NCBI GenBank assembly: GCA_029260165.1
Contig: JAJDDT010000064.1
Coordinates: 1 to 64,000, forward strand
Source: Phycisphaerae bacterium
GTDB taxonomy: Bacteria; Planctomycetota; Phycisphaerae; UBA1845
Direction: 5' to 3'
Length of the DNA: 64,000 nucleotides
Notes under the pieces: generated by a model
The model's input: the letters and a program-made list of their open reading frames with translations, nothing else
What the model was told of the DNA's origin: nothing
The model's database searches: none
In this document: positions 1 to 64,000 of the stretch, one piece after another
Layout: the number at the start of each line of letters is the position of its first letter
How positions within the stretch are numbered: position 1 is the stretch's first letter
Translations under genes and position numbers: made by a program

Positions 1-817
1 GCCCGGCACCGAAAGGCTACGCGAATTGGAGCTTACGGCTCTTGGCACGCAAGGTTGTGGAACTGGAAATCGCCGATACGGTCAGCCACGAAACCGTTCG
101 ACGCACGCTCAAAAAAACGGTATGACCAACCGCAGGATTGAATACTGGGTCATTCCGCCGGAAGGCGATGCAGAGTTTGCGGCGAGCATGGAAGAGGTGC
201 TTGATACATACGAACGGCCCTACAATGCAGACATTCCGGTGCTTTGCATGGACGAACAGCCGGTGTAGTTGGTCAAGGAAACAAGGACTCCGATCGCCCC
301 AACGCTTCATCACGGTAAGCGCGTGGACTACGAGTACGAGCGTGCTGGAACGGCGAACATTTTCATGTTCACCGAACCGCTGTCGGGTTGGCGCGAGGTT
401 GCCGTGCGGGAACGAAAGACCAAGATCGACTGAGCCACTGAAATGGCCCGCCTGCTTGAAGGCCGATACGCCCGTTGCCAGAAAGTAATCGTTGTTTGTG
501 ACAACCTCAACACACACACCCGAGGCGCGTTCTACGCGGCCTTTGAGCCCGAGCGGGCAAGGCAGTTGGTGCGACACCTGGAGTTCTGCTACACCCCGAA
601 GCACGGCAGTTGGCTGAATATCGCGGAGAATGAACTGAGTTCGGTCACGCGTCAGTGCGTGGCCGGACGGCGAATCGGCGACATCACAACGCTTCGTGAA
701 GAAACCGCAGCTTGGTCAACTGACGTGAACGCATCGCAACGAGGCGTCGATTGGCACATGAAAATCGAAGATGCACGGTGCAAACTGAAGTCCGTGTACC
801 CGAGCATTAAGGCGTGA
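1..817 (+). pseudogene. IS630-family transposase, decayed and cut by the window edge
   Basis: A DDE transposase of the IS630 type is readable across two frames. Frame 3 gives an N-terminal helix-turn-helix portion (SLRLLARKVVELEIADTVSH) up to an A7 run at 111-117; the homologous reading then continues in frame 2 (NGMTNRRIEYWVIPPE). In frame 2 two stop codons interrupt conserved text: TAG at 266-268 after CMDEQPV, where family members have Gln, and TGA at 431-433 after KTKID, where Trp is expected. The C-terminal half keeps the catalytic-region motifs VCDNLNTH and YTPKHGSWLNIAENE. Both stops fit single C-to-T type transitions (CAG to TAG, TGG to TGA). The A7 shift could be a one-base loss or a programmed -1 shift, but with two nonsense codons the element is dead. 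The 5' end lies outside the window and no inverted repeat is visible. Confidence 0.9.
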
Positions 818-852
818 CAAAGCTCTAGGGTCTACGCAACGCTACTATCATC

Positions 853-1169
853 ATGCCAGAATACCGACGAGCAATCGTCCCCGGCGGGACATTCTTCATC
901 ACGCTTGTGACCCTCGGGCGGCAGCCACTGTTTCGCGACGCCGACAACGTCGAGCGCCTACGGCAATCAATCCGTTTCGTCAAAGAGGAAATGCCGTTTG
1001 AACTGCCCGCCGCCGTTGTGCTTCCGGACCACTTGCACATGCTGATGGAACTTCCCGATGGCGAGTCTGATTTTTCGAAGCGGATCGGACGGATCAAGGT
1101 ACGGTTTACGAAGATGTTGGCGGAAAGTACCGAGCGCAAAAGGGAGATGGTGGGCGGTGCCCACCCTAC
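853..1169 (+). pseudogene. Truncated REP-associated tyrosine transposase (RAYT, Y1_Tnp)
   Basis: The reading frame starts MPEYRRAIVPGGTFF, the standard opening of TnpA_REP/RAYT proteins, and carries the HUH metal-binding motif as H60-L-H62 in PDHLHML. Full RAYTs are about 150-230 residues and have a downstream catalytic tyrosine helix; here recognisable similarity stops near residue 95, just before a REP-like hairpin at 1149-1169, so the tyrosine is missing. The frame stays open into the next gene (an MmgE/PrpD protein starting at 1273), making an apparent 592-residue fusion, but that gene has its own ribosome-binding site and typical N-terminus, so the fusion is probably fortuitous. It follows an IS630 remnant by 35 bp, marking this as a decayed mobile spot. 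Confidence 0.8.
1149..1169 (-). repeat. REP-like hairpin, GGTGGGC type, with GTAG foot
   Basis: GGTGGGC at 1149-1155 and GCCCACC at 1159-1165 form a perfect 7-bp stem around GGT, directly followed by CTAC (1166-1169). Read on the minus strand this is GTAG followed by a hairpin, the arrangement recognised by RAYT transposases. It sits at the break point of the truncated RAYT gene. Confidence 0.7.
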
Positions 1170-1272
1170 GGTTTTCTGCTACAATCCGTCGGAAATCAAA
1201 CAACAGATGAATCAACAACGAGTTGAACAAACTAACTCAATCACACCACAAAGGAAGGACGCGTCAAACAAC

Positions 1273-2631
1273 ATGACCACCCTCGCAGGAAAAATCGCCA
1301 CCTGGGCCAACAACCTCACCTACGAAAATCTCGATGACAACGCCATCCACGAAGTCAAGCGACGCGTGATCGACTCCATTGGCTGCGCTCTCGGTGCCTA
1401 TAACGCAGCGCCCGTCAAGATCGCCCGCGCAAAAGCCATGTCCGTCAACGATACCAACGCAGGATACGTCCTCGGCACCAGACACAGCACCACGCCCGAA
1501 CTCGCCGCCTTCGCCAACGGAGCCGCCTTTCGCTACCTCGACTACAACGACACCTACCTCTCCAAAGAACCTGCCCATCCGTCCGACAACCTCGCGGCTG
1601 TTCTCGCTGTCTCCCAGGCCGCCGGAAAATCAGGCCGGGACGCCATCCTCGCCGCCGTCATTGCCTACGAAATCCAATGTCGCTGTTGCGACGCCGCAAG
1701 TCTTCGCGTCAACGGCTGGGACCACGTTGTCTACGGTGCACTCAGCAGCGCCACCGCCGCCGCAAAACTGTGGAACCTCGACGAAAATCAGACAGAACAC
1801 GCCCTGGGACTTGCCGGTGTTTGCAACATCGCCACCCGACAAACCCGCACTGGACAAATATCCGACTGGAAAGCCTGCGCCTTCTCCAACGCTGCCCGAA
1901 ACGGTGTCTTCGCAGCCGACCTCGCCAGACGAGGTATGACAGGACCGCACGAAATCTTTGAAGGCCCCAAGGGCATTTTCAACCAGCTCACCGGACCGTT
2001 CGAGCCACAGCTTGGCTCCTCGGGCGATTACATGATCAACAAAACCTACATCAAATACTGGCCGGCCGAGTACCACTCCCAATCGTCCATCGAAGCCATT
2101 CTCGACCTCCGCCCGCAGATCGGCGATCGCGAAATCGAAAGCATCCACATCAGGAGTTTCGAAGCCGCCGTCAGCATCATCGGATCCGAACCCGAGAAGT
2201 GGCGACCAACCTCACGCGAGACCGCCGACCACTCGATGGCCTACTGCGTCGCGGTCGCACTGCTCGACGGTGACGTTACGCTTCACTCCTTCGACGACCA
2301 CAAACTCAAAGACGAAAAAATCCTCGCCCTGATGGACAAGACAAAAATCACCGAAGACCCGGACTGCAACCCAGGCTATCCCGAGGGCATTCCCAATCAC
2401 CTCATCGTCAAATGCACCGACGGCACGACCGTCGACAAACGCGTCGATTTCCCACGAGGTCACGCGCACAACCCCATGACCGACGACGAAGTCGTCGCCA
2501 AATTCAAACGACTCGCCGATGGTGTCCTCGCCAATGGAGAAGCCGACCGCATCCTCAACATCTGCTGGGATCTCGACAAACTCGACGATCTGTCCGTCGT
2601 CACAGATTTCAAAGTCGTCAGCGGCGAGTAG
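1273..2631 (+). CDS. MmgE/PrpD family protein (2-methylcitrate dehydratase-like)
   Basis: 452 residues, close to the usual 450-480 of the family. The N-terminus MTTLAGKIATWANNLTYENL and the following DSIGCALGAY are typical of MmgE/PrpD proteins, which include 2-methylcitrate dehydratase of the propionate methylcitrate cycle and cis-aconitate decarboxylase. Start chosen at ATG 1273 because AAGGAAGG lies at 1251-1258 and the family begins here, although the frame is open further upstream through a RAYT remnant. No prpB or prpC is adjacent, so the exact substrate is not fixed. Codons favour C in the third position, unlike the G/T-rich genes downstream of about 4.6 kb. Confidence 0.88.
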   Translation: MTTLAGKIATWANNLTYENLDDNAIHEVKRRVIDSIGCALGAYNAAPVKIARAKAMSVNDTNAGYVLGTRHSTTPELAAFANGAAFRYLDYNDTYLSKEPAHPSDNLAAVLAVSQAAGKSGRDAILAAVIAYEIQCRCCDAASLRVNGWDHVVYGALSSATAAAKLWNLDENQTEHALGLAGVCNIATRQTRTGQISDWKACAFSNAARNGVFAADLARRGMTGPHEIFEGPKGIFNQLTGPFEPQLGSSGDYMINKTYIKYWPAEYHSQSSIEAILDLRPQIGDREIESIHIRSFEAAVSIIGSEPEKWRPTSRETADHSMAYCVAVALLDGDVTLHSFDDHKLKDEKILALMDKTKITEDPDCNPGYPEGIPNHLIVKCTDGTTVDKRVDFPRGHAHNPMTDDEVVAKFKRLADGVLANGEADRILNICWDLDKLDDLSVVTDFKVVSGE

Positions 2632-2668
2632 TACGAAAGTTCGTCAAGAATCGTTGGGGGGCTGGATC

Positions 2669-3073
2669 ATGGTTAAGGTATACACTGCCGGGAACCCGAC
2701 CGACGCACACCTGGTCCGCGGCATGCTGGAAAGCAACGGTATCTTCGCCATTGTGCAGGGCGAAAACCTGTGGGGTGCGCGCGGCGAACTTCCCTTCACC
2801 ACGGAGTCCGCACCCTCCGTTCATGTTGCCGATGAAGACGCCGAACAGGCACGGAATCTCATCGCCGAACATGAAATCGCTGTCTCACCAGCCAAATGCA
2901 AAAACTGCGGCTACGACCTGCGAGAACTCGAAGACCCGCGATGCCCCGAATGTGGCACCGAATTCCGAAGTGCCAACGCATGGCACTGCGTCACCTGCGG
3001 AGAAACCATCGAAGGCCAGTTCAGCCAATGCTGGCGTTGCGGCGAACCAAAATCCGGCGACGTGACCGAGTAG
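2669..3073 (+). CDS. DUF2007-like signal-transducing protein with two zinc ribbons
   Basis: 134 residues. Residues 1-70 (MVKVYTAGNPTDAHLVRGML through VHVADEDAEQARNLI) look like the DUF2007 putative signal-transducing domain. It is followed by a zinc ribbon CKNCGYDLRELEDPRCPECG, the wording common in planctomycete proteins, and a second CxxC pair (CVTCGE ... CWRCGE). Cytosolic, no signal peptide. ATG 2669 is preceded by a G-rich stretch (TTGGGGGG at 2654-2661) serving as the ribosome-binding site. It follows the PrpD gene by 37 bp in the same direction and may be cotranscribed. Ligand and partner are unknown. Confidence 0.75.
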   Translation: MVKVYTAGNPTDAHLVRGMLESNGIFAIVQGENLWGARGELPFTTESAPSVHVADEDAEQARNLIAEHEIAVSPAKCKNCGYDLRELEDPRCPECGTEFRSANAWHCVTCGETIEGQFSQCWRCGEPKSGDVTE

Positions 3074-3269
3074 TCCAACAACAATTTCTGATGTATCGGA
3101 ATTATCCGAAACCTCGTAAACCGAGTGGCTCGCGTCCAGGTTCGACACTCATCGCCAATTGGTGGTTCTTTCGTCACAGCGGCCATGCAGGGGGTATCGG
3201 CGAATTAACCGACATGGGTTGAAGGACTGCAAGCCCATCAGGATTTCCACCCAACCCGCGATGAACGAA

Positions 3270-3640
3270 TCACATAAAGATATCCGAAACGCAGAACGCA
3301 GGCCAGTCGGTCGCGGCAGATCCCCTTGGGTCGTTGAAGCATGCCCCGCCAGAGCAACTGACTGACGTACATGTGTCCCCGTCGCCACAATCGATCGCAT
3401 CGTTGGCGCAGCCCGATACCGAATCACATGAGTCAATGGTGCTTGCGTCGCCATCGTCACAACCAATCGAATCATTGGTGCAGGCCCCCCCGGGCCCGAA
3501 GGCAGCGCCGTCGGGAAAATCGCGATCCGTGGATTCGCAATCTGTGAAAACCCTTGATTCCATCGCGCAGCATAGTACCATCCAACCACCAACGGCGGAC
3601 GAATTCAGGCCTGCGTCGCCATCAGGACATATTTCAGGAC
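3270..3640 (-). pseudogene. Fragment of a Cys-rich repeat protein (CTxDSCD type), probably decayed
   Basis: The minus strand reads GGACTNDSIGCDDGDAST, then IDSCDSVSGCANDAIDCGDG and DTCTSVSCSGGACFNDP, a degenerate version of the 'CNDGDPCTxDSCDxxxGCxN' repeats found in large secreted proteins of Planctomycetes and Myxococcota. No signal peptide or convincing start is present, one expected Cys is replaced by Ser (DASTIDSCD), and the frame ends soon after at 3270, so it is read as a remnant. The open frame continues to 3683, overlapping the opposite-strand lipoprotein gene start at 3648, which makes the upstream limit uncertain. Between 3074 and 3269 no gene is seen. Confidence 0.45.
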
Positions 3641-3647
3641 ACCCGAC

Positions 3648-4232
3648 ATGCACACCCAATCCGTTCAAAATCGCTCGACACATTCACCGCTCGTGAACCT
3701 AGCCATCGCAACCTTCATCACCCTGGGCATTGCCAACTCCGCCTGCGACCTCGATCTCACGACCAGTGGCTTAGACCTACTCACCGTGGTAGATGGTGAT
3801 CCCCCCAGCGACAGACCATCGTTGCCAACCGCCACGGAAATTCCCCTGCCGGAGCGCATCACCACCGTGCTCCTCGTCAACGAAAGCGAACTGGCTGTCG
3901 ATACGCAATTTTTTGTCCTCAATGACGTTAGCTTTTCACAACCCGACGATCTCTTCGCCGACCCAAATCAATTCCGCAGGGGCGTCGGCTTTCTCTCGCT
4001 GGGCGTCCTCGCCCCGGGCGAAATCGTCGAAGTCACACTTCAATGCGGAACCGCACTCACCATTGGCACCACGGGCGGACAATTCCTTGACCCCGAAACC
4101 GGCGACGAAGTCACCACAGGCACAACACGCCGAATCGCAACCCTGGGCCCACAATTCGATTGCCTCGATACGGTAACCATTACCTACAACGTCAGCGCGT
4201 CAGGCGCGGGCATCGCGATGCTCGGCCTCTAA
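3648..4232 (+). CDS. Predicted lipoprotein of unknown function
   Basis: 194 residues. A hydrophobic segment (LVNLAIATFITLGIANSAC) ending in a lipobox-like NSAC at about residues 30-33 predicts export and lipid attachment. The mature part has no recognised domain; it is predicted to be mainly beta-strand (LLVNESELAVDTQFFVLND, ITTVLLVNES) and contains two further cysteines. The start at ATG 3648 has AGGA nine bases upstream. The next gene starts 4 bp after its stop, so the two are likely cotranscribed. Confidence 0.65.
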   Translation: MHTQSVQNRSTHSPLVNLAIATFITLGIANSACDLDLTTSGLDLLTVVDGDPPSDRPSLPTATEIPLPERITTVLLVNESELAVDTQFFVLNDVSFSQPDDLFADPNQFRRGVGFLSLGVLAPGEIVEVTLQCGTALTIGTTGGQFLDPETGDEVTTGTTRRIATLGPQFDCLDTVTITYNVSASGAGIAMLGL

Positions 4233-4236
4233 TGTC

Positions 4237-5532
4237 ATGTCAATGAAAACGTTAGGTGTCCTTCTGTTCTCGTTATTTTCGACATGGGCAGTCGCCGAGG
4301 ATCCAGCCGCCAACGAATCAACCAGCCTCGTTGACGTCATCACGCAATACATGAACGCCGACTCCCAGGACGCTGAAAAGACCGCGCTCGCTGAGGCTGT
4401 GAAATCCTCGAACGGCATCGTTTCTCGCGTTACAGAGGCTGTTGATAAAGTGAAACTTTGGAAACAACCTGATTCACTGAAATTCGGATTGCCCCTCCCC
4501 GGCACCCAACAAATGCTACGGGTTGTTCTTCCAGACGAATATGACCCCGCCAATCGCTACCCGGTGATTTTGACGGTGGGTGATGTGAATCTGCCGGCTG
4601 ACCTGGTTGAACCATTCGCACAAATTCGGGTACCGGTCGGGTTGTTTCCGCAATTTCATGAGGCCTATGAGGTTAGGCCGGCGGAGTGGTTGGCGGAGTT
4701 ACGGCGGGCGGTGCATATCAACGAGGATCGGGTTTTTCTGGTCGGCGAGGGGTTGGCTGGGGATCGTGGACTGTTGACGTTGATTCGCCAGCCTGGGATG
4801 TTTGCGGGCGGGGCGTTTTGGCAGAGCACGCTCGACGTGCCGTACGCCAACGTTTTGGGGCCTATGTTGTTGGAGCAGTTGGAGGGTAGGCCTGTGGTGT
4901 TGGGTTGGGATCATAAGGCGTTGGAATCTGGTCGAGCGACGGATGGTCGCGAGCTGATGGTAGCGTTGGTGAATGAGCTGTTGGTATCCCGGGGGCCGGA
5001 GATGAGCGGGGCTGTTGAGCCTGTGTTGTCGGAGGATGGTGAATCGTTTTGGCGGGGCGAAGCCGTGGCGGATTTGTTGGATGGGCGGCGGTTGGGTGTC
5101 AGCCAACATGTGAAGCGGTATCGGTTTGCCGAGGAAGCCATTGCTGGTGGTGTTCGGTTGACGGGCGTTGCCGGACCTGGTTGGGAGGGGGATGTGATCG
5201 ACATAGCCGTGGCGAATGGGGTGGCTGACGGTGCGGGGTTTATTCGCGGGATCCTGGAAGAGAAGTTTGGGCTGTTGCGGGTAACGGTTGAGGGGCAGCG
5301 GATTTCGGTGGAGATGTCCGGCGCGCGTGAAGTGGAGATTTCGTTGGGTTGTGATTGTATTGATTTTGACAAGCCCGTGACGATTATGGTGAATGGCAAG
5401 CGTCGTTTTGAGGGGCGCGTGCGGGCAAGTATTCAAACGATATTGAAGTCAGCGAAACGGACGTGGTCGTTTCAAAGGCCTGTTTGTGCACGGATGCGGA
5501 TCGGTTCTCGTGGGGATGGGCGACAGTTCTGA
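4237..5532 (+). CDS. Exported alpha/beta-hydrolase-like protein, 3' end inside a repeat
   Basis: 431 residues with a signal peptide (MKTLGVLLFSLFSTWAVAE; ATG 4237, alternative 4243). The central part (MLRVVLPDEYDPANRYPVIL at about 88-107, RVFLVGEGLAGDRGLLTLI further on) resembles esterase/PHB-depolymerase-like predicted hydrolases, but the expected GxSxG nucleophile elbow reads GEGLAG, so catalysis is doubtful. The last 24 codons, after ILKSAKR, fall within a 103-bp repeat (5461-5563) that recurs at 7119-7221 behind the next gene; the native C-terminus may have been replaced or extended by it. Base composition switches inside this gene, from C-rich before about 4560 to G/T-rich after. Confidence 0.6.
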   Translation: MSMKTLGVLLFSLFSTWAVAEDPAANESTSLVDVITQYMNADSQDAEKTALAEAVKSSNGIVSRVTEAVDKVKLWKQPDSLKFGLPLPGTQQMLRVVLPDEYDPANRYPVILTVGDVNLPADLVEPFAQIRVPVGLFPQFHEAYEVRPAEWLAELRRAVHINEDRVFLVGEGLAGDRGLLTLIRQPGMFAGGAFWQSTLDVPYANVLGPMLLEQLEGRPVVLGWDHKALESGRATDGRELMVALVNELLVSRGPEMSGAVEPVLSEDGESFWRGEAVADLLDGRRLGVSQHVKRYRFAEEAIAGGVRLTGVAGPGWEGDVIDIAVANGVADGAGFIRGILEEKFGLLRVTVEGQRISVEMSGAREVEISLGCDCIDFDKPVTIMVNGKRRFEGRVRASIQTILKSAKRTWSFQRPVCARMRIGSRGDGRQF

Positions 5533-5563
5533 ACAGCGCGGTTTTCGGGATGAACCGGCGTCG
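5461..5563 (+). repeat. 103-bp dispersed repeat, copy A
   Basis: Aligns without gaps to 7119-7221 with 81 of 103 bases identical (counted by hand). The best conserved cores are GTGCGGATCGGTTCT-like, TGGGGATGGGCGA and TGAACCGGCG. Here it spans the last 24 codons and stop of the preceding gene. The rest of 5564-5755 holds no gene and leads to the next start codon. Confidence 0.8.
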
Positions 5564-5755
5564 GGACCCCCGTTGTGCGGTTTGGTTTGTGCAGAATCGG
5601 CAGGTCTCGGGCCGTTGGCCAACGGGGCGTATGATTTCTTACATTGTTCGACAATTAAATGATGGGGGTTTGTTCGGTTTTCCGTGATATGATGTCTGGA
5701 CGCTCGGTCTTCCGGCCTCGCCTTACGCGGGCGTAGTTCAGAATTGAGGTGACAA

Positions 5756-7108
5756 ATGATTGCCACACTTCGCACATCGCTTCTTATTGAATCAATGGGA
5801 CTTGTGATATTGGCTGGTCCGTTGCCGGTTATTGCTGAGGTTTCCATCAGGCTCGACGGGGTTCCCGATCGGTTGTCGTTTCCGTTGCCTGCGGGGTCCA
5901 ATCAGGTTGTGACCGCCACGATCAAGGGTGAGCATGTAACATCGATTTGGTTGGGAATAGCTGAGTCGGGATCGACGGCAGAGCGGGTTACGTTGCTGAA
6001 GATTGATGAGGCTGAATACGCTGTCAATCTTGCTTCAAGTGAAGTCTTTGAACTGCTTCGGTCGCGCGGGCGTGATGGGCAATTCCGCATCTTCGCCGAA
6101 ACTTCGGATGGGACCGTTTTTTCGAGCGTTGCGGTGCGATATTCCATGCAAACTGTGCCCGAGAGTCTGGATTTTCCTTTCGATGAGGCGAGGCTGACGA
6201 TTTACCAACGGTCCTGGAAGAAGCTTCCGGGATCGAATGGATCCCTGCAGGTTTACATCGGAGACATCACAGGCGGGCAGGTGCCCGTCACGGTCTACGA
6301 TCCTCGAGCGTATTTCACCGTCGGTACGACTTCAATGAAAGAAGGGGACCTGCTATCGCTTCCGCTCGATGAGCAGGAGTATGTTCTTCGGCTTGACAAG
6401 CTCGTCAATCATCTGATTGGTCCGGATTACGCGGTGTTTACCCTGTTGTCCAGGCAGGCACACGAGGCGAATAGCATCGATGGATTGCTGCGTTTCATCG
6501 AGACGGCGGAAACGACGTTCCTTCGCAATGGTGTGGAAATCCCCGGGAAGGAATTTGCTGCTCTTCTGCGGTCGAAGTATGAGTTCCGGCGACAGGGTGT
6601 CACCTCCACGGAAAAATTCATCCGCGAGGTTGCAACGCGTTCGTCGACAACCGGAAAGAGGTACCGTGTCAGGCTCGGCGACGGCGAGGTGGCTGACCTC
6701 GACGCGTGGCTGCTTGAGCGTGCTGCGGAACTCGACCGGGGACGAAGAAACGATGAAAACGCCGCGATCGACAGGGAACCGCGACCGGTAACGGCGGGTT
6801 GCCGGTTGGATTTGAAGACACTTGAACGATTTCTCCAAAAGATCGAATCTTCTCGTGTGTTGTTTACATGCAAGGGAAAGGACCTGATGACCGCAACGGA
6901 TTTTGCACGGGTTCAGTTTCAGTTTTTGGCTATGCCAGGTGCGACGGAGCATTGTTTCGACGAAGTCGTGGAGGGTTGGGCGAGCACTTTTGATTGCTGC
7001 GAGGGCGCGTACGAGGCGAAGTTGCCGGATGGGAGCGTGGTATCGATGGGGAAATGGATCCGTCAGCAGGCAGAGGCGGCGGTGGGTGGTAAGAAGGACG
7101 ACGAGTGA
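5756..7108 (+). CDS. Exported protein with two DUF5329-like repeats
   Basis: 450 residues. A hydrophobic N-terminal stretch (LVILAGPLPVIAE) suggests a signal peptide. The first ~240 residues have no recognised domain. Residues about 242-335 (LLRFIETAETTFLRNGVEIP, LLRSKYEF, STEKFIREVATRSSTTGKRY, WLLERA) match the pattern of DUF5329, and residues about 352-445 repeat it in diverged form (LERFLQKIESSRVLFTCKGK ... WIRQQAEAAV), including the invariant order of helix, strand, helix and GxxY/W. Start at ATG 5756 with GAGGTG seven bases upstream. A 103-bp repeat starts 11 bp after the stop codon. DUF5329 has no assigned function. Confidence 0.6.
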   Translation: MIATLRTSLLIESMGLVILAGPLPVIAEVSIRLDGVPDRLSFPLPAGSNQVVTATIKGEHVTSIWLGIAESGSTAERVTLLKIDEAEYAVNLASSEVFELLRSRGRDGQFRIFAETSDGTVFSSVAVRYSMQTVPESLDFPFDEARLTIYQRSWKKLPGSNGSLQVYIGDITGGQVPVTVYDPRAYFTVGTTSMKEGDLLSLPLDEQEYVLRLDKLVNHLIGPDYAVFTLLSRQAHEANSIDGLLRFIETAETTFLRNGVEIPGKEFAALLRSKYEFRRQGVTSTEKFIREVATRSSTTGKRYRVRLGDGEVADLDAWLLERAAELDRGRRNDENAAIDREPRPVTAGCRLDLKTLERFLQKIESSRVLFTCKGKDLMTATDFARVQFQFLAMPGATEHCFDEVVEGWASTFDCCEGAYEAKLPDGSVVSMGKWIRQQAEAAVGGKKDDE

Positions 7109-7118
7109 GACAAAGCGG

Positions 7119-7221
7119 GTGTGGTTTTTTCAACAGCCCGCTTGTGCTCGGGTGCGGATCGGTTCTTGTGGGGATGGGCGATCGTTTTGAATAGCGTGGA
7201 CCTCGAGGTGAACCGGCGCCG
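7119..7221 (+). repeat. 103-bp dispersed repeat, copy B
   Basis: Second copy of the repeat at 5461-5563, 79% identical and without indels. It lies between the stop of the DUF5329-like gene (7108) and the end of the convergent pRiA4b-type gene (7249). It contains an inverted stretch, GCCCGCTTGTGCTCGGGTGC, but no poly-T tail, so it is not an obvious terminator. Confidence 0.8.
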
Positions 7222-7248
7222 TGCCGCTCGAGTTTGAGCCGTTCCCGG

Positions 7249-7860
7249 CTATCGCCAGCTTGCGAAGAACTTCGCATCTTCGATGAGGCTCGCGTTCAGC
7301 TCTTCGGCATCAAACGCTTCCGGGTCGAATGCGCCGCCGCACCATTCGGTCATGTCCTCGTGCATTTCGTGTTTGGGATCGTTGACGGCTTCGAGAAAAT
7401 CCGCGTAACCCCAGACACCGCCGCAGTCCTCAGGTGGACACCTGCGTGCGCCTTTGACGCATGTCGGGTATTGTTTCTGCGGCTCGCGCGGCAGCGTTTT
7501 TTCCACGAGCACATCGTGGTCCCATCCGTCGCCGAAATCGTACATGTAACGAAAACGCGAGCGCGCCGTCGAGGCAACGTCGGCGAGGGTGACAGCGAAT
7601 TCGTCCTCGGCGAAGTCGAGTTCGAATTGCGGATCGGCGTATTCCATGTCGCCTATGCTGAACTGATGCAGGTGGCTGTTGGTCCATCCCATCGCAGCCA
7701 GGATGACAAAGCTCAGTTCGCCGAGGGTGATGTCGGATGGAACCTGGACGCGCCGCCAAATCGGCGGGTTGTAATCGCGTAGCGTGATCTTCAGTTGGCA
7801 AACGGTGAGCGATTTGGATTGGGTGGTTTGGGTGGTTTTCTTCGCTCTCCCGGCAACCAT
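7249..7860 (-). CDS. pRiA4b ORF-3-like / IS1096 TnpR-like protein
   Basis: 203 residues. The sequence follows the pRiA4b ORF-3 family throughout: LKITLRDYNPPIWRRVQVPS at about 21-40, FVILAAMGWTNSHLHQFSIG, YMYDFGDGWDHDVLVEK, and the Cys-containing GARRCPPEDCGGVWGYADFL followed by EWCGGAFDPEAFD. These proteins are often annotated as mobile-element passengers, but no transposase or inverted repeat flanks this copy. Single gene on the minus strand between plus-strand neighbours. The biochemical role is not established. Confidence 0.88.
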   Translation of the reverse strand: MVAGRAKKTTQTTQSKSLTVCQLKITLRDYNPPIWRRVQVPSDITLGELSFVILAAMGWTNSHLHQFSIGDMEYADPQFELDFAEDEFAVTLADVASTARSRFRYMYDFGDGWDHDVLVEKTLPREPQKQYPTCVKGARRCPPEDCGGVWGYADFLEAVNDPKHEMHEDMTEWCGGAFDPEAFDAEELNASLIEDAKFFASWR

Positions 7861-8060
7861 GTGCGTGACTCCGTATCCATGAGAAACTGACTTGCGGTCA
7901 ACCTGCCGACCATCAGCAACGACGTCGCGGTCGGGGCTGTTATCCGATTAACCCAGGGCAAGATTACCTCGTCCGTTGGAGGTGTCCACCTCAATAACCT
8001 GGACCGGTTCCCTTGAGTTTGAGCAGGGATTCGGATTGCCTTCGATGAAGGTGAGGCTTT

Positions 8061-8924
8061 CTATGGCTTGTCTGTGGGGCGTGGATTTCGGGTCATGTCG
8101 ATAGTGAGGCCCGTGAGATTTGGGTTGGGGAGGAGTTTGTTCAGGGTGATGGCAGCGCGGTGCCATGCGGTTGGGCCATTGAGGGTTTGGTTGGGTTGGG
8201 GGTTTCGGATAATGAGTTCGTGTCGGTGGGTTTGGTTGAATCCGACGAAGAAGATGGTGCCCTGGAAATTCCGGACATGGCAGACAGGTCCGACGTTTTC
8301 AGCCAGCCATTGGTAGTCGGTGAGGGTGATGTTTGTACCCCATGGGAATTTGAATCCGGTGGTGGTGAGCAGTCTTGCGCAGTCGGGGTAGGTGATCTGG
8401 TTGGCGGTGATGGATTCGAATCCTTCGAGGGTTGCGATGCGGGTGGTTTGGCCTTTGGCGACGGGGTATCCATGGCGGTTGAAGAGCCAGACGGTTGATT
8501 CGTAGTTGACGGGTTGGTTGGCGTGGATGGTTTTGGGGGCGATGGGCAATGGTGGGTCGAAGCTGAGGAAGAGGGCGGTCTCGGTTTGTTTTTCGGGCCA
8601 GATGATGGATTGGGGTGGGTGTCCGTTGGGTGGTGCGAGGTAGGGGGTGAGGTTTTCCAGTGTGCGGTTGATGAGGATGCCGGTTTGGGACTGGTTACCC
8701 TGGAGACGTAGTGTCTGTCGGGTCGTGTCGGTGGATTTTGGCAGACGGGTGACGTTGTAGAGCAAGTCGATGTTGGTTTGGAACAGTGCGTAGTCGGTGA
8801 GGTTGATGGTTGTTTGGGGTGTCGGGGACTGGACGTGTTCTGTCGGGGGTCGCCACCGGTGATGGCAGGAGGCGAGGATGGTGAACAGGATGGGGGCGAG
8901 GATGGCGAGGTGGCGGGGCGGCAT
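8061..8924 (-). CDS. Predicted lipoprotein of unknown function
   Basis: 287 residues from ATG 8924. The N-terminus MPPRHLAILAPILFTILASC is a clear lipoprotein signal with lipobox ILASC. The mature protein is rich in Thr, Asn and Pro with recurrent beta-strand patterns; no domain recognised. An upstream in-frame ATG at 9014 would add 30 residues that spoil the signal sequence, so it was not used. The coding strand is extremely C-rich (plus strand G/T-rich), in step with the strand bias of this region and not with gene direction. 7861-8060 between this gene and the pRiA4b-type gene shows no feature. Confidence 0.65.
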   Translation of the reverse strand: MPPRHLAILAPILFTILASCHHRWRPPTEHVQSPTPQTTINLTDYALFQTNIDLLYNVTRLPKSTDTTRQTLRLQGNQSQTGILINRTLENLTPYLAPPNGHPPQSIIWPEKQTETALFLSFDPPLPIAPKTIHANQPVNYESTVWLFNRHGYPVAKGQTTRIATLEGFESITANQITYPDCARLLTTTGFKFPWGTNITLTDYQWLAENVGPVCHVRNFQGTIFFVGFNQTHRHELIIRNPQPNQTLNGPTAWHRAAITLNKLLPNPNLTGLTIDMTRNPRPTDKP

Positions 8925-9031
8925 GGTCGGGGGATTATAGGTGTTGGATGATGTGGGTGCGAGCGGGGTTCTGATTGACCTGCGGAGGGAGTTGACGTAG
9001 ACACGTTCCGGCATGAGGCTGTCTGGTGTGA

Positions 9032-11132
<2,101 letters not shown>

Positions 11133-11161
11133 GGTGAACGGCGGGGTTTTGTGAGTTTGTG

Positions 11162-12112
11162 ATGACGGGTGGATTGGCTGAGGCTGGGGAGCGGGGTGGT
11201 TCGCGCGTTTGTGGTGTTTGTCATTTCGAGTGCCTGGGGTTTGATCTGGAACGTTGCCCGAGTTGCGGGACGTTGTTCGACGCGGTGGCTGAGGCTGAGG
11301 CGGGGGATGACGTGACGCCTTATGCGCAGGCGGAGACGCGGGATCGGGCGGCGGGTCGGGCGATGCGACGATGGGTGTATTCGGCGGGGTCGGCGCGGAT
11401 TGGGCATGTGGCGCTCATGTGTCGGTCGGTATCGTCGCGTCGTTTTTCGGGTCGGAGTGTCTTGCTGCTGGCGGTTGCGGGGGCGGTTTTGCAGTTGGCG
11501 ACGGTGGGTTGGCATGTCGTGGTGCGGACGTCGGACAATGCGTTGATCCTGCAGACCAAACCAGTGGGGGGTGGTTGGGTTGAAGTCGTGCGCGCGGATG
11601 CGTCGCCGGTGACGCTGGGGATGTTGAGCGTGTGGTGGCATCCGGTGCAGGGGGGTATTGGATTCACTGTGGGGTTGGTGATGGCCTGGTTGGTGGGGAT
11701 GGTGGTGACGGGTGTTTTGCATGGTGGGGCGATGGGGCGTGGTGGGCGGATGGAGGCAGCGGTGGATTACGGGTTGGCGTGGACTCGCGCGATTTTTTAT
11801 GCGGGGCTGGTGACGTTGTTGTGGCCCTTGTCGGACGTTTTGCGTGTGTGGGGTTATGGTTTTTTCCCGGGGCGTGGCGCGGTTGTGGTGATATTGGGTG
11901 TGGTGACGGGGGTTTCGGTGTTGTTGTATTGGTTTTGGCTGGTGCGGAGTGCTGCGTCGGTTCCGAATTCTGCGCGTGGTTGGATGGTCTGGTATTATGT
12001 GGGGGTGGGGCCTGTGTTGGTGGCGGGGGTTGTGTCTGCCTGGTGGATCGGGCTTGACCGATTGTTTGGTTATCTTTGGCAGGGTCTTGGATTGCAATGG
12101 CAGCAGGTGTAA
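11162..12112 (+). CDS. Zinc-ribbon multi-pass membrane protein
   Basis: 316 residues. An N-terminal C4 zinc ribbon ([20 protein letters not shown], residues about 17-36) is followed by roughly five or six hydrophobic segments ([95 protein letters not shown]). ATG 11162; a GTG at 11159 is an alternative. Its 3' end overlaps the guaA start by 16 bp. Architecture of ribbon plus membrane domain is common in planctomycete hypotheticals (compare the gene at 39334). Function unknown. Confidence 0.7.
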
Positions 12113-13662
12113 CGAAACCGCAGACGATCGCCGTTGTCGATTTCGGCAGTCAGTACACGCAGTTGATCGCGCGTCGAATTCGCGAGCAGAATGTTCACAG
12201 CGTGATTGTCGGGCCTGCGGTGACGACGGAGCAGTTGTTGGCGGCCAATGTCGTGGGGATTGTACTGTCCGGTGGTCCGTCGAGCGTTTATGAAACTGAC
12301 GCTCCGACTTGTGATGCGTCGTTGCTGGAGATGGGCGTGCCGGTGCTGGGGATTTGCTACGGCATGCAGCTCGTGTGCAGGATGTTGGGCTGCGAGGTGA
12401 ACGCGTCGCGTGGTCGGGAGTATGGTCGGACGGGGTTGCGGATAAAATCGCGTCACGGGTTGCTGGCGCATCTGCCATCCAGGACGCATGTGTGGATGAG
12501 TCATGGGGATGTGGTGTCGGTGTCTGGGGAGACGTTCGAGGTGTTGGCTGAGACGGACTTGTGTCCATTTGCAGCCATCGCGCATCGCAGCAGGCCTGTT
12601 GTGGGCGTGCAGTTTCATCCGGAAGTGACGCACACGCAGGAAGGTGCGTTGATTTTTCGGAATTTTCTTTTTGATGCCTGCGGGTGTCGTGGAGATTGGC
12701 GGCTTGGTCAGTTTCGGACGGAGGCGGTTGCGAAAATTCGCGCGTGCGTGGGGGCGAACGAGCGTGTGATTTGCGGGTTGTCGGGTGGCGTGGACAGCTC
12801 GGTGACGGCGGCGCTTTTGCACGAAGCCATCGGAGATCGGCTGGTCTGCATTTTTGTGGACAACGGGTTGTTGCGGTCCGGCGAGGTTGACCTGGTCGAG
12901 CTGACGTTTCGCGATCATTTTCAGGCGGACCTGCGCGTGGTGTCGGCTACGGATCGGTTCTTGTCGAAACTGGAGCATGTGAGTGACCCGCAGGAAAAGC
13001 GGCGTTTGATCGGTCATGAGTTTATTGCGGTGTTCAGGGATGAGGCGGCGAAGGTGTCCAATGCGCGGTACCTGGCACAGGGGACGTTGTATCCTGATGT
13101 AATCGAGTCGGGTGAGAGTTTGGGTGGGACAGCCGCTGGGATCAAGATGCACCATAATGTGGGGGGGTTGCCGGCGGAATTGGGTTTTGAGTTGATCGAG
13201 CCGTTGCGTGAGTTGTTCAAGGATGAGGTTCGGGTGTTGGGTGAGCAGATGGGGTTGCCCTCTGCGATCTGCTGGCGACACCCGTTTCCGGGTCCGGGTT
13301 TGGCGGTTCGGATTATCGGTCCGGTGACCGGGAAAAAACTTGAGATTTTGCGCGAAGTGGACAAGATTGTAATAGACGAGATCGTGGCGGCGGGTTGGTA
13401 TGGAAGGATTGCACAAGCGTTGGCGGTGCTTTTGCCGATTCAGACAGTGGGGGTAATGGGCGACGGTCGGACCTATGAGGATCAATATGTGGCTGCGGTT
13501 CGGTTTGTGGAGACGACGGATTTCATGACGGCTGACTGGGTTCGGGTCGATCAGGAATTGCTTGGGAGGGTGTCGTCCCGGATCATGAACGAGGTGCGTG
13601 GTGTGAACCGGGTTGTGTATGACATTTCGAGCAAACCCCCGGCGACGATTGAATGGGAATAG
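12097..13662 (+). CDS. guaA: GMP synthase (glutamine-hydrolysing)
   Basis: 521 residues, standard length. Converts XMP to GMP using glutamine and ATP. Class I amidotransferase domain with catalytic Cys87 in GICYGMQL and the [10 protein letters not shown] histidine; ATP pyrophosphatase P-loop SGGVDSSV; C-terminal dimerisation domain with the conserved [13 protein letters not shown] and [13 protein letters not shown] ending. ATG 12097 gives the canonical short N-terminus and overlaps the previous gene; the open frame from TTG 12076 is not needed. Confidence 0.98.
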
Positions 13663-13713
13663 CGGTTTTGGTGTTGTGGTCGCAGTCATTTCATTTCGAG
13701 ACAGGTGGATCGC

Positions 13714-13914
13714 ATGGACATTTCTGAAGACATCTATTCGGTGGACGAGTTCAGGACGAATCCTGGGCATGTTGTTTCCCGGGCGCGTGATCATAAGCGC
13801 GCCGCGTTGATTACCTCCGATGGGAAGCCTGATTTTCTGGTCATTCCCGTGGAGCTGCTTGGCAACAAGCAAAAGGCGTTGGAGGCGGCGTGCGAGCTGA
13901 TGGAGTCGGTCTGA
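13714..13914 (+). CDS. Phd/YefM-like antitoxin, no toxin next to it
   Basis: 66 residues: DIYSVDEFRTNPGHVVSRAR then RAALITSDGKPDFLVIPVEL, the AbrB/Phd-type N-terminal DNA-binding fold of type II antitoxins. The C-terminal toxin-binding tail is short (KQKALEAACELMESV). ATG 13714 with GAGACAGG upstream; GTG 13705 possible. No toxin ORF follows (13915-14024 is non-coding and the next gene is on the other strand) or precedes it (guaA). It may act alone or in trans. Confidence 0.75.
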   Translation: MDISEDIYSVDEFRTNPGHVVSRARDHKRAALITSDGKPDFLVIPVELLGNKQKALEAACELMESV

Positions 13915-14024
13915 GTCAGTCGACCGGTTCGTGACAGACATACCGGGATGAGACCAGTCCCCGATGTGTCACCGCTTCCACAAGACCGGGGCTCGTGTCC
14001 ACGACGAGGCTGTTTGTGGATACG

Positions 14025-14366
14025 TCAACCCTTGATCCTGCGATAGGTTGCGTCGATCGTGTCGGCTCGCTGGTTGAACAGATCGAGGGCGACGTCGTCT
14101 TCGTGCAGGTGTTTCATCATCGGGCTGTCGGTGCCGAAGCGGAATGCGCGGGCTTCCTCGGACTCCGGGCCATGCTTGGCGACCATGTTGAGATACAGCA
14201 TGGCCATCTCCTTGACACCGGCGGACTCTCCATCGCGGCGCTCGGCGTTGAGCGCCTTGAGCAATCGTTGCTTTCGGCCCTTTTCGGACCAGATGGATCC
14301 GAGAAACACGGTGATGCAGACCACGAACACGGCGGCCAGTAGTAGAATGGTGTAGATTTTGAGCAT
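14025..14366 (-). CDS. Small single-pass membrane protein, unknown
   Basis: 113 residues from ATG 14366. N-terminal transmembrane segment MLKIYTILLLAAVFVVCITV, then a charged cytosolic or periplasmic part with helical character (KGRKQRLLKALNAERRDGES, HLHEDDVALDLFNQRADTID). No family recognised. It lies 188 bp downstream of an SPFH-domain gene in the same direction, with a REP-like repeat pair between them, so cotranscription is possible but not shown. Confidence 0.6.
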   Translation of the reverse strand: MLKIYTILLLAAVFVVCITVFLGSIWSEKGRKQRLLKALNAERRDGESAGVKEMAMLYLNMVAKHGPESEEARAFRFGTDSPMMKHLHEDDVALDLFNQRADTIDATYRRIKG

Positions 14367-14470
14367 CGCTTTGTCCCCGCAATGGACTTCCTGTCGTTGA
14401 CCAACGGGCGGGAGTCCGCTCCCACCCGTTTCGTCGCGCGGCTTGCTTTTCAAACTCGTCTTGCATTCCC

Positions 14471-14529
14471 GTCACCCACAAAGGGTGACGCTACATTGCC
14501 CCTGCGCTACCCACCGGGGGTTACGCTAC
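14471..14529 (-). repeat. Two tandem REP-like hairpins with GTAG feet
   Basis: First unit: GTCACCC (14471-14477), loop, GGGTGAC (14483-14489), then G and CTAC (14491-14494). Second, weaker unit: ACCC/GGGT core between 14509 and 14522 followed by CTAC at 14526-14529. On the minus strand each reads GTAG then hairpin. The first is the same sequence type as the units at 28394, 30698 and 39266. Confidence 0.75.
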
Positions 14530-14554
14530 GACATTGTCCTTGCGCTGCGACGCG

Positions 14555-15688
14555 CTATGGCGTGGCGGACGCTGTCGACGCGGTGGCTGCGGTGGTTGGT
14601 CGCACGATGCTGTCGATGGCGCTGAGAATGCGATCGGTGATGACGTTGATGGTCATGCCTTCGGGGATGTACCCCTGCACACCGCTGTTGGCTTCTGCGA
14701 TCGATTTTGCGATTTCGATGCGTACGAAACTCTCCGCACCCTCGACGGCGTAGGCTTGTAATTGCAATTTTGTCGCTTCAGCTTCGGCTTTTCCGAGCGC
14801 GAGGATCGCGGCTGCCCGCAGCTCGCCGGATTCTTTTTCTGCTTCGGCTTGCAGCACGACCTTTTTCTTGTCAGCTTCGGCGGCGAGGATTTCCTGCTCT
14901 GCTTTTTTCTGTGCTTCGAGTACGCCGACTTCCTTGTCACGCTGAGCTTCGACGACGGCGCGTTTGAAGTCAGCCTGCGCTTCGGCTTCAGCTTTGTTGG
15001 CTTCTTGCAAGGCGGCTTTTGTTTCCTCCCTGGCACGCTTTTCGCTCTGCACGGCAACCTGCTTTTTGGATATTTGCTCAAGGTACTTGGCGTCGAGCTC
15101 GATTTCCTCGATCGCAAAATTCTCGACAATCAAGCCTTGTCTGCGGACTTCACCATCCAGGGCAGTCAATCGGTGTTCGATTTCTGCTTGTAATTCGACC
15201 AAGCCTAGGCCGGCGTAGGCGACGATGGCTTCGCGCGTGGTGGCGGCATCCTTGACCTCGCGCAAAAGGATAGGCCGCAATATCTTCTCCTCGAAGTCCC
15301 GCCGGACTGTCTTGTGGATGTGGATGATTTTTTCGGGATCGAGACGCCAGCGGACGTTGAGGGAGATGGTCAGATCCTGGCCTTCCTTTGACTGCACGGT
15401 GTAGGTATCCACTGCGCGACCCTGGGCATACTCGTCGCGGTTCGACGTATCGTTCATGACGTACACCTGCGAGGACATGTCGTAGGTGTAGACCGTGTGC
15501 ATCAGCCCCGGGAAAAAGAAGTACGTCCTGGGCGGCAAAGGCTCATCGATCACACCTTTCGACCACGTTTCGTGCACGCCGAGTTCGTTACCCTCGATCC
15601 TCGCGACCTTGATGAGAACAAAGAACAACACAATCATCACCAGTGCGAGCGCCGCACCGATTGCTGCAAAAAACCTTGATTTCGTCAT
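14555..15688 (-). CDS. SPFH/Band 7 (prohibitin/stomatin-like) membrane protein
   Basis: 377 residues from ATG 15688. One N-terminal membrane segment (AAIGALALVMIVLFF region) then an SPFH domain (YFFFPGLMHTVYTYDMSSQV, LTISLNVRWRLDPEKIIHIH, ILRPILLREVKDAATTREAI) and a long Ala/Glu/Lys coiled coil (about residues 205-310, EEIELDAKYLEQISKKQVAV onward). Resembles prohibitin/HflC-type proteins that form membrane-associated rings and scaffold proteases or lipid domains. The earlier in-frame Met at 15730 has no advantage. A perfect 9-bp dyad lies 101-125 bp upstream. Confidence 0.88.
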   Translation of the reverse strand: MTKSRFFAAIGAALALVMIVLFFVLIKVARIEGNELGVHETWSKGVIDEPLPPRTYFFFPGLMHTVYTYDMSSQVYVMNDTSNRDEYAQGRAVDTYTVQSKEGQDLTISLNVRWRLDPEKIIHIHKTVRRDFEEKILRPILLREVKDAATTREAIVAYAGLGLVELQAEIEHRLTALDGEVRRQGLIVENFAIEEIELDAKYLEQISKKQVAVQSEKRAREETKAALQEANKAEAEAQADFKRAVVEAQRDKEVGVLEAQKKAEQEILAAEADKKKVVLQAEAEKESGELRAAAILALGKAEAEATKLQLQAYAVEGAESFVRIEIAKSIAEANSGVQGYIPEGMTINVITDRILSAIDSIVRPTTAATASTASATP

Positions 15689-15788
15689 GGCTCGTTCCGC
15701 CTTTCTTTCGTTGACTGCTCCGGCTGACACCGAACTCTCGACGTGTTTACCCGGTTTGTGTCACCAGCCTTGTACGTCCAATATACGC

Positions 15789-15813
15789 CATAATGGGACG
15801 CTCGCCCATTATG
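15789..15813. promoter_or_regulatory. Perfect 9-bp inverted repeat upstream of the SPFH gene
   Basis: CATAATGGG (15789-15797) and CCCATTATG (15805-15813) are exact inverted repeats separated by 7 bases. The dyad is upstream of the minus-strand SPFH start (15688) and beyond the 3' end of the glyoxalase gene (15883). With no T-tract it fits an operator or a processing hairpin better than a terminator. Confidence 0.5.
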
Positions 15814-15882
15814 ATTGGCTACGATGTTTGTAACGGTGGTGGTCGCTTTTGGTGCCAAAGGCACGTTCTGGTCGGTTTGCCC

Positions 15883-16281
15883 TTACCTGTCCCAGATTTC
15901 CGACGTTACGAGTTCGACGGAGTTGTTGGCGGGGTCGCGGAAATAGATCGACTTGGCTCCGTTGCTCCAGTTCATTTCGTGCTCGATGGGGACGCTGTGT
16001 TGGGCGAGGATGTCGCGCCAGGACTGAAGGTCATCATGGGTGATCGACAGGGCGACGTGACCGGGGCCTTTTGCACCGTGCGAGGGAACTTCCCGCGATT
16101 TGGCTGACTCCTCGGGATTGAAAATCAACAGAACGCTGTCATCACTGACCTTGAAAAAGACGAAAATGGGCAGATCCGAAGATATTTTCTTGAAACCCAG
16201 CACCTGGCTGTAGAACGCTTCCATGGCGGGCAGATCGGTTGCGTAGAGGCACGTCTCAAGAACCCGTGATATGGTCGGCAT
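15883..16281 (-). CDS. Glyoxalase/bleomycin-resistance (VOC) family protein
   Basis: 132 residues from ATG 16281 (MPTISRVLETCLYATDLPAM). Typical VOC beta-alpha-beta-beta-beta layout: AFYSQVLGFKKI, then GPGHVALSI, and the C-terminal IYFRDPANNSVELVT with the metal-ligand Glu. Length fits a single two-module VOC protein. Substrate not predictable. The open frame runs 98 codons further upstream but that part overlaps the opposite-strand PCD gene and has no VOC features. Confidence 0.85.
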   Translation of the reverse strand: MPTISRVLETCLYATDLPAMEAFYSQVLGFKKISSDLPIFVFFKVSDDSVLLIFNPEESAKSREVPSHGAKGPGHVALSITHDDLQSWRDILAQHSVPIEHEMNWSNGAKSIYFRDPANNSVELVTSEIWDR

Positions 16282-16432
16282 GGGCAGAATCGTAACATGG
16301 CGACATCCAATCGTGAAGGCCTGTGGGCAAGCGAACGGGGGTTCAATGTTTTTGAAAACTCCGTGATTTACCGATGGGTGTGTTGTATTTACATTGATTT
16401 CCAGACGACAGGTCTTGCGGGGAGCATTTGCG

Positions 16433-16720
16433 ATGAAACCACTGTCCGAGGATGACATTCGAGAAGCACTTTCAACCCTCGACGGCTGGAAACTGGTTGA
16501 TGCGGGAAACGCCAGGGGCATCGAAAAGGTGTTTGCGACGGGGAACTTCCTGAAGGGGCTGGCCTTCGTGACCAAAGTAGCCGTGTTGGCTGAGCATGCG
16601 GATCATCATCCCGACGTCATGCTGAGCTATCCGCGTGTGAAGCTGACGCTGACGACGCACGAAGCCGGCGGACTGACTGAAAAGGATTTCAAGCTGGCGG
16701 GCGAAATAGACGCGTTGTAG
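16433..16720 (+). CDS. 4a-hydroxytetrahydrobiopterin dehydratase (PCD/DCoH)
   Basis: 95 residues, standard for pterin-4a-carbinolamine dehydratase. Conserved signature EHADHHPDV with the His-His-Pro active-site core, followed by YPRVKLTLTTHEAGGLTEKD. Recycles the pterin cofactor of aromatic amino acid hydroxylases; the tyrosine-degrading hppD and hmgA genes lie about 13 kb away in the window, but phenylalanine hydroxylase itself is not seen here. ATG 16433 has GGGGAG upstream. Confidence 0.92.
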   Translation: MKPLSEDDIREALSTLDGWKLVDAGNARGIEKVFATGNFLKGLAFVTKVAVLAEHADHHPDVMLSYPRVKLTLTTHEAGGLTEKDFKLAGEIDAL

Positions 16721-16766
16721 TTTGGCCCCGCGGCGGGCGAGATCAACCACGACGGGAGATGAGACG

Positions 16767-17768
16767 ATGAGCGAGATGCCCGGCACAATTCCGAAGACAA
16801 CTCCCGCGGAGGAACCGACGTTAGGAATCAAACGTGTTCTTCTGACGGGCGCGACCGGTTTCGTCGGGCGACATGTGCTCCGTGAGTTGGTCCACCGGGG
16901 GTACGAGGCTGTCTGCCTGGTGCGTCGGCGCGATCGTCTCAAATCCGTGACCCAAGAACTGGATCAAACGCGCATCGCCGGCATCGAGGGATCGCTGTTC
17001 GACAAGGGCGCCCTGAAGGAGGCAGCCAATCAGTGCGACGCGGTTATTCACCTCGTCGGGGTGATTTTTGAGAAACGGTTGGCTGGTCAGACGTTCGAGA
17101 GGGTTCATCGGGAGGGCACAATGAATGTGGTCGAAGCCGCTGCGGACGGCAACATTCGCCGGCTGATCCACATGAGTGCGCTGGGTGCTCGGGCGGACGC
17201 GCCGTCGCGGTATCATCGGACCAAGTTCTCGGGCGAGCAATGTGTGCGGGCGAGCGGGCTGGACTGGACGATTTTTCAGCCCAGCGTGATTCACGGTTTC
17301 GATGGGGAATTCATGGAACTGATGAAAACGTTCGCATCCCGTCTCGTGCCACCGGTGATTCCGTATTTCGGCAGCGGGGAGAACAAACTGCAACCTGTAT
17401 CGGTAAAGGACGTTGCGCATTGTTTCGTCGAATCCCTGCGTCGCCCGGAGACGATTGGGCAGACGTATCAACTGGGCGGTCCGCGGGAATACTCGTGGAA
17501 AGGGCTTTTCGAGGTTTGCGGGCGGTTGATTCCGGGGGCGAAGCGGTGGAAACCGATGGTATCGCAACCAGTGGCCGTAGCGAAACTGGTGGCGCGAACA
17601 GTGATGAAAACACCCCTGGTGCCCGGGAATTTGAAGTTCAACGTCGACCAGGTCCTTATGTCACAGGAAGACAGTGTTTGTGACGTCGGTCCCGTGGAGC
17701 AGGCGTTCGGCATCAGAATGCGCGATTTTGAGTCGGAACTGGCCCGTTACGGCGAACTGATTCGATAG
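16767..17768 (+). CDS. NAD(P)-binding epimerase/NDUFA9-like protein
   Basis: 333 residues. N-terminal Rossmann motif LLTGATGFVGRHVL (GxxGxxG), then AVIHLVGVI, HMSALGARADAPSRYHRTKF with the YxxxK-like YHRTK, and a C-terminal part as in the complex I NDUFA9-like / extended atypical SDR group. These act in cofactor binding or quinone/lipid metabolism. ATG 16767 has GGGAGATGAG upstream. 46 bp after the PCD gene and codirectional. Confidence 0.85.
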   Translation: MSEMPGTIPKTTPAEEPTLGIKRVLLTGATGFVGRHVLRELVHRGYEAVCLVRRRDRLKSVTQELDQTRIAGIEGSLFDKGALKEAANQCDAVIHLVGVIFEKRLAGQTFERVHREGTMNVVEAAADGNIRRLIHMSALGARADAPSRYHRTKFSGEQCVRASGLDWTIFQPSVIHGFDGEFMELMKTFASRLVPPVIPYFGSGENKLQPVSVKDVAHCFVESLRRPETIGQTYQLGGPREYSWKGLFEVCGRLIPGAKRWKPMVSQPVAVAKLVARTVMKTPLVPGNLKFNVDQVLMSQEDSVCDVGPVEQAFGIRMRDFESELARYGELIR

Positions 17769-17817
17769 ACGATCCCATTTTTCCTGTTTTGACGCCCGAT
17801 AACCAGCCAATCAGCCC

Positions 17818-17888
17818 TTGCATTCCGTACGCACGCCCCGTATTATGAGCGCGCTCACAATATAGTGAGTGCGAAAAACTGGTATACT
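17818..17888 (+). promoter_or_regulatory. Tandem promoters with an operator-like dyad
   Basis: A sigma70-type promoter TTGCAT (17818-17823), 17-base spacer, TATTAT (17841-17846) is followed by a near-perfect dyad GCGCTCAC (17851-17858) / GTGAGTGC (17865-17872) and then an extended -10 TGGTATACT (17880-17888). The start codon it would serve is at 17928. The dyad would cover the start site of the first promoter and the -35 area of the second. Confidence 0.55.
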
Positions 17889-17927
17889 GTTCGAGTGGGT
17901 TCTGGTTGAAACGGGATGGAGGCAACG

Positions 17928-18770
17928 ATGATCGGCGTGAAGAGAGGCATGGTGGTTGCGGCAGTGGCGTTGTGTGCGACAACGGTTTGGGGTGGGAGCG
18001 GGCAGGTGGTGCTCGATATTGACCCGGCGCAGTCGTTCGCTGATTTCGAGGTCTGTTTTGGCGGTGGCTGCGACATGGACAGCTCTGATGTCGGGGGCTT
18101 CGTGGAGATTGATCTGGACAACGCGAGCGCCCCGACGCTGATGAGTCTGATCGATTATCGATTGGAACTGGTTGACCCGTTGGTGTTCAATATCCCGATC
18201 CTGTTTGGCTCGATCAGCTTCAATGGTACGGACGTCTCATTTGTCGACCCGCAGCCTGGGGTTTCATTCGGTCCGACGGATATCGTGGGGGAGATGTTTG
18301 AATTCGTAAACCTGCCCGTGGCGACTGAGGGGACACTGAGTTACAACGCCGCTGGAAGTGCGTGCCTGATCATGAGTCAACAGGGATTGCCCTGCATTGG
18401 CATGTTTGATCTTGGATTCCTGGGTGTCATCACAACGGAGTCGTTTGGTGGAACGATTCAGATCGTGGACGGCGAAGTCACCGTCACGATTGATTCTGAG
18501 TTCACGATCGTATTTGACCCGGACAACCCGGAGTTCGGGACAGTAACGTCGATGTCAACGGTGGTGGCAACGGGTCGGATCGTGACACCCGGCGACGGTG
18601 ATGGTGACGGTGACGTGGATCTTGCGGATTTTGAGGCTTACCTGGCGTGCGTCACCGGCCCCGACAACGGGATGGTGGGCGAGGGTTGCGAGGTCTTCGA
18701 CCTCGATACGGATGGTGACGTGGATTTGGCTGATTTGAACGAGTTTCAGCTTCGATATACGGGTTCCTGA
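17928..18770 (+). CDS. Exported protein with C-terminal dockerin-like EF-hand repeats
   Basis: 280 residues. Signal peptide MIGVKRGMVVAAVALCATTVWG; the N-terminal two thirds are beta-rich without a known domain. The C-terminus has two Asp-rich calcium-binding loops, GDGDGDGDVDLADFEAYLAC and DLDTDGDVDLADLNEFQLRY, the dockerin type I-like pair often found at the end of exported planctomycete proteins. ATG 17928 is preceded by GGAGG at an ideal distance. A cohesin partner is not in the window. Confidence 0.75.
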   Translation: MIGVKRGMVVAAVALCATTVWGGSGQVVLDIDPAQSFADFEVCFGGGCDMDSSDVGGFVEIDLDNASAPTLMSLIDYRLELVDPLVFNIPILFGSISFNGTDVSFVDPQPGVSFGPTDIVGEMFEFVNLPVATEGTLSYNAAGSACLIMSQQGLPCIGMFDLGFLGVITTESFGGTIQIVDGEVTVTIDSEFTIVFDPDNPEFGTVTSMSTVVATGRIVTPGDGDGDGDVDLADFEAYLACVTGPDNGMVGEGCEVFDLDTDGDVDLADLNEFQLRYTGS

Positions 18771-18910
18771 CCATTCCCATCCAACCTGTTTTGGCTGACG
18801 CCATCACGGTTTGACAGAACCAAATCAGCCAGATAGCGTACAAATGGTGGACATGTACCGGACCACCAGGCCCGGGGACGGGTCTTTTTTTCTGGGTACG
18901 TCCAGGGATT

Positions 18911-20278
18911 GTGGTGACGGGAGCGTCGGGGTTGATCGGGAAAGCCAACGGACACACATGCGTGGTCGGTTTGGGTTGGGGCGACGAGGGCAAGGGGAAA
19001 ATCGTCGATCTGCTCTGTCCGGGGTTTGATGTCGTCGTCCGATTCAATGGTGGGGCGAATGCGGGACACACCGTCTGCATCAACGGGAAATCGTTCGCGG
19101 TTCATCTCCTGCCAAGCGGGGTTTTCCATCCCGAAAAACTATCGGTGATCGGTCCGGGGGTGGTCGTCGATCCTGTTTCCCTTCTGAATGAAATCGACAC
19201 GTTGGCATCGCAGGGTGTGACGGTCGGTGAGAATCTGAAAGTATCCGACCGGGCGCATGTCGTCATGGATTATCACAAGATTGAGGATCAGCTCAGTGAG
19301 GCAGCGGCTGGCGGTGGAAGGATTGGAACGACGTCGCGCGGGATCGGTCCCTGCTATGCGGACAAGGTTCGCCGGAGCTGGGGGATTCGCGTTGGTGAGT
19401 TGCGGAACATGTCGAAGCTGGGCAAGCGTGTCGAGGAAATCGTCGCAAAAAAGAAAGCGATGTTTGCGGCGCTGTACGGTGAGGACGGTGGGCTTGATGC
19501 GTCGGCGTTGATGCGGGAGTTGGGTGGTGCGGCGGAGCGATTGACTCCGTTTGTCGCGGAAACAACGTCACGGCTGCATGATCGAATTGATGATGGCGAA
19601 ACCATCCTGTTTGAAGGGGCCAACGGATCCCTGCTGGACGTGGACCATGGCACCTATCCCTTTGTGACAAGCAGCAACACGACGGCCAACGGGATCGGGA
19701 ATGGTTCGGGAATCCCCGCCCGTGCGGTGCAGCATGTGATAGGTATCTGCAAAGCCTATGCGACGCGTGTCGGAAGCGGTCCGTTCGTGACGGAGCTGAC
19801 GGGCGCGACGGGAGATGCGATTCGAGAGGCGGGGAAGGAATTCGGAACGACCACGGGGCGTCCGCGACGATGTGGGTGGTTTGACGCGGTGGGGACGCGG
19901 TACACGGTTCGTCTTGGTGGGGTCACGGAGGTGGCGATGATGCATCTGGACACGCTGTCGGGTTTTGAGGAGGTGGGCGTGTGCACGGGGTATCGACTTG
20001 ATGGGAACGTGACCCAAACGATGCCCGCAGATGTGGCGGACCTGGAACGTGTGGAGCCTGTGATCGAAAGACTGTCGGGATGGGTTGAGGATTTGTCCGG
20101 TGTCGATCGGCGGGAGGATTTGCCGGAAACTGCTCGCGCCTATTTGACGCGCATCGAAGCGTTGATCGGCGTGCCGATCACGATTGTGAGCGTCGGGCCG
20201 GATCGGATGCAGACGATGATTTCGTCGGGTAGCCATGCAATCGGCCAGGTGTTGACCACTGCGGCGGAGCGAGCCTGA
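18911..20278 (+). CDS. purA: Adenylosuccinate synthase
   Basis: 455 residues, normal length. First step from IMP to AMP: GTP-dependent ligation of aspartate to IMP. P-loop-like GLGWGDEGKGKIVDLL, NGGANAGHTV, GTTSRGIGPCYADK, EGANGSLLDVDHGTYPFVTS and GTTTGRPRRCGWFDA are all present. GTG start at 18911 adds about a dozen residues before the conserved core; 18771-18910 has no other gene. Its TGA overlaps the ATG of uppS (TGATG), so translation is coupled. Together with guaB/guaA the window holds both branches from IMP. Confidence 0.97.
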   Translation: MVTGASGLIGKANGHTCVVGLGWGDEGKGKIVDLLCPGFDVVVRFNGGANAGHTVCINGKSFAVHLLPSGVFHPEKLSVIGPGVVVDPVSLLNEIDTLASQGVTVGENLKVSDRAHVVMDYHKIEDQLSEAAAGGGRIGTTSRGIGPCYADKVRRSWGIRVGELRNMSKLGKRVEEIVAKKKAMFAALYGEDGGLDASALMRELGGAAERLTPFVAETTSRLHDRIDDGETILFEGANGSLLDVDHGTYPFVTSSNTTANGIGNGSGIPARAVQHVIGICKAYATRVGSGPFVTELTGATGDAIREAGKEFGTTTGRPRRCGWFDAVGTRYTVRLGGVTEVAMMHLDTLSGFEEVGVCTGYRLDGNVTQTMPADVADLERVEPVIERLSGWVEDLSGVDRREDLPETARAYLTRIEALIGVPITIVSVGPDRMQTMISSGSHAIGQVLTTAAERA

Positions 20279-21054
20279 TGGACCCGAATTCGCCTGACAC
20301 ACGGGAGGCGTTGGGTCTGTCGCCCGAGCAGTTACCCCGGCACATCGCCATCATCATGGATGGCAATGGTCGCTGGGCGAGACAGCAGGACCTGCCGCGG
20401 ATTTGTGGACATGCTGAAGGGGCGAAGGCGGTTCGGGCGGTTGTGACACATTGCGCCAGACTGGGGATCGAAGCGCTCACGTTGTACAGTTTCAGTGTGG
20501 AGAACTGGAAGCGCCCCAAGGCGGAGATCGATTTCCTGATGGAGCTTTACGGCGAGTATCTCGTGGCGGAGCGCGGTGAAATCACAGAGAACAATGTTCG
20601 GCTGGTCCATGTCGGGCGTCGAGAGGGATTGCCTGACAACGTTCTTCGGGAGATGGACACGACGATCGAGTTGAGTCGGGAGAACACGGGCCTGACGCTG
20701 TGTTTGGCCTTGAACTACGGGTCTCGCGACGAGATTGTCGAGGCGGTTCGCGGTATCGCAGCCGACGTACGCGACGGCAGGCTCAACACATCGGACATTG
20801 ACGCGGACCTGATTTCAGATTCGCTTTGGACCGCAGGGATCATCGATCCGGATTTGCTGATTCGCACCGCCAACGAGCGGCGGATCAGTAATTTTCTGCT
20901 GTGGCAGATCAGCTATGCGGAGCTGTATATCACGGACGTGCTTTGGCCTGACTTTTCGGTCGATGTGCTGAACGACGCCATCAGGGATTTCGCCCGTCGC
21001 GAACGAAGGTTCGGTGATATTTCGCCGACATCCAACATTCCCACGGGTTCCTGA
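20278..21054 (+). CDS. uppS: Undecaprenyl diphosphate synthase (cis-prenyltransferase)
   Basis: 258 residues, typical. Makes the C55 lipid carrier for cell-wall and surface-polymer synthesis. Conserved regions HIAIIMDGNGRWARQQDLPR with the catalytic Asp, CGHAEGAKAVR, LTLYSFSVENWKRP, and DLLIRTANERRISNFLLWQ with SYAELYITDVLWPDF. The usual 'RTGGE.R.SNF' reads RTANERRISNF, a mild departure. Shares one base with the purA stop codon. An expected cdsA neighbour is absent. Confidence 0.95.
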   Translation: MDPNSPDTREALGLSPEQLPRHIAIIMDGNGRWARQQDLPRICGHAEGAKAVRAVVTHCARLGIEALTLYSFSVENWKRPKAEIDFLMELYGEYLVAERGEITENNVRLVHVGRREGLPDNVLREMDTTIELSRENTGLTLCLALNYGSRDEIVEAVRGIAADVRDGRLNTSDIDADLISDSLWTAGIIDPDLLIRTANERRISNFLLWQISYAELYITDVLWPDFSVDVLNDAIRDFARRERRFGDISPTSNIPTGS

Positions 21055-21208
21055 CTATCCCGGCGGGGCGACACCGATCCCTTCGACGCCATCCTGCAAC
21101 CGGGCTGCCCGCGACGCTGGTCCGGATTCCGATTCAAACTGATTTCCCGGTTTTGTGGTAACCGATGTATGGCTGATGCGTCTAAACAGGCGGTAACCGG
21201 AGCGGTTA

Positions 21209-21775
21209 ATGGGTGATTCGGAATCACAATTGGTGAAACGGGCGGCGAGGCGCGATCGGGCGGCGTTCGAGGTGCTGTATCGACGGCATGTCGATCGGGT
21301 GTGGCGATATGCGTGGTTTCGGACGCGGTCGCGTGAGGCTGCGTCCGATATTACGCAGGACACGTTCGTGCGGGTGGCGAAGGCGATCGGAACGTTTCGG
21401 GGTGACAGTTCGTTTTCGACGTGGGTATTGGCGATCGCGCGGTCGGTGGCGGTGGATCATGCACGGAAGGTGTCTCGCGAGCGGGCGATGCGGGAGTCGG
21501 AGGGGCGGTTGAAGTTTGTGGCAGCTGAGGAGGTGAAGGCGGCGGATGGGCATGATGCGTTGCGGTCAGCCATTCAGATGTTGCCGGCGGCGATGCGGGA
21601 TGTGGTGGTGTTGTGTGAGTTGTCGGGGATGTCGGTTCGGGAGGCGGCTGGTGTGTTGGGTTGGAGTGAGTCGCGGGTGAAGACGACGGCGTTTCGGGCG
21701 CGAAGGAAATTGCGCGAGCGGTTGGGGAAAGACAGAGAGGGGGATGAGTTGAGTGATGACGTTGTTGATGTTTGA
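21209..21775 (+). CDS. ECF-type RNA polymerase sigma factor
   Basis: 188 residues. Region 2 (RDRAAFEVLYRRHVDRVWRY, ASDITQDTFVRVAKAI, FSTWVLAIARSVAVDH) and region 4 (LPAAMRDVVVLCELSGMSVR, EAAGVLGWSESRVKTTAFRA) are complete. It directs core polymerase to a stress or envelope regulon. The anti-sigma-like gene starts 57 bp downstream. Start ATG 21209; TTG/GTG alternatives are not evident. A perfect hairpin sits in the spacer between the two genes. Confidence 0.93.
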   Translation: MGDSESQLVKRAARRDRAAFEVLYRRHVDRVWRYAWFRTRSREAASDITQDTFVRVAKAIGTFRGDSSFSTWVLAIARSVAVDHARKVSRERAMRESEGRLKFVAAEEVKAADGHDALRSAIQMLPAAMRDVVVLCELSGMSVREAAGVLGWSESRVKTTAFRARRKLRERLGKDREGDELSDDVVDV

Positions 21776-21784
21776 AATCGAGAA

Positions 21785-21804
21785 CCCACGTCTGAAGACG
21801 TGGG
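21785..21804. repeat. Perfect 9-bp palindrome between sigma and anti-sigma genes
   Basis: CCCACGTCT (21785-21793), GA, AGACGTGGG (21796-21804). Located inside the 57-bp spacer of a likely operon, it could tune the ratio of the two proteins as an mRNA hairpin. A related-looking palindrome of the same size (CCCATGGCT/AGCCGTGGG) is at 28246-28265, suggesting a second dispersed repeat type lacking GTAG. Confidence 0.6.
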
Positions 21805-21832
21805 GCACCCATGTGAATTGGGACGGTGTGTG

Positions 21833-24670
21833 ATGAAGTGTGACATTGCCAGGGACATGATGGACGAGCGGTTGCAACTCCTCGCGGAAGGGGCGGAGGG
21901 TGATCGGGATTGGTCTGCGCTCGATTTGCACCTGGCGGACTGTGATGCCTGTGCGTCGGACTGGGCGGAGTTGTTGGGTGTGCGTAATGGTTTGAGCGAT
22001 TTGGCGGGCGATGGTCCGACAACGGAGGAGGTTGACGCGATGCTGGCTGTGGTTGAGACGCGGGCGTTTGGGCGATCGGGTGCTGGTTTGTTGGGTATGT
22101 TTGACTGTTGGGGGAAGGTGATACAGAGCACGCCGGTGCGGGCGCTGTTGGCGACGGCTGCGGTGGTGGTGTTTTCGGTTGGGGTGACGACGCTGATGGA
22201 CGCCAGGAAAGCGTCACGAGGGTCGTTGGGATCGTCGGTGGAATATTTGGGTGTGGGTTCGACGATAGATTCGGCCAAGGTCGTTCTTGGTGAGCGTTTC
22301 ATGTCGCCTTCGTCTGGGGATTCCATTGATAATCAGCGGCTTGCAGGCTTTGAAGTCGCCGACAAGTTCAGCGGCGTTGAGCCAGGATCCGAGATTGGGG
22401 TCACGTCAACAACGCGGGGGACGTACCTTGCCCAATCGGCGTTGAGCGCTGGGGCGGCGAGTGTGGCGGCGTCTCCACAATACGAAAACACTGAATTCAA
22501 CAAATCACAGCCGAGACGGGAGGCCTACCGCGTTTTTGATTCGCATTCGCCAGTCCAATCAGTAATTGAGGCTGGTGAGCGACGACAGAAATTTGGGTCG
22601 ATGACGAGGGGCCGCACCGAGGCGGAAGCCCACGAGGTTCTGATTCCGCGGTATACGACCGCGAACGAGCTAGGTGAGGATTTGGACAGATTCGCTAGCG
22701 AAAACAATCGTAGACGAAGAAAAGGAAAACGCTATTTTCAGTTGCCATCCGAAGCTTCGGGCGGGCAAGAAAATGTTCAGTCGATTTTCGGGCAAAGCGA
22801 AATTGGTCGCACGGAAGAACGCAAGGCGAAAACCTCTGCGAATTACAGTATTGCTCCGTCTTCTGAACAGGTGTTTGAGGCTTCCGGCAATTTGACGCTC
22901 GTAGAAGAATTGGAAAGGGTTGGCGCGGGCAAGAGCTACTATCGCGATAGACCAACAGATGACGAGAACGGCCTCAATAAGCAATCGTCGGTTCAGCATG
23001 ATGCAGGGGGTGATGAACAGACAACAGTGACGCAACCCGCGCCGGTTGTGCGTAAAACGAAGGTGATCAAGACCGGTGAGCTTGGGCTTGAGGTTGAATC
23101 TTATGTCGAGGCGTCTCGGCGGGTTGAATCGATCGTTGACGAGCATGGCGGGTTTGTGGCGGATGCGACGACGGCTGAGCAGGCGGGTGGAGCGATGGTG
23201 GGGACGATGGTTGTTCGCGTGGACCCGGAGCGGTTTGAGGGGCTGTTTGCGGCGCTCAAGTCGATCGGACGTGTTGGGCATGAGCATGTGAAGGCTGCGG
23301 ATGTGACGGCGGATTGGGTTGATCTGGAGGCACGGATCAAGGGGTTGTTGATCACGGAGAATCGTTTGCAGGAGTTGGTGCAGAACAAGTCGATTATCGA
23401 CAAGGTATCTGCCCTGTTGGAGGTGGAGCGGGAGCTGACGCGGGTGCGGTCGAGTGTGGAGCAGTTGCAGGGGCAGTTGCGGGTGATGGCTGACCGGGTC
23501 GGGTTTTCGACGATGACGGTGCGGTTGAGTGAGGCTGACCGGACGGTGCCGCGTGCGTCGTTCTGGATTGAGGTGGGCGATGTGCAGGAATCGTTGCCGG
23601 CGTTGAATGGGTTGGTGGAGCGGTTGGGGGCGAAGCTGACGTCTACGGAAACGACGAAGCGCGATGACGGGACGTTCAAGGCGGACAATTCGCTGGTGGT
23701 GTCGCTTGCGAAGTTCGGGGAGGTGTTGTCGGCCGTCGATTCGCTGGGGCGAGTGAAGCACAGAATTGTGAAGGACTGGGAGTCGGCGGATGCGGGGGCG
23801 ACTTGGGCGGACGAGGTTCGTTGTAACGTGGGAATCATCATGCACGAGCGGTCGTATCAGTTGCCGGCGGGGACGGTGCAGGTGGAGGTGTCGACGCTGG
23901 AGGATGGGATGGCTGCGTTGGATGCGGTGCTGGAGGCGGTGGGCGGTGCGATTGCGAACAACACGTCGCGGCGGAACAGTGATGGCAGCGTGTCGGCTGA
24001 TTTGAAATTGAGCGTGTCGGCGGGGCGGTTTGCGGCGTTGGTGGATCGGTTGGGGTCGATCGGGCGGACGTTGAACAAGACGGTGGCTGGCGAGGCGGGT
24101 GAGATTACGGGTGGGGCGTCGCTGGTGCCTTGCGAGTTGTCGCTGACGCTGAGCGAGCCTGTGCGTGAGGTTCCCAGCGGGAACATGGTGGTCGAGGTTG
24201 GGGATTTTTCGACGGCGACGGATCGGTTGAGCCAGTTGGTGGATGCGGACAGGTTGCAGGTGTTGGGTTCGTCGAGCACGCAGCGGAACGATGGAACGTG
24301 GGCGGGATATTTTCGGATTGGGGTGGCCACCAGCGACATGGAGGATGTGGTTTCTGCTGTTGAGAAGTTGGGGCGGGTGACGTCGCGGCAGGTGATTGGT
24401 TTGGGGTTGGGGACGTTGTCGCGGATGGACAAGGATGCGTTGGGGGTGATCGAGTTGACGCTGACGGAGCCTGCGGCGATGCGTCCGTCGCCGGATCGTG
24501 CGAGCGGGCCCATCCGCAAGGCGTTTTCGGATGGATTGGCCGGGTTGTATTCATCGCTGGCGTTGATCGTGCGTGCGGTGATCACGGCTGGTCCCTGGTT
24601 GGTGATGGCGATGGCGTTGCTGTTTGTGGTGTCGCGGGCGAGGCGACGAGTGAAAGATGGTACTGGATAG
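21833..24670 (+). CDS. Anti-sigma-like membrane protein with DUF4349 repeat array
   Basis: 945 residues from ATG 21833. Residues about 1-50 form a zinc-finger anti-sigma domain (LDLHLADCDACASDWAELLG, HxxxCxxC). One transmembrane segment follows at about 105-125 (ALLATAAVVVFSVGVTTLMD), then ~270 residues of low-complexity linker. From about residue 405 comes a canonical DUF4349 domain (KVIKTGELGLEVESYVEASR, WVDLEARIKGLLITENRLQE, coiled coil LLEVERELTRVRSSVEQLQG). Three further ~100-residue segments (starting WIEVGDVQESLPALN, VQVEVSTLEDGMAALDAV, MVVEVGDFSTATDRL) repeat the strand-helix-'RNDGT'-strand pattern without the coiled coil. A second transmembrane segment (WLVMAMALLFVV) and a basic tail close the protein. 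Likely holds the neighbouring ECF sigma factor at the membrane and senses something outside. Confidence 0.82.
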   Translation: MKCDIARDMMDERLQLLAEGAEGDRDWSALDLHLADCDACASDWAELLGVRNGLSDLAGDGPTTEEVDAMLAVVETRAFGRSGAGLLGMFDCWGKVIQSTPVRALLATAAVVVFSVGVTTLMDARKASRGSLGSSVEYLGVGSTIDSAKVVLGERFMSPSSGDSIDNQRLAGFEVADKFSGVEPGSEIGVTSTTRGTYLAQSALSAGAASVAASPQYENTEFNKSQPRREAYRVFDSHSPVQSVIEAGERRQKFGSMTRGRTEAEAHEVLIPRYTTANELGEDLDRFASENNRRRRKGKRYFQLPSEASGGQENVQSIFGQSEIGRTEERKAKTSANYSIAPSSEQVFEASGNLTLVEELERVGAGKSYYRDRPTDDENGLNKQSSVQHDAGGDEQTTVTQPAPVVRKTKVIKTGELGLEVESYVEASRRVESIVDEHGGFVADATTAEQAGGAMVGTMVVRVDPERFEGLFAALKSIGRVGHEHVKAADVTADWVDLEARIKGLLITENRLQELVQNKSIIDKVSALLEVERELTRVRSSVEQLQGQLRVMADRVGFSTMTVRLSEADRTVPRASFWIEVGDVQESLPALNGLVERLGAKLTSTETTKRDDGTFKADNSLVVSLAKFGEVLSAVDSLGRVKHRIVKDWESADAGATWADEVRCNVGIIMHERSYQLPAGTVQVEVSTLEDGMAALDAVLEAVGGAIANNTSRRNSDGSVSADLKLSVSAGRFAALVDRLGSIGRTLNKTVAGEAGEITGGASLVPCELSLTLSEPVREVPSGNMVVEVGDFSTATDRLSQLVDADRLQVLGSSSTQRNDGTWAGYFRIGVATSDMEDVVSAVEKLGRVTSRQVIGLGLGTLSRMDKDALGVIELTLTEPAAMRPSPDRASGPIRKAFSDGLAGLYSSLALIVRAVITAGPWLVMAMALLFVVSRARRRVKDGTG

Positions 24671-24776
24671 AACAGGCGCAAAGTCCGCCTGAGTCCGATT
24701 GCTACAACTACTGGATACTGCACGCGTGAGTAGCCCAGCATCTCGACAAACTGATGGCCGTTGGGCACCGCGCAGA

Positions 24777-25460
24777 TCATGTCCCCACACCTGGCCCGTC
24801 ACCACCATGTGCTTCATGCTTGAATGGAATCGATGTCGACAGGATGAGCTTCTGAATGATCATGCTCAGCAGACGATTGATTCTTCCCAAGTACCGCCCG
24901 ACCTCTCGAATGGTCTCTCGGGATTTATCCGGATCAAATGGAAAATCAAATAGCTCGTGAGAATATATCTGTGATACGAGTGGGTATCGAGTTCCACGAA
25001 AAGCACCGTTAGTGTTGGTCGATACCGCGTCGATCGATTCTCCCTTATCGAGCATTTTATTCATCCGGTCGATTGACTTCCTAATGTATTTGTCGTCACG
25101 GTGAGCGAAGCACTTGTCGCGGATGCGGTACAAGATTTTCATCGTGCTGGATGGATTACTCTTTTCAATCTCCTCATCCCACATTTCAGCAATTTCCTTG
25201 TCAGCCTCAAATACCTTTGGCGAGATTATGTGCTTGTTTTTCTTTATCTCGCAGATGGCTTCGGCAGCCCACCCTGCTCCTGTGACAACCGCAATTATTC
25301 GGTCTGCGTTGTCCTCCGGTGATTCACCCTTCGGAGAATCGATCCATCGGGTGGCTGCCCGTGACGAATCGACGAACATCATGAGCTTAAAAAGCAGCCG
25401 TACCTCAGGAGTGTTTGGAATCTGTTTGCCCGCATCGATAATTATCTTCTTGCAATCCAT
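24777..25460 (-). CDS. Hypothetical protein with HEPN-like RDKCFAH motif
   Basis: 227 residues, mostly helical, no signal peptide. The segment ILYRIRDKCFAHRDDKYIRK (about residues 107-126) resembles the R-x4-6-H active-site motif of HEPN-type proteins such as AbiU2-like and related abortive-infection families, but the match is by eye only. The gene is clearly more AT-rich than its neighbours and uses different codons (ATA/AAA/TAT), a sign of horizontal acquisition. It is convergent with the anti-sigma gene. No paired nucleotidyltransferase gene is next to it. Confidence 0.55.
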   Translation of the reverse strand: MDCKKIIIDAGKQIPNTPEVRLLFKLMMFVDSSRAATRWIDSPKGESPEDNADRIIAVVTGAGWAAEAICEIKKNKHIISPKVFEADKEIAEMWDEEIEKSNPSSTMKILYRIRDKCFAHRDDKYIRKSIDRMNKMLDKGESIDAVSTNTNGAFRGTRYPLVSQIYSHELFDFPFDPDKSRETIREVGRYLGRINRLLSMIIQKLILSTSIPFKHEAHGGDGPGVGT

Positions 25461-25667
25461 CTCTCAAGAATATTCTTGAATACGAACCACCTGTCAAGGT
25501 CAAACTGTGGTCTGGTGGCGTAGCCAAGAGGGCGGGCGTTGGTCGTTTCCCAAGTACGTCAAGGCCAAGATCGAATCGCCGCATTTGGGGCCGCAGGTGT
25601 ACTTCGTGCCAGCGATATGGGCGTAGTGCGAGTGCTGCCGGCGGGGGCAGGGTTAGGGCGATTTGGG

Positions 25668-26912
25668 TTACGGGGCGCCGATTCTTGCGACGCCTCTTGA
25701 GGATCGCAACGTCAATCGCTTGTTGATGGTGATGGTTTCGTTGTAGTTGGCTGATCGGACGTTGATGATGTCGCCGGGGGAGGCTGCGTTGACGGCGGCG
25801 GTGAAATTGTTGAATTGGGGGACAGACGCGCAGGCGGGGATCACACCGATGAAATTTCGATCGACAAACCGCGTTCTGCCGTTGGTGATGGTGGGCCAGA
25901 GGCAGTTGGCTCGGTCAGCCAGGCGATCGAGCTGGTCATCGGTGAGGCGATGTCGGCAAACGACGGGGACGGGATCGCCGCAGCCGAAATCGAGCGTGTC
26001 CAGCGGGCAGTCGAGGTCAAGCGGGTAGCCCGAGTCGTTGTCGGCGTGGTAGGACATGATGTTGAAGGCGTTGTCGAGGACGCGTTCCTTGTTGGCACAT
26101 CCGAGTTGATCGTACATCAAACTGAATTGAGCCATGGCGATTTCGTCGACGGTGTCCACGCATGGGGCATCGGGAAGCGTGTCGTCGAGGCAGTCGTCAC
26201 CGAAGGTGATTGGGTTGGTTCCGCAATCGTCGTTGCCGTCGCCGCACCAACTCGGGCAGCCGTGGACGTGGCAGATGCCCATCGAGTGGCCTAACTCGTG
26301 AAACGGTCGGAGCATGCCACCTCGGTGGCGTTGGCCCATGAGGACGACCGGGACGAGGTCGGGGTCCTGGCCATCAACGGAGTCCGCCAGAAGCGTACTA
26401 CTAAATCCGCTGTTGCAGCGATCGATGATATAGATGTTGTGGGCGTCGGGATCGTACGCGAAATCATCCGGATTTGCTCGAGCCTCGGTCTGAATCGTCG
26501 CCCTTGTACCCGGTCCGACCGGGGCTCTGGACCATTCGGTGACTTCCGAGCAGTCACCGCCGTTGCAATCGTCATCCGATTCACAGGTGCGGCCAAATCG
26601 GTCGCCGCTCTGACACGCAAGAAAACCGGGTGGTGGCAGAGGGGGCGGGTCCAGATTGATGACGTCAACAACACGGAATTGATATCCTCTGCCGTGGCGC
26701 GCGAGAATCGCGTTGGCATAGTCAAAGCGGTCCTGGATTTCTGACGGTGTGTTGGTGGCGGAGCAGTTCGGGTCAAGCCCCGGTGGTGTGCCATCGTTGA
26801 GGTGCACCAGTTTGACGGAAACGCGCAATTCGAGCTGTGCGTGGGCGACCTGGGCTGCCGACAGGGTGACAAACGCCCATGCCGTAACGAAACACGTCTT
26901 GCGAAATTTCAT
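25668..26912 (-). CDS. Exported metzincin-type zinc metalloprotease
   Basis: 414 residues with signal peptide (FVTAWAFVTLSAAQVAHAQ). The zinc site is HELGHSMGICH (residues 205-215), an exact HExxHxxGxxH, and a Met-turn-like NIMSYHADN follows, as in pappalysin/M43-type metzincins. Several Cys pairs (CESDDDCNGGDC, CSWCGDGNDDC-like) suggest disulfides. The C-terminal 45 residues (FTAAVNAASPGDIINVRSAN, ETITINKRLTLRSS) look like the first rungs of a right-handed beta-helix that then stops abruptly, so the protein may be truncated. Single gene. Confidence 0.8.
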   Translation of the reverse strand: MKFRKTCFVTAWAFVTLSAAQVAHAQLELRVSVKLVHLNDGTPPGLDPNCSATNTPSEIQDRFDYANAILARHGRGYQFRVVDVINLDPPPLPPPGFLACQSGDRFGRTCESDDDCNGGDCSEVTEWSRAPVGPGTRATIQTEARANPDDFAYDPDAHNIYIIDRCNSGFSSTLLADSVDGQDPDLVPVVLMGQRHRGGMLRPFHELGHSMGICHVHGCPSWCGDGNDDCGTNPITFGDDCLDDTLPDAPCVDTVDEIAMAQFSLMYDQLGCANKERVLDNAFNIMSYHADNDSGYPLDLDCPLDTLDFGCGDPVPVVCRHRLTDDQLDRLADRANCLWPTITNGRTRFVDRNFIGVIPACASVPQFNNFTAAVNAASPGDIINVRSANYNETITINKRLTLRSSRGVARIGAP

Positions 26913-27075
26913 TCTGACGCTCCATGGGTGGGCAAAACACTGTGCCCGATTGAGTAAGGCTTGGGCGACGAGAAATGGCGCGCGAAAATGAAAATCTCCG
27001 GAAAATTATTATCTATCCGTGGTATTCGTCAGGTTGGTTGGCGTCATTTGGGGGCGACGCGGAGGGTTGGTCGAT

Positions 27076-27618
27076 TTATGGCTGATGCTGCCACTTGTGC
27101 ACCATGCGGCGAACGGACTGGTCGGTGGACAGTTTCAAAGCCTGGTCGGGCGTGCACCATTTCAATTCGTGAGATTCGTCGCTGATTTGGTAACCCGTGT
27201 CCGTGTTGGCCTGGAGAAGGAAGCGGATGTCGTGGTGTTCGTGGGTGGGGGTGTTGTTGTGGTCGGGGATTCGGTGGACGTCGAGGTCGAAGATGGTCGT
27301 CGACATTGGAATGATTCCCTCGAGTCCTGATTCCTCCTGGGCTTCTCGAATCGCGACCCGGAGGACGTCGGGATCACCGTCGGCGTGCCCACCGAGTTGA
27401 AGCCACATGTCGAGTTTCTTGTGATGCGTGAGCAAAACGCGGTCACCCGTACGGTTGATAAGCCATGCGGAACCCGTGATGTGGCCCACGATGAGGTCTC
27501 GCTCGAAACAGTCGGTGTGTGCGTTGACGAATGACGCGATGCGGTCACGTTGTGTGGCATCCCTTTTGTCGCGGGGTTGGTAGGCCGTGAGTTTTTCGAG
27601 AATGTCGCGGCGGTGCAT
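27076..27618 (-). CDS. Nudix hydrolase
   Basis: 180 residues from ATG 27618 (MHRRDILEKLTAYQ). The Nudix box is GGHADGDPDVLRVAIREAQE followed by ESGLEG; the REAQEESG part has all catalytic glutamates, while the usual Glu after G-x5 is Asp. HITGSAWLINRTGDRVLLTH precedes it as in NUDIX proteins acting on nucleotides. Substrate unknown. Ends 20 bp downstream of the marR stop in the same orientation: marR then nudix, probably one transcript under the MarR operator. Confidence 0.88.
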   Translation of the reverse strand: MHRRDILEKLTAYQPRDKRDATQRDRIASFVNAHTDCFERDLIVGHITGSAWLINRTGDRVLLTHHKKLDMWLQLGGHADGDPDVLRVAIREAQEESGLEGIIPMSTTIFDLDVHRIPDHNNTPTHEHHDIRFLLQANTDTGYQISDESHELKWCTPDQALKLSTDQSVRRMVHKWQHQP

Positions 27619-27637
27619 TGATCTACCTGTTTGCTGA

Positions 27638-28075
27638 CTACGATCGAAACGAGTCAAGAATGTCTGTCGCGCGCTTGATGGCACGCTGGTCGTCGGGTGA
27701 TAACTCCCGCAACCAGTTGACCAGCAGCGTCACGCGTCGTCGTCGCCCTTCGTGCAACTTTTTCCTGCCGGCGGTGGTTGCCTCGATCATCGTGACCCTG
27801 CGATCTTTACGATGTGCGACCTTTTTGACAAGCCTGGCTGACTCGAGATGGTTGACGAGTCGGGTGATGGTGGGTGGTGTGACCTGTTCGGCGATGGCAA
27901 GTTGTCCAAGTGTGAGCGGTCCGCCAAAGACGATGACAGACAGTGCGGAAAGCCTGGGCGCGGTGAGGTTGGCCTGGTCGTCTGCACGTCGCAATCGGCG
28001 CAACAGGTGAATCGCGGACGAATGAAGCCTGTCAGCGAGTTCCAGCGTTTTGTTGTTCTTTCTTGAGCGAATCAA
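27638..28075 (-). CDS. MarR-family transcriptional regulator
   Basis: 145 residues, standard for MarR. Winged helix region LTLGQLAIAEQVTPPTITRL then VNHLESARLVKKVAHRKDRR with the beta-wing DRR, flanked by dimerisation helices. TTG start at 28075 (no better ATG in the first 40 codons). A perfect 8-bp palindrome with a TTGACA element lies about 70-100 bp upstream, most likely its own operator. The downstream Nudix gene is the likely co-regulated target; the ligand is unknown. Confidence 0.9.
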   Translation of the reverse strand: MIRSRKNNKTLELADRLHSSAIHLLRRLRRADDQANLTAPRLSALSVIVFGGPLTLGQLAIAEQVTPPTITRLVNHLESARLVKKVAHRKDRRVTMIEATTAGRKKLHEGRRRRVTLLVNWLRELSPDDQRAIKRATDILDSFRS

Positions 28076-28144
28076 CGGCTTTTTTCCGTTTTAGACGATT
28101 CCGGGAATCCTGGAGGGGTTGACTCATCTCGCACCCTTGTTTAC

Positions 28145-28176
28145 ATTTAGTTAGCAAAACTAAATATCTGTGTCAA
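28145..28176 (-). promoter_or_regulatory. marR promoter and operator palindrome
   Basis: ATTTAGTT (28145-28152), AGCAA, AACTAAAT (28158-28165) is a perfect 8-bp dyad, the size and AT-rich character of MarR binding sites. On the minus strand a consensus -35 TTGACA (28176-28171) is followed 17 bases later by a poor -10 within the right half of the dyad, so a bound dimer would occlude the promoter. The remainder of 28076-28497 holds only a palindrome (28246) and a REP unit (28394). Confidence 0.75.
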
Positions 28177-28245
28177 GGGCTGGAGATGGTTCGGTTTGAA
28201 TGTGGTGCTTCGTTGCTCGCAAGTCGTTGCTTGATGGTTGGGGGG

Positions 28246-28265
28246 CCCATGGCTTTAGCCGTGGG
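28246..28265. repeat. Palindrome CCCATGGCT/AGCCGTGGG
   Basis: CCCATGGCT (28246-28254), TT, AGCCGTGGG (28257-28265) pairs over 9 bp with one T-G wobble. Same arm length and 2-base loop as the element at 21785-21804. No gene overlaps it. Confidence 0.5.
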
Positions 28266-28393
28266 GGAGTCGAATCCGAAACGCAAATCGAGTCCCCCTT
28301 GCGAGCATGGATCGCCTTTGTGCTGGTGATGCATCGAACGGTCTGTCATGAAACGGTAGTGTGACCGGCTCGCCGACATCTTTTGTTTTTCCC

Positions 28394-28417
28394 GTCACCC
28401 ACAAGGGGTGACGCTAC
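28394..28417 (-). repeat. REP-like hairpin with GTAG foot
   Basis: GTCACCC (28394-28400), ACAAG, GGGTGAC (28406-28412), G, CTAC (28414-28417). Identical core to the units at 30698-30721 and near-identical to 14471 and 39266. Confidence 0.8.
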
Positions 28418-28497
28418 AGAAAAATGGCGGCGCGACGGTACGGTAGAATGGTACGGTGGTACCGAATATTTGAAAACGTCGTAGCGGGGAGCAAACC

Positions 28498-29184
28498 ATG
28501 ATCAGTCCGAGCGAACGATTATTTGAGGCGGTGGCGGCGGGGAACGTCGCAGCTGCTGGTGATTTCCTGAAGGACGACCCGAGCCTGGCCGCGTCGCGAA
28601 ACGAACAGGGGGTCTCAATCATCATGTTCGCCTTGTATCACAAACAGTTGGAGATCGCCGAACAATTGATCGGGCATAAGCCTCCCGTTGACGTGTTCGA
28701 GGCGGCAGCGTTGGGAGACGTCGAGAGGCTTCGCCATGTGTTGGATGGCGAGTCTGAGGGGACATCCGCGTATTCAGCCGACGGGTTCACTGCATTGGCG
28801 TTGGCTTGCTATTTTGGTCAGGCTGCCACGCTGAAGATGCTGATCGAGGCTGGTGCGGATGTGAATGCGATCTCGCAGAATGGTGCCAATCTTCGCCCAT
28901 TGCATGGTGCTGTCGCCGGTAGTCACACTGAAGTCGTTTCGATACTGTTGAGTGCCGGAGCGGATCCGAACGTCAGGCAGCGTGGCGGATGGACGCCTTT
29001 GCACGGAGCAGCCAACCATGGTGATACCGAACTGGTTTCCATTCTGTTGAACGCGGGGGTGGAAAAGTCAGCAAAAAGCGACGATGGCAAGACCGCGCAC
29101 GACATGGCTGCCGCGAAGAATCACGCCGACGTACTGGCGCTGCTCAAACCAATTCATGACAGTCACGTCAATCCGAACCTGTAA
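28498..29184 (+). CDS. Ankyrin-repeat protein
   Basis: 228 residues, no signal peptide. At least four ankyrin repeats are visible from about residue 90: GFTALALACYFGQAATLKML, LRPLHGAVAGSHTEVVSILL, GWTPLHGAANHGDTELVSIL, DDGKTAHDMAAAKNHADVLA; an additional degenerate pair occupies the N-terminal part. Typical protein-protein interaction scaffold; the partner cannot be told from context. Downstream 29185-29524 (340 bp) shows no gene or repeat. Confidence 0.88.
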   Translation: MISPSERLFEAVAAGNVAAAGDFLKDDPSLAASRNEQGVSIIMFALYHKQLEIAEQLIGHKPPVDVFEAAALGDVERLRHVLDGESEGTSAYSADGFTALALACYFGQAATLKMLIEAGADVNAISQNGANLRPLHGAVAGSHTEVVSILLSAGADPNVRQRGGWTPLHGAANHGDTELVSILLNAGVEKSAKSDDGKTAHDMAAAKNHADVLALLKPIHDSHVNPNL

Positions 29185-29524
29185 CCGCGGAAGCAGGCAG
29201 GAGGGACCAGGGGCAGGTGTCGGGTTTTCGGGAATTCCTGAGGTGATGTTGTCGACCATTGAGGAACTGGACAAGATTCTTGACGTTTTGCGAGGTTTTT
29301 GGGGGTCGAATGCGGTGCTTTCGGATTTTGAGAATGGGTGATCATGGCGGGATTTGGCGGATTGGGTCGTGGTTGGTTAGAATAAACGTTTCGATCATGG
29401 GGCCATCGGGACGGTGTTGGATCCGCGGATGGCCAACTTGAGAGGTGTTCGCGTTGGCCGTCGGCGGTTTCCCGCCTCACCCGGGGTTGGCGGTTTGGTT
29501 TGGTGAAGATCAGGAGTCACGAAG

Positions 29525-30628
29525 GTGGCTGACGATTTCCTTCCGATCAAGGGTTACGACCACGTTGAGTATTATGTTGGGAACGCACGACAGGCGGCGC
29601 ACTTTTACGACAAGACGTTCGGATTTACGCCTGTTGCAAAGGCGGGCCTGGAGACCGGTGTTCGCGATCGTGCGAGCTATGTGCTTGCACAGGGGAACAT
29701 CAGGCTTGTGCTGACGACAGCGTTGACGCCTGACCATGAGATTACGCGACATTGCGCGCTGCATGGGGACGGTGTGAAGGCGATCGGGCTGCGGGTGGCT
29801 GACGTTGGGAAGTCGATGGCGGCGGTGAAGCAGCGCGGTGCGACGGTTTTGAAACCTGCGACGGCGATGGAGGATGAGCATGGGCAGCTTGTGACCGGTG
29901 AGATTTTGTACGCCGGTGACACGGTTTTTCGGTTTGTCGAGCGCGAGAATTATCGCGGGGCGTTCGCTCCGGGGTATGCGCCACTGGACGTGACGAATTC
30001 GACGAATGCGGAATCGCCCGTGGGGTTGGCGTCGATCGATCACATCGTGACGAATGTTCATCTGGGCAAGATGAACTATTGGGCGCAGTGGTACGAGGAT
30101 GTTCTGGGCTTCAACAATCTGGCGCATTTCACCGACGCGGATATTTCGACCGAATACAGCGCGCTGATGAGCAAGGTGATGGAGAACGGGACGGGCAAGT
30201 GCAAATTCCCGATCAACGAACCGGCTGAGGGCAAGAAGAAGAGCCAGATCGAGGAATACCTGGATTATTATTATGGCCCGGGTGTGCAGCATGTCGCGAT
30301 GACCACGGGCAACATCTATGACACGGTGATGGAGCTTCGCAGTCGGAACATCGACTTTTTGCGCGTACCCGATACCTACTATGAAATGATGCGTAAACGC
30401 GTCGGCGATGTTGGTGAGGACTGGGATCGATTGCAGGAGCTTGGGATCCTGATTGACAAGGATGACGATGGTTATCTGTTGCAGATTTTCACGCAGACCA
30501 CGCAGGATCGTCCGACTCTCTTTTACGAGGTGATCGAGCGACACGGGAGTCGCGGGTTTGGGATTGGAAACTTCAAGGCGTTGTTTGTCAGCATTGAGGA
30601 AGAGCAGGCACGTCGCGGGAATCTGTAG
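29525..30628 (+). CDS. hppD: 4-Hydroxyphenylpyruvate dioxygenase
   Basis: 367 residues, normal length. Converts 4-hydroxyphenylpyruvate to homogentisate in tyrosine degradation. The two VOC-like halves are present; iron ligands are seen as His in IDHIVTNVHLG, His in GPGVQHVAMTT and Glu in LFYEVIERHGS, and the C-terminal GFGIGNFKALFVSIEEEQ is diagnostic. GTG start at 29525 with AGGAG upstream. Followed 166 bp later by homogentisate dioxygenase, with a REP hairpin between. Confidence 0.97.
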   Translation: MADDFLPIKGYDHVEYYVGNARQAAHFYDKTFGFTPVAKAGLETGVRDRASYVLAQGNIRLVLTTALTPDHEITRHCALHGDGVKAIGLRVADVGKSMAAVKQRGATVLKPATAMEDEHGQLVTGEILYAGDTVFRFVERENYRGAFAPGYAPLDVTNSTNAESPVGLASIDHIVTNVHLGKMNYWAQWYEDVLGFNNLAHFTDADISTEYSALMSKVMENGTGKCKFPINEPAEGKKKSQIEEYLDYYYGPGVQHVAMTTGNIYDTVMELRSRNIDFLRVPDTYYEMMRKRVGDVGEDWDRLQELGILIDKDDDGYLLQIFTQTTQDRPTLFYEVIERHGSRGFGIGNFKALFVSIEEEQARRGNL

Positions 30629-30697
30629 GCGGGGGTTGAGCTGGAGGCTGACTGCCTGACGCCGTTGGTTTTTCGATCGTAGGCTGATTGCCTTCTC

Positions 30698-30721
30698 GTC
30701 ACCCACAAGGGGTGACGCTAC
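30698..30721 (-). repeat. REP-like hairpin with GTAG foot
   Basis: GTCACCC (30698-30704), ACAAG, GGGTGAC (30710-30716), G, CTAC (30718-30721), located between hppD and hmgA. It could also influence the stability of a hppD-hmgA transcript. Confidence 0.8.
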
Positions 30722-30794
30722 ATAAAGCGATGGATTACATCAGACTAAAAAAACGAATTGACGGCCTGCGGGTCGATTTTTGGAGTATTGCAAT

Positions 30795-32012
30795 ATGATT
30801 CACTATATGAGACTTGGCGGCGTCCCGCCGAAGCATCATGTAACGCACCGCGAAAATGGTCAGTTGCTGATGGAGCAGTCGATGACGCGTGTGGGTTTTG
30901 ACAGCACCTACACGACGTTGTATTTTCGCACGCCGCCGACGGATGAGTGCATGGTGAAAGGGATGGAGCTGCCGGGGTTTTGTCCGGTAAAACCTATTGA
31001 TGAGCAGTTGTTGCACCGTCGCCATATCAGAACGCAGGATATCAAGCACGAGGGCGATTTTCTCACGGGTCGGCGGACAGTGTTGATGAATGACGATGTG
31101 CAGGTCGGTATTGTGAAGACAGCCAAACCGGCAGGCAACGCGTGGTTCAGCAATGGTGCGGGCGATGAATGCTGGTTTGCGTATGACGGTGGGGGTGTTC
31201 TGGAAAGCGTTTACGGTGTGCTGCCGTTCAAAAAGCATGACTATGTGATTATCCCGAAAGGGACGCCTTATCGGTTGCTTCCGGAGAGCGATCGCGCGAC
31301 GTTTTTGGTGTTCGAGTCGGGAACCTATATCGACGTGCCGAAGCAGTTTCGCAACGAAGCCGGCCAGATCACGATGGACGCGCCGTTTTGTCATCGCGAT
31401 TTTCGGATGCCCACCGAATTACTCAAATTCGACGAAGCCAGGCACGGCAGTGGGCCTTATGATTTGATTGTGAAGTTTGGAAATCGGTTGAGCGTGCATG
31501 AATACCAGCATTTCCCGTGGGATATTGCAGGCTGGGACGGGTTTGCCTATCCCGTGGCGTTCAACATTCACGACTATCAACCGCGGACGGGGGCGATTCA
31601 CCTGCCGCCGACGATTCACATCACGTTTGCCGGTCGCGGGTTTATTATTTGTTCGTTTGTGCCGCGAAAAGTGGATTATTACAAGAATGGCGACGTGCAG
31701 GCGATTCCTTGTCCATATGGTCATGCGAGCGTGGATTGCGATGAGATATTGTATTACGTCGAGGGGAATTTCACGTCGCGGAAGGGGATCGAGTCCGAGT
31801 CGATCAGTTTGCATCCAATGGGCGTGCCTCATGGACCGCATCCGGGGACGTACGAGCGAAGTGTCGGAACGGATCGGACGAACGAGTTGGCCGTCATGTG
31901 CGACACGTTCAAGCCGTTGTTGCTGACCGATTTCGCGGACTCGATTGAGGACAAAGAATATCACTACTCGTGGGTTCGGCGTGAGAATGAGGCGATCGAA
32001 ACGAGTAAGTAG
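30795..32012 (+). CDS. hmgA: Homogentisate 1,2-dioxygenase
   Basis: 405 residues. Ring-opening step after HppD, giving maleylacetoacetate. Cupin-type protein; the start of the family MIHYMRLGGVPPKHHVTHRE, the conserved ECWFAYDGGG and KGTPYRLLP, and C-terminal SLHPMGVPHGPHPGTYERSV, rich in the iron/substrate histidines, are present. It belongs to the shorter bacterial homogentisate dioxygenase-like branch of about 380-410 residues. ATG 30795 has GGAG nine bases upstream. The further pathway gene for fumarylacetoacetase is not in the window. Confidence 0.92.
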   Translation: MIHYMRLGGVPPKHHVTHRENGQLLMEQSMTRVGFDSTYTTLYFRTPPTDECMVKGMELPGFCPVKPIDEQLLHRRHIRTQDIKHEGDFLTGRRTVLMNDDVQVGIVKTAKPAGNAWFSNGAGDECWFAYDGGGVLESVYGVLPFKKHDYVIIPKGTPYRLLPESDRATFLVFESGTYIDVPKQFRNEAGQITMDAPFCHRDFRMPTELLKFDEARHGSGPYDLIVKFGNRLSVHEYQHFPWDIAGWDGFAYPVAFNIHDYQPRTGAIHLPPTIHITFAGRGFIICSFVPRKVDYYKNGDVQAIPCPYGHASVDCDEILYYVEGNFTSRKGIESESISLHPMGVPHGPHPGTYERSVGTDRTNELAVMCDTFKPLLLTDFADSIEDKEYHYSWVRRENEAIETSK

Positions 32013-32030
32013 GCGTTACCAAGGATCCCT

Positions 32031-32054
32031 GTAGGGCAGGTGCTCGCACCTGCC
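32031..32054 (+). repeat. REP-like hairpin, GGCAGGTGC type, left member of an inverted pair
   Basis: GTAG (32031-32034) followed directly by GGCAGGTGC (32035-32043), TC, GCACCTGCC (32046-32054). Inverted with respect to the copy at 32195-32218; the pair encloses 140 bp of C/A-rich sequence with no gene. Confidence 0.85.
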
Positions 32055-32194
32055 GTCACCATGAACCGTGCCCGAAAAACAATCGCCAACCAAATAAGGG
32101 AATCTCTGGCCCCAAAACACCCCGGCTGGACAAACACACAAGTACACGCAAGACCATGAAACCGACCCCGCACAGGCTAACGACCGATAGTAAA

Positions 32195-32218
32195 GGCAGG
32201 TGCGAGCACCTGCCCTAC
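32195..32218 (-). repeat. REP-like hairpin, GGCAGGTGC type, right member
   Basis: GGCAGGTGC (32195-32203), GA, GCACCTGCC (32206-32214), CTAC (32215-32218): the mirror image of 32031-32054. Lies 28 bp upstream of the pncB start codon. Confidence 0.85.
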
Positions 32219-32245
32219 TGCTTGCGCCTTCCGGAAATGATGTAG

Positions 32246-33736
32246 ATGTTATCTCTATCGCAGCTCTATAGGCCTTCGTTGTCCTTGCTGACTGATTTTT
32301 ATCAGTTGACGATGGCGTATGCGTATTTCAAGTGCGGGGTGACGGATCGTGAGGCGGTCTTTCATCTGTCGTATCGGGAGAATCCGTTTGGCGGTGGGTA
32401 CAGTGTTTGCTGTGGATTGCAGTATGTCATCGAGTTTTTGAAGTCGTTTTCGTTTGATGAGGCGGACCTGGAATATCTGGGTGACATCCGTGGTAACGAC
32501 GGTGAGCGGCTGTTTGATCCCGGGTATCTGACGCATTTGAAGGAGTTGGAGTTCAGTTGCGATGTGGACGCGCTGCCCGAAGGGACAGTGGCGTTTCCGC
32601 ACGAGCCTTTGGTGCGTGTGCGAGGTCCTATTTTGCAGTGTCAGATTATCGAATCGGCGTTGTTGAACATCATCAATTTTCAGACGTTGATCGCGACCAA
32701 ATCGGCGCGGGTGTGTCAGGCTGCCCAGGGTGAACCGGTGCTCGAGTTTGGGTTGCGTCGGGCGCAGGGGATCGACGGGTCGTTGGCTGCCAGTCGAGCG
32801 GCGTATGTCGGGGGATGCGAAGCGACGTCGAATGTGCTGGCGGGCAAGCATTTCGGGATACCGGTGAAGGGGACGCACGCGCACAGTTGGGTGATGACGT
32901 TTGAGACGGAGCTGGAATCGTTTGACCAGTATGCGGAGGCGATGCCGAACAACTGTGTTTTTCTGGTGGATACCTATGACACGCTGGAGGGCGTTCGGAA
33001 CGCGGTGATTGTGGGGAAGCGATTGCGCGAGCGTGGTCATGAGATGATGGGGATCCGGCTGGATTCGGGCGACCTGGCCTACCTGTCGATCGAGGCGCGT
33101 CGGATTCTGGACGATGGGGGGTTTCCCGATGCGAAAATCGTAGCCAGCAATGATCTGGATGAGAACATTATCAAGAGTTTGAAGGAGCAAGGGGCGAAAA
33201 TCGCGGTTTGGGGAGTGGGGACGAAGCTGGCGACCGCGTACGATCAGCCTGCGATGGGCGGGGTCTATAAGATGTCAGCCATTCGCAGGAACGGTGGGGA
33301 ATGGGAGTACAAAGTGAAGCTGTCAGAGCAGGCAATCAAAACCTCTACGCCTGGGATTTTGCAGGTCCGGCGGTTTCGCGCGGGTGACGAGAATGTCGGG
33401 GATATGGTTTTTGACGAACGGATCGGCGTAACGGGGGCGGCGACGATTGTGGATCCGATGGACATGACACGTCGCAAGCCGATGCCGGTGGATGCGGAGA
33501 CAGAGGATTTGCTGGTGCCGGTGTTCCGCAGTGGCCAATGTGTTTATGAGATGCCGCCGCTGGTGGATGTGCGTCGCCGGGCAATGGAGGAGTTGTCCCG
33601 GTTTCATTCGGGCGTGAAGCGATTCGTGTATCCGCACGAGTATCCGGTTGGTTTGGAGCAGGGGTTGTTTGACCTGAAGACAATGCTGGTGATGCGGGCG
33701 AGGCGCGTCGGTCAGGATGGGGGCAGCGGGTCGTGA
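32246..33736 (+). CDS. pncB: Nicotinate phosphoribosyltransferase
   Basis: 496 residues. Uses PRPP and ATP to turn nicotinate into NAMN in NAD salvage. Hallmarks: LLTDFYQLTMAYAYFK near the N-terminus, NIINFQTLIATKSARVC, EFGLRRAQG, GTHAHSWVM with the active-site His, and IRLDSGDLAYLS. Length fits the long bacterial PncB type. The start ATG 32246 has no strong Shine-Dalgarno. Overlaps pncA by 4 bp (GTGA), so nicotinamidase and PncB are coupled. Confidence 0.95.
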   Translation: MLSLSQLYRPSLSLLTDFYQLTMAYAYFKCGVTDREAVFHLSYRENPFGGGYSVCCGLQYVIEFLKSFSFDEADLEYLGDIRGNDGERLFDPGYLTHLKELEFSCDVDALPEGTVAFPHEPLVRVRGPILQCQIIESALLNIINFQTLIATKSARVCQAAQGEPVLEFGLRRAQGIDGSLAASRAAYVGGCEATSNVLAGKHFGIPVKGTHAHSWVMTFETELESFDQYAEAMPNNCVFLVDTYDTLEGVRNAVIVGKRLRERGHEMMGIRLDSGDLAYLSIEARRILDDGGFPDAKIVASNDLDENIIKSLKEQGAKIAVWGVGTKLATAYDQPAMGGVYKMSAIRRNGGEWEYKVKLSEQAIKTSTPGILQVRRFRAGDENVGDMVFDERIGVTGAATIVDPMDMTRRKPMPVDAETEDLLVPVFRSGQCVYEMPPLVDVRRRAMEELSRFHSGVKRFVYPHEYPVGLEQGLFDLKTMLVMRARRVGQDGGSGS

Positions 33737-34359
33737 CGAAGGCGTTGATCCTGGTGGATTTGCAGAATGATTTTCTGCCGGGCGGGGCGTTGGCGGTCGG
33801 CGATGGGGATGCGGTCGTTCCGATCGCGAATGCGTTGATGCGTGGCGGGTGTTTTGACTGTGTTGTGGCGACGCAGGACTGGCATCCGGCTGACCACGCG
33901 AGTTTTGCGGTCAATCACGACGGGCGGAGCGTTGGCGACGTGGTTCAGTTGGCAGACGTTGATCAGATTCTGTGGCCTGTGCATTGTGTGCAGGGTTCGG
34001 AGGGTGCGGGGTTTTCAGGTGCATTGGATGTGGGCCGGATCAACGAGATTGTGCGGAAAGGGACGGACGCGCGGGTTGATTCGTACAGTGGGTTTTTCGA
34101 CAACGACAATCGAACAGCAACGGGGTTGTCTGATGTATTACAGCGTCGCGATGTGACGGAAGTGCATGTGATGGGGTTGGCGACGGACTACTGCGTGAAA
34201 TTCACGGTGTTGGATGCGTGCACGCTCGGGTTTGCGACCTTTGTAATTGAGGATGGTTGTCGGGGGGTGGAGTTGTCGGCGGGGGACTGCGCACGGGCGA
34301 TGGAAGAGATGCAGCGTGCAGGTGCGGTGATCGCAACGAGTCAGACCTATCTTTCGTGA
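33733..34359 (+). CDS. pncA: Nicotinamidase
   Basis: 208 residues, typical of PncA. Hydrolyses nicotinamide to nicotinate, the substrate of the upstream pncB product. Catalytic Asp in LILVDLQNDFLPGGALAVGD, metal-site DWHPADHASFA, conserved HCVQGSEGAGF and nucleophile Cys in MGLATDYCVKFTVLDA. GTG start overlapping the pncB stop gives a strict two-gene salvage operon. The Lys of the triad is in RKGTDARVDSYSGFFDN. Confidence 0.96.
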   Translation: MTKALILVDLQNDFLPGGALAVGDGDAVVPIANALMRGGCFDCVVATQDWHPADHASFAVNHDGRSVGDVVQLADVDQILWPVHCVQGSEGAGFSGALDVGRINEIVRKGTDARVDSYSGFFDNDNRTATGLSDVLQRRDVTEVHVMGLATDYCVKFTVLDACTLGFATFVIEDGCRGVELSAGDCARAMEEMQRAGAVIATSQTYLS

Positions 34360-34376
34360 CGCGGATTTTCGGTACG

Positions 34377-36491
34377 TCAGCCCGCTTTCATCGAGCGTTT
34401 TGGGCTGGTTCCGTTTTTCTCCACGATAACACATTGACCTGGTTTGATGGGCGGGTGATCACCGAAAGCGATCGGTTTTCCCCGCCGGTTCATCGCGATC
34501 AGCCCATACTGCAAACCGAGGACATGCTCGAGTGTCGTCGCAACCATATCCGTTCGCCAAATGGAATTGCAGGCGAGGTCCTGGTTTGAACCGGGAATCT
34601 CAATACGGATGAGCCTGGCGCCAGCGGAACGGGCGGAGGCGTGGAGCGGGGTGTCGAAAACGTTGGTATCGACCATGACGTCCGGTTTGACCGCTAGTGT
34701 TCGCCAGTTTCGATCGTCGTGGCGAGTGACGGGTGTGTCGTCGGAGCCTTGTCGGCAGAAGAATCGCCCGCTCGAGAATTTGCCAGCCAATCCGCGAATC
34801 ATGTCTGCTTGTCGATCGAAATCGTCGTCGCGATGGTCGTAGAGCACGCGGAGTCGCTGTGTGTCGGAATCGGTGATGTCGATGATGGTGGACAACTCGC
34901 CGGGGTCGAAATCGCCTTCAAAGACCTGCTCATCGGCCAGTGATTCCTGCCAGCCCGACGGTTGCCACGGATTGCAGAGCGGTATCCAGACCAATCGAAA
35001 TTTCCCGGTGAGTGCGTGGGCGTAGGGGGTTTCGTTGGGTGGATCAAGTCGGACCAGATGCTTGAGGAAGAACATGGTGCCGTAGATACCGGCGAAGTCG
35101 TCGCCGCGAATACCGGTGCGGATGAGGATCGCCTGCCTTCGCATCATGGGCAGACCTATGGTCTCGTCATCCTCGCCGACCTGGATAACCGTGTTTTCGC
35201 GTGTCTTGCCGTGGTGTTTGAAGACGTAGTAACGGGGCGTGAAATCGCGGAGCAGTTCGTGCCATTCCTGCTCGGATTCCAGTGGCGAAACGTATTGGCC
35301 CAGGCCGGTTTGCTCGACGCCGAGAATGTTGAGGAGCAGGTAGACGGCGATGTTCGGCTCGTCAGCGCTGGTGGGCGATTCCGCCATCGGTTCCATGTCG
35401 ATGACGGTGAGTCCACCGCCGGGAATGGATTTGTAGAGACACATGGGCACGTCGGAGGTGGATTCCGAGTCGGTCATGGATTCCAACACCGCGACGAACC
35501 CGTGCTGCCTGAGCAGTTTCGTCAGGGCGGGTCCCTTGCGAAAATGGCGTTGAACCTGGCTACGAGGTTGTTCACCGCGATGCGCGAAGGGGAAGACATC
35601 GTGCAGAGCGAAGCCTCGGGTCATGTAGTCGCCCCACGCGATTTTCGCGCAGAGTGGATCGTCGTCCTGCTCGATGGTGCGGACTTTCAATCCGTCGCCG
35701 ACGATGGCGGTGAAGGCGGATGTTGAAATCACCACAGCCTGTCGCGATGCGAGGTCGAGAAGCGATTTCAACGAGCGAATACCGGTGGGGGGTTTTTCGT
35801 CGGGGAAAATCAGGGCGTCGACGTTGGATTCTTCCGCACGCCAATTCTTTCGATCGGTCGTCGTTGTGAATTTGGGTCCGAAGCGTTTCGACAGAATGCT
35901 CGACAACGGCGCGAAACTGTCATCGTCGCTGCAGATGGCTAGGCGTTTGATCTTGCGTGGTGCGGGAAGGGTGCGCGACGGGGGTGGTAATGCCATGGGG
36001 TGGCATGCCTGATCGGGCTCGATGAGTTCGGTGGCGAAGACGTCGTGGATGGTCATCCGGCCTGTCGCGTCGGACAACCCGACTTCGATGATGATCGCGC
36101 GCGTTCCGGGCGGCGTTTTGAACGAGCCACGAAGGGTTAACACATCGGAGGTACAAAGCGTGCCGGCCAGGCGAACGTGATCGTCCGCAGGCTGGTCATC
36201 AATGACCGGGCGCACCCAGAGGTTGGCGCCGCTGTGTCGATCGGATCCGACAAATGAGGCTGACACGTCCGTTTCAAATCGGTACCAATGCTCGGCTTTG
36301 CAACGCATCTTTTGGGAGAAAAATGCAACGGTGTTTTTGCGGTCGGTTTGAATCGACATACCGGTGTAGGAATCATCTGAAGATTGGCGTTGCCATGTGG
36401 CGTTGTCGCCGCCATGCCATTCCCACGATTGTGGTGCTCGTTTCCCTTTTTGGAATTTCGGGTTTCGAATCCGATTCACATCATCGCTCAA
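34377..36491 (-). CDS. Large protein of unknown function, distantly M14-like
   Basis: 704 residues, no signal peptide. Residues about 1-160 (RNPKFQKGKRAPQSWEWHGG, YRFETDVSASFVG, TPPGTRAIIIEVGLSDATGR) look like a jelly-roll carbohydrate-binding-like domain. The C-terminal half has text reminiscent of M14 carboxypeptidases: AILIRTGIRGDDFAGIYGTM and FRLVWIPLCNPWQPSGWQES, where active enzymes have HxxE and NPDG; here the first metal motif reads IRGDDF, so zinc binding is doubtful. Convergent with pncA. This assignment is tentative. Confidence 0.45.
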   Translation of the reverse strand: MSDDVNRIRNPKFQKGKRAPQSWEWHGGDNATWQRQSSDDSYTGMSIQTDRKNTVAFFSQKMRCKAEHWYRFETDVSASFVGSDRHSGANLWVRPVIDDQPADDHVRLAGTLCTSDVLTLRGSFKTPPGTRAIIIEVGLSDATGRMTIHDVFATELIEPDQACHPMALPPPSRTLPAPRKIKRLAICSDDDSFAPLSSILSKRFGPKFTTTTDRKNWRAEESNVDALIFPDEKPPTGIRSLKSLLDLASRQAVVISTSAFTAIVGDGLKVRTIEQDDDPLCAKIAWGDYMTRGFALHDVFPFAHRGEQPRSQVQRHFRKGPALTKLLRQHGFVAVLESMTDSESTSDVPMCLYKSIPGGGLTVIDMEPMAESPTSADEPNIAVYLLLNILGVEQTGLGQYVSPLESEQEWHELLRDFTPRYYVFKHHGKTRENTVIQVGEDDETIGLPMMRRQAILIRTGIRGDDFAGIYGTMFFLKHLVRLDPPNETPYAHALTGKFRLVWIPLCNPWQPSGWQESLADEQVFEGDFDPGELSTIIDITDSDTQRLRVLYDHRDDDFDRQADMIRGLAGKFSSGRFFCRQGSDDTPVTRHDDRNWRTLAVKPDVMVDTNVFDTPLHASARSAGARLIRIEIPGSNQDLACNSIWRTDMVATTLEHVLGLQYGLIAMNRRGKPIAFGDHPPIKPGQCVIVEKNGTSPKRSMKAG

Positions 36492-36573
36492 GGGTTTTCC
36501 CTTTCAGTTTGAACAGGATCGCTTGAGCGGGCTTTCTACACGCTGGCGGAACCGGATGCAATGCGCAGCGAGG

Positions 36574-36963
36574 CTAACCAACGGTGTCGGTCGGTTTATG
36601 GGTTGAGAAAACGGTCCGCCACACGACCATCGCGACACAAGCCCCGGTGATATCCGCGACCCAATCCAGAAATTCGGTCCCCCTGCCGAACCAGGGCTGA
36701 GTCAATTCGTCCGCCATCGCAAACACCGCAAAACCAACCATCCAGATCGTGATCGTTTTCGTGTCAAGTCGCCGTCGATCGTTTGCCCAGAGACCGACGA
36801 ACGAAAGCACGGCAAAACCGGTGAAGTGGACTATCTTGTCGAGATGGAGAATGCGGACCGGACCGGGTGGGAGCTTCGGCAGATGCGTGAGAACAACCCA
36901 GCCAATCGCAAGGGTAAGCCATATCGTGAGTCGACCAGTCCTGTGCTGAGCGATGGAAGCCAC
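36574..36963 (-). CDS. VanZ-like membrane protein
   Basis: 129 residues from GTG 36963. Four hydrophobic segments: LTIWLTLAIGWVVLTHLP, KIVHFTGFAVLSFVGLWA, TITIWMVGFAVFAMADEL, FLDWVADITGACVAMVVWRT. The pattern 'DKxxHFxxFxxLxxL ... DExxQ...R..xxxDxxxDxxG' is that of VanZ family proteins (HLDKIVHFTGF, ADELTQPWFGRGTEFLDWVAD). The GTG lies 4 bp after the ParA stop codon, so the two are cotranscribed. The long upstream open frame is antisense-like noise within parA. Confidence 0.85.
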   Translation of the reverse strand: MASIAQHRTGRLTIWLTLAIGWVVLTHLPKLPPGPVRILHLDKIVHFTGFAVLSFVGLWANDRRRLDTKTITIWMVGFAVFAMADELTQPWFGRGTEFLDWVADITGACVAMVVWRTVFSTHKPTDTVG

Positions 36964-36967
36964 GGTA

Positions 36968-37903
36968 TCAGGCGATGTTGGCGATGTCGCCGGCGTCGGT
37001 CGTTTGCGATTTTTCCGGGCGATGCAGCTTGATGGTTTCCGTTGAGGTGTCGTCGTCGTTCGTTGTCGGATTCGGCGTGTCAGGTTCGGCTGGCTCGTTG
37101 TTCGCGAGTCGGTCGCGATTGGCTTGAATCCATTCGTCCGCGAGGGCGTCGTAATCGATGGCACCGTTGCATTTGGGTTCGTACTCGAAAATGGTGACTC
37201 CGTGTGACGGTGCTTCAGCCAGTTTGATGTTACGTCGAATGGGGGTTCGATAGACAAGCGCGTCGGACCACGGGCTATCGGTGTTGCGGGCAGCCTCGAA
37301 GAAACCCTTGACATCTTCAACAATTTCGGTCGCCAACCGCGTTCCACCTTCGTACATCGTCATGATGACCCCGCCGACGCGGAGCTGTGGGTTGATGCGT
37401 TTCGACACGAGCCTGATCGTCTCGTGGAGCAGTTTTCCGAGTCCCTGAAGGGCAAGGAAATGCGGTTGCAGGGGAATGAGCACCTCGTTGGCTGTCGAGA
37501 GCGCGTTGATCGCCAACGTGCCAAGCGAGGGCGGGCAGTCCATGAGCATGAGGTCGTAATCGTCCTGCACCGATTCCAGTGCGTCGCGAAGAATGACCTC
37601 CCGACCGACCACGCTGACGAGTTCGATCTCTGCGGCAGCCAGGTCCAGGTGCGACGGAATCAGGGATAGATGGTCATTGATTTTGACCACCGATTCCGCA
37701 ACGCTGACGCGCTCCTCGAGGACTGCGTAGACACTTTTCTGTGATTTTCCGTCCACACCAAAATTGAGCGTGAGATGCGCCTGCGGATCGAGATCGATCA
37801 TCAGCACGCGAAACCCCTTTCGGGCAAACGCGGCTGACAGATTCGCGACGGACGTCGTTTTTCCAACGCCGCCCTTCTGATTCAAGACTGCGATCGAGTG
37901 CAT
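36968..37903 (-). CDS. ParA/Soj-family ATPase
   Basis: 311 residues. Deviant Walker A KGGVGKTTSVANLSAAFARK at the N-terminus, LMIDLDPQAHLTLNFGV (Walker A'), and LMLMDCPPSLGTLAINAL (Walker B) are intact. Such ATPases position chromosomes, plasmids or other cargo. The last ~40 residues are an acidic/Thr-rich tail (TPNPTTNDDDTSTETIKL) unusual for Soj. No parB follows; the downstream partner is VanZ-like. About 8 kb from dnaA, so an origin-partitioning role is possible but ParB must be elsewhere. Confidence 0.9.
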   Translation of the reverse strand: MHSIAVLNQKGGVGKTTSVANLSAAFARKGFRVLMIDLDPQAHLTLNFGVDGKSQKSVYAVLEERVSVAESVVKINDHLSLIPSHLDLAAAEIELVSVVGREVILRDALESVQDDYDLMLMDCPPSLGTLAINALSTANEVLIPLQPHFLALQGLGKLLHETIRLVSKRINPQLRVGGVIMTMYEGGTRLATEIVEDVKGFFEAARNTDSPWSDALVYRTPIRRNIKLAEAPSHGVTIFEYEPKCNGAIDYDALADEWIQANRDRLANNEPAEPDTPNPTTNDDDTSTETIKLHRPEKSQTTDAGDIANIA

Positions 37904-38016
37904 GGGGTTCTCCTTAACCGCACAGCAGGCGGGAGTCCATTCCAGACGGCTGCATTGTAAGGGCAGGACCGCCGGTCGTCACCGAAAATCGTCGGCGACA
38001 GGGAACAGGTCAGATT

Positions 38017-38433
38017 CTATTTTTCCAGATACCAGTCGATGACGGGTTGGTGGGCGGGGGCGAACTCGTATTCGCGAAGTTGGCCCGGGAGAATCCAGCG
38101 GATTTCCTCGTATTCCAACGCGTCAGCCTGTCCCGATGCGATCGTGGCGATGAAAAATCGGTAGAGAACGGGTTCCCCCAGATAGTCCGCGACGAATGGA
38201 GGTTGCCCCGTGTGAATGTCGATTTCGAGGCCTACGGTCTTGCGGGCGACCTGGCGCATCGACTCCTCAACGGAATCACTGTTTTCCGCCCGTCCTGTCG
38301 GAAACCACCACTGAGCGGGCGTATCGTCTGTTGCGGGGGCTCTTGCGATGAGCACTTCGTTGGGGTGATTCTCGATGATGCAGGAGACGACCGTTTCTTT
38401 CGGGGTTTGTGGTGGCATGCGTCGTGCTAACAT
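38017..38433 (-). CDS. Nudix-fold protein with a degenerate Nudix box
   Basis: 138 residues from ATG 38433. The Nudix fold is recognisable (VVSCIIENHPNEVLIARAPA, QWWFPTGRAENSDSVEESMR, YRFFIATIASGQADALEYEE, IRWILPGQL). The Nudix box, which should end R-E-U-x-E-E-x-G-U, reads MRQVARKTVGLEI: the catalytic glutamates are gone. It is therefore likely a binding or structural member. ATG overlaps the TAG of the upstream membrane-protein gene by 7 bp (ATGTTAG), so they are translationally coupled. Confidence 0.75.
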   Translation of the reverse strand: MLARRMPPQTPKETVVSCIIENHPNEVLIARAPATDDTPAQWWFPTGRAENSDSVEESMRQVARKTVGLEIDIHTGQPPFVADYLGEPVLYRFFIATIASGQADALEYEEIRWILPGQLREYEFAPAHQPVIDWYLEK

Positions 38434-39098
38434 TTTTGAGGATTGGCTACCCCGGCGGGGTCGGACATTCCAGTCAGCGGGCGGACGACCGCGAACATGG
38501 CGAACCAGAGAAACACGATGGAGGCAAGGACGCGAAACGCCCACCAGAATCTGTGGTGAATCGATCGCAAAACGATCGGTCGCGTCACGGTTTCGACTTC
38601 GAGCTCCATTCTGCTCGACGCAAGGATCCATCGGGCATATCCGAAAAAACCGCTGCTGCCATGGTCTTCGCGAAGCGTGTCGCGAACGAATTGGGCGACG
38701 TGATCCTTGAAACCCGTGATGTCCATGCCGTCGGGAAGGATCGGGACCGCTTTGGCGGCCTGGTCGGCTTTGTCGGTGGGAAATTCATGGACCTCGATAC
38801 CCATCGAGATTCCCCAGCAGAAAAGAGTGACGATGCTGACGCCGATGTGAACAAGCGTTCGGGAAATCGGTCTGGCTGGTGCGGCGATGCGGTACATGAG
38901 TCCGCCAAGAACGATGCCGAAAAGAGCGAAAAAATAGAGACCCAAAAGTGCGACGAGCGCTGCTCCATAGGAAAGCAACCAACCGAGCGGAACAGCCAGG
39001 ACCAGCGCACCTGCGACTGCGATCCACCATCGTCCGACGCTGGCAGTTGACGGTATGGCGGATTGGGTCGTCACAACGTTGCTCTCCGCGGAGGTCAT
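38427..39098 (-). CDS. Multi-pass membrane protein, unknown
   Basis: 223 residues from ATG 39098. About four hydrophobic segments: WWIAVAGALVLAVPLGWLLS, LVALLGLYFFALFGIVLGGL, TLVHIGVSIVTLFCWGISMG, and near the C-terminus AFRVLASIVFLWFAMFAVV. Between them is a soluble loop of about 80 residues (ILPDGMDITGFKDHVAQFVR). No family recognised. Overlaps the following degenerate-Nudix gene, suggesting the two products work together. Confidence 0.6.
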   Translation of the reverse strand: MTSAESNVVTTQSAIPSTASVGRWWIAVAGALVLAVPLGWLLSYGAALVALLGLYFFALFGIVLGGLMYRIAAPARPISRTLVHIGVSIVTLFCWGISMGIEVHEFPTDKADQAAKAVPILPDGMDITGFKDHVAQFVRDTLREDHGSSGFFGYARWILASSRMELEVETVTRPIVLRSIHHRFWWAFRVLASIVFLWFAMFAVVRPLTGMSDPAGVANPQKC

Positions 39099-39209
39099 CG
39101 AGGCATCATCGTCGAAGTGCGTCAGGCGGGCAACTGCGCGATGGGGTTCGGGGGGAGTGCAAAACAGAATCGGCTGATTCGATCGTGGTGTTTTGCAGGC
39201 GTCCATTCT

Positions 39210-39234
39210 GTAGCGTCGCCCCTTGTGGGCGGCG
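39210..39234 (+). repeat. REP-like hairpin, left member of a facing pair
   Basis: GTAG (39210-39213), C, then GTCGCCC (39215-39221) / GGGCGGC (39227-39233) pairing over 7 bp with one wobble. Faces the unit at 39266-39289 in inverted orientation, giving an 80-bp BIME-like module upstream of the membrane-protein gene at 39098. Confidence 0.75.
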
Positions 39235-39265
39235 CGATTGCAAGATGACGTCGTTTTATATTCCC

Positions 39266-39289
39266 GCCACCCACAAGGGGTGACCCTAC
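39266..39289 (-). repeat. REP-like hairpin, right member of a facing pair
   Basis: GCCACCC (39266-39272), ACAAG, GGGTGAC (39278-39284), C, CTAC (39286-39289). One base of each arm differs from the 28394/30698 type (GCC against GTC). Confidence 0.75.
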
Positions 39290-39333
39290 AACGATCATTG
39301 GCGTACCGCCGAACCGGTCATGCACCCGGGGAT

Positions 39334-39822
39334 TCACGGGATCAGGACACCGGCTGCGATGAGCGCCAAGCCCAGGACACCAGTGATTTGCCCGAGAATC
39401 AGTTTCGGATTCTCAGGAAGGTGCTCGCGTGCCCAGTAAGGAAGGCGGTTGACGCGCAGGACGTTAAGCCCCAACGCCATCGCAACAAAGCCAATAACGA
39501 TGGCGACTGAGCGAGCAACTTCGCCAAGCGAGGGAGTGTTGCTCGAACGCAGGACGCCGAGCGCGAGAATAACACCGCCGGCGATGACGAGCTTCAGAGA
39601 CCAGTCGACCATCTCGTTCATGTCGCGAAACCGGCGGATCTCCATTTGCAAATCGGTGGCGAATTTCTCGACGTTGCGGTGTTGAAATTGTTGGCCACAC
39701 TCGGCACAAATGCTGGATTGGGCACCGACAAGGATGTACCCGCAATTTGGACACGACGGGGGGATGTTCTTAAGCCAGGGATCGCCGGCCATCTTGCTGA
39801 GTTCACGCGGGTCAATGGGCAT
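39334..39822 (-). CDS. Zinc-ribbon membrane protein, unknown
   Basis: 162 residues. A C4 zinc ribbon CPNCGYILVGAQSSICAECG (about 24-43) precedes a helical linker and three hydrophobic segments (LKLVIAGGVILALGVL, VARSVAIVIGFVAMALGLNV, LGQITGVLGLALIAAGVLIP). Same architecture as the protein at 11162. Stops short of any known enzyme domain. It follows the ThiE gene on the minus strand with 4 bp between stop and start, so it belongs to that transcript. Confidence 0.65.
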   Translation of the reverse strand: MPIDPRELSKMAGDPWLKNIPPSCPNCGYILVGAQSSICAECGQQFQHRNVEKFATDLQMEIRRFRDMNEMVDWSLKLVIAGGVILALGVLRSSNTPSLGEVARSVAIVIGFVAMALGLNVLRVNRLPYWAREHLPENPKLILGQITGVLGLALIAAGVLIP

Positions 39823-39826
39823 GGGG

Positions 39827-40903
39827 TCAGGCGCTTCCGGTTGGAACAGGGTCAGTGGAATCTGAGACAGCCCGATTCAACGCGGTTTTCAGGTTAACGG
39901 TGGCTTGCCTGACGTCGTCGGCGCTGATGATGGCGGAGCAGACGCAGATGCGGGTGATACCGCCGCCGACAAGTTGGTCCAGGTTGGACGCGTTGATTCC
40001 GCCAATGGGGACGATAGGCAGCGAGGTGTGCTCCGCAGCGTAGGCGGCGAGGGGTAAACCCGGAACATGGTCCTGCGGCTTGGTGGATGATGGAAACATG
40101 GGGCCGACGGCGATGTAGTCGGGGGAGATGTTGATGGCGTCGCGGAGTTGGTCCGTGTTGTGCGTGGACAAGCCAACGAGCAGATCGAGACCGGCGATGC
40201 GTCGGACGTCGGGAACCGTGAGGTCGTCCTGTCCGACATGCACGCCGTCAGCGCCTGCAAGAACGGCGATGTCGGGTCGGTCGTTCAGGATCATCAAGGC
40301 GCCGTGATCGTGGCAGAGCTGGGCGAGTGTGCGGCTGCGGCCAACGAGTTCGCGGGCGGGAAGGTTTTTCTCGCGGAGTTGCAAACAGTCCGCACCGCCG
40401 GCGAGGGCGCTCCCGGCGATTTCAAGCCAGTCTCGTGAACACAGCGATTCGGTGATGATGACGTAGAGTCGAACACCCCTGAACCGTTGGCAGGCTGTGA
40501 CCCGAATGCTGATGGCCTGCTCGATTTCGTAGCAACGGTAGCGAAGTTGTTCGATATCGCGAGCAACCTCCGGCCCGATGGTCTTGGCGTACTCCTCGAT
40601 AACGCGGAGCCCTTCCTGAATACGTTTGATCGAGGCCATGGCGACGTCAGCCGAGCTGTTGCGCGTGTATTCAGACGATGTTTCGCCATGCCTGCCAACG
40701 TCCCGATGACTATCTCGCGCACGGAGCAACCGGGGGGTGTCGAATGCGTCGAGTTGCCGGGCAAGGTCGTGGCGGATGGATTTGAGCTTGCCGGTGATCC
40801 CGGCATCATTGAGGTCGAAGCGCGCGTATTCCTCAACAACGCGGAGGCCTTCGCGAATGCGGTTGGTGTTGGCGTCGATGATGCGGGCGGTGGCAGTGTT
40901 CAT
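39827..40903 (-). CDS. thiE: Thiamine-phosphate synthase with N-terminal ThiD2-like domain
   Basis: 358 residues. Residues about 1-135 (NTATARIIDANTNRIREGLR, VVEEYARF, then IKRIQEGLRVIEEYAKTIGP) match the ThiD2-type region found fused to ThiE in several phyla; residues about 145-350 are the TIM-barrel ThiE (LQLREKNLPARELVGRSRTL, ADGVHVGQDDLTV, YIAVGPMFPSSTK, PIVPIGGINASNL). Joins the thiazole and pyrimidine phosphates to thiamine phosphate. Separated by 36 bp from ribBA upstream, so vitamin B1 and B2 genes probably share a transcript. No TPP riboswitch was recognised. Confidence 0.93.
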   Translation of the reverse strand: MNTATARIIDANTNRIREGLRVVEEYARFDLNDAGITGKLKSIRHDLARQLDAFDTPRLLRARDSHRDVGRHGETSSEYTRNSSADVAMASIKRIQEGLRVIEEYAKTIGPEVARDIEQLRYRCYEIEQAISIRVTACQRFRGVRLYVIITESLCSRDWLEIAGSALAGGADCLQLREKNLPARELVGRSRTLAQLCHDHGALMILNDRPDIAVLAGADGVHVGQDDLTVPDVRRIAGLDLLVGLSTHNTDQLRDAINISPDYIAVGPMFPSSTKPQDHVPGLPLAAYAAEHTSLPIVPIGGINASNLDQLVGGGITRICVCSAIISADDVRQATVNLKTALNRAVSDSTDPVPTGSA

Positions 40904-40939
40904 CAGGTCACAAAATCACCAATAGACGTATTTGACGAA

Positions 40940-42184
40940 TCAAACGTTGTCGAGCATGTGGCCTAGCTTGGTCTTCTTGGTGCGAAGATAGTGTTCGTTG
41001 TGCTCGTTGGGCGCGATATTGATGGGAATCTGCTCGACAATGTTGACGCCGTAGACGGAGAGTCGGCTGATTTTCTTGGGATTGTTGGTGAGAACCTTGA
41101 TGTCGCACAGTCCAAGATCGCGGCAAATCTGCGCACCAATACCATAATCACGACGGTCGACAGGCAGGCCCAGCTTGCGGTTGGCTTCAACGGTGTCGAG
41201 TCCTTCGTCCTGCAATTTGTAGGCTCTTAGCTTGTTGTGCAATCCGATGCCCCGACCTTCCTGACGCAGGTAGATAATCGCACCTTCGCCAACGGCCTGG
41301 ATCTGTTGCATGGCTGCTGCGAGCTGTTCGCCGCAGTCGCAACGGGCTGATCCGAAAACGTGGCCTGTCATGCACTCGGATTCGACGCGCACAAGAACGG
41401 GGCGATCGATGGGGGATTGTCTATCGTCGTCGCGCGGACCGACGTCCCCACAGTAGAGCGCGAGGTGCGGTTCGGGATCCACGGGAGAGTGGTATTCGGT
41501 GAGCGTGAATTCGCCGTAATGGGTTGGGAGCTTGATGGTCTCACCGCGGCGGATGAATCGCTCACGCTGCATGCGGTACTCAACAATCGACGCAACGGTG
41601 TACATGTTGAGATTGTGCTGTTTGGCGAATTTTTGCAGATTCGGAACCCGCGCCATCGTGCCGTCTTCGTTCATGATTTCAATCAGGACAGCCGCTGGTT
41701 TGAGACCCGCGAGCCTGCAAAGGTCAACCGAGCCTTCGGTCTGACCGGCGCGAACGAGAACACCACCATCGGCTGCAACGAGCGGGTTAATATGTCCGGG
41801 ACGGGCTAGATCGTGCGGCTTGGTGTCGTCGGCAACCGCCACCTCGATGGTCTTGGCGCGATCGGAAGCGGAGACACCCGTGGTCACCCCGAAACGTGCG
41901 TGAGCATCAACGGTGACCGTAAACGCGGTGCCATACCGGGCAGTATTCACATGGGTCTGCGATGGGAGGTTGAGTTCCTCGCAACGCTCGCGGGTCATGG
42001 GGATGCAAAGAACTCCCCTCGCCTCCCTGAGCATAAAATTGACCGCCTCGGGCGTCGTGAACTGGGCAGCCATCACGAGATCGCCTTCGTTTTCGCGGTC
42101 CTCGTCATCGACGAGAATGATCATCCTGCCCTGACGCAGGTCCTCAAATGCCTGCTCGACAGGACTCCAGGGGGAATCAGCCAT
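40940..42184 (-). CDS. ribBA: RibBA: DHBP synthase / GTP cyclohydrolase II
   Basis: 414 residues, bifunctional. N-terminal 3,4-dihydroxy-2-butanone-4-phosphate synthase ([56 protein letters not shown]), C-terminal GTP cyclohydrolase II with zinc ligands in [18 protein letters not shown] and catalytic [14 protein letters not shown]. Supplies both riboflavin precursors. 42185-42310 upstream has no clear FMN riboswitch. Confidence 0.96.
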
Positions 42185-42310
42185 GGAAATCGTCTCCGGG
42201 TGTTAAATCCATCATGTCCGCAGGATTGTAGCACAAATATGCGATTTCTGCCGGACTGGCCAACATAATGTTTTGATCGCCTTGACCGTCGGGCCTACAC
42301 TCCCGGCGTC

Positions 42311-43390
42311 ATGTGGACATTTATCGCACTGGCGTTGGGATTCTCGTTTCTGCTGTCACTAACAGCCAACGGATTCGTGCGCGCGTGGTCGCGTCGGCGG
42401 GGATACCTGGACAAACCCGGCGGGCACAAGCAGCACGCTCAGGCCGTCGCACTGGGCGGCGGGGTCGCCATCACATTTTCGATTTGTGCGCCCATATTGG
42501 CCGCTTTGGCAACGGCCTTAATCTGGAGCAACGGCGATGTACCGGGTTGGGTGCCGAAATCTCTGCAACTGCACCTGCCGGGCGTCGCATCCAGAACAGG
42601 AGCGGTGTTGGGCGTCATCGGCGGGGCGATCGTACTGCATGTGCTGGGACTGATTGATGATGCCAGACACCTCGGACCCGTCGTCAAACTTGCCGTACAG
42701 ATTGCCGTAGCCGCCGTGATGGCGATCGTCTTCGAGATTCGAATTCTGGAGCTTGAAATCCTGCCCGGTTGGGTACCAACAATACTGACAATAGGCTGGA
42801 TCGTCTTGATTACGAACGCGTTCAACTTTCTGGACAACATGGACGGATTGTCGGCAGGGGTCGCAGCCATCGTGGCCGCCATTTTCGCAGCCGCAGCCCT
42901 TCGCAACGGACAGTTGTTCGTACCGGCAGCGATGTTGATTCTCGTGGGAACACTCGCGGGATATCTGGTGTTCAATTTTCCACCAGCCTCGCTGTTTATG
43001 GGAGATGCGGGATCGTTGCCGATCGGGTTCCTGATGTCGGTGTTGATCGTGCTGACCGTCTTTTACGATCCAACACAGCATGCCACACCCGCAGGCGTCC
43101 TGCTGCCGATCGTGGTGTTGGCTGTCCCGTTGTATGACGTTGGGTCGGTCGTGGTGTTGCGATTGCGCGCGGGGGTCAGTCCGTTTCGTGGGGATCGGCG
43201 ACACTTCTCGCACCGACTGGTGCAGCGCGGTTTTTCGACCCGGACCGCCGTCCTGACAATCTATCTTGCCACACTGGCGACGAGTCTGGGTGCAATCCTG
43301 CTGCCAACACTCGACTGGCCCGCAGCCATCACGGTGTTCATACAGACACTGGCAGTCGTTGGAATGATCGCAATCCTGGAATACACCTAA
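42311..43390 (+). CDS. Polyprenyl-phosphate sugar-1-phosphate transferase (WecA/TagO/MraY type)
   Basis: 359 residues, ~10 membrane segments. The MraY/WecA signature residues are present: RRGYLDKPGGHKQHAQAVAL, LIDDARHLGPVVKL (Asp pair), NAFNFLDNMDGLSAG and FMGDAGSLPIGF, and HFSHRLVQRGFS in the last cytosolic loop. It starts a surface polysaccharide or teichoic-acid-like chain on undecaprenyl phosphate, whose synthase gene uppS lies at 20278. Its TAA overlaps the TAG of the convergent PEP-CTERM gene by 3 bp. Confidence 0.93.
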   Translation: MWTFIALALGFSFLLSLTANGFVRAWSRRRGYLDKPGGHKQHAQAVALGGGVAITFSICAPILAALATALIWSNGDVPGWVPKSLQLHLPGVASRTGAVLGVIGGAIVLHVLGLIDDARHLGPVVKLAVQIAVAAVMAIVFEIRILELEILPGWVPTILTIGWIVLITNAFNFLDNMDGLSAGVAAIVAAIFAAAALRNGQLFVPAAMLILVGTLAGYLVFNFPPASLFMGDAGSLPIGFLMSVLIVLTVFYDPTQHATPAGVLLPIVVLAVPLYDVGSVVVLRLRAGVSPFRGDRRHFSHRLVQRGFSTRTAVLTIYLATLATSLGAILLPTLDWPAAITVFIQTLAVVGMIAILEYT

Positions 43391-44088
43391 CGTCGACGCC
43401 GAAGCAACAGACCACCAAGCGACAACAACGCCAACGTCGCCGGTTCCGGAACAACGTTCACCTGCGCTGATTCTCCGTAAATCGTTCCGTTACTGCCCGC
43501 CGGTGGATTGACAAAGTTATCGATGTTGACCTTTTGCGTGAGCGCTTCGTCGAGGTACCATGTGATCAGGGACGTTTCAAGCAAACCCCCCGTCGGATCA
43601 GTGACACCACTCAACGCGCCACCATACACAGCATTCAGAAACGTCCCCTGCCCGGTGAAGGCTCCGTCAACAAACTCGCTCTCTGCCAACAGAAAATCGA
43701 CAATGTCCGCCTGAAACAGGACCGTTCCACCACCGGCTGATTCTGACAAATCCTCGATCGTGAGCACACCGTTGGCCGCGAGACCCGGGTTGAAAAGCCC
43801 CTCCGCCATCGCGTCCGCCGGATCGCCCTGCTCACTGTCCAGCTCAAGCGACAACGTCAGGGCAACGTTGCCAAAATTCTGCTGAGACATATCGCCAAGC
43901 GAGGCGATCAGACCCAGACCGGTGTCCTGAAAAGTCAATGTTCCGGGACCACCGTTCGGATAGGTGTAGGTTGTGGAGACAAACGTTGTTCCCAGACTGC
44001 TTATCGACTCAGCCCTGGCGGTGGTCGACACCATTGCCAGTGCCAACACCGTCACGGTGCCTCCCCAAAGTAACCGCCAGCGATTCAT
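43387..44088 (-). CDS. PEP-CTERM exported protein
   Basis: 233 residues. Signal peptide (TVTVLALAMVSTTARAE) and a C-terminal PEP-CTERM sorting signal VPEPATLALLSLGGLLLRRR: Pro-Glu-Pro, hydrophobic stretch, Arg cluster. The body is beta-rich with no catalytic motif. PEP-CTERM proteins are processed by an exosortase and end up in extracellular matrix or sheath; no exosortase is in the window. Convergent, tail-overlapping with the WecA-type gene. Confidence 0.9.
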   Translation of the reverse strand: MNRWRLLWGGTVTVLALAMVSTTARAESISSLGTTFVSTTYTYPNGGPGTLTFQDTGLGLIASLGDMSQQNFGNVALTLSLELDSEQGDPADAMAEGLFNPGLAANGVLTIEDLSESAGGGTVLFQADIVDFLLAESEFVDGAFTGQGTFLNAVYGGALSGVTDPTGGLLETSLITWYLDEALTQKVNIDNFVNPPAGSNGTIYGESAQVNVVPEPATLALLSLGGLLLRRRR

Positions 44089-44149
44089 CCTCTTCCTCCC
44101 AATTCCGTTTTCAGGTGGGAACTAACTTCTTTCCCACTTCCCCCTGGTT

Positions 44150-44824
44150 CTAGCGACCGACGCGGCTGCGACGTACCAAACCGATGATAGCAAGCCCCGT
44201 CAGCATCAAGGCTGTCGCTGGCTCGGGCACCGGCAGTAAACTGAACGACACCGATCCGCCGTGGTCGGTATTCAATAAATCAAACGTGTCTGTTCCCGGA
44301 CTGATTCGGGAACCAAACCCGAACAGGTCCGCGGCGATGTCGAAATCGCCCGCAAGCGTCCCTCCGGTAATCGTGACGAAACCGCCGCTGAACAACATGG
44401 TGTCCAGCGTGACCGCCTCCCCGTAAATCAAGCCGGACCCCGATGCACGCTCGCCGGAGAGAAGAACGTCCCCCACGGAGTCGCGCAGCGTAAATGACAC
44501 CGAGTCGAAGACACCAGCCGCCCGTGAACCATTCGACTGGTCACTGAGGCTCGTCGCTGTCAACTCGAACGATGCATCGTTGAAAAATTCGTTTGGCTGA
44601 ACCGGATCATCCCGCTCCACCAACACATTGAACGAGTCAATGCCGATTGTGAGCGTACCATCGCTGGTGTTCCCGTCATAATCGAAAACGAGCGAATCAG
44701 TCTGATCGAATTCAATGAAGATACTTCGGATGGGCTCCGCACGAACAGCCACCGTGGCCACCAAAAAGGCGACCACACAGACTGACGCTGCAAAACCCCG
44801 GCGTGGGTTTTTTCTCTCTCTCAT
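44150..44824 (-). CDS. PEP-CTERM exported protein
   Basis: 224 residues from ATG 44824. Signal peptide (FAASVCVVAFLVATVAVRAE) and C-terminal VPEPATALMLTGLAIIGLVR followed by an Arg-rich tail. Beta-rich, 'FDISIDSFNVL' and 'GGSVSFSLLPVPEPA' style text typical of this class. 61 bp downstream of it lies the second PEP-CTERM gene on the same strand; likely cotranscribed. Upstream 44825-45170 shows no gene. Confidence 0.9.
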   Translation of the reverse strand: MRERKNPRRGFAASVCVVAFLVATVAVRAEPIRSIFIEFDQTDSLVFDYDGNTSDGTLTIGIDSFNVLVERDDPVQPNEFFNDASFELTATSLSDQSNGSRAAGVFDSVSFTLRDSVGDVLLSGERASGSGLIYGEAVTLDTMLFSGGFVTITGGTLAGDFDIAADLFGFGSRISPGTDTFDLLNTDHGGSVSFSLLPVPEPATALMLTGLAIIGLVRRSRVGR

Positions 44825-45174
44825 AGCTACCGGAGTCAACGTGTCCCGTCGTGTTTGACGGATATTCGTTTTTCCTCGCGCTGCCGGCAAACGACCCGAA
44901 TCCCGATCAGCTCACCAGAGCCAACTCTCTCCCGGGATTCGACCACACACAGCAACGCTCGACTTACCTCCGTCCTCCTTTCACCCCAGATTGTTACCGC
45001 CGCCCTGCTACCGCAGACCAACGCATCTGCCACATTATAGACAGACCCTCCCTGCGATTGCAAGCCCGAAAACATCCGTTTTGCACAAACCTTCAACACC
45101 TTCCTGCCACTGGAATTATCGGAACCACACGTTACAATGGGTCCGTAGCAGGTTAATGCCTTGGATATAACTTA

Positions 45175-45247
45175 ACTGCTTTCGTAGCAGTACATTACGA
45201 TAAAATCGTAAAGGGCAGTTCGCTGCCGCTGACAAGTTGCGGCCCTT
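45175..45247 (+). promoter_or_regulatory. dnaA leader with three nested dyads
   Basis: Upstream of dnaA (ATG 45274) are: ACTGC/GCAGT (45175-45179, 45187-45191); a perfect 7-bp dyad TTACGAT AAA ATCGTAA (45195-45211); and AAGGG (45211-45215) / CCCTT (45243-45247) enclosing GGCAG TTCG CTGCC (45214-45227), a UUCG tetraloop hairpin. The first two look like operators, the last like a structured 5' leader that could modulate DnaA translation. No consensus DnaA box lies here and dnaA has no clear Shine-Dalgarno. Confidence 0.55.
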
Positions 45248-45273
45248 GTTAACTGATCGGATAATCCGCCTCC

Positions 45274-46587
45274 ATGCGACAGCCCATTAACGATTCCGAC
45301 TGGAACGACGTCATGGAATATCTCCGTGTCCGTTTCGAGGAGCTGGTACGCGGATGGTTCGCAAAACTGAACCCGTCATCGCTTGATCGAGGGATTCTGA
45401 CCATCAGTGCGGAAAATCCCCCGCAGGTCCGATATCTCAACGATCACTGCCGACGAGCGTTTGGTGAAGCGCTGCAGGCTTCCACCGGCAGAATCATGAC
45501 CGTTCAGTTTGAATCGCGCACGCCTGATCGCGACCCCAAGCCATTGTCGTTTGAAAGCGACGACGTTTCCCTGCACCTGTTTCACGATACACTTTTTGAA
45601 AATTTCATCACGGGACCCTGCAATCGTCTGGCACACGCCGCCGCGGTCGCCTCTTCCAGACAACCCGGAAAAGCCTACAACCCGTTGTTCATCCACGGGG
45701 ACGTCGGGCTGGGGAAAACCCATCTATTGCAGGCTATTTGCCATCAGGTGGCCTCGAAAAGCCCGGACTTCCGAATTCTTTACATATCGTGTGAGACATT
45801 TGCGAATCATTTTCTCGAAGCTGTCGAACACGGAGCGTTGCAACAATTTCGCTATCGCTATCGACACGTTGATCTTCTCGTCATCGACGACATTCAGTTT
45901 CTGGCTGAGCGCGAACGAAGCCAGGAGGAATTCTTCCACACGTTCAACACACTGCACCAGTCCGAGCGACAGATCGTCCTGTCAGCCGACAGCTCGCCTG
46001 AAGACATTCCGAGTCTTCAGGACCGACTCGTCAGCCGGTTCAATTCCGGGCTGGTCGCACTGGTTGACCGTCCCTGCCTCGAAACGCGGATGGCCATCGT
46101 TCGCGCCAAAGCCAAACTGCGATGTGTGGAAGTACCCGAAAACGTGATCAAACTGATCGCCTCGCGTTACGATTCGAACGTCCGGGAGCTGGCGGGTGCA
46201 TTGGCCAAGATCGACCTGATGAGCCAGACGCAGGGTGGCAAGATCGACATGGTTATTGCACGGGAGGCGTTGGGGATGCCCAAGCCTCTTGCCCACGTCG
46301 CGATTCCCGAGATACTCAACACCGTCGCAAAGGAGTACAATCTCCGCCTGTCGGATTTGCAGGGCAAGAAAAGAAGCCGATCGATCGCGTTTCCCAGGCA
46401 CATTTGCATGTACCTTGCCCGCGAACTGACGCCGCTGAGTCTCGAGGAAATTGGAGGCTATTTCGGTGGCAGGGACCACTCGACGGTGATCCACGCACAC
46501 CGGGTCATCGCGAATCGGCGGACGGAGGATGTCGAGCTGGATCGGTCGTTGGATCAGTTAAGGCTTAAATTAAGAAACAGTAGCTGA
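45274..46587 (+). CDS. dnaA: Chromosomal replication initiator DnaA
   Basis: 437 residues. Domain III AAA+ ATPase: Walker A IHGDVGLGKTHLL (GDVGLGKT where most have GGVGLGKT), Walker B LLVIDDIQFL, and sensor regions ending NVRELAGALAKI. Domain IV with the DNA-binding signature GGRDHSTVIHAHRVI at the C-terminus. Domain I/II are short. The dnaN gene follows 317 bp later on the same strand, with a candidate origin in between. Confidence 0.97.
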   Translation: MRQPINDSDWNDVMEYLRVRFEELVRGWFAKLNPSSLDRGILTISAENPPQVRYLNDHCRRAFGEALQASTGRIMTVQFESRTPDRDPKPLSFESDDVSLHLFHDTLFENFITGPCNRLAHAAAVASSRQPGKAYNPLFIHGDVGLGKTHLLQAICHQVASKSPDFRILYISCETFANHFLEAVEHGALQQFRYRYRHVDLLVIDDIQFLAERERSQEEFFHTFNTLHQSERQIVLSADSSPEDIPSLQDRLVSRFNSGLVALVDRPCLETRMAIVRAKAKLRCVEVPENVIKLIASRYDSNVRELAGALAKIDLMSQTQGGKIDMVIAREALGMPKPLAHVAIPEILNTVAKEYNLRLSDLQGKKRSRSIAFPRHICMYLARELTPLSLEEIGGYFGGRDHSTVIHAHRVIANRRTEDVELDRSLDQLRLKLRNSS

Positions 46588-46804
46588 AATCGGATGGTGC
46601 AAGGAATCGGTCAAAAACCTGTGAAAAGGGCTGTTGTCACCTGATGCGTACCCGACGGTTCGTGACACCCCTCCTGAAACCGTGTGAATCGGGCGCAGCA
46701 AATGAGGGGTTTGCAACAGGTTATCAAGAATGGAGTTCTTTCTGGAATGAACCGTAAGTTCAATTCAGGAAGTAGGTTACAAAAAAAAGCACGGCGAGAA
46801 CCAA

Positions 46805-46857
46805 CGTTGTCAACAACGCTGTAGAGTAGTGGTTTTAGTTAAGTTAAATACCACTAC
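46805..46857 (+). other. Candidate origin / dnaN control region between dnaA and dnaN
   Basis: The 317-bp spacer 46588-46904 contains CGTTGT/ACAACG (46805-46810, 46813-46818) and a perfect 8-bp inverted repeat GTAGTGGT (46826-46833) / ACCACTAC (46850-46857) enclosing AT-rich TTAGTTAAGTTAAAT. Plus-strand composition changes from C-rich before to G-rich after this spacer, as expected at a replication origin. DnaA-box-like 9-mers are only weak (for example TTATCAAGA near 46716, two mismatches to TTATCCACA), so oriC status is an inference. Confidence 0.5.
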
Positions 46858-46904
46858 ATAACCTCTGTGGAGGGAAATCGCTTGAAATGTGAGGAAGGCT
46901 ACCC

Positions 46905-47996
46905 ATGAAGTTTTCAATCAACCGATCGGAATTTGCAGACGCACTGGCAGTGGCGGTGAGTGTGGCAGCCTCTCGCACGACCAAGCAGAGTCTGCGAGGC
47001 GTGCTGTTGGATGCTCATGACGATTACCTGCTCGTGACCGCCACCGATCTCGAGGTCGGCGTTCGATTGCATGTGACGCAGGTGCAGGTTGAGAGTGTGG
47101 GGCGTACGTTGGTGCCGGCTGACAAGATTTCGCAGATTGTCCGGGAGTCATCCGACGAGATTTTGCAGCTTGAACTGGATGATCAGGTGTTGCATCTGCG
47201 TGGGGGCGACAGCCATTTTCAGATTTTTGCCCTTGAGGCGGATGATTTTCCACCCGTCCCAAGGCTTGAGGAGGAGCCTGATTTCGATCTGGATGTCACG
47301 TCGTTGCGGCGGATGACCGAGTGGACGGTTTTCGCAGCAGCCAGGGAGAACACGCGTTACGCGATCAACGGGATTCTCTGGGATCGCAAGGGCGAGCAGT
47401 TGACGATGGTCGCGACGGATGGACGACGGTTGGCCAAGGCGGTCCATTCTGTGACGGCGGGGGACGACCGATGGGCGATTGTTCCCGCCAAGGGGATGCA
47501 GTTGTTCACGCGGGTCATCCCGGAGTCGGATGAGAAAGTGGCTGTCAAAATCACGAGCAATCAGATTTTGCTACAGACCCCACGGGCGACGGTGAGTTGC
47601 GTGCTGCTTGAGGGACATTTCCCGAAATACGAAGAGGTGATCCCGGACGATCTGGACAAAACGGTCATTTGCGACACGCATGACATGCACAGCGCGGTGC
47701 GTCGGGTATCGCTGCTGGCCAACGAGGAATCCAGGGGTGTGCGCATGGCGTTTTCAAAAGGGAGCCTGAAGCTGACCAGCCGGGCACCGGAACAGGGAGA
47801 GGCTGTGATTTCCCTGCCGATCAGGTATGATGGGGGGGAGTTTGAGATCGGTTTCAACCCGACGTTTTTGAGCGACGTGCTGCGGGTTGTCTCGGAGGAT
47901 CAGGTCGAGTTTGACTTTCGTGAGCCGAACAGGCCTGGTGTGTTTCGACAGGGCGACGACTTTTTGTATGTGATCATGCCGGTGAGTTTGTCCTGA
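46905..47996 (+). CDS. dnaN: DNA polymerase III sliding clamp (beta subunit)
   Basis: 363 residues, three-domain clamp of normal length. N-terminal MKFSINRSEFADALAVAVSV, central SLRRMTEWTVFAAARENTRY then AINGILWDRKGEQLTMVATD GRRLAKA, and C-terminal GFNPTFLSDVLRVV and the end DDFLYVIMPVSLS are canonical. GAGGAAGG lies just upstream of ATG 46905. Followed 11 bp later by dciA in an operon with gyrB. Confidence 0.97.
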   Translation: MKFSINRSEFADALAVAVSVAASRTTKQSLRGVLLDAHDDYLLVTATDLEVGVRLHVTQVQVESVGRTLVPADKISQIVRESSDEILQLELDDQVLHLRGGDSHFQIFALEADDFPPVPRLEEEPDFDLDVTSLRRMTEWTVFAAARENTRYAINGILWDRKGEQLTMVATDGRRLAKAVHSVTAGDDRWAIVPAKGMQLFTRVIPESDEKVAVKITSNQILLQTPRATVSCVLLEGHFPKYEEVIPDDLDKTVICDTHDMHSAVRRVSLLANEESRGVRMAFSKGSLKLTSRAPEQGEAVISLPIRYDGGEFEIGFNPTFLSDVLRVVSEDQVEFDFREPNRPGVFRQGDDFLYVIMPVSLS

Positions 47997-48007
47997 AGGG
48001 ACGGTGG

Positions 48008-48403
48008 ATGACGGATCATCTGAACGATGTGCAACTCGGATGGGTCGTCCAAAACCGACGTCGCAGGCAGCGTGTCACGCCGTTGTTTCAGGCAGCCAGC
48101 CGGGTGGTCGATCGCGTTGGTCGATCGGTGGATTCGGCTGGATGGGCGGTGTCTTTGCTTGACGATGTTGTGGATGATGTGTTCAAGGTCAACGCACGGG
48201 TGATCGGTGTTCAGCGTGACACCCTGGTGATCGAGGTGGTGGACAAGCGGTTGATCGGGGCATTGCGACTTCGGTGGGGATTTGAAATCATGGAAACGTT
48301 AAACGCACATCCTCGTGGGCGGCGTGTGCGTTTGCTGCGTTTTGTGGAGCGGTCATCGTCATCGTTTGATGCGAAAGCTGTGGCTGCCAAGAGGCGAAAA
48401 TAG
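48008..48403 (+). CDS. dciA: DciA-type (DUF721) replicative helicase loader/operator
   Basis: 131 residues. The KH-like DUF721 core is TLVIEVVDKRLIGALRLRWG with preceding helix DDVFKVNARVIGVQRD; the basic tail ends AKAVAAKRRK. DciA interacts with the replicative helicase in bacteria that lack dnaC/dnaI. Placed between dnaN and gyrB, where recF is often found; recF is absent. Its TAG shares a base with the GTG start of gyrB, so the products are coupled. Confidence 0.85.
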   Translation: MTDHLNDVQLGWVVQNRRRRQRVTPLFQAASRVVDRVGRSVDSAGWAVSLLDDVVDDVFKVNARVIGVQRDTLVIEVVDKRLIGALRLRWGFEIMETLNAHPRGRRVRLLRFVERSSSSFDAKAVAAKRRK

Positions 48404-50994
48404 TGACACAAAGTGCGAAAGAACCAGCCGCGGATGAAGCGGTGGATCCGCGTCAATACGACGAGTCCAACATCACGATTCTTGAGGGCTTGTCGGCGGT
48501 CCGACACCGACCCGCGATGTACATCGGTGGGACCGGACATTCGGGGTTGCACCATCTTGTTTACGAGGTTGTGGACAACGCCATCGACGAAGCCATGGAG
48601 GGTCACTGCAGCAGCATTCTCGTGAAGCTGAATTCGGATGGTAGTTGCACGGTTCAGGATGACGGTCGCGGGATTCCCGTTGGTCCGATGGAACACGAGA
48701 ACCCGCAGTTGAATGGCAAATGCGCGTTGGAAGTGGTCATGACCGTGCTGCACGCGGGTGGCAAGTTCGATCGGGGTAGTTACAAGGTTTCGGGCGGGTT
48801 GCACGGCGTGGGTGTCAGCGTGGTAAATGCGCTGTCGGAGTGGTGTGTGGTCGAGGTGAAACGCGATGGCAAAACCTATGCGATGAAGTTTGCGCGTGGG
48901 GACGTGGTACAGGAAATCACCGAGTTGGGACCCGCCCAGACGACCGGGACCAGGGTTGAGTTCAAACCCGATCCGGAGATTTTCCCCGATTGCGAGTTCA
49001 AGTATGAAACGCTGCTGAATCGTCTTCGCGAGCTGGCGTATCTCAACGAAGGGATCAAGATTCAGATCGTCGACGAGCGGAGTGGTAAGGAGATCACGCT
49101 TCAGTTTGAAGATGGCTTGAAGGAGTTTGCCAGGTATCTGGCTGCTGGTGGCGAGCCGATCCACAAGGACGTCATCACGGTGCGATCCAGCGATGAGGAG
49201 GCGGGTCTGGTCGCGGAGATCGCGATGATGTACACCGATTCCTACAGCGAAAATGTGATCTGTTTCGCGAACAACATCCACAACATTCATGGCGGGGTGC
49301 ACTTGTCGGCATTCAAGTCGGCGCTGACGCGCGTCCTGAATTCGTATGCCAAAAAGAACAATATTGCGAAGGGCAACATCTCGCCCGTTGGTGACGACTT
49401 CCGCGAGGGTTTGACAGCCATCGTGTCGGTCAAGGTGCCCGAGCCTCAATTCGAGGGCCAGACCAAGGTCAAACTGTTGAACCCGGAGGTGGAGACCTTT
49501 GTTCAGCAAACGATGAACCAGCGGTTCAGCACGTTTCTTGAGGAAAACCCAGCCGACGCGAAGAAGATCGCGGAGAAGGGTGTTCAGGCTGCCCTTGCCC
49601 GCGAGGCGTCTCGCAAGGCGCGCGATCTGGCTCGAAAGAGCGTGCTGAGCAATGCCGGGTTGCCTGGCAAGCTGTGGGACTGTCGCAGCAAAAACGCGGA
49701 TGAAACGGAACTGTACCTCGTGGAGGGTGACTCGGCTGGCGGCATTGCCAAGCAGGGTCGCGACAGCAACACGCAGGCGATTCTGCCGTTGAAGGGCAAG
49801 ATCCTGAACGTTGAAAAGGCGCGCATCGACAAGATGCTGTCCCACGATGAAATCACCAAGATCATCTCAGCCGTCGGTTGTGGAATTGGTCATGAGGATT
49901 TCGATATTTCCAAACGTCGCTATGGCAAGATCATCATCATGACCGACGCCGACGTTGACGGCAGTCATATTCGCACGCTCCTGTTGACATTTCTGTTTCG
50001 ACACATGCGTCCTCTGGTTGACGACGGCAGGATTTTCGTCGCCCAACCACCGCTTTATCAGGTGAAAAAAGGCAAACATGTTCGTTATGTGCTCAACGAT
50101 CGCGAATTGAACGAGGAGTTGGCGAAGCTGGGTCTGGTCGAAACGGAATTGCTGATCAGGGGTGAAAACGAAGATGAATCCGACGACCGGACAATGTCTG
50201 GTGACGACCTTTCCGACCTCGTTTCGACGCTGGACAGCATCGAATCGCAAGCGGACGTGCTGCGCCGCCGGGGGATCGATCTTCATGAAATCCTCGTAAA
50301 CCAGCGCGACTCTGAAAAGGGATTGCCGTTGGTGTTGGCGGTCATTCAGCGCAAGGACGTGGAGGAGGATGAGAGCCGGTTCTTTGCCGATGATGATGCG
50401 CTTCGGAAGTTTTGCGAATCAGAACCGACCTTGAAGGGCAACTACGAAATCGTCGAATCCCGTCATGCTTATGTAGCCTCTGCCAATGGCAATGGCGAAG
50501 AGACGCCTGCCGACCACCGCGTGGTTCGTCATGAGTTGAGCGAGTGTCGCGTGTTGGCGGACCTGATCGCGAAAATCGATTCCTGGGGTTTGAGTGTGGC
50601 AGATTACTTCATGACGCGTGATGAGGAAGTAACCGGAGAATTGTCGCCCGCCCGGTTCCTGTTGAAACATGGTGACAGTCAGGCAATCGAGCTGGACAAT
50701 CTTGCTTCGGTATCACAGGGGGTTCGAAAACTTGGTAGTGAAGGGATGGCGATCAAACGATACAAGGGTTTGGGTGAGATGAACGCCGACGAGCTGTGGG
50801 AGACGACGATGGATCGATCCGTCCGAACCCTGCTTCGTGTGGTGATTTCGCAGGATGCAGACGATCCGGAGCAGATGGACCTGGACGCCCGCGAGGCAGA
50901 CAGAATTTTCCGGGTGCTCATGGGGGACAACGTCGAGCAACGCCGCCGATTTATCGAGGAAAATGCGGTCCACACGCGGGAACTGGATGTCTGA
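48403..50994 (+). CDS. gyrB: DNA gyrase subunit B
   Basis: 863 residues, longer than the ~640-800 of most GyrB. GHKL ATPase (YEVVDNAIDEAMEGHCSSI, GRGIPVG, GGLHGVGVSVVNALS), transducer, and TOPRIM with EGDSAGG and DADVDGSHIRTLLLTF are complete, as is the C-terminal YKGLGEMNADELWETTMD. A ~180-residue insertion (ENEDESDDRTMSGDDLSDLV to ELDNLASVSQGVRKLGS) separates the TOPRIM halves, comparable in position to the insert of E. coli GyrB. GTG start overlaps dciA. Supercoils DNA with GyrA, whose gene is not in the window. Confidence 0.97.
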   Translation: MTQSAKEPAADEAVDPRQYDESNITILEGLSAVRHRPAMYIGGTGHSGLHHLVYEVVDNAIDEAMEGHCSSILVKLNSDGSCTVQDDGRGIPVGPMEHENPQLNGKCALEVVMTVLHAGGKFDRGSYKVSGGLHGVGVSVVNALSEWCVVEVKRDGKTYAMKFARGDVVQEITELGPAQTTGTRVEFKPDPEIFPDCEFKYETLLNRLRELAYLNEGIKIQIVDERSGKEITLQFEDGLKEFARYLAAGGEPIHKDVITVRSSDEEAGLVAEIAMMYTDSYSENVICFANNIHNIHGGVHLSAFKSALTRVLNSYAKKNNIAKGNISPVGDDFREGLTAIVSVKVPEPQFEGQTKVKLLNPEVETFVQQTMNQRFSTFLEENPADAKKIAEKGVQAALAREASRKARDLARKSVLSNAGLPGKLWDCRSKNADETELYLVEGDSAGGIAKQGRDSNTQAILPLKGKILNVEKARIDKMLSHDEITKIISAVGCGIGHEDFDISKRRYGKIIIMTDADVDGSHIRTLLLTFLFRHMRPLVDDGRIFVAQPPLYQVKKGKHVRYVLNDRELNEELAKLGLVETELLIRGENEDESDDRTMSGDDLSDLVSTLDSIESQADVLRRRGIDLHEILVNQRDSEKGLPLVLAVIQRKDVEEDESRFFADDDALRKFCESEPTLKGNYEIVESRHAYVASANGNGEETPADHRVVRHELSECRVLADLIAKIDSWGLSVADYFMTRDEEVTGELSPARFLLKHGDSQAIELDNLASVSQGVRKLGSEGMAIKRYKGLGEMNADELWETTMDRSVRTLLRVVISQDADDPEQMDLDAREADRIFRVLMGDNVEQRRRFIEENAVHTRELDV

Positions 50995-51130
50995 TCGGCG
51001 ACAAAATCCTACATCTCGCCTGCGTAACATGACAGGCAGACCCGTGGTATTTCACAGGCGGGTTGACTAATATGGGTGCAGGTGTATTTGACAATGACCA
51101 GGTGAGCTTAGCATTTGGAGGAATCCTAAA

Positions 51131-52363
51131 GTGACGATGAAACGAATCGGATTGTTGGTAACGGCGTTGTGTTTTGTGGCGGCAGGCAGTGTCGTCGCGT
51201 GTGACAAGGACAAAAAGGCGGATTCCGTCAAGGCACCCTCGGCGAAGGTAGCCGGGGCGGCGTCAGACAAGGCGGGTTGCCCGTTCGCCAAAAAGAATGC
51301 CGAAACGGTTGCGTCCGGCAACAAGCCATGCTGCAACAAAGGCAAAGCCGCTGCGAAGACCGTGGCGGCCAAATCTGACAAACCGTGCTGCAGCAAGAGT
51401 AAGGCTGCCGCGAAGACAGTGGCTGCCGGCATTAAGAAACCTGGTTGCAGCAAGGGCAAGTCCGCCACGGTTGCTTCCGCCAAATCTGACAAACCATGCT
51501 GCAGCAAGGGTAAGTCAGCCGCGAAGACGGTGGCTGTCGATTCCAGGAAACCAGGTTGCAGTAAGGGAAAGTCTGCGACGGTTGCGTCTGCCAAATCTGA
51601 CAAGCCATGCTGCAGCAAAGGCAAGTCAGCCGCAAAAACGGTGGCTGCCGGCATTAAGAAACCTGGTTGCAGCAAGGGCAGGTCAGCCACTGTTGCTTCT
51701 GCGGTCACTTCGAAGGATGGCAAACCTGGTTGCTCCAAGCCTTGCGGTGGTGCCGGGTCAGCCACCGTTGCGAGTGATGCCGTTCGCTGCCCGATTGCGC
51801 GCAAGCAGGTCGAAACCGTGTTGGCTTCCATGCCTTCGATGAAGTACAAGGTCGGTGAAACGACAACAGGCTGCTACACGTCGGCGTCGACAAAGGCGGC
51901 GGAGTCTGACGGTAAGATGTCCTACGTTGTGGATGGCAAGTCATACGATAGTCGCACAGAGGCATCGACGCTGGTGGCTAAGTTGATCGACGAGAAAATG
52001 ACGCAAATCCGTCAGGTTTCGTATGTGGCTGGTGGTAAGGAATTTCATTGCTCCAAGTCCGCCACCGCAGCCGCCGAAGGTGCCAAATCACCGATGATTT
52101 ATCGCGTGGCTGGTTTCGATTTCGATTGCAAAAAGAAAGCGGAATCCGTTGTCGCCAAGGCAGATGAAGCGAGCAAGGCTGTCACGGTGGCGATGGTCGC
52201 TGATGGCAAGCCTTGCAAGTGTGCTCATTCCGCCAAGGCCGCCGGCAAAACGGTCGTGTACCAGATCGGCGATGAATCCACGAGTAACGAGTCCGTTGCC
52301 AAAATGCTCCGCTCGCAAAGGGCAGCACGCACGTTCGTCGAGACCGTGGCTGCTTCGCTTTAA
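51131..52363 (+). CDS. Cys-rich tandem-repeat lipoprotein, unknown
   Basis: 410 residues, GTG start at 51131 eight to nine bases after GGAGGA (ATG 51137 is less well placed). A hydrophobic N-terminus ending SVVAC suggests a lipoprotein. Residues about 50-210 are a Lys/Ala/Ser/Cys repeat region built from KPCCSKGKSAAKTVA and KPGCSKGKSATVASAKSD; three tandem copies of a 111-bp (37-residue) unit occupy 51380-51712, with a partial copy before. Each unit carries one CC pair and one GC. The C-terminal ~180 residues contain several diverged 'Y-V-x-G-x-x-F-x-C-x-x-x-A' modules (MSYVVDGKSYDS, VSYVAGGKEFHC, MIYRVAGFDFDC). A metal-binding envelope protein is the best guess. Confidence 0.65.
   Translation: MTMKRIGLLVTALCFVAAGSVVACDKDKKADSVKAPSAKVAGAASDKAGCPFAKKNAETVASGNKPCCNKGKAAAKTVAAKSDKPCCSKSKAAAKTVAAGIKKPGCSKGKSATVASAKSDKPCCSKGKSAAKTVAVDSRKPGCSKGKSATVASAKSDKPCCSKGKSAAKTVAAGIKKPGCSKGRSATVASAVTSKDGKPGCSKPCGGAGSATVASDAVRCPIARKQVETVLASMPSMKYKVGETTTGCYTSASTKAAESDGKMSYVVDGKSYDSRTEASTLVAKLIDEKMTQIRQVSYVAGGKEFHCSKSATAAAEGAKSPMIYRVAGFDFDCKKKAESVVAKADEASKAVTVAMVADGKPCKCAHSAKAAGKTVVYQIGDESTSNESVAKMLRSQRAARTFVETVAASL
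51380..51712 (+). repeat. Three tandem 111-bp coding repeats
   Basis: Units 51380-51490, 51491-51601 and 51602-51712 are in exact 111-bp register (CAAATCTGACAAACC-type junctions recur at 51380, 51491 and 51602). Each encodes a 37-residue Cys/Lys-rich unit. Copy number could vary by slippage or recombination. Confidence 0.85.
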
Positions 52364-52409
52364 GGCAGGCAGTTTTCCGGGTTACGCCCGGCTACGATTG
52401 AAAAACAGA

Positions 52410-52451
52410 CCGGCTGGGGCGACATGGATCGCTCCAGCCGGTTTCTTTTTT
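52410..52451 (+). terminator. Rho-independent terminator after the Cys-rich gene
   Basis: CCGGCTGG-G-GCGA (from 52410) pairs with TCGC-T-CCAGCCGG (ending 52441) over 12 bp plus a G-T position, around a short CATGGA loop, followed by TTTCTTTTTT. 46 bp after the stop codon at 52363. Confidence 0.9.
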
Positions 52452-52779
52452 ACCTTCAAATGCAGGCGTGTACCGGTTGGTTTTATCTGTGCTGTGGTGT
52501 GTTGGACACTGTTCATCAGGTCGGTGTGGTGCAAAATTTGCGTTTTTCCCCGGAAAAACGTTGACGTGTGACGGCAACGTGGCTATTTTCCCCTTGTTTT
52601 AAGCTGTTTTCATTCCTCTTGTGGGTGTCAAAACAGCGGATCGTGGGAACCCCGGCTTGGAGTTGGGGTGTTGTCGATTACAGTTTTTCCCTTGTTTTTG
52701 CCGACATATCGGCGCGAGGGGATTTTTTCACCAGGAACAACGCCGCATGGATGCGGCAGGTAGTTGAAAGGAAATCGTG

Positions 52780-53124
52780 ATGGCAAAGAAGAAAGCAAAA
52801 TCGAAAGCAAAGGCAGCCACCGGAAAGCTCCGCACCAAGAGTGAGGTGTACGGAACGATCGCAGACCAGACCGGGCTGTCCAAGAAGGAGGTCGCGTCGG
52901 TCTTCGATGAGTTCGCGTCGATCATCAAGAAAGACCTCGGAAACCGCGGACCGGGTGTGGCTGCCCTGCCGGGTCTGTGCAAATTCAAACGCGTGGTCAA
53001 GCCAGCCACCAAGGCACGCAAGGGCGTCAACCCCTTCACAGGCCTGGAGATGATGTTCAAAGCCAAACCAGCCCGCAAGGTTGTCAAGGCTCAGCCCCTC
53101 AAGGGCTTGAAGGACATGGTCTGA
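52780..53124 (+). CDS. HU-family DNA-binding protein
   Basis: 114 residues. A Lys/Ala-rich N-terminal tail (MAKKKAKSKAKAATGK) precedes an HU/IHF-like domain (LRTKSEVYGTIADQTGLSKK, EVASVFDEFASIIKKDLG, RGPGVAALPGLCKF, then KARKGVNPFTGLEMMFKAKP). The last segment is the DNA-binding arm 'GRNPxTGxxMxIxAxxxxxFKAG' in modified form. Nucleoid-associated, probably abundant. ATG 52780 with AAAGGAAA upstream; GTG 52777 is in register. 52452-52779 upstream shows no gene. Confidence 0.85.
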   Translation: MAKKKAKSKAKAATGKLRTKSEVYGTIADQTGLSKKEVASVFDEFASIIKKDLGNRGPGVAALPGLCKFKRVVKPATKARKGVNPFTGLEMMFKAKPARKVVKAQPLKGLKDMV

Positions 53125-53190
53125 GACTTGACCTGAGCACGTTGGTATCGTCCTTCGGCGTTACCGTCGTGTTGTAAGTTGTTGATAATA

Positions 53191-53278
53191 AAGAACCTGT
53201 GAGCAATCGGCTCTGGTGCGTGGATGTGTGAAGACATCCGGCGCGTCGGTGCAGAATCGCTCGCAGGTTCTTTTTTTT
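53191..53278 (+). terminator. Long structured terminator or small RNA
   Basis: AAGAACCTG-T-GAGC (53191-53204) pairs with GCTC-G-CAGGTTCTT (53259-53272) giving a 14-bp stem with one wobble, followed by eight T. Inside, GGATGT (53222-53227) / ACATCC (53234-53239) forms a second hairpin. At 88 nt it is much larger than a usual terminator, so a processed sRNA is possible. It starts 67 bp after the HU gene. Confidence 0.7.
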
Positions 53279-53457
53279 GCCCTGAATCGGGCTGTCATCT
53301 CGCTTCGCAGGCGTCAAATCCGTCTGGATTGGTGGTTTCTTAACTAACCTCAGCACCATATCCAAACCGATGAACGACCGAATGGGGTGCCTGTGCCGGT
53401 GACCCTGGCTTGTGCGCGGTTGGGTCGAGAACAAAAAAGCCAGATTTTTCCATTGAT

Positions 53458-53471
53458 TTATCCGTGGATAA
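53458..53471 (+). promoter_or_regulatory. TTATCC/GGATAA dyad upstream of glnA
   Basis: TTATCC GT GGATAA is a perfect 6-bp dyad; CGTGGATAA in it differs by one base from a DnaA box read in reverse (TGTGGATAA). It is followed by an AT-rich stretch to the glnA start. It could be an operator or a DnaA site. 53279-53457 contains nothing else recognisable. Confidence 0.4.
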
Positions 53472-53537
53472 GTTAAAATCGACAAATATTAACGTTGTTT
53501 TGTTTTTCGTTACCTTAAAAACATAATCCAAGAGGCG

Positions 53538-54989
53538 ATGTACATCATGGAAAGCACACCACTTCGCAGTTTTCTCGAGATTCCGTACGACAAGCTGGAG
53601 GAGATGAATCTGGAAGCCAAGGAGCAGCGTGCTTCGGGGGTGTCTCCTGAGGAGATCGAAAAACAGCGGACCAAATACCTGGCGGGTGAACGCCGGATCA
53701 AGGCGGTGACGGTCGCATTCACGGACATTGAAGGCAGGCTTCATATGCTTGACTACGACAAGAAGCATCTGTTGAAGTCGTCGCACAATCTGACGTTTGA
53801 CGGGTCTTCGATTCGCGGTTTTACCGAGCAGCACGAGTCTGATTTGCGGTTGAAGATCGATTGGCCTGCGTTTTACTGGCTTCCGTCGGACGTTTTCGGG
53901 CCTGGGAAGGTGTTGGTGTTCGGCAGGGTCGAGTCTCGCGAGGGCAGGCCTTATCCTGGCGACATGCGTGCTAGGCTTCAGTCCTACTGCAACGAGCTGA
54001 AAGACAAGGACGGGACGACGGCATTTGCCGCACCGGAGATTGAGGGGTTCATTTTCAAGGGTCGAAATGCGGAGCGTGAATTTCCGGCGACCGGGCGGTT
54101 TGAATTTGTTTCGGAGGGTGGATACTACCACTCGCTGCCTCAGGGACCGATTCGGAATTTCATCGACACCGCGGCTGAGGTGCAGCGGGCCATGGGGTTG
54201 TCGAATGAGAAGGATCATCCGGAGGTGGCTCCTTCGCAGTTTGAGATGAATTTCCGGTACGCACCAGCCGACATCGCGGCGGACCAGATCATGCTGTACA
54301 AGCTGATATGTCGTCGGGTGGCAGCCATGCAGGATGCGACGGCGAGTTTCCTGCCCAAGCCTGTGATGAACGTCAACGGCAACGGCATGCATACCAATGT
54401 GTCGCTCAGTCGCAACGAGAAGAATGTGTTCCACGCAAGGGATGGGGAGGATGGACTGTCACCGGCGGGCTGGGACTTCATCGATCGGATTTTGCACTCA
54501 GCTTCGGATATTTGCCTGATCCTCAATTCGAGCGTGAATGCGTATCGGCGGCTGGACCCGGCGTATGAGGCTCCGAATCAGATCAAGGCGTCGGCGGTCA
54601 ATCGTGGTGCGATGGTGCGGATCCCGCTGGCGGACGAGGCTGCTGCCAGGGTGGAGGTGCGGTCGGTGGCACCGGATGCGAACCCATACCTGCTGATGTA
54701 CACATTGTTGAAGACCGGTTTGGAAGGTCCGACACCGGAGCCGGCGGACAGCGAGGGCAAGCGGTCGCGGACGCGGTTCCTGCCTGACAATGTTTATGAC
54801 GCGATTCGCAATTTCAAATCAAGTAAGTGGGCGGTCGACATGTTGGGTGAGGATTTCCACGCGAAATACGCAGCCGTCAAGCAGATGTCGGCGGATCGTT
54901 GTCCAAGGGAGCTTGGCACGCTTATCAAGCGCAACGAGATTCAGTTCCATCACGAAGTAACGAACCAGTGGCTTTGGAGTCAGTTCTGA
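53538..54989 (+). CDS. glnA: Glutamine synthetase
   Basis: 483 residues. Assimilates ammonium into glutamine. Motifs: LTFDGSSIRGFTEQHESDLR, EIEGFIFKG, KDHPEVAPSQFEMNFRYAPA (catalytic Glu in QFEMN), NGNGMHTNVSLSR (ATP-binding, adjacent to GSGMH-type loop), and RSVAPDANPYLLMY. Two start candidates: ATG 53538, and ATG 53547 which is better spaced from GAGG. No adenylylation-site NLYDLP-like motif of the classic type was recognised near the C-terminus. A terminator follows at 55021. Confidence 0.95.
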   Translation: MYIMESTPLRSFLEIPYDKLEEMNLEAKEQRASGVSPEEIEKQRTKYLAGERRIKAVTVAFTDIEGRLHMLDYDKKHLLKSSHNLTFDGSSIRGFTEQHESDLRLKIDWPAFYWLPSDVFGPGKVLVFGRVESREGRPYPGDMRARLQSYCNELKDKDGTTAFAAPEIEGFIFKGRNAEREFPATGRFEFVSEGGYYHSLPQGPIRNFIDTAAEVQRAMGLSNEKDHPEVAPSQFEMNFRYAPADIAADQIMLYKLICRRVAAMQDATASFLPKPVMNVNGNGMHTNVSLSRNEKNVFHARDGEDGLSPAGWDFIDRILHSASDICLILNSSVNAYRRLDPAYEAPNQIKASAVNRGAMVRIPLADEAAARVEVRSVAPDANPYLLMYTLLKTGLEGPTPEPADSEGKRSRTRFLPDNVYDAIRNFKSSKWAVDMLGEDFHAKYAAVKQMSADRCPRELGTLIKRNEIQFHHEVTNQWLWSQF

Positions 54990-55020
54990 GCGCTTCGTGA
55001 GCAGTTTGGGCGTGTGAAAC

Positions 55021-55052
55021 GGGTGGTCGGATTGATTCCGGCCACCCTTTTT
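55021..55052. terminator. Terminator between glnA and the convergent BLUF gene
   Basis: GGGTGGTCGG (55021-55030) and CCGGCCACCC (55038-55047) form a 10-bp stem with one wobble around ATTGATT, followed by TTTTT. Lies between the convergent ends at 54989 and 55061. Confidence 0.85.
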
Positions 55053-55060
55053 GGGGAACA

Positions 55061-55543
55061 TCAGCGACACTTCGTATGGTGAAGTTGCAGCGGCTGGGCG
55101 ACGAGCGATTCCGTTCGGACGGTGCACACCTGGCGGCGAAATTCCTCGATGAAATCGACGATATCGGGATAGGCTTGCTCGGGGTTTCCCGTGGCCGTGA
55201 CTGCGTCGGCGAGTTGGACCAGTTTTTCGACGTTAATTGGGGCGGGGTGCTCCTCAAGATTGAACACACCCGTGTTGCAGGTCGGAAACAGTCGGAAATG
55301 GACGTGCTTTCCTGAAATGCACACAAGGTCTGTGTGGCGGTCGTCCCGTAGAACGCGCGTAAACAGCCCTTCCACGGCGGACTGTTCGCCCTCGATCACC
55401 TGAAGAAAGCGCCACTGACCATAGAAGAGTGCTCCGGTGATTTTTCTCGGGACGTTGTGACGCTGGGCAGCCCATGCGATGGACGCGAGATCGTCCTGCG
55501 TCATTGGACGCGTTGCTCGGCTGACGGTGATGAGTCGATACAC
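55061..55543 (-). CDS. BLUF-domain protein lacking the conserved tyrosine
   Basis: 160 residues, GTG start at 55543. BLUF flavin-binding fold: MYRLITVSRATRPMTQDDLA, AAQRHNVPRKITGALFYGQW, RFLQVIEGEQSAVEGLF and VLRDDRHTDL. The flavin-contacting Asn30 and Gln48 are present, but the position of the photochemically essential Tyr (Tyr8 in PixD-type BLUF) is Thr6. It should bind FAD without the normal light reaction. The C-terminal helices (FIEEFRRQVCTVRTESLV) are those of short BLUF proteins; no output domain is fused. Single gene. 55544-56015 upstream has no gene. Confidence 0.85.
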   Translation of the reverse strand: MYRLITVSRATRPMTQDDLASIAWAAQRHNVPRKITGALFYGQWRFLQVIEGEQSAVEGLFTRVLRDDRHTDLVCISGKHVHFRLFPTCNTGVFNLEEHPAPINVEKLVQLADAVTATGNPEQAYPDIVDFIEEFRRQVCTVRTESLVAQPLQLHHTKCR

Positions 55544-56015
55544 GTTTTCGTCTCACTTGAAACGATGAGAATCCACTTGAAGGGGCACTGATATTTTCCC
55601 TGATTAAGGTCGGGTGATTTGGGGGGATGATCGACAGTTTTTCCATTTTTAGTCTGGAGTTGTTCGGATAATATCGATCCCCGGTGTTTTATTGGACGTT
55701 TCGGCGTTTGATTCCTGCATCCTGGGTGAATGTACCAGTCGTCGGTGGTGCATGGATTCGACAGGAGGTCGACAACAGGCGGTTGGGATCCGTGATTTTG
55801 GCGGCGTATGTAGAAATCGGCTCGTGAAAGGTTCCCACATCGGCGCCTGAAACAACCTCGCCGGGGTAATATCACCCAGGCGTCGCAGCCCATGCGGTCA
55901 CGAACCCCGCCCCGGGACCCCACGGGCACCTTCGTTGCTGACATGGTCGGGCGAGCCTATACTCGCGCACGAAAATCAGGACGGTCGAGTTCCACAATTC
56001 CTGAAGCGGGGCGCT

Positions 56016-57902
56016 ATGTCCATCATCCATGTTTTGCCCGACATCCTGGTCAAGAAGATCGCGGCTGGCGAGGTGATTGAACGACCTGCCAGTGTGATCA
56101 AGGAGATCATGGAAAATGCTATCGATGCGGGTGCGACGCGGGTGTCGGTGCATGTCGAGGATGGCGGGAAGGCACTGATGCGCGTCAGCGATGACGGTTG
56201 CGGGATGTTGGCTGACGACCTGCGATTGGCCATCACCCCCCACGCCACGAGCAAGCTGGCTGAGGAGGAAGACTTGTACCACATCGGATCGCTGGGTTTC
56301 CGCGGTGAGGCGTTGGCCAGCATCGGGTCGATTTCCCGCGTCACCATCCGATCACGTCCCCACGAAATAAGCGAGGGGGCTGAGATCGTCGTGGAGGCTG
56401 AGGAGGTTCATGCCAATCGTGCGGCTGGCTGCCCGGCTGGCACGACCGTTGAGGTTCGCGACCTCTTTTTCAACGTGCCCGCCCGACGTAAATTCCTTCG
56501 CAACAGCGGCACCGAGTTCGGGCACATCAACACCCAGTTCGCCCGCATTGCACTCGCACATCCTGACGTCGGATTTGAATTGCACAACAACGGGAAATCC
56601 GTGCACAATCTTCCCGCGGGACAATCACCCGTCGAACGCATCAGTCGATTCTACAGTCGCGAGCTTGGTGACGACATGATTGCTTTCGAGCGACGTACCG
56701 AGGGCATCGAGATCGTTGGTTTCGCGGGTCAGCCATCCGGTGCCCGATCGTCCGGGAACTGGCAGTTTTCATTTCTGAATCGCCGATTCATCCGCGACAA
56801 ATTTATCCAGCACGCCATCAAGGAAGCCTATCGGGGGTTGATCGACCCGCGACGATTTCCCGTCGTTTTTCTGTTCATTTCCGTCAATCCTGCCACGGTC
56901 GACGTGAACGTGCACCCCACCAAAATGGAGGTCCGCTGGCAGGATTCCGGGACGATCCATCGCGAGGTGCTGTCGTCTCTGCGTGAGGCATTGGGGTCGG
57001 CTGACCTGACGCCGACGTTCGATCCGCAGAGCACGTCGCGCCCGCCTGTCGATCCTGCCCAACAGGATGCGATCCGCCGTCAATTCGCAGATCAGTTCAA
57101 ATCGATGACGCCGTCGCAACCGTCGCTCGCCTTCGGACCCGACGCACAGGCTCGCAGCGGTTCAACCTCTCGTCCGCCCATGCACCCATCAAGCGGAAAC
57201 CCCGCGCAGGGTATGGACATGTGGGAGCAGGTTTATGGGCAGCGGGACGCGTCGCACGATCCTGACCAGACCATTGCCGCAATGGATCAACCCTACGCTG
57301 TCGCAGGTCCGGACGTGGTTATTCCGCATTCCGTCAAGGGTGCGATTCAACTGCACAACACCTATCTCGTTTGCGAAACCGATGAGGGCATGATGATCAT
57401 CGATCAGCACGCGTTGCACGAACGCATCATGTTCGAGCAGCTCAGGGACCGCATGACGCGAGGTCCGCTGGAATCGCAACGATTGCTTCTGCCCGAGACC
57501 TTGTCCGTCTCGGCCAGCGCGTTGGCTGTCCTGGAATCGGAACCGGAACTGCTCAACAGGCTCGGGTTTGAGGTGTCGCGTTTTGGGTCCGATGCTGTCG
57601 CGCTCCAGGCCATTCCGTCCATCCTCAGGGATCGTGATGCCACCGAATTCTTCCGCGATTTTCTCGACAGACTGTCATCCAAAACCGGTGATGAGCCGGC
57701 TGAGTCGTTCATTTACGACATTCTGTCCATGATGGCGTGTAAGGCTGCTGTGAAGGCGGGCGACCCGCTCACGCCCGAGGAAATCGAATCGCTGCTTGCC
57801 CAGAAAGACCTCGTTGAGAAATCCAGCAACTGCCCCCATGGGCGACCGACGACGCTGAGGCTTACCGTCCGCGACCTGGAAAGACAGTTCAAGCGGACGT
57901 AA
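56016..57902 (+). CDS. mutL: DNA mismatch repair endonuclease MutL
   Basis: 628 residues from ATG 56016. N-terminal GHKL ATPase: KIAAGEVIERPASVIKEIME, NAIDAGATRVSV, LGFRGEALASIGSI, GTTVEVRDLFFNVPARRKFL, and STVDVNVHPTKMEVR-type text. C-terminal endonuclease motif DQHALHERIMFE (residues 463-474, DQHA-x2-E-x4-E), ACKAAVKAGD and CPHGRPT are intact, as expected for bacteria without MutH. A Pro/Ser/Gln linker joins the halves. No mutS in the window. Confidence 0.96.
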   Translation: MSIIHVLPDILVKKIAAGEVIERPASVIKEIMENAIDAGATRVSVHVEDGGKALMRVSDDGCGMLADDLRLAITPHATSKLAEEEDLYHIGSLGFRGEALASIGSISRVTIRSRPHEISEGAEIVVEAEEVHANRAAGCPAGTTVEVRDLFFNVPARRKFLRNSGTEFGHINTQFARIALAHPDVGFELHNNGKSVHNLPAGQSPVERISRFYSRELGDDMIAFERRTEGIEIVGFAGQPSGARSSGNWQFSFLNRRFIRDKFIQHAIKEAYRGLIDPRRFPVVFLFISVNPATVDVNVHPTKMEVRWQDSGTIHREVLSSLREALGSADLTPTFDPQSTSRPPVDPAQQDAIRRQFADQFKSMTPSQPSLAFGPDAQARSGSTSRPPMHPSSGNPAQGMDMWEQVYGQRDASHDPDQTIAAMDQPYAVAGPDVVIPHSVKGAIQLHNTYLVCETDEGMMIIDQHALHERIMFEQLRDRMTRGPLESQRLLLPETLSVSASALAVLESEPELLNRLGFEVSRFGSDAVALQAIPSILRDRDATEFFRDFLDRLSSKTGDEPAESFIYDILSMMACKAAVKAGDPLTPEEIESLLAQKDLVEKSSNCPHGRPTTLRLTVRDLERQFKRT

Positions 57903-58047
57903 GGTCGGTTCCGTCCCCAATCCCCCCAAAAGACATTGGTTTCCTGTTATCGTGTAAGATACCCGACAGTTGGTGCGACCCGATATGGGTGGGTCTGCGC
58001 ACGAATCGGCAGACCCTGGTGTTGTCGGCGGGCACGAGGAGCGACGA

Positions 58048-59160
58048 ATGCCCAGGAATTTTTGGTGTTGGAAGATCGGGCGAACTGTCGAACAGGACGC
58101 CACGGGTCGCCCGTGCGCCGATATTGAACAACCCAGTCAATACCCCGCCTTCACTCTCATTGAACTTCTCGTCGTCGTTTCGATCATTGCCCTGCTCATC
58201 TCGCTGCTGCTGCCCTCGCTTTCGCGTGCGCGCGAGCAGGCGAAGGCGGTCGTTTGTCTCGCCAACATCCGAGGCATTGCGATCGCGAGCGTCACCTACG
58301 CCTATTCCGATTCGTCCGAACAGGCGTTGCCTGTGCATGCGCTCACGGGCGTCCAGGGCAGGGATCCTGCCGTCTATGATTGGGGCGGCAAGTCAGGCCG
58401 GGGCGACGTTCAGGTTGGAAACATCGGCGATTTTGAGAACTCGCCGTGGGGAACACGCTTCGGCAGGGGGCCTGCGACCAGGCCTCTGAACCCCGTTTTG
58501 TACAAGAGCACGTTTGTTGACCATCAGACCAGCCCAGGCTCGGACAACATCAACTGGCAAACCGACGCAGACATGGACCTGCCCATTCTCAGGTGTCCGT
58601 CCGACCGAGGCTACACGGGTCATCACCTTCGCACCTGGAAACAGTCGGGTTTGTCGTCTTACGACCATTACGGCACGAGCTACGCAGCCAATGCGATGTG
58701 GTGTAACGGACACGTTGCGGGTCTGACCGTACTGCGAAGTTGGTCACCGCTGTTTCGACCCATGACGCAAATCAAGCGAACCGCCAACACGATCTACTTC
58801 ATTGAGAACGCCGGCAGGTTTGGCTGGCGTGCGACCACGGACGAATCCGACATCTGCTTCACCAGTAACGACGGGCCGTATTTTATGCCGACAGAGGGTG
58901 TTACGACCGTGAAGGGCTGGCATAAAAAACCGTTTCATTTCAATGCCGCGATGGTTGATGGTTCGGCGCGCATGATCAAAATGGAAGGCTACATCTACCC
59001 GGCTCCGAAGATTCCATTCACCACGGGCGGTTCCCCGCAACTTACGGGTTGTCATGTTCTGCGCGGTCCCGACTGGCAGCTCGACGTTCTCCCGTCCCCT
59101 CCGATCGACCGTGAGATTGATCCAGACCTGACATCCTGGCCTGACAATGCACTTCAATAA
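58048..59160 (+). CDS. Prepilin-type (H-X9-DG family) exported protein
   Basis: 370 residues from ATG 58048 with GAGGAG upstream. A leader of 34 residues precedes the type IV prepilin helix [20 protein letters not shown]; the residue before the cleavage site is Ala (YPA-FTLIE), where Gly is usual. The C-terminal part ([29 protein letters not shown]) has the 'NxxxxDGS' element of planctomycete DUF1559-like pseudopilins. Forms a tandem pair with the next gene, about 55% alike by eye over long stretches ([30 protein letters not shown]). Confidence 0.88.
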
Positions 59161-59238
59161 AAGGTTTTCGACTACTGCGTGAAAAAAACGGCGGATTTGT
59201 GTATACTTCGCTCTGTGGTCGAGCCTGCCTGAATTGAA

Positions 59239-60327
59239 ATGGGATGGATTCTTATGATTGGTCCGCGCTATCGCCTCAAGCGAAATGATCGCTCCCTCGC
59301 CGGGCGACAAGGTGGTTTTACGCTGATCGAACTGCTCGTGGTCGTCTCGATCATCGCGCTGCTGATCAGTATTCTGCTCCCCTCGCTCAAGCGCGCCCGC
59401 GAGCAGGCCAAGCAGGTTAAATGCACCGCACAACTCAAGTCCATCGCGACGGCTGGCTTGATGTATTCAACCGACGACCAGAAGGAGAGCGTTATTCCCT
59501 ATCACGCGCTGACCGGTGTCGGTGTGTCTGATGTCGGTGCGTACGATTACGGCGGGAAATCGGGCAGAGGCGACATTCAGGGCGGAACTGGTCAAGACAT
59601 TGAAAACTCAACATGGGGAACTCGATTTGGCAGAGGCCCTGCTACGCGCCCCATAAACTCCATCATGTACAAAGCCACCTTCAACGATTATCAACGCGCG
59701 CCAGGACCGGCAAACGCCAATTGGCTAGCCGATACCGAAATGGACCTCGGCGTCTTCAAATGTCCGTCTGACAGAGGCTATACTGGGCAGCATTTCCGAG
59801 AATGGAAAACTCAGGGCCATAGCAGTTACGACCACTACGGCACGAGTTACGCTGCCAATTCCTTCTGGTGCTCGTCCCACTCAGAATTTAAGGACGTCGT
59901 CAAGAGCTGGGGACCTTTCCTTAAGCCAGCCTCTCGAATCCCCAACGCTGCCAACACCATCTACTTCGTTGAAAACAGCGGCAGATTCGGTTGGCGAAGA
60001 GACGTCAGCAATGCCGACGCACGATGCTTCACCGGAACGGACGGACCCTACTTCGCACCCCAAACATCAAATTCCGAAGCCAAAGGCTGGCACGGTAAGA
60101 CCGACCAATTCGTCACCGCCTTCATCGACGGCCATGTGAGTTTCAACAGAACCGACGGTTACTACCTTCCCCCGCCCGCCGTCCCGCTCACATACGGCGG
60201 CGATCCGCGCGTTCTGCCCTGCCACGTCATTCGAGGCCCGGGCTGGCAACTCGACACACTCCCATCCCCCCCCGTTTTCCTCGGCGTCCGGAGTGACTTC
60301 GCCACAGTGCAATCGGTGATCGAGTAG
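59239..60327 (+). CDS. Prepilin-type (H-X9-DG family) exported protein, paralogue
   Basis: 362 residues from ATG 59239 (alternative 59254). Prepilin segment [20 protein letters not shown] with the normal Gly before the cleavage site. Shares with its neighbour [52 protein letters not shown] and the end [13 protein letters not shown]. Secreted pseudopilin-like surface proteins of this kind are common and multi-copy in Planctomycetota; their assembly partners are not here. Codons are strongly C-ending. Confidence 0.88.
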
Positions 60328-60401
60328 CCCACGACCCCAAGGCCCAATCAACCAACGCGCTTTCAGCTTGACGCTCACAATTGGTGGACTACCCTTTTTC
60401 C

Positions 60402-63083
60402 ATGGCCAAGGGCAGGATTAGCGACATCGATCCCTTTGAAACGCAGGACTGGATCACGTCGATGGACGAGGTGGTTCGGCGTGTGGGATCAGCTCGCGCG
60501 CAGTTTCTCCTTGGACGACTCATCCGATGGGGCAAACTCAACGGCGTTGTTCTACCGTTCACAGCCAACACACCCTACGTCAACACCATCCACCACACCG
60601 ATCAACCGGATTACCCCGGCAACCGCGACATCGAACGTCGCATCAAGAGCCTGGTCCGGTGGAATGCGATGGCGATGGTCGTTCGTGCGAACCGGGCGAG
60701 CGCGGGGATTGGTGGGCACATTTCATCCTACGCGTCGAGTGCCACGCTCCTTGAGGTTGGTTTCAACCACTTTTTCAGGGGGCCTGACCATCCCGGCGGC
60801 GGGGACCAGATTTACTTCCAGGGACATGGCTCTCCCGGTATCTACGCCCGCTCGTTTATGGAATATCGCCTGGACGAGGAACATCTCGCCAACTTCCGAC
60901 GCGAGACCAACAACGACAAAAGCCTGACCTCCTACCCCCACCCCTGGCTTATGCCCGATTTCTGGCAGTTCCCCACCGTCTCCATGGGACTCGCGTCCAT
61001 CTCCGCGATCTACCAGGCTCGATGCAACCGCTTCCTCGAAGCACGCGGTATCAGGGAGACCAACAAGCAGCACGTCTGGGCGTTCATGGGCGACGGCGAA
61101 ACGGACGAACCCGAAAGCCTGGGTGCCATCACCCTCGCCTCACGCGAATCGCTCGACAACCTCACCTTCGTCATCAATTGCAACCTCCAACGCCTCGACG
61201 GTCCCGTTCGTGGCAATGGCCAAATCGTCCAGGAACTCGAAGCCGCTTTTCGCGGTGCGGGCTGGCATGTGATCAAGGTGCTTTGGGGTTCGAACTGGGA
61301 TCCGCTTTTTGAAGCAGACACGGACGGGCTGCTCGAACAGCGCATGGGCGAGACCATCGACGGCCAATGGCAGAAATACTCCGTCGAGGACGGTGCCTAC
61401 GCGCGGAAGAATTTCTTTGGCACCGAACCCGGACTCGCCAAACTCGTCGAACACCTCTCCGATGAGGAAATTCGCAAACTCAGAAGAGGTGGACACGATC
61501 CACAGAAGGTCCACGCAGCCTACGAAGCAGCCGTCAATCACGTCGGATCACCCACCGTCATCCTCGCCGCCACCGTCAAGGGTTACGGACTCGGCGAAGC
61601 CGGTGAGGGCAGAAACGTCTCGCACCAACAAAAGAAGCTCAACTTCGAGGAGCTGAAATCCTTCCGCGACCGTTTCGACATCCCCATCAAAGACGAGGAT
61701 ATCGAAAAAACCCCATTCTACCGACCTGACAAGAAGAGCGAAGAAGTTCAGTACCTGCTCGAACAACGATCCAAATTAGGTGGCTCCGTTCCGCGCCGGG
61801 TTGTCAAAGCTGAGCCTCTCAAGTCACCTGAACTCAAAATCTTCGACGAACAGCTTGGTGGTAGCGGCACACGCGAAATGGCCACCACGATGGCGTTCGT
61901 TCGCATGCTCGTCAAACTCCTCGACGACAAGGACATAGGCCAAAACATCGTCCCCATCATCCCCGATGAAGCCCGCACGTTCGGCATGGACGCGCTCTTT
62001 AGAAAATACGGTATCTACTCACACAAGGGACAGCTTTACGACCCCGTCGATTCGCACCTCTTTCTCTACTATCGCGAGGACAAGAAGGGCCAAATCCTCG
62101 AGGAAGGCATCACCGAAGCGGGTTCGATGGCTTCCTTCACCGCGGCTGCTACCGCGTACGCGACCCACGGCGTGAACATGATTCCGTTTTTCGTTTTCTA
62201 CTCCATGTTCGGATTCCAGCGCATTGGTGATTCCATATGGGCCGCCTGCGACGCCCGCGCCAAGGGTTTTCTCATCGGTGCAACGAGCGGTCGAACGACG
62301 CTCGCCGGCGAAGGGTTACAGCATCAGGATGGGCACTCGCATGTGTTGGCCAGCACGTTCCCCAACGTCGTTAGTTACGACCCCGCCTACGCCTTTGAAA
62401 TCGCCGTCATCGTTCAGGACGGCATCCGACGCATGTACGCCGACAACGAACCACTCATCTACTACATCACGGTCGGCAACGAACCTTATCAGATGCCGGC
62501 CATGCCGCCGGGCGTCGAGGAAAACATACTCAAGGGTCTCTACAAATATCGAACCGCCCCGGACCTCATCAGCGAGAAAGGCCCCGCCCGACGTATCCAC
62601 CTTTTCGGCAGCGGGTCGATCCTTAACGAAACATTGAAAGCCCAGGATCTTTTGGCGGACAAATACGATATCGCAGCCGAGGTCTGGTCCGTCACGAGTT
62701 ACAACCAACTCCGCCGCGATGCCCTCGAGTGTCAACGCTGGAACATGCTGCACCCGAACCACACGCCTCGCGTTCCGTTCGTGCGTCAGCAACTGGAAGA
62801 CGAACCGTTCCCGATCGTGGCCGCCACTGATTACATGAAAATCGTCCCCGAGCAGATCGCCCGCTGGACTCCCAAACGCTTGTTCGCACTTGGCACCGAT
62901 GGTTTTGGCAGAAGCGACAGCCGCGTTGATTTGCGTCATCATTTTGAGATTGATTACCGCTTCATCACCCACGCAGCCATCTACGAACTGGCAAGACAGG
63001 ACCAGGTTCCGATGGACCTGGTCACCAGGGTCATGCGCGACCTCGAACTCGATCCCGAAAAAGTCTACCCGCCTACGGCATGA
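60402..63083 (+). CDS. aceE: Pyruvate dehydrogenase E1 component, homodimeric
   Basis: 893 residues from ATG 60402, matching AceE (~885-910) and unlike the split alpha/beta E1. Thiamine diphosphate motif GDGETDEPESLGAITLASRE with INCNLQRLDGPVRGNGQ, and RFDIPIKDEDIEKTPFYRP, TSGRTTLAGEGLQHQDGHSH, VGNEPYQMPAMPPGVEENI, ALGTDGFGRSDSRVDLRHHF are all present. Decarboxylates pyruvate for the PDH complex. The E2/E3 genes (aceF, lpd) do not follow; the next gene is unrelated. Confidence 0.97.
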   Translation: MAKGRISDIDPFETQDWITSMDEVVRRVGSARAQFLLGRLIRWGKLNGVVLPFTANTPYVNTIHHTDQPDYPGNRDIERRIKSLVRWNAMAMVVRANRASAGIGGHISSYASSATLLEVGFNHFFRGPDHPGGGDQIYFQGHGSPGIYARSFMEYRLDEEHLANFRRETNNDKSLTSYPHPWLMPDFWQFPTVSMGLASISAIYQARCNRFLEARGIRETNKQHVWAFMGDGETDEPESLGAITLASRESLDNLTFVINCNLQRLDGPVRGNGQIVQELEAAFRGAGWHVIKVLWGSNWDPLFEADTDGLLEQRMGETIDGQWQKYSVEDGAYARKNFFGTEPGLAKLVEHLSDEEIRKLRRGGHDPQKVHAAYEAAVNHVGSPTVILAATVKGYGLGEAGEGRNVSHQQKKLNFEELKSFRDRFDIPIKDEDIEKTPFYRPDKKSEEVQYLLEQRSKLGGSVPRRVVKAEPLKSPELKIFDEQLGGSGTREMATTMAFVRMLVKLLDDKDIGQNIVPIIPDEARTFGMDALFRKYGIYSHKGQLYDPVDSHLFLYYREDKKGQILEEGITEAGSMASFTAAATAYATHGVNMIPFFVFYSMFGFQRIGDSIWAACDARAKGFLIGATSGRTTLAGEGLQHQDGHSHVLASTFPNVVSYDPAYAFEIAVIVQDGIRRMYADNEPLIYYITVGNEPYQMPAMPPGVEENILKGLYKYRTAPDLISEKGPARRIHLFGSGSILNETLKAQDLLADKYDIAAEVWSVTSYNQLRRDALECQRWNMLHPNHTPRVPFVRQQLEDEPFPIVAATDYMKIVPEQIARWTPKRLFALGTDGFGRSDSRVDLRHHFEIDYRFITHAAIYELARQDQVPMDLVTRVMRDLELDPEKVYPPTA

Positions 63084-63197
63084 CCCATTCCAACCAGGAC
63101 CATTGCTTTTCCCCAGCCTCGAACGCTACCATTGGGGCATTGGTACCGGGCAGTGTCAACCGACCGCACCGGGACGTTTCGACAACAAGGACACGCC

Positions 63198-63824
63198 ATG
63201 AAAAACACCATTCCGCAGTTCGATGCCTACATTGAAAAGTCGGCCGACTTCGCCCAACCCATTCTTGCCAGGCTCCGAAAAATATTTCACTCAGCTTGCC
63301 CCGACATTCAGGAAGTCATGAAATGGTCCGTCCCGCATTTTGAAAAAGATGGCCTCGTTGGCGGGATGGCTGCCTTCAAAAAACACGTTTCCCTCGGATT
63401 CTGGAAGAGCAGGGAGATGGACGATCCTCATAACCTCTTTGAAGGCGATCCCAAAGCCGGTATGTGTGCCATCAAATTCACCGACGTCAGGGACGTTCCC
63501 CCCCCCAAAATCCTCGCTGCCTACGTCAGACAAGCCGTCAAAATAAACATGGAAAAGGCAAACGCCCCAAAGCCAAAAGCAAGAAAAACAACAGGGAGGA
63601 AAGTCGCTCAAAACGTAACAGTCCCCGCCGATCTGAAATCCGCTCTCGCCAAAAACAGGAAAGCCAGGGAAACATTCGACAACTTCAGCTACACCAACCG
63701 CAAGGAGTACGTCGAGTGGATCACCGAAGCCAAACGAGACGCTACGCGCGAAAAACGCCTCAGGACCACCATTGAATGGTTGGCGGAAGGCAAACGGCGA
63801 AACTGGAAATACGAAAACTGCTGA
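63198..63824 (+). CDS. DUF1801 / YdeI-type protein
   Basis: 208 residues from ATG 63198. Residues about 1-125 are DUF1801-like (YIEKSADFAQPILARLRKIF, IQEVMKWSVPHFEKDGLVGG, AIKFTDVRDVPPPKILAAYV); after a basic linker, residues about 140-205 are the YdeI/OmpD-associated type (VPADLKSALAKNRKARETFD, FSYTNRKEYVEWITEAKRDA, KRLRTTIEWLAEGKRRNWKY). This two-part arrangement is common and its activity unknown. 114 bp after aceE. Confidence 0.9.
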   Translation: MKNTIPQFDAYIEKSADFAQPILARLRKIFHSACPDIQEVMKWSVPHFEKDGLVGGMAAFKKHVSLGFWKSREMDDPHNLFEGDPKAGMCAIKFTDVRDVPPPKILAAYVRQAVKINMEKANAPKPKARKTTGRKVAQNVTVPADLKSALAKNRKARETFDNFSYTNRKEYVEWITEAKRDATREKRLRTTIEWLAEGKRRNWKYENC

Positions 63825-63911
63825 CCAGGGCCACAACAACAACACGTCAGTATCATTGTACCTTTTTCATTTTTCTGCAGCGTCATTCCCTTTGGGGGGA
63901 ATACCCGCTCA

Positions 63912-64000
63912 TCACACGATCCCCGAAAACTCATCCAACACCTCCGGATTCGCCAGCGCATCGCGATTTTTCACTGTCCGACCGTGAATCGTGTTGGCTA
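63912..64000 (-). CDS. C-terminal end of an unidentified protein (partial)
   Basis: The minus strand is open from the window edge to TGA at 63914-63912 and reads ANTIHGRTVKNRDALANPEV then LDEFSGIV. The amino-acid choice (helical, with Asn-Pro and a clean stop) and good third-position codons look genuinely coding. Too short to identify; convergent with the DUF1801 gene. Confidence 0.5.
   Translation of the reverse strand, partial: ANTIHGRTVKNRDALANPEVLDEFSGIV

Follow-up and report, generated by a model that had tools for sequence, protein, structure and literature searches.

ECF sigma factors abound in planctomycetes, and little is known about the signals that their partners sense. The locus analyzed here poses this question for a particular pair: does a 945-residue membrane protein with repeated DUF4349-like domains control the sigma factor encoded directly upstream of it, and if so, how could a signal pass through such an array? 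In the window, by which we mean the whole stretch of 64,000 nucleotides that was analyzed, both genes lie on the forward strand, as do all features described below. The initial annotation had placed the pair at 21209–24670, and this was recovered, with the ECF sigma ORF at 21209–21775 followed by the 945-aa ORF at 21833–24670. According to Pfam, the 188-aa product of the first gene contains sigma-70 regions 2 (PF04542, E = 1.2e-16) and 4 (PF08281, E = 8.4e-15) only, the composition that defines an ECF sigma factor. The second ORF, read from its ATG, encodes a membrane anti-sigma-like protein carrying the DUF4349 array (hereafter, the array protein); an alternative GTG start at position 21800 would extend it to 956 aa. 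A perfect 8-bp stem, CCCACGTC-TGAA-GACGTGGG, lies between the two genes (21785–21804), and an 18-mer of it has one further copy in the genome, likewise between two genes.

The N-terminal 80 residues of the array protein (21833–22072) form a zinc-type anti-sigma domain, predicted to be cytosolic, with C3, H33, C37 and C40 as putative ligands, the last three belonging to the motif HLADCDAC at residues 33–40. On the window protein itself, Pfam called DUF4349 only and not zf-HC2. The zinc-type N-terminus proposed in the initial annotation is nonetheless supported by its relatives, since Hx3Cx2C is present in 18 of the 20 array proteins whose N-terminus is intact and zf-HC2 is called in 4/10 orthologues (best E = 2.1e-6), counts which, like all conservation counts given here, are not independent because the sequences are related. 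A membrane helix at each end had likewise been claimed, and hydropathy peaks at about residues 102–124 and 907–935 agree with this. The first transmembrane (TM) helix (TM1, about residues 102–122; 22136–22198) contains a conserved xAA tripeptide, with A109 found in 9/10 and A110 in 10/10 aligned sequences; among array proteins at large, AA occurs inside this helix in 20 of 21, compared to 12.4 expected. According to hydropathy and the structural model, the second TM segment is part of a C-terminal helix (residues 892–943; 24506–24661) with an Arg/Lys-rich end that is predicted to be cytosolic. Downstream of TM1 follows a fast-evolving linker of ~275 aa (residues 126–400; 22208–23032; 11–24% identity to orthologues), which is presumed to be disordered and periplasmic.

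The array itself was delimited by profile searches and structural models. PF14257 (DUF4349) matches the array protein in five separate stretches with an E-value of 4.8e-66 and 222.6 bits (curated cut-off, 27.7). Unit 1 (residues 405–572; 23045–23548) contains the canonical match (model positions 2–163, residues 410–574) and, in the structural model, a helical coiled-coil hairpin made of residues 492–517 and 525–556. Three partial matches to positions 6–79, each above the cut-off alone or jointly with its neighbours, mark the coil-less copies, which are also seen with hhalign and in the models: unit 2 (residues 573–677; 23549–23863), with C664 starting its last strand, unit 3 (residues 678–779; 23864–24169), with C767 at the matching place, and unit 4 (residues 780–882; 24170–24478). 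In a genome-wide search, these extra units matched the same positions with E-values of 1.6e-7, 6.9e-6 and 6.0e-5. The last strand of unit 4 and the C-terminal segment match positions 146–211 of PF14257, and one way to view the array protein is as a single DUF4349 protein with three coil-less copies inserted between its last strand and its TM anchor. When profiles built from 10 orthologues were compared using hhalign, the cores of all unit pairs aligned with 97.1–98.8% probability (E = 1e-10 to 9e-16), compared to 2.5% when the canonical unit was aligned with the C-terminal tail, which is unrelated. The four units are thus homologous to one another.

Structure prediction returned the same order of elements, β-α-β-β-α-β-[insert]-β, in all four units, with an insert that is a coiled coil in unit 1 and not in units 2–4. 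The initial annotation had described one canonical DUF4349 domain with three further copies, to be abandoned if the predicted structures of the later units did not resemble DUF4349. This did not occur. Its strand-helix-'RNDGT'-strand description of the unit needs refining: RNDGT forms a β-turn that joins strands 2 and 3, and as a motif it is not strictly conserved in every unit. The whole-array model, built from two rows (the window protein and L051), reached a pLDDT of 65 and a pTM of 0.29, values at which the arrangement of the units is not readable from it; a separate model of unit 3, built from an alignment of the units, reached a pLDDT of 83 and a pTM of 0.73. No solved relative was found by sequence, and Foldseek with the unit model returned nothing below E = 0.27, the nearest matches being general ferredoxin-like folds (AdoMet decarboxylase, PilO, PII, S6, NikR). 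A Foldseek match of the whole array to a glyoxalase (E = 9.8e-5) was discarded, as an rmsd of 31 Å and a TM-score of 0.09 are meaningless at a pTM of 0.29.

A β-α-β-β-α-β unit in which a DG-S/T turn leads from strand 2 to strand 3 brings to mind a self-cleaving sensor of the RsgI/SEAL kind, in which the units would cut themselves within this hairpin at DG-S/T, a turn position that resembles the place of cleavage in SEA domains. However, the residue following the Gly is T/S/A in unit 2, S/T/R in unit 3 and T/S/K/V in unit 4, two orthologues have D-R or D-E at the unit 4 turn, and no SEA-domain protein is among the best fold matches listed. As the hairpin nucleophile is not conserved, we rejected self-cleavage of the SEA/SEAL type, which we regard as extremely improbable.

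How widespread is this architecture? By its nearest named relative, L051, the bacterium belongs to the Phycisphaerae. Its family holds eight intact orthologues, and another family of its order contributed one further array. A sample of the phylum contained DUF4349 in 92/392 genomes, and between three and five units were detected at loci of seven additional families (f44, f64, f69, f95, f101, f104 and f112). The search for anti-sigma/DUF4349 fusions across planctomycetes, suggested at the outset, yielded arrays in eight families beyond the bacterium's own. An ECF sigma gene is located directly 5′ of the array gene at 21 loci from seven families, and in family f1 a sigma orthologue precedes every intact array protein. 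This adjacency backs the proposed pairing of an ECF sigma factor with an anti-sigma protein, but the pair is not a one-off: judging from their sequences, array proteins are a conserved planctomycete family of variable repeat number. No neighbour beyond these two genes was common to the window and the other loci compared, and we therefore treat the sigma/array pair as the unit. Smaller relatives exist as well. Seven single-DUF4349 loci, of those examined, are located directly 3′ of an ECF sigma gene and encode a short, non-zinc N-terminus, and simpler pairs of a sigma factor with a TM-DUF4349-TM protein are present in the same class. Sigma-linked membrane proteins with DUF4349 as their outer domain thus exist also where there is no array.

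Two loci depart from this pattern. G056 retains the array, but no sigma gene adjoins it and no zinc motif is recognizable. In G301b, sigma region 2 is fused to the array; located on an odd contig, this likely product of assembly or deletion was set aside. Viral contigs contained no relative of the array protein, and plasmids contained distant single DUF4349 proteins only, with no sigma gene in two annotated neighbourhoods. G056, with no neighbouring sigma gene, and the plasmid-borne DUF4349 proteins examined outside planctomycetes, which are solitary and not flanked by a sigma gene, would suit a different reading, in which the second protein is a structural component of the envelope, is not an anti-sigma factor and has no more than an operon in common with the sigma factor. 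Weighed against the zinc-type N-terminus in 18/20 proteins, the sigma adjacency at 21 loci and zf-HC2 matches of up to 2.1e-6, we consider this very unlikely.

The history of the repeats was examined in a tree of 106 units over 75 columns, which is unrooted and poorly resolved. Within it, all first units cluster (support 93), as do units 3 of f1, f7, f69 and f112 (91) and units 4 of f1, f7, f69 and f101 (99); the extra units of f95 and f44 form a group of their own (98). These groupings suggest that the register of the window's array is older than its split from f69, and that in another lineage the arrays grew independently. One protein, in G283, has five units including a recent duplicate of unit 4. 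Such differences in repeat number among relatives are possible in extensible chains, and an array of several compact units in series, membrane-anchored at both ends, could in principle release the sigma factor without proteolysis, if its shape or the tension between its anchors pulled or twisted TM1 and thereby altered the cytosolic domain. On the other hand, mechanical coupling would be loosened by the 275-aa linker of 11–24% identity that separates TM1 from the array, and we found no sign of a link to the cell wall or the outer membrane, which makes such a stretch gauge unlikely. We are somewhat more doubtful still of its extended form, in which the double-anchored ferredoxin-like chain would be an adjustable force or distance gauge in the planctomycete envelope, with a repeat number tuned by lineage, that gates an ECF sigma factor. 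The initial annotation had suggested a stretch- or ligand-responsive device spanning the periplasm; nothing found favours stretch over the sensing of a ligand, a partner protein or a protease.

A second feature of the array that could carry a signal is its cysteines. In f1, f69, f101 and f112, units 2 and 3 each begin their last strand with a Cys, and 103–104 residues separate the two (C664/C767 in the window protein); most f1 and f69 proteins have no other Cys in the array region. The conservation of these residues led to the idea of an inter-unit disulfide, and a bond stapling units 2 and 3 together is possible. In a redox sensor built on it, the disulfide would report the oxidative state of the envelope or folding stress, for which the homologous positions, their constant spacing in four families and the usual absence of other array cysteines would speak. 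However, one Cys of the pair is lost in four relatives (unit 3 in G006 and G311, unit 2 in G026 and G056) and the pair is missing from the arrays of f95, f44, f64 and f104, which shows that it can be dispensed with. The bond may also be simply structural, and the whole-array model has a pTM of 0.29. Overall, redox sensing appears quite unlikely as the function of the array.

Conservation 5′ of the sigma gene points to a predicted ECF-type promoter at 21158–21185, which consists of GTAACC (–35), a 15-nt spacer and CGTCTAA (–10). GTAACC-N15/16-CGTCTAA is conserved at 14/14 loci of f1 and f69, 13 of which were identified by script and one (G035, whose promoter sits just beyond the scanned stretch) by inspection. 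The scan used the pattern GTAACC-N-[CG]TCT[AC]A, for which shuffling gave an expectation of 0.004 over 21 loci; at the loci of the other array families it was found in 0/7. The exact 13-base motif has a single site in the window's genome, as it does in four relatives; every one of these sites belongs to this operon, and this confinement in the five genomes scanned implies autoregulation. The AAC inside the –35 element, as judged from its sequence, would be in keeping with an autoregulatory ECF promoter. Near matches showed no excess over a reversed-pattern control, and we therefore name no regulon targets. Of the promoter motif expected to be shared by the operon and its target genes, the part concerning the operon itself was thus found, but no further target genes emerged.

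We favour, with a probability of about 0.68, an autoregulated ECF sigma factor paired with a double-anchored membrane anti-sigma factor that has a DUF4349-array sensor and releases the sigma factor through proteolysis. Membrane-bound anti-sigma factors with such an N-terminal domain are generally known to sequester their sigma factor (PMC7406223), and the zinc-type domain of the array protein would bind and silence its partner in the cytosol in the same manner. The inner membrane would pin the protein at both ends, leaving the long flexible linker and the four ferredoxin-like DUF4349 units as a periplasmic sensor. A ligand, a partner protein or envelope damage may alter the array such that a periplasmic protease gains access to the linker or to residues close to TM1. 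A single cut would separate TM1 from the bulky array, whereupon a site-2 protease could cut TM1 and the anti-sigma fragment would be degraded. The released sigma factor would then transcribe its own operon from GTAACC-N15-CGTCTAA. The genome has four matches to M50, the site-2 protease family, but M50 is also present in all 14 control genomes, and being near universal it does not single out proteolysis. ClpXP recognizes xAA sites in RsgI fragments (PMC12203970), with which the AA in TM1 is weakly compatible by analogy, AA being common in Ala-rich helices. Speaking against the favoured reading are the uncalled zf-HC2 domain in the window protein and the G056 array, with neither adjacent sigma gene nor zinc motif.

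What emerges is a defined and recurring planctomycete family of probable sigma/anti-sigma pairs, in which the promoter is conserved and the sensor is built of a compact repeated unit, and which has a single-unit form for comparison. Its zinc ligands, Cys pair and unit deletions make signalling testable, and the family suggests a role for DUF4349 as the outer sensor of anti-sigma factors.

Among known systems, regulated intramembrane proteolysis of RseA, which controls RpoE, corresponds to the model favoured here, in which successive proteolytic cuts release the sigma factor; the array protein differs in having two TM anchors and in that its cleavage is predicted by analogy. The periplasmic domain of RseA is unrelated to the array units. 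Similar in layout are the class I membrane-bound ECF anti-sigma factors of the zinc type (ASDI), RsiW and its relatives (PMC7406223), whose genes also directly follow an ECF sigma gene with an autoregulated promoter and whose products combine an N-terminal Hx3Cx2C domain, a TM helix and an extracytoplasmic sensor domain. Class I as such calls for an N-terminal helical domain, in which Hx3Cx2C can be present or absent. The array protein shares the Hx3Cx2C N-terminus and, at 21 loci (with the exceptions of G056 and G301b), the position next to the sigma gene, but differs in its four-unit DUF4349 sensor, its second, C-terminal TM helix and its 275-aa linker. With DUF4349 proteins (PF14257), among them a Methylobacterium candidate for a lipobox-containing, tail-anchored exported protein (PMC10924467), it has in common the canonical unit with its coiled coil and the C-terminal TM anchor. 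However, the PF14257 model describes one unit with a coil, whereas the array protein inserts three coil-less copies before the anchor and begins with an anti-sigma domain instead of a signal peptide. RsgI proteins with SEAL or SEA-like domains (PMC12203970) likewise combine an anti-sigma domain, a TM helix containing AA, a compact periplasmic domain, a long linker and an outer sensor. Their partner is SigI, whereas the array protein pairs with an ECF sigma factor and is anchored at both ends, and neither a conserved self-cleavage residue nor a carbohydrate-binding module was found in it. In the literature searched, which consisted of open-access article texts, DUF4349 is sparse and never appears together with an anti-sigma factor, and the initial statement that no system with this arrangement had been described stands within that scope. 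The pairing of an ECF sigma factor with an anti-sigma factor is of a known type, while the architecture of a repeated DUF4349 sensor is apparently new.

In a relative of the window's operon (locus L085 of genome G283, 266–3328), the DUF4349 array comprises five units in all, one of them a recent duplicate of unit 4, which provides evidence for change in repeat number. In the open reading frame at 6139–7923 of L088 (G301), sigma region 2 runs in frame into the central part of a DUF4349 array, which is followed by a C-terminal transmembrane (TM) helix; this fusion is probably a product of assembly or deletion. At L045 (G056), the array protein (7678–9972) has neither an adjoining sigma gene nor a recognisable zinc motif, and a divergent gene, whose homologue in the window is the MutL gene (55935–57902), takes the position expected for the sigma gene.

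Within the linker of the window's 945-residue protein we found a 29-residue peptide, EIGVTSTTRGTYLAQSALSAGAASVAASP (aa 187–215; 22391–22477; compared loci L049 and L050), which was confined to the window's genus among the 45 genomes searched. A large secreted-looking protein of the sister species carries a stretch 86% identical to it, and a similar stretch occurs in a protein of the window's own genome. DNA identity to this same-genome counterpart is only ~73%, so the peptide is not a fresh copy.

The gap separating the sigma and anti-sigma genes holds a perfect 8-bp hairpin (21785–21804) that could influence the ratio of the two proteins. Its 18-mer has one further site in the genome, flanked by DUF58- and BatD-type-looking genes.

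A simpler sigma partner than the array is found at L109 and L114–L119, where TM-DUF4349-TM proteins of about 400–480 aa are encoded directly 3' of an ECF sigma gene. Their N-terminus is short, conserved and non-zinc, with a pattern like LExxLxxLTxWxGPxxxLWRxAL. Like the array form, this sigma partner is apparently undescribed.
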